From Bacillota bacterium (GTDB lineage Bacteria; Bacillota; Clostridia; Peptostreptococcales; Anaerovoracaceae): 37,188 nt of DNA. The DNA is taken from NCBI GenBank assembly GCA_029008005.1, contig JAQXIX010000052.1:1-37188 (forward strand), written 5' to 3'. The position numbers were made by a program, and so were the translations under genes. The notes beneath the pieces are model-generated. The model worked only from the letters and a program-made list of their open reading frames with translations, had not been told where the DNA came from and ran no database searches. This document shows positions 1-37,188 of the stretch, piece after piece; position 1 is the stretch's first letter; the number at the start of each line of letters is the position of its first letter.

Positions 1-1874
1 ATGACGACGACGACCAGATGGGGCTTGTCAAAGCCATTATTAAGGAAATGAATCTGAACGACAAGATGTATCCCGCGCGGGAAATCAAGTCGATCATTTC
101 CGACGCAAAAAACCGGCTGCTTGCGCCCAGAGAGTGGATTCGGGAAACACGGGACGATTTTCGCGCGAAAAAGATACTCGAGGTATACGAGACGTATGAA
201 AAGCGCCTTCGCGAGAGCAACGCGCTCGATTTCGACGATCTCATTATGAAAACAATCCAGCTTCTCACCGAGCAGGCCCCTGTGCTGGACTATTACAGGC
301 GCAAATTTGAATACATTCTTGTGGACGAATATCAGGACACCAATCTGGCTCAGTACGAGTTCATACGTCTGCTGGCCGGCGAGAAGCGCAACGTGTGCGT
401 CGTGGGCGACGACGATCAGTCCATTTACGGCTGGCGCGGCGCCGACATACGCAATATTCTGGAATTTGAAAAGGATTTTCCGGGAACTAAAGTTGTTAAA
501 CTGGAGCAGAATTACAGATCGACGTCAAACATTCTCGAGGCGGCCCATTCAGTAATAATGCACAACAGAGAGAGAAAAAACAAGAAGCTATGGACAGAAG
601 CGGAGAAGGGACACAAAATCACATATTACAGAGGTGAAGACGAGCGCGATGAGGCGAATTTTATAGGGGGAGAGATAAACCGCGTCGGCGGAAGCTACAG
701 AGATTATGCGATTCTTTACAGAACAAACTCTCAGTCCAGAACCTTCGAAGAAGCCCTTTCGCGCAGGGGAATTCCATACAGAGTACTAGGCGGTCTCAGA
801 TATTACGACAGAAAAGAAGTCAAAGATATGCTTTGTTATATGAGGCTTGTGCAGAACAGTTCCGATGACCTGTCACTTGTCAGAATAATAAACGAACCGA
901 AGAGAGGTATCGGCAGCAAAACTGTCGAGAAGCTTCAGACTCTGGCAAAAGTACGAGATGAGAGCCTTTTTGATACCATAAGTGATACGGAGGTGATTTC
1001 ATCGATTTCCGCAAAGGCTTCAAAAGGTATAGAGGATTTAGTCAGACTCATTTCGTCTTTAGGCAGAGAAAAAGACAATATGAGAATATCCGATATTTAC
1101 GATGTGCTTCTCGTGAACACAGGATATCTGAAAATGCTGGAAGATCAGAATACTGTTGAAAGCGAAAGCAGAATCGAAAACCTTATGGAATTCAAGTCAG
1201 TAATATACGATTACGAGGAAGAGGACAGCAATATTACTCTCGCGGAGTTTATGGAAAGAATAGCTCTGCTGTCTGATGTCGATAACCACGATGAGCAGGA
1301 AAACGCAGTGACACTTATGACACTTCACAGTGCCAAGGGACTGGAATTTCCCTACGTATTTATGCCGGGTATGGAGGATGGTCTGTTTCCGGGATGGAGG
1401 TCCTTTGACAGACCGGAAGGGCTGGAAGAGGAGAGAAGACTTTGCTACGTGGGGATTACGAGAGCCAGAGAACGTCTGTGGATGACAAGTGCAGCCATGA
1501 GGACCTTGTACGGTAAAACTGATTTCACCAGGGAGTCGCAGTTTCTCAAGGAAATTGACAGAAATCTAATCGAAGGCGATGCCGTATATGAGAAAAAAAC
1601 CAGAACATCAGATGGCGCGTTTGTAAACGGGATGGTTAAAGAAAAGCCATTTAAACCATTTGATAAGCTTAAATACGCAAGTGCCCTTACCAGACAGAAT
1701 GCCGAGAATATGAAAAAGTCCGGAGAAGTGAATTTTGCACAGGGAGACACTGTGTCACATCCTAAATTCGGATCCGGAAGTGTCGTAAGCTGCGGGGCGA
1801 AAACTGTGGAAGTCAAGTTTGCCGACGGTGTGAAGAAACTGGCGCTGGGAATTGCGCCTCTTAAAAAGCTATGA
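1..1874 (+). CDS. pcrA: ATP-dependent DNA helicase PcrA/UvrD (5' partial)
   Basis: Superfamily 1 3'-5' DNA helicase for repair and replication restart. The reading frame is already open at base 3 and runs into the edge, so the true start and the Walker A motif (motif I) lie upstream; the ATG at 18 is internal. Visible helicase motifs in order are DEYQDTN (motif II), GDDDQSIYGWRGAD (III), LEQNYRS (IV), TLMTLHSAKGLEF (V) and LCYVGITRARERL (VI). The last 45 or so residues form the Tudor-like PcrA C-terminal domain (GDTVSHPKFGSGSV). The stop overlaps the ligA start by 4 bases (ATGA), implying translational coupling. The first 480 bases or so use CGC/CGG arginine codons and are clearly GC-richer than the remainder, which uses AGA (see findings). 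Confidence 0.95.
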   Translation, partial: DDDDQMGLVKAIIKEMNLNDKMYPAREIKSIISDAKNRLLAPREWIRETRDDFRAKKILEVYETYEKRLRESNALDFDDLIMKTIQLLTEQAPVLDYYRRKFEYILVDEYQDTNLAQYEFIRLLAGEKRNVCVVGDDDQSIYGWRGADIRNILEFEKDFPGTKVVKLEQNYRSTSNILEAAHSVIMHNRERKNKKLWTEAEKGHKITYYRGEDERDEANFIGGEINRVGGSYRDYAILYRTNSQSRTFEEALSRRGIPYRVLGGLRYYDRKEVKDMLCYMRLVQNSSDDLSLVRIINEPKRGIGSKTVEKLQTLAKVRDESLFDTISDTEVISSISAKASKGIEDLVRLISSLGREKDNMRISDIYDVLLVNTGYLKMLEDQNTVESESRIENLMEFKSVIYDYEEEDSNITLAEFMERIALLSDVDNHDEQENAVTLMTLHSAKGLEFPYVFMPGMEDGLFPGWRSFDRPEGLEEERRLCYVGITRARERLWMTSAAMRTLYGKTDFTRESQFLKEIDRNLIEGDAVYEKKTRTSDGAFVNGMVKEKPFKPFDKLKYASALTRQNAENMKKSGEVNFAQGDTVSHPKFGSGSVVSCGAKTVEVKFADGVKKLALGIAPLKKL

Positions 1875-3796
1875 TAAAACGAATTGAAGAATTAGTAAAA
1901 AAGCTGAATGAAGCCTCAAAGGAATATTATCAGTTTGACAGAGAAATAATGTCAAACAGAGAGTATGACGAACTCTATGATGAGCTTGTCGCCCTTGAGA
2001 AAAAATCGGGAATCGTTATGGCATCAAGCCCGACTGTGAAAGTTGGATATGAAGTTGTCAGCAGCCTTCCGAAAGAACGCCATCCGTCACCGATGCTTTC
2101 CCTTGACAAGACGAAGAGCAAGGAAGACCTTAAAGACTGGCTTGGTGACAAAGAAGGGCTGCTGTCCTGGAAGCTTGACGGACTGACGGTTGTACTCACT
2201 TATGAAGAGGGACGTCTGGCAAAAGCCGTTACCAGAGGAGACGGGACCACAGGGGAAGTTATTACTCCCAATGCACGGACTTTTGAAAACATTCCTGTCG
2301 AGATTCCCGAAAAAGGAACTGTTACAGTAAGAGGCGAAGCTGTAATCGGATACAGTGATTTCGAAATAATAAACGAGAAGGGCGAATACAAGAACCCGAG
2401 GAATCTATGCAGCGGGTCTGTAAGACAGCTTAACAGTGAAATTACAGCAGGCCGGCATGTGAAGTTTTATGCTTTTGCACTGGCAGCCGGCGGAGGAGAA
2501 TTCAGGTTAAGAAGCAGGCAGCTGAAGTGGCTTGAGGAACAGGGTTTTCAAGTTGTGGAAAGTATTCCGGTGACAAGAAAAAATATTGTCGAGACGGTAG
2601 ATATGTTCGGAGATAAGATTGAAAGCTTCGATATTCCGTCAGACGGGCTGGTTCTTATATATGACGATATTGAGTATGGCAGATCTCTGGGAATGACGGC
2701 TAAATTTCCCAGAGATGCAATAGCCTTCAAATGGGCAGATGAAATAAAAGAGACGGTATTGAGGGATGTACTCTGGAATGCCTCAAGAACTGGATTGATT
2801 AATCCTATTGCGTTATTTGATCCGGTGGAGCTGGAGGGCACTACCGTTTCCAGAGCATCAGTTCATAATCTGAGTATTGTTGAGGAACTTGAACTTGGAA
2901 TAGGAGACAGAATACGAGTTTACAAGGCCAATATGATAATACCTCAGATTGAGAAAAATCTTACGAAAAGCGGCACCTGCACAGCTCCTGGGGAATGCCC
3001 CGTATGCGGAGTGAAGACTGAAATTCGCGATGAAAACGGTGTCAGGACAGTGTTCTGCACCAATATGAAATGTCCGGCCAAGAGGATTGAGGCATTTGCT
3101 CATTTCGTCAGCAGAGATGCGCTGAACGTCGAGGGATTATCAAAAGCGACACTGGAGAAGTTCATAGACGAAGGAATTATCCGTGACTTTGCCGATATAT
3201 TTACGCTCGAGAAGAAAAAAGACCGCATCATAAGAATGGAAGGACTGGGAGAAAAATCCTTCATTAATCTCCTTGAAGCCGCGGACAAAGCAGCTAAAAC
3301 AACTCCTGCCCGACTGCTTAATGCACTGGGCATTCCGGGGATAGGAGCTGCAAACAGCAAGGTGATTGCCAAGGCATGCAGGAACAGCTGGGAAAAGATT
3401 CAGAACCTGACGGAGGGAGAATTGACGGAAATAGACGGAGTCGGCAGTGTAATGGCTGAAGATTTTGCGGATTATTTCAGAAATGATAAAAATAAGGAGG
3501 CAGTTTCAGCCCTTCTTGAAGTAATAGAACTCGACGAAAGCTTTGACGAAGGAACAGGGAAAAAGCTTGAGGGTAAGACCTTTGTAATAACAGGAAGTCT
3601 TGAGCATTTCGAAAACAGGTCGGCGCTTAAAAACCGTATTGAACAGGAAGGCGGTAAAGCAGCAGGATCGGTAAGCAGCAAGACTGACTATCTGATAAAC
3701 AATGACAGTAAATCGTCATCATCGAAGAACAAGAAAGCCGCAGAGCTGGGCGTTCCGGTGATAACAGAAGAAGAATTTTTGGAGATGATAAAATGA
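1871..3796 (+). CDS. ligA: NAD-dependent DNA ligase LigA
   Basis: Seals nicks in duplex DNA using NAD+ in replication and repair. The 641 residues show the full domain order: Ia domain with NREYDELYDEL near residue 29, adenylation motif KLDG with the nucleotidyl-accepting lysine at K101, OB fold, a four-cysteine zinc finger (CPVCG ... CTNMKCP), helix-hairpin-helix repeats, and a C-terminal BRCT domain (GKTFVITGSLEHF). It is slightly shorter than the usual 670 or so residues. The residues before KLDG are SW rather than the common EL/EP, so the glutamate that contacts adenine in E. coli LigA is missing; I believe a subset of Clostridia ligases share this. The start overlaps the pcrA stop and the stop overlaps the next gene, each by 4 bases. 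Confidence 0.95.
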   Translation: MIKRIEELVKKLNEASKEYYQFDREIMSNREYDELYDELVALEKKSGIVMASSPTVKVGYEVVSSLPKERHPSPMLSLDKTKSKEDLKDWLGDKEGLLSWKLDGLTVVLTYEEGRLAKAVTRGDGTTGEVITPNARTFENIPVEIPEKGTVTVRGEAVIGYSDFEIINEKGEYKNPRNLCSGSVRQLNSEITAGRHVKFYAFALAAGGGEFRLRSRQLKWLEEQGFQVVESIPVTRKNIVETVDMFGDKIESFDIPSDGLVLIYDDIEYGRSLGMTAKFPRDAIAFKWADEIKETVLRDVLWNASRTGLINPIALFDPVELEGTTVSRASVHNLSIVEELELGIGDRIRVYKANMIIPQIEKNLTKSGTCTAPGECPVCGVKTEIRDENGVRTVFCTNMKCPAKRIEAFAHFVSRDALNVEGLSKATLEKFIDEGIIRDFADIFTLEKKKDRIIRMEGLGEKSFINLLEAADKAAKTTPARLLNALGIPGIGAANSKVIAKACRNSWEKIQNLTEGELTEIDGVGSVMAEDFADYFRNDKNKEAVSALLEVIELDESFDEGTGKKLEGKTFVITGSLEHFENRSALKNRIEQEGGKAAGSVSSKTDYLINNDSKSSSSKNKKAAELGVPVITEEEFLEMIK

Positions 3797-4836
3797 TACT
3801 TGAAACAGGTAAGCTAGACAGTGAGTTACTTAAGAAAATAGTTTTCGGGAAAATTGGATACCGTTCTCCGCTTGTGCGTGTGAGACCTGGGATAGGGGAA
3901 GATTGTGCTGTAATGGATTTCGGAGATTACGACTGCATTATGTCCACTGACCCTATTTCGTCAGCGGTAAGTGATATAGGAAAGCTGGCAATTCACATTA
4001 CATGTAACGATATTGCATCAAATGGAGTGGAACCACTGGGAATCATGCTCGCAGTAATGCTTCCGGAGGGCACGACAGATGAAGATGTGGAACACATTAT
4101 GGCGCAGGCTGCAGAAGAGGCAGCGGCCCTGAATGTTGAAATAGTAGGCGGACATACTGAAGTTACCGGAGCTGTGAATCAGCCTGTCATAGTGTCGACA
4201 GCTGTGGGAAGATGTTCTGCGGGAGGTTCCCAGAGCGGCAACGATATGGTTCCGGGAGATTACATAATGATGACAAAAGCCGCCGGTCTTGAGGGCTCCG
4301 GAATTATAGCGTGCGATTTCGAATCTCAGCTTATTAAAGCGGAATTCGCTCAAGAGGAAATTGAGGAAGCAAAGAGCTTTCTGAACAGAGTCAGCGTTGT
4401 CAGAGAGGGCGTGGCAGCAGGAAAAGTGGGAACCCACGGAATGCACGATATTACTGAAGGCGGAATTCTCGGTGCAATATGGGAAATGTGTCAGATATCG
4501 GAAACAGGTGCCGAAATATGGGAGGAAAATATTCCTGTAGAAGCCGTAACGGAAAAAATCTGCGATTTGTTTGACATAAATCCTCTAAGACTGATTTCCA
4601 GCGGTTCGATGCTTATTATTGTTCCTGAAGATAAGAAAGATGAAATGCAGGATGCAATGGAATCAGCCGGGGTGAGCGCGACTATAATAGGAAGAATTAA
4701 AGAAAAAACTGATGGTGTCAAGCTTGTGAAACGTGTGCAGACCTGCGGAGCGAATGGCCTCGGGCGTATAGCGATAACTGTAGATCCGCCTTATATGGAT
4801 GAGCTTTATAAGGTAATAAAGAAAGGACAGGAATAA
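3793..4836 (+). CDS. AIR synthase-related (PurM/HypE-like) protein
   Basis: Member of the PurM/SelD/HypE/ThiL ATP-dependent superfamily, about 347 residues. The N-terminal half carries the typical GIGEDCAVMDFG and MSTDPIS stretch followed by HITCNDIASNGVEPLGIML, the aspartate/asparagine-rich nucleotide-binding face of the family; EIVGGHTEVT follows, and the C-terminal AIRS-C half contains ITEGGILGAIWEM. It lacks the C-terminal PRIC tail in which HypE carries its carbamoyl/cyano-accepting cysteine, so it should not be called HypE despite the hydrogenase operon further along. The substrate is unknown. It is translationally coupled to ligA (ATGA overlap) and to the next gene (TAATG overlap). Confidence 0.8.
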   Translation: MILETGKLDSELLKKIVFGKIGYRSPLVRVRPGIGEDCAVMDFGDYDCIMSTDPISSAVSDIGKLAIHITCNDIASNGVEPLGIMLAVMLPEGTTDEDVEHIMAQAAEEAAALNVEIVGGHTEVTGAVNQPVIVSTAVGRCSAGGSQSGNDMVPGDYIMMTKAAGLEGSGIIACDFESQLIKAEFAQEEIEEAKSFLNRVSVVREGVAAGKVGTHGMHDITEGGILGAIWEMCQISETGAEIWEENIPVEAVTEKICDLFDINPLRLISSGSMLIIVPEDKKDEMQDAMESAGVSATIIGRIKEKTDGVKLVKRVQTCGANGLGRIAITVDPPYMDELYKVIKKGQE

Positions 4837-5573
4837 TGTCGAATCAGTTGATGTTTCTGGCTCTCCTGCCGGGAATTCTGATAATTATTTTCATATTCAG
4901 AAAAGATAAAGTGGAACATGAGCCTTACGGCCTTCTTGCCAAGCTCGTTCTTTTCGGGGCGATTTCATGTATCCCTGCTGTAATTCTTGAAGAGGCAATG
5001 ACATACGTTATGCCTCCGACTATCGTTGACAATGTGTCGCTGGCCATGTATGAGGCCTTCGTTGTAGCCGCTCTCTGCGAGGAGGTTTGCAAGTATTTGC
5101 TGTTAAGGCTGGGCTCCTGGAATAATGTTAACTTCAATTACAGATTTGACGGAATTGTGTACGGTGTCTGTGTCGCAGTAGGGTTCGCACTTCTGGAAAA
5201 CATATTGTACGTTATGGACGGAGGTTTGCAGGTTGCTTTGATGAGAGGTGTTCTGGCAGTACCGCTTCATGCTTTCTGCGGCGTATTCATGGGGGTGTTT
5301 TACAGTGAGGCGAAGAAGGCGGCTATCCGAGGTAACAGTGGTAAATCCAGAAGTGCTAAGGTGAAGGCGGTTCTGGTGCCTTTGCTGATACACGGCATTT
5401 ATGATACCTTCGCGATGATAGGAACTTCAACGGCAACAATCATGCTTCTTGTATTTGTAGTGATAATGTACATAGCGGCAGTGAAGGTAATTAACAGATT
5501 TTCACGGGATGATGCGAATAACGGATTCTATTCCTACACAGAACCATTGAGTGATATATGGAATAAAAAATAA
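4836..5573 (+). CDS. PrsW-family intramembrane metalloprotease
   Basis: Polytopic membrane protein of 245 residues with about seven hydrophobic segments. It shows the PrsW signature in order: EEVCK (E82, E83, K86), the EN pair at 121-122 within FALLENILYV, H145 in LHAFCG, and HGIYDTF from H186 to F192. These glutamates and histidines match the predicted metal/catalytic positions of the family. B. subtilis PrsW performs site-1 cleavage of the anti-sigma factor RsiW; no anti-sigma gene lies nearby here, so the substrate is unknown. It is the last gene of the pcrA-ligA operon, sharing one base with the preceding stop. A weak inverted repeat (5584-5606) follows. Confidence 0.8.
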   Translation: MSNQLMFLALLPGILIIIFIFRKDKVEHEPYGLLAKLVLFGAISCIPAVILEEAMTYVMPPTIVDNVSLAMYEAFVVAALCEEVCKYLLLRLGSWNNVNFNYRFDGIVYGVCVAVGFALLENILYVMDGGLQVALMRGVLAVPLHAFCGVFMGVFYSEAKKAAIRGNSGKSRSAKVKAVLVPLLIHGIYDTFAMIGTSTATIMLLVFVVIMYIAAVKVINRFSRDDANNGFYSYTEPLSDIWNKK

Positions 5574-5590
5574 AAAAGTGAATATTCCCG

Positions 5591-5619
5591 TTGGAGTATG
5601 GGGAATTTCATGTTATAAT
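5591..5619 (+). promoter_or_regulatory. Promoter of the SRP RNA / dnaX unit
   Basis: A -35 box TTGGAG at 5591-5596 and a perfect -10 box TATAAT at 5614-5619 are separated by 17 bases, and a TG dinucleotide one base before the -10 box makes it an extended -10. Initiation would fall just before the predicted 5' end of the SRP RNA. Confidence 0.75.
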
Positions 5620-5631
5620 GTTAAAGCGAAT

Positions 5632-5783
5632 TTGCCCTTTGGTGGTTCCGCAAGCCTGGTTTGGGTCCTGCGCAATAGGACACCGTGAACCTTGTCAGGT
5701 CCGGAAGGAAGCAGCAATAAGCGGAAGATCTTATGTGCCGCAGACAAGCCTTCTCCTGCGCCGGCGGAACCATCAAAGGGCAA
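5632..5783 (+). ncRNA. ffs: Signal recognition particle RNA (small bacterial type)
   Basis: RNA scaffold of the signal recognition particle; it binds Ffh through its domain IV. The hallmark GTCCGGAAGGAAGCAGCA at 5699-5716 is the symmetric/asymmetric loop and GGAA tetraloop region of domain IV. The ends pair over about 19 bases: TTGCCCTTTGGTGGTTCCG at 5632-5650 with CGGAACCATCAAAGGGCAA at 5765-5783, with a single G-U pair. At about 150 nt it lacks the Alu domain of the larger Bacillus-type RNA. The position just before dnaX-ybaB-recR matches the Bacillus order scr-dnaX-yaaK-recR. The exact ends are estimated from the terminal helix. Confidence 0.92.
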
Positions 5784-5816
5784 AAATTTTACGGAGAAAT
5801 AATCCGGGAGGAAATA

Positions 5817-7391
5817 ATGTATCAGGCTTTATATCGTGCCTACAGACCGGAAGTTTTCGATCAAGTTCTCGGGCAGGAACACGTAGTTAGAATACTTAAA
5901 AACCAGATAAAAACCGGAAGTACAAGTCATGCCTATCTGTTCTGCGGAACGAGAGGAACAGGTAAGACCACGTCGGCAAGACTTCTTGCCAAAGGACTTA
6001 ACTGCCTGAGCGACGGTGAAAGGCCTTGCGGAGAGTGTGCTAACTGCAGAGCCATAAGAGACGGTAATTTCATCGATGTTATTGAAATCGACGCAGCATC
6101 AAACAACAGCGTCGACAATATTCGGGATCTTCGTGAAAGCGTGAATTATCCCCCTGCAGTAGGCAGAAAAAAGATTTATATTATTGACGAAGTACATATG
6201 CTTTCGTCGGGAGCATTTAATGCCCTACTTAAAACTCTTGAGGAACCGCCGGAATACGTGACATTTATTCTGGCAACTACAGAAATACATAAGTTGCCGG
6301 CGACTATACTTTCCAGATGCATGAGGCTTGATTTCAAAAGAGTACCGGAAAAGGTTCTCGCAGAGGGAATGGCCGGGATATGCGAAGACATGGGCATAGA
6401 AGTTTCCGAGGATGCGCTGAGAATAATAGCAGCAAATTCGGACGGATCTGTCAGAGACGGGCTAAGCATACTGGATCAGTGCATTTCCGGAGGAGATAAG
6501 GTAATAGGCGAAAAGGATGTTCTTGATTTTCTCGGAGCTTCCGGCGAAGAAGACTTTATTCATCTGACAGAGCTGACGAGAAAGAAAGAAACTGCAGCTG
6601 CAATTGAGTTTTTGGGAGAAATACTCGCTGACGGTAAAGACATAAGGCAGTTTATCAGGGACTGGATAACTCATTACAGAAATCTCCTCATGACAAAGTT
6701 CATAAGAGAGCCTTCGGCAGTTCTCAGTCTTTCGGCAGAAAGCATCGAGAGAATAGGAAGGCAGAGCCAGAGACTTGAAACGGAAGAAATAAACGAAGCG
6801 ATTCTCGAACTTTCGAAGACGTCAAATGATGCCAGATGGTCCACTCAGCCGAGAATACTTCTGGAGCTGGCTATAGTAAGACTGTGCCGCGGTGCGGGAG
6901 CAATATCTTATGCGCAGTCAGCGCCGAAATCCGAAGGACATAAGTCCTTGTCCGAAGATATTAAATATCAGCCGGAAGTGAATAAGCAGCAGGCGGCGAA
7001 ATCCGAACCCGTGCAGGAACACCGGAAGACGGTAGAACAGGAAGATACTGCCGCAGAGTTATACACTTCGGAGGAATCCTTTGACTGCGACAGACTTTGG
7101 GATGAAATATTTCTGGAAGGAGAGAATATAAAGGGAAGCTTTTTCCTCATAAGAACAGGTGGCCGACTTGAGAAAGTGGGAGAGAATGACTTTACCATAA
7201 CAGCAGCAACGGAGATTAAGAAGAATCTCTTTGAAAAAGACAGGGAACTTATAGAAACCCTCATGGAGAAGAAAACAGGAAAGAGACGTACCATGAAGGT
7301 TGTTGTAAACAACAGTAAGAAAACCGCATCAGCGGAGGAAATTGCCAGAAATGCTTCCGAAGCATTAGGCATACACATAGATATTGAATAG
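5817..7391 (+). CDS. dnaX: DNA polymerase III subunit gamma/tau
   Basis: AAA+ ATPase of the clamp loader that places the sliding clamp on DNA and organises the replisome. I chose the ATG at 5817 (MYQALYRAYRP, the canonical DnaX beginning, with GGGAGG upstream); an in-frame ATG at 5733 lies inside the SRP RNA and adds a nonsense extension. The product is 524 residues. Walker A GTRGTGKT is at about 44-51, a zinc knuckle uses C63, C71, C74 and C77, Walker B is IIDEVHM, and sensor 2 is GSVRDGLSILDQ. The C-terminal tau-like region after about residue 370 is poorly conserved and fairly short. It is followed 20 bases later by ybaB. Confidence 0.95.
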   Translation: MYQALYRAYRPEVFDQVLGQEHVVRILKNQIKTGSTSHAYLFCGTRGTGKTTSARLLAKGLNCLSDGERPCGECANCRAIRDGNFIDVIEIDAASNNSVDNIRDLRESVNYPPAVGRKKIYIIDEVHMLSSGAFNALLKTLEEPPEYVTFILATTEIHKLPATILSRCMRLDFKRVPEKVLAEGMAGICEDMGIEVSEDALRIIAANSDGSVRDGLSILDQCISGGDKVIGEKDVLDFLGASGEEDFIHLTELTRKKETAAAIEFLGEILADGKDIRQFIRDWITHYRNLLMTKFIREPSAVLSLSAESIERIGRQSQRLETEEINEAILELSKTSNDARWSTQPRILLELAIVRLCRGAGAISYAQSAPKSEGHKSLSEDIKYQPEVNKQQAAKSEPVQEHRKTVEQEDTAAELYTSEESFDCDRLWDEIFLEGENIKGSFFLIRTGGRLEKVGENDFTITAATEIKKNLFEKDRELIETLMEKKTGKRRTMKVVVNNSKKTASAEEIARNASEALGIHIDIE

Positions 7392-7411
7392 AATTATAAC
7401 AGGAGGATGAC

Positions 7412-7762
7412 ATGGGAAAAGGAATGAAGGCAGGTAAGAGACCTAAGCAGCCGAAGATGGGAAATGCACAGCAGATGGCTCAGATGCAGGCTATGCAGAG
7501 AAAGATGGAAGAAGTTCAGGCTCAGATTGATGAGATGGAAACTTCAGCAACATCCGGCGGCGGTGCCGTAAACGTTACAGTTTCGGGAAAAAAGGAAATC
7601 GTAGATATTCAGATACAGCCTGAAGTTGTTGATCCGGATGATGTAGAGATGCTTCAGGATCTTATAATCACAGCAACAAACGAAGCCCTCAGACAGATGG
7701 AAGAAATTTCACAGACAGAGATGGGCAAATTCACGGCAGGACTGGGAATTCCCGGACTTTAA
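7412..7762 (+). CDS. YbaB/EbfC family nucleoid-associated protein
   Basis: Small dimeric DNA-binding protein of 116 residues. It has a Met/Gln-rich N-terminal helix (QQMAQMQAMQRKMEEVQAQ), a central GGGAVNVTVSGKKEIVDIQI sheet and a C-terminal helix (LIITATNEALRQMEEIS), the standard YbaB layout. The first 20 residues are an extra lysine/glycine-rich stretch ahead of the usual start. It has a good ribosome binding site (AGGAGGATGAC). The dnaX-ybaB-recR order is conserved across many bacteria and points to a role around recombination or replication, although the precise job of the family is not settled. Confidence 0.93.
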   Translation: MGKGMKAGKRPKQPKMGNAQQMAQMQAMQRKMEEVQAQIDEMETSATSGGGAVNVTVSGKKEIVDIQIQPEVVDPDDVEMLQDLIITATNEALRQMEEISQTEMGKFTAGLGIPGL

Positions 7763-7768
7763 TCGAAC

Positions 7769-8368
7769 ATGAACTATTACGCAAAGCCCCTAAACAGACT
7801 GATAGGGGAGCTGTCCAAGCTCCCGGGAATCGGCGGAAAGACTGCTCAGCGTCTTGCATTTCACATACTGTCAATGGAAGAAAAGGATGTCAACACTTTG
7901 TCTGATGTGATAAAGCAGGCGAAAAAAGAAATGAGATACTGTTCGGTATGCGGCAATCTTACAGATAAAAACCCATGTGCGATATGCAGCGATGACAGCA
8001 GAGACGGCAGTACAATCTGTGTAGTTGAAAGTCCCCGTGATGTTGTGGCAATGGAAAAAATTCGTGAATACAACGGGTACTACCATGTGCTTCATGGCAC
8101 TATTTCCCCAATGGATGGAATCGGACCCGACGATATTAATCTTAAGAGTCTTGTTTCCAGACTCGGTGACGATAAGATTACTGAGCTGATAATTGCTACA
8201 AATCCAACGATAGAAGGAGAAGCAACGGCTATGTATATAGCCAGACTTATTAAACCGACCGGAATCAAAGTATCGAGAATTGCTCACGGAATACCGGTAG
8301 GCGGTGACTTGGAGTATGCTGACGAAGTGACACTTCTTAAGGCAGTCGAAGGAAGACGTGAGTTATAA
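7769..8368 (+). CDS. recR: Recombination protein RecR
   Basis: Part of the RecFOR pathway that loads RecA at single-strand gaps. At 199 residues it has the family length. It shows an N-terminal helix-hairpin-helix ([18 protein letters not shown]), a four-cysteine zinc finger (CSVCG ... CAIC) at about residues 57-72, and a Toprim domain ([15 protein letters not shown], then [18 protein letters not shown]). It ends with the usual [25 protein letters not shown]. It sits 6 bases after ybaB and 17 bases before the signal-peptidase-like gene, so it is in the same transcription unit. Confidence 0.97.
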
Positions 8369-8385
8369 AAAAGGAAAGGGAAACC

Positions 8386-8934
8386 ATGCAGGGATATAAT
8401 CAGAGGAGAAGACGTTCTCCATACGCAATAGCCTTTGCGCTGGCTGTAATCATGTTTATTCTGGTTGCTCCGGAGGTTAACGAAGGTAAGGGGATGGAAC
8501 CGACAATAAAGGAAGGACAGTTCCTTGTTGTTTCCAAAACGGGTTATTCGCAGAACAGAGGACTTCCTGACAGAGGAAAAGTAATTATAATGGAAAAGGG
8601 CGCGTGCAGGGAAGTATCAGAAGACAACCTGATAGCGCGAGTGGTCGGACTTCCGGGAGATGAAGTGGAAATAAGCGACGGCAAGGTCCTTGTAAACGGA
8701 AAGGAATATGTCACACCGAATGGTATAAAAGGCTCCGGCGGACAGCTGAAATTAACTGTTCCCGAGAGTGATGTTTTTATTCTCTGCGATAACAGGAAGA
8801 TTAAAAATGACAGCAGAAACAGTAAGCTGGGAACAGTTAATATGCGTGATATAAAGGGTAATGTACTTTTGAAAGTATGGCCCTTCTCAGACTTTGGTAC
8901 AGTAGCTGACTCGGAAAAACAGAAAGCAAAATAG
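8386..8934 (+). CDS. Signal peptidase I homologue lacking the catalytic Ser and Lys
   Basis: A 182-residue S26-family protein with an N-terminal arginine-rich segment, one membrane helix (about 12-29) and an extracytoplasmic domain. Family boxes are recognisable: GMEPTIKEGQFLVV (box B), RVVGLPGDEVE (box D) and CDNRKIKNDSR (box E). In active signal peptidase I, box B reads S-M-x-P-T with the nucleophilic serine, and the general-base lysine precedes the arginine of box D (K-R-V/I-x-G-L-P-G-D). Here these positions are G36 and A84, so the protein is predicted to be proteolytically dead. The structural D135/R137 and D142/S143/R144 are retained, arguing against random decay. S. pyogenes SipA, a pilus assembly factor, is a known precedent for such a protein. 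It follows recR by 17 bases. Confidence 0.85.
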   Translation: MQGYNQRRRRSPYAIAFALAVIMFILVAPEVNEGKGMEPTIKEGQFLVVSKTGYSQNRGLPDRGKVIIMEKGACREVSEDNLIARVVGLPGDEVEISDGKVLVNGKEYVTPNGIKGSGGQLKLTVPESDVFILCDNRKIKNDSRNSKLGTVNMRDIKGNVLLKVWPFSDFGTVADSEKQKAK

Positions 8935-8970
8935 TTACTTTTTTATGACATCTAAATTTTCAGAACTTTG

Positions 8971-8998
8971 TTGCAACTTGAAACAAGGGTGTTATAAT
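8971..8998 (+). promoter_or_regulatory. Promoter of the APC permease gene
   Basis: TTGCAA (8971-8976), a 16-base spacer and a perfect TATAAT (8993-8998) with an extended -10 TG. The spacer contains the short palindrome CTTG-AAA-CAAG (8978-8988), which could be an operator. The 5' leader is about 40 bases. Confidence 0.7.
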
Positions 8999-9043
8999 CA
9001 ATTTGTAATTGTTTATATTTTATTTTTGTAGGAGGAAAGAAAA

Positions 9044-10837
9044 ATGAGTCAGCAGACAGCAGTAGCTGCGACTGGGGAACATGGTCTCAAGAAACATGAG
9101 ATTAAGGTTTCGACAGTTGTATTCATGATTTTCTGCCTCGTAGCAGCAGGATGTTATGGCATAGAAGAAATGATTCCGGAATGCGGTCCGGGACTTACCA
9201 TTATCATGCTGTGCGTATTACCTTTTGTATGGGGACTGCCTTTTGGTCTTGTAGCATCTGAGCTTGGTTCAGTCAGACCGCAGGAAGGCGGATATTACAA
9301 ATGGGTACAGGAAGCCTTAGGAGAATTCTGGGGTTTCCAGGCAGGTTGGTGGAGAACAATCTCCATTTACATTGACAATACGTCATATGTAATTCTCGCA
9401 GGTGGATATGCGGCAACAGTATGGGATATGAATATCGGTGCGGAGTTTGCGCTGAAGTTTGCCATGATTGCAATATTCACAATCGTAAACATCCGAGGAG
9501 TAAAGGATGTAGGTGCTGTAAGTACAGTTCTTTCTATTCTGGTTATGGTAGCTTTCGGGGTAGTTGCAATATGCGGCTTCATTAATTGGGGCGGAGATGC
9601 GTCTACAGCCGAAACGATATCCTTCAGAATCACACCTGAACCTGCAGAAGGACTCAGTGACTGGTTCTTCTATATTGCCGGTGGTATATCAATCGGTATG
9701 TGGATGTATTCGGGATACGAAAGTATGTCAACAATAGCCGGAGAGGTTTCAAACCCTCAGGTTATTCCTAAAGGAACACTTATTACGATTCCGCTTATTA
9801 TGGCGGTTTATATTCTTCCGACTACGGCAGGACTCGGTTCGCTCGGTCAGTGGGAAGATTGGGGAACAGATGCAGGCTGCGTAGGATACGCAGATGTTGT
9901 TTCACACTTCTGGGGTCCTGTTTGGGGAATTATATTCGTAGTTGTTGCCATTCTGGCACAGTGTTCAATTTATAATACTTATATTGCTTCCGGTTCGAGA
10001 GGATTCTTCGCACTTGCTGATGACAATCTCACTCCGAAGGCAATGGTTAAATGCGACAAGAAATACGGCGTTCCGTACATTTCGGTTCTGTCAGTAGGTA
10101 TATTCAACCTTATTTTCTGCATGTTCCCGTTCGGTTTTATTATCGTACTGGACGTTGCACTTCTTCTTTCATCATATATCATGGTTTATATTTCAGCTAT
10201 GATTCTGAGAAAGAGAATTCCGGAAGAGGAATACAAGTTCAAGATTCCGGGAGGCAGAGGTCTTCTCGGCGTTATCTGTGTCATACCTTGCTGCGTTGCA
10301 ATATTCGCATTCTTCGTAAATGGTTCGGACTACTACCTCGGCGGTATGGTCGGACTTTTGACAGGTCCAATACTTTACTTCATCTGGAGAAGAATGTATG
10401 GCGGATTGTCAAAGAAGGATCCTGTAGCATTTGTCAACAATCCTAAGACAGGTCTGGCAGTAGGTGATACAAGAAGATTATCATTCCTGCTTCTCATAAT
10501 GACTGTCATGAATATAATCGCTCTTATTTTCGAACCTTGGTATGAAGGCTGGGGTACAGAAGATTCATGGGGCTCAGGAGATTACTTTGACGGAATACTT
10601 GAGGCAGTGAATGTTGATACGATTGTAGGAATAATTCAGGTTGTACTCTGGGTTGTAACAATAGTATGTGCAGTAGCATGCATCATTATCTACCTTGTAT
10701 CTAAGAAAGTAGAGCCTTCCAAGGCTGAAATCAAAGAAGCTTTCGATAAGAGCTGTGCTGCCATAAATGCAAGACACAACCTTGAACTTAAGGAAATATA
10801 CAAGTCAGAAGATTCAGCTGAAGGTGCAGCTGAGTAA
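9044..10837 (+). CDS. APC superfamily amino acid permease
   Basis: Cytoplasmic-membrane amino acid transporter of 597 residues. The first transmembrane helix holds the unwound substrate-binding glycine region (IEEMIPECGPGLT), followed by the typical LPFGLVASELGSVRPQEGGYYKWVQEALGEF-type loop (with QEGGYYKWV), as in glutamate/GABA or neutral amino acid exchangers of the family. Twelve core membrane helices are followed by two more near residues 480-500 and 530-555, separated by an acidic, Trp/Gly-rich loop. The last 40 residues are charged and cytoplasmic. The ribosome binding site is AGGAGGAAAG. It has its own promoter and terminator. The position before iorAB-paaK suggests it carries an aromatic or related amino acid, but substrate cannot be read from sequence. 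Confidence 0.88.
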   Translation: MSQQTAVAATGEHGLKKHEIKVSTVVFMIFCLVAAGCYGIEEMIPECGPGLTIIMLCVLPFVWGLPFGLVASELGSVRPQEGGYYKWVQEALGEFWGFQAGWWRTISIYIDNTSYVILAGGYAATVWDMNIGAEFALKFAMIAIFTIVNIRGVKDVGAVSTVLSILVMVAFGVVAICGFINWGGDASTAETISFRITPEPAEGLSDWFFYIAGGISIGMWMYSGYESMSTIAGEVSNPQVIPKGTLITIPLIMAVYILPTTAGLGSLGQWEDWGTDAGCVGYADVVSHFWGPVWGIIFVVVAILAQCSIYNTYIASGSRGFFALADDNLTPKAMVKCDKKYGVPYISVLSVGIFNLIFCMFPFGFIIVLDVALLLSSYIMVYISAMILRKRIPEEEYKFKIPGGRGLLGVICVIPCCVAIFAFFVNGSDYYLGGMVGLLTGPILYFIWRRMYGGLSKKDPVAFVNNPKTGLAVGDTRRLSFLLLIMTVMNIIALIFEPWYEGWGTEDSWGSGDYFDGILEAVNVDTIVGIIQVVLWVVTIVCAVACIIIYLVSKKVEPSKAEIKEAFDKSCAAINARHNLELKEIYKSEDSAEGAAE

Positions 10838-10866
10838 GAGATCAAGTACTGATAAGCTTATTAACG

Positions 10867-10899
10867 GACTGTCGCAGAAATGCGGCAGTCTTGTGTTTT
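10867..10899 (+). terminator. Rho-independent terminator after the permease gene
   Basis: GACTGTCGCA (10867-10876) pairs with TGCGGCAGTC (10881-10890) over ten base pairs with one G-U pair and a GAAA loop, followed by TTGTGTTTT. It ends only about 15 bases before the iorA start codon and overlaps the region where the iorA ribosome binding site begins. Confidence 0.75.
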
Positions 10900-10914
10900 G
10901 AAAGGAAATATCAG

Positions 10915-12738
10915 ATGCAAAAGAAATTTCTAATGGGAAATGAAGCCATGGGTTTAGGTGCTCTCGCAGCAGGAGTGAATTCTGTTTCGGGGTACCCGGG
11001 AACACCATCATCGGAAGTATTGGAGACAATAGCGAAAAACAATGATGGAAATGTTTATGTAGAATGGTCGGTAAATGAGAAAGCAGGCTTGGAAGTAGCT
11101 GCAGGTGCAGCAATGGCGGGAGGGAGAGCTCTTGTAACAATGAAACAGGTCGGTCTCAATGTTGCCTCGGACCCGCTTATGAGTCTGGCCTATGTAGGCA
11201 TTAAAGGAGGGATGGTTGTACTTGTTGCAGACGATCCCGGTCCTATTTCCTCCCAGACAGAACAGGATACCAGAACCTTCGCTATGTATTCAAAACTGCC
11301 GTGCTTCGATCCATCATCAGTACAGGAAGCATATGATATGATGATTGATGCTTTCGAGTATTCGGAGAAATACTCAACGCCGGTTATTATGAGACCGACA
11401 ACGAGAGTATGTCACGGATACAGCGATATTGATGTGCGCGACAAAGAAAGCTTTTACCGTAACAGCCCGGAGGGGTTTGTCAAAGATTCGAAATGGGTAA
11501 TTTTCCCACCTTTGGCATACAGGGCTCATAACATGATAGAACCCCGTAATGAGGCAGTCGGCGAAGAGTTTTCTTCGTATAAATACAATATAAGTGATAT
11601 GCGCAGCGGAAGTACGGGAATAGTCAGCAGCGGCATAAGCTGGACTTACGTAAAGGAGGCCTTAGAAGCTGACAATGAAATAAAAAACGAAGCGCCTTCA
11701 CTTCTGAAAATATCAACACCTTTCCCATTCCCGGAGAAGCTGGCGGCAGATTTCCTGAAAGGAAAGGAAAAAGTGATTTGTATTGAGGAACTGGATCCCT
11801 TTATTGAAAGACAGCTGCTTCAGATATGCGGCAAATACAAAATTCCTGTTGAGATAAAGGGTAAGCTTTCACATGATGTAAGACATGCAGGTGAAAATAC
11901 AAGAGACAGCGTGAGAGACGATATAAGAGAATTTCTCGGATACGAAAGATTTAATTTACAGCAGGAAGACATTGATATGCCGCAAATGCCTGCAAGGCCA
12001 CCGGTCTTATGTGCAGGATGCCCTCACAGAGCCGCCTTTTATGCAGTAAAAAAGGCAATGAAAGGGCAGAAGACCGTATTCTGTGGAGATATAGGCTGTT
12101 ATACCTTAGGAAACGCAGCACCTCTCGATATGGTCGACACATGCCTTTGTATGGGTGCGGGAGTAAATCAGGCACAGGGCATAATGCACATGGAACCTGA
12201 CAGAAAGTGCTTTGCCTTCGTAGGAGATTCAACATTTTTCGCTTCTGCTGTATCCGGAGCAATTAACAGTGTATATAACGGCGCAGATATGACTCTCGTC
12301 ATTCTCGACAACAGCACGACGGCAATGACAGGTCATCAGCCTCATCCGGGCACGGGAATGACCATGATGGGCGAAATGGGAAACAGGATCAGCATTACGT
12401 CAGTACTGGAAGGAATCGGACTCGCTGCAGTGGAAACAGCAGATCCGCTTAATCTCGATGAAGCAGTTGAGACAGTAAAGCGAATAAGTTCAATAAAAGG
12501 TACGAAAGCGATAATATTCAAGTCGCCTTGTATAGCAATAGAGAAGAAAAAAGCATATCTTGAAGTAACAGAGGATAAGTGCAAAGGCTGCAGACAGTGT
12601 GTTGATACAATAGGATGTCCTGCCATAGGTTTTGCTGACGGAAAGGCATATGTTGACTCGGGACTTTGCAATGCCTGCGGACTTTGCAGTCAGATATGCG
12701 CATTTGATGCCTTTGACAGAAAGGAGGGCAGCTTATGA
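10915..12738 (+). CDS. iorA: Indolepyruvate ferredoxin oxidoreductase, alpha subunit
   Basis: Catalytic subunit of the cytoplasmic, oxygen-sensitive enzyme that converts aryl-2-oxo acids (indolepyruvate, phenylpyruvate) plus CoA to aryl-acetyl-CoA and CO2, reducing ferredoxin. The product is 607 residues from the ATG at 10915 (MQKKFLMGNEAMGLGALAAG), which is preceded by AAAGGAAA; an in-frame TTG at 10891 lies in the terminator tail and is rejected. It shows the pyrimidine-binding region (GYPGTPSSEV), CAGCPHRAAF with the conserved cysteines, the thiamine diphosphate/Mg motif (GDSTFFASAVSGAINSVYN, then ILDNSTTAMTGHQPHPG), and a C-terminal two-cluster ferredoxin domain (CKGCRQC ... CNACGLCSQIC). 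In the first cluster motif the spacing to the fourth cysteine is longer than the C-x2-C-x2-C-x3-C norm, as is common in IorA. It overlaps iorB by 4 bases. Confidence 0.95.
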   Translation: MQKKFLMGNEAMGLGALAAGVNSVSGYPGTPSSEVLETIAKNNDGNVYVEWSVNEKAGLEVAAGAAMAGGRALVTMKQVGLNVASDPLMSLAYVGIKGGMVVLVADDPGPISSQTEQDTRTFAMYSKLPCFDPSSVQEAYDMMIDAFEYSEKYSTPVIMRPTTRVCHGYSDIDVRDKESFYRNSPEGFVKDSKWVIFPPLAYRAHNMIEPRNEAVGEEFSSYKYNISDMRSGSTGIVSSGISWTYVKEALEADNEIKNEAPSLLKISTPFPFPEKLAADFLKGKEKVICIEELDPFIERQLLQICGKYKIPVEIKGKLSHDVRHAGENTRDSVRDDIREFLGYERFNLQQEDIDMPQMPARPPVLCAGCPHRAAFYAVKKAMKGQKTVFCGDIGCYTLGNAAPLDMVDTCLCMGAGVNQAQGIMHMEPDRKCFAFVGDSTFFASAVSGAINSVYNGADMTLVILDNSTTAMTGHQPHPGTGMTMMGEMGNRISITSVLEGIGLAAVETADPLNLDEAVETVKRISSIKGTKAIIFKSPCIAIEKKKAYLEVTEDKCKGCRQCVDTIGCPAIGFADGKAYVDSGLCNACGLCSQICAFDAFDRKEGSL

Positions 12739-13319
12739 GTTTGAATATTCTCTTGTGTGGAGTCGGAGGACAGGGAATAGTGCTGGCTTCGAGGATACTG
12801 GCAACGGCAGCGATGAACAGAGGACAGAATGTGCTGAGTGCCGAAACAATAGGTATGGCACAGAAGGGCGGAAGCGTATTCAGTCACGTTAGAGTGGGCG
12901 ATAAAATAGAGTCGCCTATGATTTCGCTTGGAGAAGCGGATATAATAATCGGATTTGAACCTGCCGAAGCGGCGAGAATGATGCCGTATCTCAGAGAAGG
13001 CGGAAGTGTGGTTGTATGCAGTGACCCTGTAATGCCGGCACTGGCATCTCTTACAGGCAATACATATTCCGGAGATGAAATGATAACCTATATAAGGAAG
13101 AAAGCCGGGACGGTAACAGTTGTGGCCGGTAACGAGCGCTGCAGGAAAGCAGGTTCTCCGAAGGTGCTGAATCTCATTATGCTGGGAGAAGCAGTAAGAT
13201 GCGGTGAGCTGGGATTCACTATGGATGAAATCAAAGAAGCACTCAGACAGAAAGTTAAGCCGGAGTTTCTTGAACTGAATATGAAGGCGCTCGAACAACA
13301 AGGAGGGGTGATATGGTAA
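12735..13319 (+). CDS. iorB: Indolepyruvate ferredoxin oxidoreductase, beta subunit
   Basis: Partner subunit of IorA, belonging to the gamma-domain family of 2-oxoacid:ferredoxin oxidoreductases. The 194 residues start with LLCGVGGQGIVLASRILATAA, the family signature, and contain the expected AETIGMAQKGGSVFSHVRVG and GFEPAEAARMMPYL segments. The length is normal. The start overlaps the iorA stop by 4 bases and the end overlaps paaK by 7 bases, so the three genes are translated as a coupled set and subunits are probably made in equal amounts. Confidence 0.94.
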   Translation: MSLNILLCGVGGQGIVLASRILATAAMNRGQNVLSAETIGMAQKGGSVFSHVRVGDKIESPMISLGEADIIIGFEPAEAARMMPYLREGGSVVVCSDPVMPALASLTGNTYSGDEMITYIRKKAGTVTVVAGNERCRKAGSPKVLNLIMLGEAVRCGELGFTMDEIKEALRQKVKPEFLELNMKALEQQGGVIW

Positions 13320-14551
13320 TAAACGAAAAACAGATACTTCAGGTAAACGACAGAATACAGGCACTGCTCAAGGCAGACAATTTCTACGGAAGGAGACTGA
13401 AGGAAGCAGGAATAGAAGGAATCAGCAGTGCTGAAGACTTTGAGAAGCTACCGTTTTCAGAAAAGGATGATCTCAGAAATGCATATCCCCTGGGACTCAT
13501 GACGGCGCCTGAAGAAGAAATTGTTAGAATACACTCTTCTTCGGGAACAACAGGTCTGCCTGTAATAATTCCTTATACTAAAAAGGATGTTGACGACTGG
13601 GCGGTACAGTTTGCCCGCTGCTACGAAATGGCAGGTATCACGCCGATGGACAGGATTCAGATTACTCCCGGATACGGTCTTTGGACTGCGGGAATAGGAT
13701 TTCAGGCAGGAGCGGAGAAAATGGGTGCGATGACGGTCCCGATGGGTCCGGGGAACACCGAGAAACAGCTTAAGATGATGCAGGATATGAAGAGCACCGT
13801 AATATGTGCCACATCATCATACGCGCTTTTGCTTGCGGAAGAAATAGAAAAGCTCGGTATAAGAGATAAGATATATCTGAAGAAAGGCGTTATCGGCTCA
13901 GAACGCTGGGGAGAAAAAATGCGTGCAGCGATACAGCAAAAGCTGGGAATCGAATTATATGACATTTACGGACTGACAGAAATATACGGACCGGGTATCG
14001 GAATAAACTGTACTGAAGGTTCGGGAATCCACTACTGGGATGACTACATATATATAGAGATAATAGATCCTGTCACGGGTGAAGTTCTTCCTGACGGTGA
14101 AGAAGGAGAAATAGTAATTACCACACTGGTGAAGGAAGGGGCACCTCTGATTCGCTACAGAACACATGATTTGTCGAGGATTATTCCGGAAGCCTGCACA
14201 TGCGGAAGTGCTTACCCGAGAATTGACAGAATAAAAGGAAGGACTGACGATATGATGAAGATTCACGGAGTCAATGTGTTCCCTGCGCAGATTGAAGAGG
14301 TTCTCAAATCTTTTGACGAAATAAACAGCGAATATCAGATAAGGATGTCACATCTCGAAGGAAAAGACACCATGAGAATATATGTTGAAACAACAGGAGA
14401 TGTGGATTTCGCTGATCTCAGCATCAGAATTGCAGCGAAAATTAAAAGCGCCATAGGTTTCACTCCGATTGTGAAGCCGGTTGAGGTAGGACTGCTTCCG
14501 AGAAGCGAGAAAAAGACAAGCAGGGTTATTGACGAGAGATATGAAGACTAG
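13313..14551 (+). CDS. paaK: Phenylacetate-CoA ligase family, AMP-forming
   Basis: Adenylate-forming enzyme interconverting an aryl acid, ATP and CoA with aryl-CoA, AMP and PPi. The 412 residues contain the phosphate loop HSSSGTTGLPV (about residues 78-88), the adenine-binding YDIYGLTEIYGPG, and the late RTHDLS and KGRTDDMMKIHGVNVFP motifs carrying hinge and catalytic-loop positions. It is slightly shorter than PaaK of aerobic phenylacetate degraders. No other paa gene is near, so it is not part of aerobic phenylacetate breakdown. Coupled to iorAB, it either releases aryl acids from the Ior product or activates exogenous aryl acids for reductive carboxylation by Ior; sequence does not decide. 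Confidence 0.9.
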   Translation: MVINEKQILQVNDRIQALLKADNFYGRRLKEAGIEGISSAEDFEKLPFSEKDDLRNAYPLGLMTAPEEEIVRIHSSSGTTGLPVIIPYTKKDVDDWAVQFARCYEMAGITPMDRIQITPGYGLWTAGIGFQAGAEKMGAMTVPMGPGNTEKQLKMMQDMKSTVICATSSYALLLAEEIEKLGIRDKIYLKKGVIGSERWGEKMRAAIQQKLGIELYDIYGLTEIYGPGIGINCTEGSGIHYWDDYIYIEIIDPVTGEVLPDGEEGEIVITTLVKEGAPLIRYRTHDLSRIIPEACTCGSAYPRIDRIKGRTDDMMKIHGVNVFPAQIEEVLKSFDEINSEYQIRMSHLEGKDTMRIYVETTGDVDFADLSIRIAAKIKSAIGFTPIVKPVEVGLLPRSEKKTSRVIDERYED

Positions 14552-14576
14552 CAAAGTGTAACATTTTTGCGAATTT

Positions 14577-14634
14577 ATTTGTCTTTTAGGCACAAATGCA
14601 TTATGTATTTTCATAGGAACTTGATTATTTGTGC
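14577..14634. repeat. Alternating ATTTGT/ACAAAT motifs at the ech promoter
   Basis: ATTTGT at 14577-14582, GCACAAAT at 14590-14597 and ATTTGTGC at 14627-14634. The last two are a perfect 8-base inverted repeat with a 29-base gap, and the third copy begins immediately after the -35 box. This could be a regulator-binding region; chance occurrence in this AT-rich stretch is also possible. Confidence 0.35.
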
Positions 14635-14650
14635 GCAATATATGTATAAT
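14621..14650 (+). promoter_or_regulatory. Promoter of the ech operon
   Basis: TTGATT (14621-14626), an 18-base spacer and a perfect TATAAT (14645-14650). The leader is about 50 bases and ends with the strong ribosome binding site AGGAGG at 14695-14700. There is no convincing terminator between paaK and this promoter, so some read-through from the ior genes is possible. Confidence 0.7.
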
Positions 14651-14705
14651 AATTTGAAAAGTTATTTTTCAAGACTAAGTTATATTTTATTATTAGGAGG
14701 ATTAA

Positions 14706-16631
14706 ATGGGCACTATACTTTTTATGATCTTGTTCCCGATGGTAATTGCCTTTATTCTTTTAGTAGCAAAATCTGACAAAGCAAGAGACGTGATTGTCAT
14801 AGGAGCTGCTGCAGTAATAGCAGCCATGTCAATTGTCGTCGCCATTCTTTTCGCCGCAGGAGGAATTGAATATTTCTCATTTGACGGTGAAGTTGTGAGT
14901 TACATTATGATGGCGATAGAAGTAGTACTTTGTATCTATATTATCGTCATTGGTGTTAAGCACAGAAAATGGCTTGCTGCAATATTTGCTGCTGTTCAGA
15001 CTCCGCTTATGGTGTGGTTTGAACTGAATGAAGGACATCACATTGCTATTGAGAGCAACATGTACATTGACAAATTGTCAGTAATCATGATTCTGATTAT
15101 CGGTATTATCGGATCTCTGATTACAGTGTACGCACTGGGATACATGAAGGATTATCAGCATCATGCGGAGGGTAAGGACAGAAGACCTTGGTTCTTCTTC
15201 GTAATGTTCCTGTTCCTTGGCGCAATGGTTGGCCTGGTAACTTCCAACAACATGATCTGGATGTACTTCTTCTGGGAAATCACAAGTCTTTCATCATTCT
15301 GGCTCATTGGTTTCACAAAGACAGAAGAAGCTACAAACAACGCTTTCAGAGCACTGATTATGAACTTACTCGGTGGTCTCGGATTCGCGGTAGGTATCGT
15401 AATACTCGGAATGGTATTCGGAACAGTAGAGCTGAGCACAATGCTTACAATCGGAGCCATCTACGGAGATATGGTAGCAATTCCTGCAGCATTCTTCGCA
15501 TTCGCCGGAATTACGAAGGCTGCTCAGATGCCGTTTAACAGCTGGCTCCTCGGAGCGATGGTTGCTCCTACACCTACATCAGCACTGCTCCATTCATCAA
15601 CAATGGTTAAGGCTGGCGTATTTATGATTATCAAGCTGGCACCGGTTCTCGGAATGAGCAATTTCGCCGGCATTATGGTTATGATGGTTGGAGGTATCAC
15701 ATTCCTCTTCGCATCATGCGCTGCAATTTCACAGAACAATGCCAAGAGAGTTCTGGCATATTCAACAATTGCAAACCTCGGTCTGATTGTTGCCTGCGGC
15801 GGCGTTGGTACTGCCGGAGCTGTATGGGCAGGAATCATGCTTATTATATTCCACGCAATCACTAAGTCACTGCTGTTCCTCTGCGTAGGTACTGCAGAAC
15901 ATCACATCGGAAGCAGAATGATCGAAGATATGGATGGTCTTTTCTGCAGAATGCCTAGACTGGCAATGTGTATGATTATCGGTATTGCAGGAATGTTCCT
16001 TGCACCTTTCGGAATGCTTATTTCCAAGTGGGCCTGCATGGTATCATTCGTTGACTCAGGAAATATCCTGCTGGTTGGATTCATCTGCTTCGGAAGTGCT
16101 GTAACAGCATTCTACTGGCTCAAGTGGATGGGTAAGCTTTCAGCAGTTGTTGCTAATGAAGAAAGCATCGAAACAGGAGTTCACAAGACAGAAACATTTG
16201 TACACATCACACTTGTTGTTCTTGTAATACTCACTTGTCTGCTGTTCCCTGTTATTTCAAGTCTTTCACTGGTTCCTTATCTGGAAATGGTATTCGGAGG
16301 ACTTTCAGGAGCAATCATGTCACAGAGCAATATGGTTATCATGGTTATCATGGTTGCAGTTATTGTACTGCTGGCACTTCTGTTCTTCGGCAGAACAAAG
16401 AAGAACATCGTTCCTATTTACCTGTCAGGTGTAAATGCGGGAGACAACAGAACATATCACGGATCAATGCAGAAGGATGTTGAATTCTCATTGAGAAACT
16501 GGCACCTCGAAAAGTACTTTGGTGAGCACAAGATGAATCTCTTTGGCGGAGTACTCTGTACAGCAATGCTCGTCATCGGAATCGGATACATGGTTGCCAT
16601 ACTCGTTAGCATGATGGGAGGTGTTGCATAA
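14706..16631 (+). CDS. echA: Ech-type hydrogenase, ion-pumping membrane subunit EchA (NuoL-like)
   Basis: Large antiporter-like membrane subunit, 641 residues and about 14-16 membrane helices, homologous to NuoL/MrpA. The proton-path residues of the family are present: the glutamate in YFFWEITSLSSFWLIG, the lysine in GITKAAQMPFNSWLLGAM, the broken-helix region TPTSALLHSSTMVKAG, and the second lysine in HAITKSLLFLCVG. It couples electron flow from ferredoxin to protons or H2 with H+ or Na+ export. It is the first gene of a six-gene operon in the canonical echABCDEF order, which distinguishes it from complex I or Mrp. It overlaps echB by one base. Confidence 0.92.
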   Translation: MGTILFMILFPMVIAFILLVAKSDKARDVIVIGAAAVIAAMSIVVAILFAAGGIEYFSFDGEVVSYIMMAIEVVLCIYIIVIGVKHRKWLAAIFAAVQTPLMVWFELNEGHHIAIESNMYIDKLSVIMILIIGIIGSLITVYALGYMKDYQHHAEGKDRRPWFFFVMFLFLGAMVGLVTSNNMIWMYFFWEITSLSSFWLIGFTKTEEATNNAFRALIMNLLGGLGFAVGIVILGMVFGTVELSTMLTIGAIYGDMVAIPAAFFAFAGITKAAQMPFNSWLLGAMVAPTPTSALLHSSTMVKAGVFMIIKLAPVLGMSNFAGIMVMMVGGITFLFASCAAISQNNAKRVLAYSTIANLGLIVACGGVGTAGAVWAGIMLIIFHAITKSLLFLCVGTAEHHIGSRMIEDMDGLFCRMPRLAMCMIIGIAGMFLAPFGMLISKWACMVSFVDSGNILLVGFICFGSAVTAFYWLKWMGKLSAVVANEESIETGVHKTETFVHITLVVLVILTCLLFPVISSLSLVPYLEMVFGGLSGAIMSQSNMVIMVIMVAVIVLLALLFFGRTKKNIVPIYLSGVNAGDNRTYHGSMQKDVEFSLRNWHLEKYFGEHKMNLFGGVLCTAMLVIGIGYMVAILVSMMGGVA

Positions 16632-17500
16632 TGGTAGTAAAGACAGTAATATCAATAATCGCATACCTCGTTCTGGCACCGCTTCTCGGCGGACTGCTCG
16701 CAGGACTTGAAAGAAAACTTTCAGCTAAGATGCAGAGAAGAATCGGACCTCCGGTACTTCAGCCGTTTTATGATGTACTGAAGCTCTTCGAGAAGGAAAA
16801 GATGACTCCGACAAGATTCCAGGATTTCTATGTACTGGTATTCCTGATTTTCATCATCGCTTCCGGAGTGATTTTCTTCGCAGGCGGAGATCTTCTTCTC
16901 GTAATATTCACACTTACACTTGCAACTGCATTCCTTATCATTGCAGCATACTCATCAAATTCACCTTACGCTCAGGCAGGTGCACAGAGAGAACTGCTTG
17001 CTATGATGGCTTATGAACCAATGGTTCTTATTACAATCATCGGTTTCTACATGTTCCACGGAAGCTTTTGCGTTAGAGACATTATGGCCGGCGGCCAGAT
17101 GTCATTACTGCCTATGCTGGGAATCTTCGTTGGCTGGATGTTCATCCTGACACTGAAGTTCAGAAAGTCACCGTTTGACCTGAGTATGTCACACCATGCT
17201 CACCAGGAACTGGTTAGAGGTATGACTACTGAATTCGTTGGAGGAACAATGGGTCTCATCGAAATCGCTCACTGGTATGAAAACGTATACCTGCTCGGTT
17301 TCGTATTCCTGTTCTTCGCTAACGGAACAGCTCTCGGCTGGATTCTCGGTATTGTAGTTGCTGTGGTTGCATACTTCTTCGAAGTATTCATCGACAACTG
17401 CTTCGCGAGAATGAAGTGGGAATTTGCCTTCAAATCATCATGGGTAATCGGTGTTGTTGTAGGCATGGTTAATTTATTAGTATTATACTTATGTTTCTAA
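16631..17500 (+). CDS. echB: Ech-type hydrogenase, membrane subunit EchB (NuoH-like)
   Basis: Membrane subunit linking the hydrogenase arm to the pump, 289 residues with about eight membrane helices. The NuoH/HycD signatures are clear: RRIGPPVLQPFYDVLKLFEKE near residue 36, QRELLAMMAYEPM in the middle, and SPFDLSMSHHAHQELVRGM with the acidic/histidine-rich loop. The latter two line the ion entry path in complex I. Start and preceding stop share one base (TAATG). The stop is followed by a ribosome binding site (AAGGAGGTGA) for echC. Confidence 0.93.
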   Translation: MVVKTVISIIAYLVLAPLLGGLLAGLERKLSAKMQRRIGPPVLQPFYDVLKLFEKEKMTPTRFQDFYVLVFLIFIIASGVIFFAGGDLLLVIFTLTLATAFLIIAAYSSNSPYAQAGAQRELLAMMAYEPMVLITIIGFYMFHGSFCVRDIMAGGQMSLLPMLGIFVGWMFILTLKFRKSPFDLSMSHHAHQELVRGMTTEFVGGTMGLIEIAHWYENVYLLGFVFLFFANGTALGWILGIVVAVVAYFFEVFIDNCFARMKWEFAFKSSWVIGVVVGMVNLLVLYLCF

Positions 17501-17512
17501 GGAGGTGAAGAA

Positions 17513-18082
17513 ATGTCAGCATATGTAACAAAATCACCTTGGGTCGTTCATTATGACGGATCAAGCTGTAACGGATGCGATATCGAAGTTCTGGCATGTC
17601 TTACTCCTATGTACGACGTAGAAAGATTCGGTATTATCAACTGCGGTAACCCTAAGCACGCAGATGTATTTCTGGTTACCGGTTCTGTAAACGAACAGAA
17701 TAAAGATGTAATAAAGCAGATTTATGAGCAGATGCCTGAACCTAAAGTTGTTGTGGCTGTAGGAATCTGTGCATGCTCAGGCGGAGTTTTCAAGGATTGC
17801 TACAATGTACTCGGAGGAGTGGATCAGGTTATTCCTGTTGATGCATACGTTCCGGGATGTGCAGCAAGACCTGAAGCTATTATTGATGCGGTAGTCAAGG
17901 GTCTCGGAGTTCTTCAGGCGAAGAGAGACGCTATGGTGAACGCTCCGGCGAAGGCAGTGGCGGCACCGGCAGAGGCAGTAGCTCCTGTTGAAAAAGCTGA
18001 TGCTGAACCTGTTGCTAAGGGAAGCTTTCCGCCAATTTTCACAATGGCAGAAATTAAAACAAACTATAAGGTAAGCAAGTAA
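17513..18082 (+). CDS. echC: Ech-type hydrogenase small subunit EchC (NuoB-like)
   Basis: Peripheral electron-transfer subunit carrying one [4Fe-4S] cluster next to the NiFe site. Cluster-ligand cysteines are visible as CNGC (C19, C22), GICACSGG (C86, C88 region) and VPGCAARPE (C116). The NuoB-like core ends near residue 140. It is followed by about 48 extra residues: an Ala/Pro/Glu/Val-rich linker and a conserved-looking end containing FPPIFTMAEIKTNYKVSK. EchC homologues I know usually stop soon after the core, so this tail is unusual. It is separated by 12 and 15 bases from its neighbours. Confidence 0.93.
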   Translation: MSAYVTKSPWVVHYDGSSCNGCDIEVLACLTPMYDVERFGIINCGNPKHADVFLVTGSVNEQNKDVIKQIYEQMPEPKVVVAVGICACSGGVFKDCYNVLGGVDQVIPVDAYVPGCAARPEAIIDAVVKGLGVLQAKRDAMVNAPAKAVAAPAEAVAPVEKADAEPVAKGSFPPIFTMAEIKTNYKVSK

Positions 18083-18097
18083 AGGAGGGAAAGAATA

Positions 18098-18460
18098 ATG
18101 AGCGAAAGAGTTATTGCTGGACAGAACTTTGAAACCGTTGAACTTTCCCAGCTTATCTCGAAAGTTAGTGATAAGAAGGAAGACGGTTACAGATTAGGTC
18201 AGATTTGTGCAGTAAACCTTGATGATGATACTTATGAAATCATCTATTCATTTGATAAAGGTCATGTTCTGCAGAACTTAAGACTTATAATCGGAATCGA
18301 CGAAGAGGTTGAAAGTGTAACAGGCATTTACTGGCCGGCTTTCATCTATGAAAACGAAATTCATGACCTTTTCGGTGTAAAATTCAATCATAGTGCATTA
18401 GACTATCAGGGAACATTCTTCAAAGTTGCCGAAGAAACTCCTTGGAAGCCGAAGAAATAG
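18098..18460 (+). CDS. echD: Ech-type hydrogenase subunit EchD (NuoC-like)
   Basis: Short accessory subunit of 120 residues homologous to the 30-kDa NuoC subunit. The recognisable segment is VTGIYWPAFIYENEIHDLFGVKFN, corresponding to the conserved E-R-E-x-x-D-x-F-G-I motif of NuoC, here with ENEIHDLFGV. No cofactor-binding cysteines are expected or seen. It stabilises the large subunit near the NiFe centre. The ribosome binding site is AAAGGAGGGAAAG and it lies between echC and echE as in other ech operons. Confidence 0.9.
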   Translation: MSERVIAGQNFETVELSQLISKVSDKKEDGYRLGQICAVNLDDDTYEIIYSFDKGHVLQNLRLIIGIDEEVESVTGIYWPAFIYENEIHDLFGVKFNHSALDYQGTFFKVAEETPWKPKK

Positions 18461-18477
18461 GAAAGGAAGGTTAGAAA

Positions 18478-19560
18478 ATGGGTAAAAGAACAATAATTCC
18501 TTTCGGACCACAGCACCCGGTGCTTCCTGAACCTATTCACCTTGACCTTGTTGTTGAGGACGAAACAGTTGTAGATGTTATTCCTTCAATAGGATACATC
18601 CACAGAGGACTGGAAAAGCTGTGTGAGACAAAGGATTACAACAAGATGGTTTATGTAATCGAACGTATCTGCGGAATCTGCAGCTTCGGTCACGGCTGGG
18701 GCGCATGTGCTTCAATCGAAGGTGCAATGGATGTTAAGATTCCTGAAAGAGCAGAATACCTTAGAACAATATTACATGAACTTTCAAGAATACACAGCCA
18801 CCTGCTGTGGCTGGGACTCCTGGCAGATGCTTTCGGATTCGAAAGTCTGTTTAACCACTGCTGGAGAGTAAGAGAAACTGTACTTGACCTGTTCGAAAAG
18901 AATACAGGCGGAAGAGTAATTTTCTCAATCTGCAAGATCGGCGGAATGAGAAAGGACATCAGCGATGAAAATCTTAAGGAAATGGCTTCTGTTCTTAACG
19001 GAATTAAATCAGAAATCAAGGAACTTACAGATGTATTTATTGCAGATGCTTCAGTACAGAACAGAATGGTAGGAGTTGGTGTTCTCACTAAGGAACAGGC
19101 AGAAGAACTCTGTACAGTAGGTCCTGTTGCAAGAGGATCCGGTATCGATCAGGATATCAGAATGAACGACGATCACGGTGTTTACGGTGAACTGGGATTC
19201 GAACCTTGCATTGAAGAAGCAGGTGACTGCATGGCAAGAACTATTGTAAGAATCAGAGAACTGTTCCAGTCTATCGAACTGATAGAAAAGGCAGTTGAGA
19301 AGATTCCTGCAGGTCCTGTGGACGTAAAGGTAAGCGGAAATGTTAACGGTGAATGCATCACTCGTATGGAACAGCCTAGAGGTGAAGCATACTACTACGC
19401 TAAGGGAGCCGGCACAAAGTTCCTGAAGAGAATGAGAGTAAGAACACCGACCAACATGAACATTCCTGGATTAGTTCAGATGCTCAAGGGTTGCGATCTG
19501 GCAGATGTACCTATTCTGGTACTCACAATCGACCCATGCATCAGCTGTACAGAAAGGTAG
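18478..19560 (+). CDS. echE: Ech-type [NiFe] hydrogenase large subunit EchE
   Basis: Catalytic subunit bearing the NiFe active site. The 360 residues include both Ni-binding cysteine pairs: RICGICSFGH (C65, C68) and DPCISC (C354, C357). The presence of all four cysteines separates it from NuoD of complex I and indicates H2 chemistry. The protein ends three residues after the last cysteine (TER), so there is no C-terminal extension to be removed by a maturation endopeptidase. The length fits group 4 hydrogenases. No hyp maturation genes are in this window. It is followed 9 bases later by echF. Confidence 0.95.
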   Translation: MGKRTIIPFGPQHPVLPEPIHLDLVVEDETVVDVIPSIGYIHRGLEKLCETKDYNKMVYVIERICGICSFGHGWGACASIEGAMDVKIPERAEYLRTILHELSRIHSHLLWLGLLADAFGFESLFNHCWRVRETVLDLFEKNTGGRVIFSICKIGGMRKDISDENLKEMASVLNGIKSEIKELTDVFIADASVQNRMVGVGVLTKEQAEELCTVGPVARGSGIDQDIRMNDDHGVYGELGFEPCIEEAGDCMARTIVRIRELFQSIELIEKAVEKIPAGPVDVKVSGNVNGECITRMEQPRGEAYYYAKGAGTKFLKRMRVRTPTNMNIPGLVQMLKGCDLADVPILVLTIDPCISCTER

Positions 19561-19569
19561 GTGTGAGTA

Positions 19570-20601
19570 GTGAGTAAACTTGTGATTATAATCGTACTGG
19601 TAGTTGCTGCTCTGATTTCTTCAGCTGTTACAACAAGACTTGGATTTTTCAAGTTTAAGAAAACTGTTTTAGGTAGCATCTTCAAGGACACAGCCTGCCA
19701 GATGTACCCTGTTGTTCAGAAAGAATGGCAGGAAAGAACAAGAGGAGCTGTAAGTATTGACGGCAACAATTGTATAGGATGCGGCATCTGTGCCAAGGTA
19801 TGTCCTACAGACGCTATCGAAGTTGATAAGGCAAACGGAACATGGACTATTGAAAGAATGCAGTGCGTTCAGTGCAGCGGATGTGTTGACAATTGTCCTA
19901 AGAATTGTCTGACAATGGAAAATCAGTACACAACTCCGGATGTTACAAAGACTGTTGATACAGTAGCAATTCCTGCAAAGGGAGCTGCCGGCGGTTCATC
20001 AGACGGCGATCTCGTTTGCAATGATACATGCGTATTCTGCGGACTCTGCGCTAAAGCATGTCCTGAAGACGCAATTAAGGTTGACAGAAAAGCTAAGAGC
20101 TGGGAAGTTGACAAGGAAGCATGTATTAAATGTGGAGCTTGTATAGACAAGTGCCCTAAGAAGAGCTTATCATTTGGTGAGGGCGGTGAATCAGCTGCAG
20201 CTGAAGACGGTCCTCTCTCATGCGACCTGGAAGTTTGCATTTACTGCGGACTTTGCGCTAAGAACTGTCCTGCCGATGCACTTGAAGTTGACAGAAAGGC
20301 TAAGAGTTGGAAGGTTGACGAGGATGCATGCATCAAGTGTGGAGTTTGCCTTGAAAAGTGCCCTAAGAAGTGTCTCGGATTCGGTAGTAATGCAGCAGCT
20401 GCAGAACCTGCAAAGAAGAGCATTCCTGTACTTGACGAGGAAAAATGCGTTTACTGCGCAGCATGTGAAAATGCATGTCCTGAAGCTGCGATTTCAGCTG
20501 AAGTTGACAACTGGACTCTGGATGCTGACAAGTGCGTTGGATGTGAAGCATGTGTAGGCGCATGTCCGGCAGTTGCACTTGAAATGAAGTCGGTAGACTA
20601 A
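19570..20601 (+). CDS. echF: Ech-type hydrogenase polyferredoxin subunit EchF with eight [4Fe-4S] motifs
   Basis: Electron-input subunit that accepts electrons from reduced ferredoxin. It starts with GTG at 19570 (preceded by AAAGGTAGGTG). Residues 4-20 are a hydrophobic, probably membrane-anchoring segment. Eight complete C-x2-C-x2-C-x3-C-P motifs form four tandem two-cluster ferredoxin domains: cysteines 68-78/99-109, 154-164/185-195, 223-233/254-264 and 293-303/322-332. Typical EchF is roughly 120-150 residues with two clusters, so this 343-residue protein is greatly enlarged. Domains 2 and 3 are near copies (VDRKAKSW.VD..ACIKCG in both), indicating internal duplication. Linkers between domains are Gly/Ser/Ala-rich. 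It ends the operon, 31 bases before a strong terminator. Confidence 0.92.
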   Translation: MSKLVIIIVLVVAALISSAVTTRLGFFKFKKTVLGSIFKDTACQMYPVVQKEWQERTRGAVSIDGNNCIGCGICAKVCPTDAIEVDKANGTWTIERMQCVQCSGCVDNCPKNCLTMENQYTTPDVTKTVDTVAIPAKGAAGGSSDGDLVCNDTCVFCGLCAKACPEDAIKVDRKAKSWEVDKEACIKCGACIDKCPKKSLSFGEGGESAAAEDGPLSCDLEVCIYCGLCAKNCPADALEVDRKAKSWKVDEDACIKCGVCLEKCPKKCLGFGSNAAAAEPAKKSIPVLDEEKCVYCAACENACPEAAISAEVDNWTLDADKCVGCEACVGACPAVALEMKSVD

Positions 20602-20631
20602 TCCGCCTAAATATTAATTGATAATATTTAC

Positions 20632-20663
20632 AAAGGGTGTTGTATTTTACAACACCCTTTTTC
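20632..20663 (+). terminator. Strong rho-independent terminator of the ech operon
   Basis: A perfect 13-base-pair stem, AAAGGGTGTTGTA (20632-20644) with TACAACACCCTTT (20648-20660), a TTT loop and a following T run. Confidence 0.92.
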
Positions 20664-20672
20664 ATAAAGCTC

Positions 20673-20701
20673 TTGACGTTGACACCTGTATAATATATAA
20701 T
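20673..20701 (+). promoter_or_regulatory. Promoter of the rpmG-secE-nusG-rpl operon
   Basis: TTGACG (20673-20678), a 17-base spacer and TATAAT (20696-20701). A second TTGACA (20679-20684) and a second TATAAT (20689-20694) sit close by, but neither forms a properly spaced pair with its neighbour. The leader holds a hairpin with 8-base arms, AAGAGCAG/CTGCTCTT, at 20733-20751; it lacks a T run, so it is not a terminator. Confidence 0.8.
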
Positions 20702-20778
20702 TATTTAGCGACTTTATGGAAATAATCAAAACAAGAGCAGTGTCTGCTCTTAGTTTAAGTTAATGGAGGACAATAATA

Positions 20779-20928
20779 ATGAGAGTAAAAGTTACACTTG
20801 CATGTACAGAATGTAAGCAGAGAAATTACAACACTATTAAGAACAAGAAAAACAATCCGGACAGAATCGAAATGAACAAGTACTGCCCATTCTGTAAGAA
20901 GCACACAGTACACAAGGAAACAAAATAA
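20779..20928 (+). CDS. rpmG: 50S ribosomal protein L33
   Basis: A 49-residue protein of the large ribosomal subunit reading [19 protein letters not shown] at the N-terminus and [16 protein letters not shown] at the C-terminus. The two C-x2-C pairs (CTEC, CPFC) make this the zinc-binding form. The ribosome binding site TGGAGGA lies about 9 bases upstream. Placement directly before secE-nusG is standard in Firmicutes. Confidence 0.97.
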
Positions 20929-20941
20929 GGAGACAGTTACC

Positions 20942-21295
20942 ATGGCAAAATCTAAGGGTAAAAACTCGGATTACAAAGCTGCGTCTCAGTATTCGACTTC
21001 GAAAACAGATGATAAGAAGGGCAAGAAGACTACGTCTACAATGGACAGAGCCCAGAAGATTGCCAATGATCGCAAGAAGAGAAAAGCTCAGCAGCAGAAT
21101 AAGCCGAGAGAAAAAGGAAAGATTAAGGAATACTTCAAGGGCGTTAAGCTTGAGATGAAGAAGGTCGTATGGCCTACCAGAAAAGAACTGGGTTCCTTCA
21201 CAGTTGTGGTACTGTGTACTTGTGCTGCTTTTGCGCTTCTGTTCTGGGGACTTGATTCAGGAACACTGGCTGCAATTAAGGCTATCTGTTTCTAA
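20942..21295 (+). CDS. secE: Preprotein translocase subunit SecE
   Basis: Essential small subunit of the SecYEG channel in the cytoplasmic membrane. The C-terminal 55 residues carry the family signature FKGVKLEMKKVVWPTRKEL followed by one membrane helix (FTVVVLCTCAAFALLFWGLD). The 117-residue length exceeds the 60 or so of the minimal Gram-positive SecE because of a roughly 60-residue lysine-rich, low-complexity N-terminal extension (SKGKNSDYKAASQYSTSKT), probably disordered. It lies 13 bases after rpmG and upstream of nusG, the standard arrangement. Confidence 0.93.
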   Translation: MAKSKGKNSDYKAASQYSTSKTDDKKGKKTTSTMDRAQKIANDRKKRKAQQQNKPREKGKIKEYFKGVKLEMKKVVWPTRKELGSFTVVVLCTCAAFALLFWGLDSGTLAAIKAICF

Positions 21296-21334
21296 TACTT
21301 TTGAATAATACAGTTGAATGGAGCTTAAGGTACA

Positions 21335-21913
21335 ATGAGTGAAGAAAAAGAAGTAAAAAAGCTGAACCTTGACGAGCTTGAGGGACTCAGAGGAGATGGA
21401 GAAGCTAAGTGGTATGTAATCCATACATATTCGGGTCATGAGAACAAGGTAAAAGTTAATATCGAGAAGCTGGTAGAGAGCAGAGGAATGCAGAATCTGA
21501 TTCTCGACGTTGTTGTGCCTACAGAAGACAGAGTTGAACTGAAAAACGGACAGAGAAAGATTAAGACGAAGAAGATGTTCCCCGGATATGTTCTCGTTAA
21601 GATGATCGTAACTAACGAATCATGGTATCTTGTGAGAAACACACAGGGTGTTACGGGATTTGTCGGTCATGGCTCCGATCCGGTACCTCTCACAGTTGAG
21701 GAAGTAAGAAGGATGGGAATCGAGAAGATTTACATCGATCTGGATATCAGCGTGGGAGAATCTATAAAGGTAATAAACGGTCCTTTTGAAAATTTCATTG
21801 GAGTCGTTGAAGAAGTAAACATGGAAAAGCAGACTCTAAGAGCTAAAGTTTCCATGTTCGGAAGAGATACCCCTGTTGAGTTGGATTTTGCGCAGGTTGA
21901 TAAACTTGACTAA
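21335..21913 (+). CDS. nusG: Transcription termination/antitermination protein NusG
   Basis: Transcription elongation factor that binds RNA polymerase and links it to the ribosome. The 192 residues start with a short acidic leader and then the NGN domain (AKWYVIHTYSGHENKVKVNI), include MFPGYVLVKM and WYLVRNTQGVTGFVG, and end with the KOW domain (VINGPFENFIGVVEEVNMEKQTLRAKVSMFGR). The length is normal for the family with a small N-terminal extension. Its ribosome binding site is weak (TTAAGGTAC). Confidence 0.96.
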   Translation: MSEEKEVKKLNLDELEGLRGDGEAKWYVIHTYSGHENKVKVNIEKLVESRGMQNLILDVVVPTEDRVELKNGQRKIKTKKMFPGYVLVKMIVTNESWYLVRNTQGVTGFVGHGSDPVPLTVEEVRRMGIEKIYIDLDISVGESIKVINGPFENFIGVVEEVNMEKQTLRAKVSMFGRDTPVELDFAQVDKLD

Positions 21914-21922
21914 GTGAAAGCC

Positions 21923-21940
21923 GTCATTTGATGACTTTTT
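21923..21940 (+). other. Weak hairpin in the nusG-rplK intergenic region
   Basis: GTCAT-TTG-ATGAC (21923-21935) followed by five T, enclosed by GCCG (21920-21923)/CGGC (21945-21948). It could be a weak attenuator or part of the L1 mRNA-binding region that regulates the L11 operon in other bacteria; I cannot decide. Confidence 0.3.
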
Positions 21941-21985
21941 ATAGCGGCATTTGCTGCACAAATACTCGAAGAAAGGAGGATAAAA

Positions 21986-22411
21986 ATGGCTAAGAAGATT
22001 GAAGGATATATTAAACTTCAGATTCCGGCAGGAAACGCTAACCCTGCACCACCGGTAGGACCTGCACTCGGTCAGCACGGCGTTAACATTATGGATTTCT
22101 GTAAACAGTTCAATGCAAGAACACAGGATCAGCCTGGAATGATTATTCCGGTAGTAATCACTGTTTATGCAGATCACAGTTTTTCATTTGTTACAAAGAC
22201 TCCGCCTGCAGCAGTTCTTCTTAAGAAGGCAGCAGGACTGGATTCAGCTTCAGGTGAACCTAACAAGACTAAGGTTGCAACTCTGACTTATGCACAGGCA
22301 GAAGAAATCGCTAAGACTAAAATGCCTGACTTAAACGCAGCAAGTCTCGAAGCAGCAACTGAGATGATTAAGGGAACTGCAAGAAGCATGGGAATCGTTA
22401 TTGAAGACTAA
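21986..22411 (+). CDS. rplK: 50S ribosomal protein L11
   Basis: Component of the GTPase-associated centre and target of thiostrepton. The 141 residues include the diagnostic proline-rich [28 protein letters not shown]-type N-terminus ([16 protein letters not shown]) and the C-terminal rRNA-binding domain ending [12 protein letters not shown]. The length is standard. A strong ribosome binding site (AAGGAGG) precedes the ATG. It is the first of rplK-rplA-rplJ-rplL. Confidence 0.98.
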
Positions 22412-22423
22412 TTCAGGACGGGA

Positions 22424-22453
22424 GACTGGGAACCGGTTTTTTGCCGGGGAGTC
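22424..22453 (+). other. Hairpin in the rplK-rplA intergenic region
   Basis: GACT (22424-22427) pairs with AGTC (22450-22453), and an inner CCGG (22433-22436) pairs with CCGG (22444-22447), with a T-rich loop. It lies just ahead of the rplA ribosome binding site. A role in translational control is possible but unproven. Confidence 0.3.
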
Positions 22454-22479
22454 GTTAATACCGCAGAAAGGAATTGAAA

Positions 22480-23175
22480 ATGCCTAAAAGAGGTAAAAAC
22501 TATAAGACTGCTTTAGAAGCATATGATAAGGCAGAGCTTTTTGAAATCAATGATGCCATGGAAGTTGTTCTTAAGACAGCTAAGGCAAAATTTGATGAAA
22601 CAATCGAAGCTCATTTCAGAATGGGCGTTGACGGAAGACACGCAGATCAGCAGATCAGAGGCGCAATCGTTCTTCCGCACGGAACAGGCAAAACTAAGAA
22701 AGTTCTTGTATTTGCAAAGGGTCCTAAGGCTACAGAAGCAGAGGAAGCCGGTGCTGATTTCGTAGGAGCTGAGGAAATGGCTCAGAAAATCCAGAAGGAA
22801 GGCTGGTTTGAATTTGATGCTGTTATCGCAACACCTGATATGATGGGCGTTGTAGGTAGACTTGGTAAGATTCTCGGACCTAAGGGACTTATGCCAAACC
22901 CTAAATCCGGCACAGTAACAATGGACGTTGCCAAGGCAATCCAGGAAACAAAGGCCGGTAAGGTTGAGTATCGTCTCGACAAGACTAACATCATTCACAC
23001 ACCTATAGGAAAGGCTTCATTCGGCGCTGAAAAGCTGACTGAAAACTTCAATGCTCTGGCAGCAGCAATTATCAAGGCTAAGCCTGCAGCTGCAAAGGGT
23101 CAGTACATGAAGAGTGTTACAGTTGCCGCAACTATGGGTCCCGGAGTTAAAATCAATCCTACTAAGATTGTATAA
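22480..23175 (+). CDS. rplA: 50S ribosomal protein L1
   Basis: Stalk-base ribosomal protein that also acts as a translational repressor of its own operon in other bacteria. I chose the ATG at 22480 ([16 protein letters not shown]), which has AGAAAGGA seven bases upstream; an in-frame TTG six bases earlier is too close to the ribosome binding site. The 231 residues match the family. Diagnostic segments are [22 protein letters not shown] and [21 protein letters not shown]-type signature ([15 protein letters not shown]). Confidence 0.97.
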
Positions 23176-23203
23176 GCCCGGAAAAACACGGAATTGAATA
23201 TAA

Positions 23204-23325
23204 CAAAACCGTAGACAGCAGGGGGAGAAATCCTTAATTATCCCTGCCGAGGTACAATGTAAACATACATACCTCGCAGAACTCTATGGATTTTGCGAGG
23301 TTATTTACAGCGTACAAAAATCTAT
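23204..23325 (+). promoter_or_regulatory. Ribosomal protein L10 leader (autoregulatory mRNA element)
   Basis: The ACCGTAGACAGCAGG segment starting at 23208 is the conserved core of the L10 leader, to which the L10(L12)4 complex binds. GCAGGG (23218-23223) pairs with CCCTGC (23242-23247). Downstream, CGAGGTA (23248-23254) can pair with TACCTCG (23270-23276), or instead ACCTCGCA (23271-23278) can pair with TGCGAGGT (23294-23301). The two helices are mutually exclusive, as expected for a regulatory switch. It lies directly upstream of rplJ. Confidence 0.85.
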
Positions 23326-23344
23326 GAAAGGAGAATACGCAATA

Positions 23345-23854
23345 ATGGCAGAAATGAAAAAAGCCTATATAGAAAAGCAGGCGATAATCGACGAGATTAA
23401 AGACAAGTTCGAAAGAGCTGAGTCTGCAGTTGTTGTTGACTACATGGGAATCACTGTAGAACAGGCAAATGCAATGAGAAAAAAGCTTCGTGAAGCTAAC
23501 GTTGATTTCACTGTATATAAGAACACCCTTGTTAAGAGAGCTATCGACGGAACTGACTATGCTCCGCTGGCAGAAGTTCTTGAAGGACCAAGTGCTTTCG
23601 CATTCAGCTTTGACGATGCAACAGCTCCTGCAAGAGTACTTGACGGCTCAATGAAAGAGTTTAAGAAAATGTCATTCAAGGGTGGAATCGTTGAAGGTGA
23701 GTACTATGACAAGGACGCAATCGCGCAGGTTGCATCAATTCCTTCAAGAGAAGTGCTTATTTCCAAGTTTATGGGAAGCATCCAGTCACCTATTTCAAGC
23801 TTCGCAAGAGTTGTTAAGCAGATTGCAGAAGCTAAGGATGGCGCAGAAGCGTAA
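23345..23854 (+). CDS. rplJ: 50S ribosomal protein L10
   Basis: Anchors the L7/L12 stalk to the ribosome. I chose the ATG at 23345 (MAEMKKAYIEKQAIIDEIK), with AAAGGAG at 23327-23333; the in-frame ATG at 23324 overlaps that ribosome binding site. The 169 residues include VVVDYMGITVEQANAMRKKLRE and VYKNTLVKRAI, typical of L10. It lies immediately downstream of the L10 leader and 40 bases before rplL, so L10 and L12 levels are likely controlled together. Confidence 0.97.
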   Translation: MAEMKKAYIEKQAIIDEIKDKFERAESAVVVDYMGITVEQANAMRKKLREANVDFTVYKNTLVKRAIDGTDYAPLAEVLEGPSAFAFSFDDATAPARVLDGSMKEFKKMSFKGGIVEGEYYDKDAIAQVASIPSREVLISKFMGSIQSPISSFARVVKQIAEAKDGAEA

Positions 23855-23894
23855 ATTTGCAGAAGTAAACAAATATTTATAAAGGAGAAAGAAA

Positions 23895-24263
23895 ATGAAC
23901 AAAGATCAGATTATTGAAGCAATAAAAGAAATGTCAGTTTTAGAGCTTAACGAACTGGTTAAGGCTTGTGAAGAAGAATTCGGCGTAAGCGCAGCAGCAG
24001 GCGTTGCAGTAGTAGCAGCAGACGGAGCAGCAGGCGCAGCAGAAGAAGAACAGTCAGAATTCACAGTAGTTCTTAAGGAAGTTGGATCAGAAAAGATCAA
24101 GGTTATCAAGGCTGTAAGAGAAATCACAGGTCTTGGACTTAAGGAAGCTAAGGAAGTTGTTGACGGAGCACCTTCAAACATTAAGGAAGGCGTTGAAAAG
24201 GCAGAAGCTGAAGCAGTTAAGGCTCAGCTGGAAGAAGTTGGAGCAGTTATCGAACTGAAATAG
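23895..24263 (+). CDS. rplL: 50S ribosomal protein L7/L12
   Basis: Multi-copy stalk protein that recruits translational GTPases. The 122 residues show an N-terminal dimerisation/L10-binding domain ([26 protein letters not shown]), an Ala/Gly-rich hinge at about 35-52, and a conserved C-terminal domain ([27 protein letters not shown]). It is followed by a strong bidirectional terminator instead of rpoB, which is unusual. Confidence 0.98.
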
Positions 24264-24274
24264 TGACTTTGACT

Positions 24275-24317
24275 AAAAAGCCACTGCACTCAATATTGAT
24301 GTGCAGTGGCTTTTTTT
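24275..24317. terminator. Bidirectional terminator between rplL and the convergent lysR gene
   Basis: GCCACTGCAC (24280-24289) pairs with GTGCAGTGGC (24301-24310). A run of A before and a run of seven T after give a U-tract on either strand, so it can end both the rplL transcript and the convergent lysR transcript. Confidence 0.92.
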
Positions 24318-24339
24318 CGGACATGACAAATTCAGTGAA

Positions 24340-25230
24340 TCATATATCACAGGATAGATAATTCTCCTTAACCCATCTGCAGGCATATTCATAAAACATG
24401 GATGATGCACCTGATAGAAGACTGCGGCTTCGGCAGGCGATACCTAAATCCCTGTAGCCGGGTGGATCAAGAGAAACAGGTTTTATCCGACGGTTAAATC
24501 CCTGCAGCATCATTGCAGACATGAGGCTTATACCTAATCCCTGTTCTACCATTGCGATTACCGCATGGTCGTCACTTTCGACGAAAGTAGCATCCGGAGT
24601 GATTTTGTTCTGGTTAAGGATTGCTGTTATTTCGTCTTCGACGCCTTCGTTAAGAGCTATGTAGGGCAGATCGGGAAGTGCTGTAATCCTGAATTTATCC
24701 ATATGAGCATGGCGGTCATCTTCAGAAAAAATTGCCACGATTGGATCACGATACAGAAAATCGCTTTCAAGTCCCGGCGAAGTAGGATATGCAACAAATC
24801 CCACATCCACCTGACCGTCAGCTATCCAGCTTACAATCTGTTCATCGGTACCGTGAAGAAGCCGGAATCTTATACCCGGAAAGTCCTGTCTGAATTCTTT
24901 TATCATTCCCGGAAGCCATTGTGCAGATACACTGTTAAAAGTTCCTATTCTGATTAAGCCTTCTCTAAGACCATTGATTTCTCCCATTCTTTCGGACAGT
25001 CTGCGCTGATCGTGGAGTACCGTTCTGATATAGGGCAAAATCAGTTCGTCTTCTGTTGTAAGCTGCACACCGTTGCGGCCTCTCATCAAAAGCTTAAAAC
25101 CGCATTTTTCTTCCAGAGAATTTAATGCTCTGGTGAGTCCTGACTGAGTGTAACCGAGTTCTTCGGCTGCCTTAGTCATAGTTCCGGCCTCCGCCGCTTT
25201 GACAAAAGCTTCATATTGAGAAAGGTTCAT
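24340..25230 (-). CDS. LysR-family transcriptional regulator
   Basis: DNA-binding regulator of 296 residues. Residues 1-60 form the winged helix-turn-helix (MNLSQYEAFVKAAEAGTMT, then AAEELGYTQSGLTRALNSLEE); residues from about 90 on form the periplasmic-binding-protein-like effector domain, beginning IRIGTFNSVSAQWLPGMIKEF. The start has the ribosome binding site GGAGGTGA on the minus strand. It is divergent from the dimethylargininase-family gene and separated by 144 bases that contain a 19-base palindrome, so it probably regulates that gene. It sits between rplL and rpoB, a place normally without any gene. The ligand is unknown; arginine or a methylated derivative is a reasonable guess. Confidence 0.93.
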   Translation of the reverse strand: MNLSQYEAFVKAAEAGTMTKAAEELGYTQSGLTRALNSLEEKCGFKLLMRGRNGVQLTTEDELILPYIRTVLHDQRRLSERMGEINGLREGLIRIGTFNSVSAQWLPGMIKEFRQDFPGIRFRLLHGTDEQIVSWIADGQVDVGFVAYPTSPGLESDFLYRDPIVAIFSEDDRHAHMDKFRITALPDLPYIALNEGVEDEITAILNQNKITPDATFVESDDHAVIAMVEQGLGISLMSAMMLQGFNRRIKPVSLDPPGYRDLGIACRSRSLLSGASSMFYEYACRWVKENYLSCDI

Positions 25231-25263
25231 ATGTCACCTCCAATAGTATTTTATATGACTAAA

Positions 25264-25282
25264 TATCATGTAAAACATGATA
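25264..25282. promoter_or_regulatory. Palindromic operator, probable LysR-type regulator site
   Basis: TATCATGTAAAACATGATA is a 7-5-7 inverted repeat (TATCATG / CATGATA) in the divergent intergenic region. It fits the T-N11-A layout of LysR-family boxes and ends just upstream of the -35 box for the rightward gene. Confidence 0.65.
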
Positions 25283-25291
25283 AACTTGCGT

Positions 25292-25320
25292 TTTACGAAT
25301 TAATGATTTTATTCTATACT
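25292..25320 (+). promoter_or_regulatory. Promoter of the dimethylargininase-family gene
   Basis: TTTACG (25292-25297), a 17-base spacer and TATACT (25315-25320). The -35 box is weak, which fits dependence on an activator bound at the palindrome just upstream. Confidence 0.6.
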
Positions 25321-25374
25321 TAAATCATTGAAAGGGTCAAATGTTTTAACAGAGAATGTTTACGGAGGATAATA

Positions 25375-26154
25375 ATGTTTACAAAGGCAATTACGAAGAA
25401 ACCATGCAAAGCTTTAATAAACGGAATTTCAACAGCTCAGTTTGTTGAACCCGGAGAAAAACCTGTGTACGAGTTAGCTGCTAAACAGCATGATGAATAT
25501 GTGGAAATTCTGGAATCACTCGGACTGGAAGTGCTGGACCTCGATGCAGATGAAAGATATCCTGATTCATGCTTTACAGAAGATCCCGCAGTTGTAATGG
25601 AACGCTGTGCTGTAATTACAAATCCTGCAAGAGATTCACGTAACGGTGAAAAAGAAGAAATTCTTCCGGCGATTCAGAAATTTTATCCTGAAGACAGAAT
25701 TTTTCATATTGAAGCACCGGGAACAATGGAAGGCGGAGACGTAATGCGTGTCGGCGATCATTTCTACGTGGGACAGAGTGACAGAACAAATGCCGAAGGA
25801 GCACGTCAGTTTAATGAAATTGTAACAAAGTTCGGTTACACTTCATCTACAGTTCCTGTAACTGAGGGGCTTCATCTGAAGGATTTCGCGATTTATCTTG
25901 AAAACAACAATATGCTTGTAACCGAAACTGTTGATAAACTCGAAGCATTCAAAGACTTCAACCGTTTTATCGTTGATCCTGACGAGTTATATGCTATAAA
26001 CAGTTTGTATATTAACGGTACAGTTCTTGTTCCTAAGGGATATCCTAAAACACTTAAAATCATCGAGGAACTGGGATATCCTGTTAAACTTGTTGATACC
26101 AGCGAATTCAGCAAGATTGACGGCAGTTTGACCTGTCTCTCACTGAGATTCTGA
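25375..26154 (+). CDS. Dimethylargininase / arginine deiminase family amidinotransferase-fold hydrolase
   Basis: Guanidine-modifying enzyme with the pentein fold, 259 residues. Catalytic features are visible: FTEDP (E69, D70), EGGD (119-122), H167 in LHLKDFAI, and C254 in the terminal LTCLSLRF, where the nucleophilic cysteine lies six residues from the end. The short length and these motifs resemble dimethylarginine dimethylaminohydrolase, which turns methylated arginine into citrulline and a methylamine. Arginine deiminase proper is about 400 residues. Exact substrate is not certain: arginine, methylarginine or another guanidine are possible. No carbamoyl transferase or carbamate kinase gene is next to it. 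It has its own promoter, a palindromic operator and a terminator. Confidence 0.85.
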   Translation: MFTKAITKKPCKALINGISTAQFVEPGEKPVYELAAKQHDEYVEILESLGLEVLDLDADERYPDSCFTEDPAVVMERCAVITNPARDSRNGEKEEILPAIQKFYPEDRIFHIEAPGTMEGGDVMRVGDHFYVGQSDRTNAEGARQFNEIVTKFGYTSSTVPVTEGLHLKDFAIYLENNNMLVTETVDKLEAFKDFNRFIVDPDELYAINSLYINGTVLVPKGYPKTLKIIEELGYPVKLVDTSEFSKIDGSLTCLSLRF

Positions 26155-26168
26155 TTTTCGTTAAGAGA

Positions 26169-26196
26169 AAGAAGTCCTTCGTGGGCTTCTTTTTTT
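26169..26196 (+). terminator. Terminator after the dimethylargininase-family gene
   Basis: AAGAAGTCC (26169-26177) pairs with GGGCTTCTT (26183-26191) with one G-U pair and a TTCGT loop, then a T run to 26196. Confidence 0.9.
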
Positions 26197-26235
26197 GCCT
26201 TTGCAAAAATAATGAGAAATTTTATCGTATGCCTC

Positions 26236-26264
26236 TTGAAATCTTGACGGTATGATGATATAGT
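26236..26264 (+). promoter_or_regulatory. Promoter of rpoBC
   Basis: TTGAAA (26236-26241), a 17-base spacer and TATAGT (26259-26264). A second TTGACG at 26244-26249 could pair with the weaker TTAAAT at 26266-26271 over 16 bases. A dedicated promoter is expected because terminators isolate rpoB from rplL. Confidence 0.65.
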
Positions 26265-26315
26265 ATTAAATTGCCCTGCGAATGTAGTTTGTTAATTATA
26301 TAAGGAGTGATGACT

Positions 26316-29990
<3,675 letters not shown>

Positions 29991-30003
29991 GGGGGTAAAC
30001 GTA

Positions 30004-33000
30004 ATGAGTGATAACGCAAATTATGAAATGAAAAACTTTGAAGCCCTGCAGATCGGGCTGGCATCACCCGAAAAAATTCTCAGCTGGTCTCACGGAGAGG
30101 TAACAAAGCCTGAAACAATAAACTACAGAACACTTAAGCCTGAAAAAGACGGTCTTTACTGCGAAAGAATTTTCGGACCGACTAAGGACTGGGAGTGTCA
30201 TTGCGGTAAATACAAAAAGATCAGATACAAGGGCATAGTATGCGATAAATGCGGTGTTGAAGTAACAAAGGCCAAAGTCAGAAGAGAACGTATGGGCCAC
30301 ATTAAGCTGGCATCACCTGTTTCTCACATATGGTATTTCAAAGGCATTCCTTCAAGAATGGGACTGGTTCTGGACATTTCGCCTAGAACACTTGAAAAAG
30401 TACTTTATTTCGCGAATTTTATCGTTACCGATCCGGGAACAAGTAATTTCGCATACAAGGAAATTCTTACAGAAAATCAGTACAGAGAAGCGAAGGATGA
30501 CCCGACAATAAGATTCAGAGCCGGAATGGGAGCAGAAGCAGTCAGAGAACTGCTGGCAAATGTCGACCTTGATGAAGAATCGGCATCCCTTAAAGCATCT
30601 CTCGAGAAAGCTACCGGCCAGAAGAAAATCAGAGTTGTCAGAAGACTGGAAGTAATCGAGGCTCTCAGAGTATCAGGCAACAGACCTGAATGGATGGTTC
30701 TCGATGTAATTCCTGTAATCCCTCCTGATCTCAGACCGATGGTACAGCTGGACGGCGGAAGATTCGCAACATCTGACCTTAACGACTTATACAGAAGAGT
30801 AATCAACAGAAACAACAGACTGAACAGACTCCTCGAACTCAATGCCCCTGACATAATTGTCAGAAACGAGAAAAGAATGCTTCAGGAAGCAGTTGATGCC
30901 CTTATAGACAACGGCAGAAGAGGAAGGCCTGTAACCGGTCCTGGATCAAGACCGCTCAAGTCACTGTCCGATATGCTTAAGGGTAAGCAGGGCAGATTCA
31001 GACAGAACCTGCTGGGCAAGAGAGTTGACTACTCAGGACGTTCGGTAATCGTTGTCGGACCTGAACTTAAATTCTATCAGTGCGGTCTTCCTAAAAAAAT
31101 GGCTCTTGAATTATTCAAGCCGTTTATAATGAAAAAGCTCGTGTCAAACGGAAAGGCACACAATATAAGAAGCGCCAAGAAGATGGTCGAGAGAGTAAGT
31201 CCGGAAGTATGGGACGTTCTCGAAGGAGTAATCAAAGAACATCCTGTAATGCTTAACCGTGCCCCGACCCTTCACAGACTGGGAATTCAGGCATTTGAAC
31301 CTGTCCTTGTTGAGGGTAAGGCAATAAAGCTTCACCCGCTGGCATGTACAGCATTTAATGCTGACTTTGACGGAGACCAGATGGCCGTACACGTACCTCT
31401 TTCAGTAGAGGCACAGGCAGAAGCGAGATTCCTTATGCTGTCAGTAAACAACATCCTGGCGCCGAAGGACGGATCTCCTATTACTACACCTACACAGGAT
31501 ATGATTCTCGGATCATACTATCTGACATTCGACCCTAAGGAAGAGGATGAGACACTTCCGCCGGAACAGGGCGACGGCAAGTTCTTCACAGACATGTCGG
31601 AAATGCTTATGGCATATGAAACTAACCAGGTAAGTATACATGCGAGAGTAAAGGTAAGAATGTATGCCGGCGAAGATGACGAAAGAGGAAGACTCGTTGA
31701 GTCAACTGTAGGAAGATTCATTTTCAACCAGCAGATTCCACAAGATCTTGGATATATCGAAGACAGAGAAGCGGATCCGTATTCACTGGAAGTTGACTTC
31801 CTCTGCACCAAGAAGAAACTCGGGGATATTATCGACAGATGCTATCGTATCCACGGAAATACAGATACAGTGCTGATGCTTGACTACATCAAGGATATGG
31901 GATATCACTATTCCACAAAGGCAGCGATTACAATCGGTATCTCTGACATGGAAATTCCGGAAGCAAAGGCTACAATCATTGCCAAGTCAGAAGCAGAAGT
32001 TGATAAGTACGACAAGGCATACAGGAGAGGTCTCGTATCCGATAAGGAAAGATACGACAAGGTAATCGAAATCTGGAACAAGACAACAGATGATGTTGCT
32101 GATGCGCTTATGGATTCACTCGGATCACTGAATAACCTGTACATCATGGCACATTCGGGAGCAAGAGGTTCCAAGAACCAGATCAGACAGATAGGCGGAA
32201 TGCGTGGTCTGATGGCAAATGCAACAGGTAAAACAATAGAAATACCAATCAAGGCAAACTTCCGTGAAGGACTTTCCGTACTGGAATACTTCCTTTCATC
32301 AAACGGAGCCCGTAAGGGTCTTGCCGATACAGCACTGAGAACTGCCGACTCTGGATACCTTACAAGAAGACTTGTTGACGTATCACATAACGTAATCGTC
32401 AGAGAAGACGACTGCGGTACAGAAGAAGGTATCGTAGTAAGAGCGTTTACCGACGGCAAGGAAGTAATCGAGAAGCTTAAAGACAGAATTGTAGGAAGAA
32501 CAGCTCTTGATGACATATGTCATCCTGAAACGGGAGAAGTGATCGTAGAAGCTGACTATGAGATTTCGGAATCAGCGGCTCAGGCAATAGAAGATGCGGG
32601 AATAGACGCTGTTGCAATCAGATCGGTAATGACATGCTGCTCGAGAACAGGCGTATGTGCTAAGTGCTACGGCAGAAACCTGGCAACAGGAGAAAGCGTT
32701 AATATCGGAGAAGCTGTCGGTATTCAGGCTGCACAGTCAATCGGTGAACCGGGTACACAGCTTACAATGAGAACGTTCCATACAGGCGGTGTCGCAGGTT
32801 CGGATATCACACAGGGTCTGCCGAGAGTTGAAGAACTCTTCGAAGCCAGAAAACCTAAAGGACTTGCTCAGGTATGTGAAGCTGACGGTACAGTTGTATC
32901 TATTGTGCCTACAATGGACAACAAGACAGAAATCAAAGTCAGAGGTGAAGAGGAAACAGTATACGACATTCCTTACGGCGCAAGAATATGCGTTGCAGAG

Positions 33001-33720
33001 GGAGACTATGTTGAGGCCGGTGACAATATTACATCAGGACCTCTCGATCCTAAGGATCTACTGAGACTTAAGGGTGTTGAAGGCGTATATCAGTACCTCC
33101 TCAAGGAAGTTCAGCGTGTATATAAGAACCAGGGTGTAGATATCAATGACAAGCACATCGAGGTAATCGTAGGACAGATGCTGTCGAAGATTAAAGTCAA
33201 CAATCCGGGAGATACAGACCTTCTTCCGGGAGGACAGTACGGTAAGTTTGAAGTTGAGGATGCTAACAATGCTGCCATCGAAAAGGGCGGACAGCCTGCT
33301 GAAACAGAGAGACTGCTTCTTGGTATCACAAAGGCATCCCTGGCAACGAATTCATTCCTTTCAGCTGCCTCATTCCAGGAAACTACGAAGGTTCTCACAG
33401 ACGCTGCAATCAAGGGAAAGACAGATTATCTGGAAGGACTCAAGGAAAACGTTATTATCGGTAAGCTGATTCCTGCCGGAACAGGTATGAGAAAGTACAG
33501 GAATATTGAACTTGACTACGGTGTAAACGAAGCTTACATTGAAGAATTCAGAAGAATGAAGATGGAAGCAGAAGAGGAAGAACTTTACATTTCAGAGGAT
33601 GAGATGGAAGAAGTAGTACCTCAGATGGCAACAAGCGATGACTTTGCTGCTGCTGAAGAGTATGCGGCTAACAATGATTTTGCCAGCATGACCGAAGGTG
33701 AAGATATAACTGAACTCTAA
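30004..33720 (+). CDS. rpoC: DNA-directed RNA polymerase subunit beta'
   Basis: Largest core RNA polymerase subunit, 1238 residues. The N-terminal zinc-binding site is [20 protein letters not shown], the catalytic Mg-binding motif is NADFDGDQM, the second zinc site includes [13 protein letters not shown], and the trigger-loop region includes [19 protein letters not shown]. The C-terminal 50 residues are acidic. The start has the ribosome binding site AAGGGGGTAAA. It is the last gene of the rpoBC unit and is followed by a terminator that overlaps the rpsL promoter. Confidence 0.98.
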
Positions 33721-33728
33721 TTAAAAGT

Positions 33729-33773
33729 AAAAAGCTGTAATCGTTGATTTTTATTGACATTACAGCTTTTTTT
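33729..33773 (+). terminator. Terminator of rpoBC
   Basis: AAAAAGCTGTAAT (33729-33741) pairs perfectly with ATTACAGCTTTTT (33759-33771), with a 17-base loop and a T run. Confidence 0.9.
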
Positions 33774-33783
33774 ATTGTATAAT
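33754..33783 (+). promoter_or_regulatory. Promoter of the rpsL-rpsG-fusA-tuf operon
   Basis: A perfect TTGACA (33754-33759), an 18-base spacer and a perfect TATAAT (33778-33783). The -35 box is in the terminator loop and the spacer contains the terminator's 3' arm and T run. Confidence 0.85.
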
Positions 33784-33845
33784 ATGCGTTGGCTATGGGT
33801 TTTTTGTGCCCATTTCCGAAAAATAATTATGAAAGGAGAAAAAGG

Positions 33846-34259
33846 ATGCCTACAATTAACCAATTAGTACGTCAGGGCAGAACCAGCAGTGAAAAGAAGT
33901 CAACTGCTCCGGCTCTTAACAAGGGTATGAACTCACTGAGAAGAGTTGCCACTAACGTTAGCTCACCTCAGAAGCGTGGAGTATGTACTTCAGTAAAGAC
34001 GGTTACACCTAAGAAGCCTAATTCGGCTCTGAGAAAAGTAGCCAGAGTACGTCTCACTAACGGTATTGAAGTAACAGCATATATCCCTGGAATCGGTCAC
34101 AACCTTCAGGAACACAGTGTTGTACTTATCAGAGGCGGAAGAGTTAAGGACCTCCCGGGTGTAAGATATCACATCGTAAGAGGAACTCTCGATACTGCAG
34201 GCGTGGCAGACAGAAAACAGGCTAGATCCAAGTATGGAGCCAAAAGGCCTAAGAAGTAG
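33846..34259 (+). CDS. rpsL: 30S ribosomal protein S12
   Basis: Decoding-centre protein of the small subunit, 137 residues. I chose the ATG at 33846 ([14 protein letters not shown]), seven bases after AAAGGAG; an in-frame ATG at 33789 would add a nonsense leader beginning almost at the promoter. The signature [20 protein letters not shown] and [17 protein letters not shown] are present with lysines at the two classic streptomycin-resistance positions, the wild-type state. It is the first gene of the str operon. Confidence 0.98.
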
Positions 34260-34262
34260 TAA

Positions 34263-34403
34263 TCGGTAGAATTGAAGTGCCCTTTGCTGCGAAGGTCCCG
34301 AGGACCTGCAGATATATATGAAGGGCGCCACGGGGGTCGCAGGCGGAGTAGGAGCCTTTGTAAAGGCTTCGAAGAAAGTTCGCAGGCGGTCAACGAGTAC
34401 CGA
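34263..34403 (+). ncRNA. Structured RNA candidate in the rpsL-rpsG intergenic region
   Basis: This 175-base gap contains nested pairing. A closing stem is TCGGTA (34263-34268)/TACCGA (34398-34403). Inside are GTGCCCTT (34277-34284)/AAGGGCGC (34321-34328), a hairpin CTGC..GGTCC-CGA-GGACC.GCAG (34287-34311), and GGAGCCTT-tgta-AAGGCTTC (34351-34370). TCGCAGGCGG occurs twice (34337-34346, 34380-34389), and CTGCGA at 34287-34292 could pair with either copy, breaking the hairpin. A role in S7-dependent regulation of the str operon is plausible by analogy with E. coli, but I do not recognise a named family. Confidence 0.55.
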
Positions 34404-34434
34404 ATTGTAAATTTTTATCAAGGAGGAAAGTGAA

Positions 34435-34905
34435 GTGCCAAGAAAAGGAAATGTACCTAAACGCGAAGTACTTCCTGATCCGGTATACGGCAGCGTTGTA
34501 GTTGCCAAGCTGATTAACAGCGTAATGTTAGACGGTAAGAAGGGTACAGCCCAGAAAATCGTTTATGACGCTTTCGAACAGATTAAAGAAGCAACCGGCG
34601 AAGAACCACTGGAAGTATTCGACAAGGCTATGAACAACATTATGCCAGTTCTCGAAGTTAAGGCAAGACGTGTAGGTGGTGCTAACTATCAGGTTCCTAT
34701 GGAAGTCAGACCGGAAAGACGTCAGACTTTGGGACTCAGATGGCTTACTAAGTACACAAGAGCCAGAGGCGAGAAGACAATGTCAGAAAGACTGGCAAAG
34801 GAACTTATGGATGCAGCTGAAAATACAGGAGCATCCGTAAAGAAAAAGGAAGATACACACAAGATGGCAGAAGCCAACAAGGCTTTTGCACACTACAGAT
34901 TCTAG
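34435..34905 (+). CDS. rpsG: 30S ribosomal protein S7
   Basis: Primary 16S rRNA-binding protein that nucleates assembly of the small-subunit head; in E. coli it represses its own operon. The 156 residues start with GTG ([19 protein letters not shown]), six bases after AAGGAGGAAA, and contain [20 protein letters not shown] and [24 protein letters not shown]. The length is standard. It lies 175 bases after rpsL, an unusually long gap for this gene pair. Confidence 0.97.
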
Positions 34906-34938
34906 TGAATGGACTAAGAAAGCAGAAAGGAGGAGAAG

Positions 34939-37005
34939 ATGCCAAACAGACAGTTTTCCTTGGAGAAGACAAGAAATATCGGTATTAAGGCTCACATTGA
35001 CGCCGGTAAGACTACTACAACGGAAAGAATCCTTTTCTATACAGGAAGAACTCATAAATTAGGTGAAACCCACGAGGGTGCAGCAGTTATGGACTGGATG
35101 GAGCAGGAACAGGAACGTGGTATTACAATCACCTCTGCTGCTACTACAGCCCAATGGAAAGACACCAGAATTAATATCATCGATACTCCGGGACACGTGG
35201 ACTTTACTGTAGAAGTTGAGAGATCTCTCAGAGTTCTCGACGGAGCGGTAACAGTTCTGTGTGCCAAGGGTGGAGTTGAGCCTCAGTCAGAAACAGTCTG
35301 GAGACAGGCAGAGAAGTATCATGTACCAAGAATGATTTTCGTTAATAAAATGGATATCATGGGTGCTGACTTCTACAGGGTCGTGGACATGGTTAAGGAG
35401 AGACTCAAAGCTAATGCAGTGCCTATTCAGCTGCCTATCGGCAAGGAAGAAAATTTTGAAGGAATAATCGACCTTATTGAAATGAAGGCAGAAATCTATA
35501 AGGATGACCTGGGACGCGAGTACGAAAAGACTGAAATCCCGGAAGATCTCATGGATGATGCGCAGCTGTGGAGAGAGCAGCTTCTTGAAGCGGTATCTGA
35601 ACTTGATGAAGACCTTATGATGAAGTACCTCGAAGGTGAGGAAATCACAGAAAAGGAAATCAGAAAGGTAATCAGAACGGCTACTATCGGCGGTAAAATG
35701 GTTCCTGTGACCTGTGGATCTGCATACAAAAATAAGGGAGTACAGATGATGCTCGACGCAGTTGTGGACTTCATGCCATCGCCTCTCGACATCCCTGCAA
35801 TTAAGGGAGTGTCATCAAGGACAGGCGAAGAAGTAGAACGACCTGCGGACGATAAAGGCCCATTTTCAGCCCTTGCATTCAAGATTATGGCTGACCCGTT
35901 TGTGGGCAAATTAGCATTTTTCAGAGTATATTCGGGAACTCTTTCTTCGGGGTCGTATGTTTACAATTCAGTTAAAGAGAAGAAGGAAAGAGTCGGAAGA
36001 ATACTCCAGATGCATGCTAACAAGCGAGAGGATATCGAAATGGTATACTCTGGTGATATTGCAGCAGCAGTAGGACTGAAAGTCACTACTACGGGGGATA
36101 CTCTCTGTGATGAGAAGCATCCTGTAATATTAGAGTCAATGGATTTCCCTGATCCGGTAATTGAAATCGCAATTGAGCCTAAAACAAAGGCCGGACAGGA
36201 AAAAATGGGAATTGCTCTTGCTAAACTTGCAGAGGAAGACCCTACTTTTAAGACTTATACAAATGATGATACCGGACAGACAATTATTGCCGGAATGGGT
36301 GAGCTTCACCTGGAGATTATCGTAGACAGACTTCTTAGAGAATTTAAGGTTGAAGCGAATGTAGGTAAGCCTCAGGTTTCATACAAAGAAACTATTACCG
36401 GCGACGCAGACGTGGATCACAAATATGCTAAGCAGTCAGGCGGTAAGGGTCAGTACGGACATGTTAAAATCAAAGTTTACTCTCGTGAACCGGGCGAAGG
36501 CTTTGAATTTAAAAATTCAATCGTCGGAGGAGCTATTCCTAAGGAATATATTCCTAAGATTGAAGAAGGTATCAAGGAAGCTATGGAGACCGGACCTGTT
36601 GCAGGTTATCAGGTTGTTGACGTAGGCGTTGAACTCTATGATGGTTCATATCACGAAGTCGACTCTTCGGAAATGGCCTTCAAGATTGCAGCGTCAATGG
36701 CTTTCAGAGAAGCGGTCAGAAAGGCTAACCCGATTCTTCTCGAGCCTATATTCAAGGTTGAAGTTACAGTTCCTGATGAATACATGGGAGATGTAATCGG
36801 AGATATCAGCTCAAGAAGAGGAAGAATCGAAGGTTCAGACATGAATAACGGAGCAGTAGCGGTAAGAGGATATGTTCCGCTTTCCGAAATGTTCGGATAT
36901 GCTACTGACCTGCGTTCGAAGACACAGGGCAGAGGCGTTTACGTAATGCAGTTTGACCACTTCGAAAAGTTACCTGACAGTTTAGTTGAGTCTATAAACA
37001 AATAA
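34939..37005 (+). CDS. fusA: Elongation factor G
   Basis: Translocase GTPase of translation, 688 residues. G1 is [12 protein letters not shown], switch I contains [17 protein letters not shown]3 is DTPGHVDFT, and G4 is NKMD. Domains II to V follow in normal order, including [12 protein letters not shown] and YKETI of domain III/IV and [13 protein letters not shown] in domain V. The full, uninterrupted length and operon position between rpsG and tuf mark it as the canonical EF-G. The ribosome binding site is AAAGGAGGAG. Confidence 0.98.
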
Positions 37006-37020
37006 GAAAGAGGAAATAAA

Positions 37021-37188
37021 ATGGCAAAAGAAAAATTTGAAAGAAATAAACCGCATATTAACATCGGTACAATCGGTCACGTAGACCATGGTAAGACAAC
37101 TCTTACAGCAGCTATCACAATCACTCTTCAGAAGAGACTGGGTCTCGGTGAAGAAGTTAAGTTCGATGAAATCGACAAGGCTCCTGAA
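37021..37188 (+). CDS. tuf: Elongation factor Tu (3' partial)
   Basis: Only the first 56 codons are inside the window. They read [19 protein letters not shown] and then [14 protein letters not shown], the EF-Tu amino terminus with the G1 GTP-binding loop GHVDHGKT. It delivers aminoacyl-tRNA to the ribosome. It begins 15 bases after fusA with the ribosome binding site AAGAGGA, as in the classic str operon. Confidence 0.97.

Follow-up and report, generated by a model that had tools for sequence, protein, structure and literature searches.

An Ech hydrogenase operon of a clostridial genome whose EchF carries eight [4Fe-4S] motifs: an ordinary core extended by added dicluster modules

The EchF subunit of the Methanosarcina barkeri Ech hydrogenase possesses two clusters. 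As far as the sections of the papers cited here extend, the EchF-like protein of the T. kivui Ech2 complex carries two 4Fe-4S clusters (PMC4320612), and extra FeS subunits of the CooF/HycB type add clusters between the donor and the hydrogenase in Ech-like complexes (PMC5861303, PMC4320612). Within the same scope, larger numbers of clusters have been described for the polyferredoxins EhaP (6 clusters), EhaQ (10 clusters) and EhbK (14 clusters), which are encoded by separate genes beside energy-converting NiFe hydrogenases (PMC3087415), and RnfB combines a transmembrane anchor, a mobile ferredoxin domain and flexible linkers with fused ferredoxin modules whose number varies among species (PMC9588780). 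All of these systems are already known, RnfB and the Eha/Ehb polyferredoxins being the close precedents for the protein described here. By title and abstract, in a search that covered few subscription papers, we found no paper on an EchF with a variable arm, nor one joining Ech hydrogenase, EchF and polyferredoxin.

The stretch of DNA analysed here (the window) is 37,188 nucleotides long and comes from a Bacillota bacterium of the family Anaerovoracaceae (contig JAQXIX010000052.1). It possesses a six-gene operon, echABCDEF (14706-20601, + strand), with Pfam assignments for all six proteins, and the gene of interest is the last of the six, as the sequence-only reading had proposed in placing it at the echF position. 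The genes that precede ech code for an amino acid transporter-like protein, IorAB and a phenylacetate-CoA ligase-like protein. The features referred to below are as follows.

10891..13319, + strand: iorA and iorB (indolepyruvate:ferredoxin oxidoreductase), which may supply electrons from upstream of ech
13313..14551, + strand: phenylacetate-CoA ligase-like gene with AMP-binding domains, flanked by iorB and echA
14706..16631, + strand: echA, NuoL/antiporter-like (Proton_antipo_M)
16631..17500, + strand: echB, NuoH-like (NADHdh)
17513..18082, + strand: echC, small subunit, NuoB-like (Oxidored_q6)
18098..18460, + strand: echD, NuoC-like (Complex1_30kDa)
18478..19560, + strand: echE, [NiFe] large subunit, with both CxxC ligand pairs
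19570..20601, + strand: echF, eight [4Fe-4S] motifs, 343 aa
19579..19635, + strand: hydrophobic segment at the N-terminus of EchF (residues 4-22, Kyte-Doolittle mean 2.78), probably a membrane anchor
19660..19935, + strand: EchF core domain 1, residues 31-122, motifs 1-2, MbhN/NuoI-like
20029..20157, + strand: EchF extra dicluster domain 2, motifs 3-4
20236..20364, + strand: EchF extra dicluster domain 3, motifs 5-6, near repeat of domain 2
20446..20568, + strand: EchF extra dicluster domain 4, motifs 7-8, of a type unlike domains 2-3
20632..20660, + strand: hairpin and T run, probable operon end (-17.7 kcal/mol, z -5.6); absent from the matches of a separate pattern scan

The ligand pairs of EchE (C65/C68 and C354/C357) are invariant across 16 aligned EchE sequences, and the solved structures that match EchE best belong to the MBH large subunit (6cfw_L) and to subunit 5 of formate hydrogenlyase (7z0s_E). 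By sequence, the complex is an Ech-type energy-converting [NiFe] hydrogenase, for which ferredoxin-dependent H2 evolution coupled to ion pumping is predicted. It departs from the usual description of Ech in that EchF has eight motifs instead of being a small two-cluster NuoI-like protein, but the complex overall still fits Ech. Among the upstream genes, IorA scored 711 bits (cut-off 651); IorB reached 158 of the 206 bits of its own model and is thus under that cut-off, but PF01558 is over its cut-off, while PaaK models on the ligase-like gene stayed under theirs (396 of 646 bits). A plasmid search matched 6 records, none of them over at least 80% of the query.

The echF gene has a predicted GTG start 9 nt past the last EchE codon. 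Its motifs, C-x2-C-x2-C-x3-C with a P after each, start at residues 68, 99, 154, 185, 223, 254, 293 and 322 (nt 19771 for the first to 20533 for the last), and in 2000 shuffles of the protein the mean number of motifs was 0.05 and the maximum 2. An eight-motif echF is also present in L010 (genome G250, on contig JALFNS01 together with L039), which is the nearest relative of the window with an EchE 93% identical, and in L040, a separate MAG, which makes an assembly artefact unlikely. Eight intact motifs in four tandem dicluster domains, as first read from the letters, are therefore real. Residues 31-122 match MbhN (6cfw_N), and similar stretches match NuoI-type chains; the extra modules lie outside the match and form three further dicluster domains C-terminal of the core (residues 123-343). 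The extra modules sit on linkers of 13-30 residues that vary in length, are of low complexity and contain much Ala, Gly, Pro and Glu. Between domains 2 and 3 the identity is 61-65% at the protein level and 68-71% at the DNA level (the ranges reflect two different domain boundaries), and the remaining five domain pairs share 34-43% protein identity. The protein comprises an ordinary EchF core, three dicluster modules added to it and a hydrophobic segment at its N-terminus. It shares with canonical EchF, MbhN and NuoI the place after echE and the NuoI-like core dicluster, and differs from them in everything that has been added to that core.

The NCBIfam NuoI model scored 138 bits (cut-off 113), and models for the FdxA family, EFR1, PorD/KorD and HgcB were also over cut-off, summed over the repeats. 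TIGR01944 (rnfB) was over its cut-off too (117 bits, cut-off 69), like several unspecific ferredoxin models via the repeats. EchF and RnfB, as far as the cited sections describe the latter, have in common that each is the point of electron entry from ferredoxin into an ion pump and combines an anchor (a probable one in EchF) and linkers with a variable number of ferredoxin modules; on the other hand EchF belongs to a different enzyme complex, its core is NuoI-like, its context is ech and not rnf, and the RnfB-type N-terminal FdI (FeS) domain is not among the 17 Pfam families found. The best PDB match of EchF is MvhB (9sw6_G, 4e-34), which like EhaP, EhaQ and EhbK contains tandem dicluster modules beside a NiFe hydrogenase (12 clusters in MvhB). 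These, however, are separate archaeal genes, whereas here the modules are joined to a NuoI-like EchF core in a bacterium; polyferredoxin models on EchF were far under cut-off (VhuB 100 of 600 bits, FwdF 143 of 375 bits), and no Eha or Ehb family appeared among the 25 listed of 107 matching NCBIfam families. CooF and HycB are likewise separate subunits, whereas the clusters in the window extend EchF itself. A gene in the EchF position can conceal a polyferredoxin arm.

Motif number was surveyed by searching for echE and counting motifs in the FeS frame behind it; stop-to-stop frames were used, which leaves the start codons of the surveyed EchF proteins unestablished. Matches were obtained in 34 of 49 genomes of the genus (at 1e-100), 111 of 296 of the family (1e-30; 30 loci and 40 further places taken), 62 of 393 of the order (1e-80, every one in the host's own family), 40 of 391 of the class (1e-80; 28 new loci examined) and 182 of 398 of the phylum (1e-60; 27 new loci examined), and the loci examined are a part of the matches per search, mostly the best-scoring. 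Repeated loci and two EchE-like loci (L079 and L080, which are 37-39% identical and lack an FeS frame within 300 nt) were excluded before counting; L081, which is without NiFe ligands, was included in the counts and excluded from the tree. The total came to 138 distinct loci, of which 136 are untruncated, the two truncated ones being kept in the 138 only.

Two motifs were found in 83 of the 136 untruncated loci, four in 24, six in 13, eight in 14 and ten in 2. All 27 loci from the rest of the phylum have two, as do 27 from other families of the class alongside a single six-motif locus (L126), making 54 of 55 examined loci outside the host's family. Within that family the 33 other genera gave two motifs in 27 loci, four in 22 and six in 1 (one truncated), and the host's own genus gave eight in 13, six in 11, ten in 2, four in 2 and two in 2 (one truncated), so that 26 of its 30 untruncated loci have six to ten. 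The eight-motif locus L040 belongs to a Bacillota MAG without a family label. EchE proteins of the 4-10-motif loci in the family are about 67-93% identical to that of the window. Two motifs are the usual state, four are common in the family, and six to ten are typical of the genus. EchF had been taken beforehand to be normally a two-cluster protein, and this was borne out; among the loci examined most clostridial echF genes do not already have eight motifs, and the novelty claimed for eight holds against the usual state of two but not inside the genus, where expanded forms are ordinary.

The survey also turned up divergent relatives. L081 (G210:C6) and G068:C79, in the same genus, encode EchE-like proteins of 38-39% identity; that of L081 is without both NiFe ligand pairs and has a 2-motif EchF-like frame behind it, and this type of complex, Ech-related by sequence, may perhaps no longer be a hydrogenase. 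In L013 (2561-3787), L089 and L092, all of the host's genus, Ala/Glu/Pro-rich stretches of EchF are followed by an additional C-terminal segment that is probably helical, and a Pfam scan of this segment from L013 and L092 gave no convincing match. The matched end of EchE in L020 (G293) deviates (IDRC versus IDPCISCTER elsewhere), possibly through a frameshift or assembly error in the MAG.

As to how the modules arose, the sequence-only reading had proposed a polyferredoxin fused into Ech. Nothing we found points to a methanogen-type gene: the core stays and domains are added two motifs per step. In a tree of 160 domains a single change parts core from extra domains; additions stand behind the core in motif pairs, and motif counts are even in 138 of 138 loci. 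Fusion with a separate polyferredoxin gene is unsupported given that single core/extra change and the existence of 4- and 6-motif steps. Domains 2 and 3 score 156-158 against the core and 81-116 against two free ferredoxins of their own genome, and for domain 4 the scores are 118 with one free ferredoxin and 109 with the core, a gap too small to rely on. In genus loci with 6-10 motifs the last domain falls in one group in 20 of 26 (support 61), apart from most middle domains. On the EchE tree, a quick tree with 52 of 131 inner branches well supported, motif number requires 21 changes, and two versus more requires 9.

Domains 2 and 3 had been noted as products of a duplication, and near repeats they are, but the event is not private to this species. 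The counterparts in L010 are 91% and 81% identical to window domains 2 and 3, which in the same comparison share 65% with each other; the duplication therefore predates the split of window and L010, and a recent duplication in the window species is rejected. Domains 2 and 3 of L011 share 93% DNA identity, and by sequence that duplication is recent or homogenised, which indicates that module turnover is continuing elsewhere in the genus. In L126 the core groups with the 2-motif cores of L128 and L133, which belong to a different family within that class, and this suggests that the expansion arose a second time; against this, its extra domains join at the base of the extra-domain group, so that the origin may instead be shared with the host's family. 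L126 stems from one MAG (71% complete) and is the sole EchE match among 16 genomes searched in its family.

What might such an arm do? We put at roughly an even chance the reading that the extra modules are tethered, captive ferredoxins that collect electrons for Ech. The EchF core would act as EchF does elsewhere. One of the extra modules would receive electrons from reduced free ferredoxin, or straight from a 2-oxoacid:ferredoxin oxidoreductase; electrons would move among the modules and reach the outer cluster of the core by tethered collision, from where they would pass through EchC to the NiFe site and H2, with EchA and EchB pumping ions during H2 formation. By offering more than one place to dock, the arm would increase the capture of electrons in a cell that has many enzymes reducing ferredoxin and, as far as found, a single pump oxidising it. 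The closest working model for such an arm would be RnfB, the Rnf entry subunit.

Conservation bears on whether the modules are used at all. All 32 motif cysteines are invariant in 13 aligned eight-motif EchF proteins (14 in the survey), and 53 expanded genes with 306 motifs contain no additional copy with one Cys lost, a test that is blind to modules losing both motifs at once. Between window and L010, dN/dS is 0.04, 0.04, 0.16 and 0.06 for EchF domains 1-4 and 0.06 for echE, rough values because dS is above 1 for all EchF domains but one. If modules were gained by duplication and kept without benefit since they are harmless, a labile module number, the lack of a link to Rnf and genus members with only two or four motifs would all be expected, but the missing one-Cys-lost copies, the invariably even counts and the low dN/dS in each module make this neutral explanation unlikely. 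The same observations, along with the NuoI-like core and the variable low-complexity linkers, argue for captive ferredoxins.

Less uniform is the hydrophobic segment before the first motif. The N-terminal anchor claimed at the outset is real as a hydrophobic segment, but no more than 18 of 138 loci have it. These 18 carry six or eight motifs and, apart from L040, come from the host's genus; they make up 18 of the 29 loci that have at least six motifs, as against 0 of 109 others. The EchE tree requires 2 changes for the segment, which L010 and L093 lack.

The host genome (1.63 Mb, 53 contigs) is 86% complete, which renders absences soft. POR-gamma loci number seven, the window IorB included, and the NiFe maturation gene HypD is present (433 bits, cut-off 25); no RnfC was over cut-off (one match at 21.3 of 25.6 bits), and no [FeFe]-hydrogenase large subunit was matched. 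We infer from sequence that the host is an amino acid fermenter with many ferredoxin reducers and with Ech as its ferredoxin oxidiser, as far as found. Strong RnfC matches (E below about 1e-24) accompany two motifs in 13 of 26 cases, four in 5 of 22, six in 4 of 10, eight in 0 of 7 and ten in 2 of 2; RnfC presence does not follow motif number, and an explanation of the expansion by Rnf absence is unsupported. L003 (G000:C35) encodes a NuoF/HydB-like protein, so named from its sequence alone, with a C-terminal two-motif domain, although no [FeFe]-hydrogenase was found. L002 (G000:C35:7006-7704), a frame of 455 residues, has six plain motifs and would be an unusual multi-FeS protein; close to it is a frame of 1202 residues that contains a POR domain.

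IorAB matches were present in 1 of 21 other ech neighbourhoods (L039, the nearest relative; 3 of the 21 had too little upstream DNA), and an explanation of the expansion by IorAB linkage is unsupported. This count also weighs on the idea of a dedicated wire, in which a fixed chain docks one partner, for instance IorAB or a pyruvate:ferredoxin oxidoreductase, and takes its electrons by direct transfer, with no need of free ferredoxin. IorAB does precede ech in the window and in L039, and in L177 a 4-motif echF is followed by a 1078-aa frame with two motifs that is PFOR-like by its first residues; yet adjoining oxidoreductase genes are unconserved, module number shifts among close relatives and the linkers are low-complexity and variable in length, and we regard a fixed wire as improbable. 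We also see little likelihood in an electron reservoir, with extra clusters storing electrons during bursts of ferredoxin reduction and releasing them later while docking is unchanged, since up to ten cluster sites per subunit and many ferredoxin-reducing enzymes in the genome would suit it but, by general reasoning, the six added one-electron sites are small against the free ferredoxin pool of the cell, and the hydrophobic anchor is left unexplained.

For captive ferredoxins, then, speak the seven POR-gamma loci, HypD, the missing RnfC and [FeFe]-hydrogenase matches, IorAB upstream and the RnfB precedent; against them stand the absence of a link between motif number and Rnf, the single IorAB recurrence, the segment missing in L010, the genus members with only two or four motifs, the incompleteness of the genome and the high dS. 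More tentatively, and in our judgement somewhat doubtful, the arm may be a membrane-anchored ferredoxin antenna, modular and adjustable within one clostridial genus, by which one pump drains many 2-oxoacid oxidoreductases. Were this true, Ech would have reached the modular solution of RnfB in another enzyme, possibly twice (in the host's family and in L126). Why some redox enzymes hold more clusters than a direct path requires is a long-standing question, and in the present case otherwise similar complexes differ in a single subunit, with 2, 4, 6, 8 or 10 motifs on a constant core, a graded natural series that would permit a direct test of how added clusters affect electron capture, rate and energy yield.

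Two minor observations concern the other ech genes and their surroundings. The last ~50 residues of EchC (17513-18082) form a tail in which Ala, Pro and Glu abound, resembling the EchF linkers. Behind echF in L181-L184 there are long frames whose first residues look HypF-like by eye, and maturation genes may adjoin ech in some relatives.
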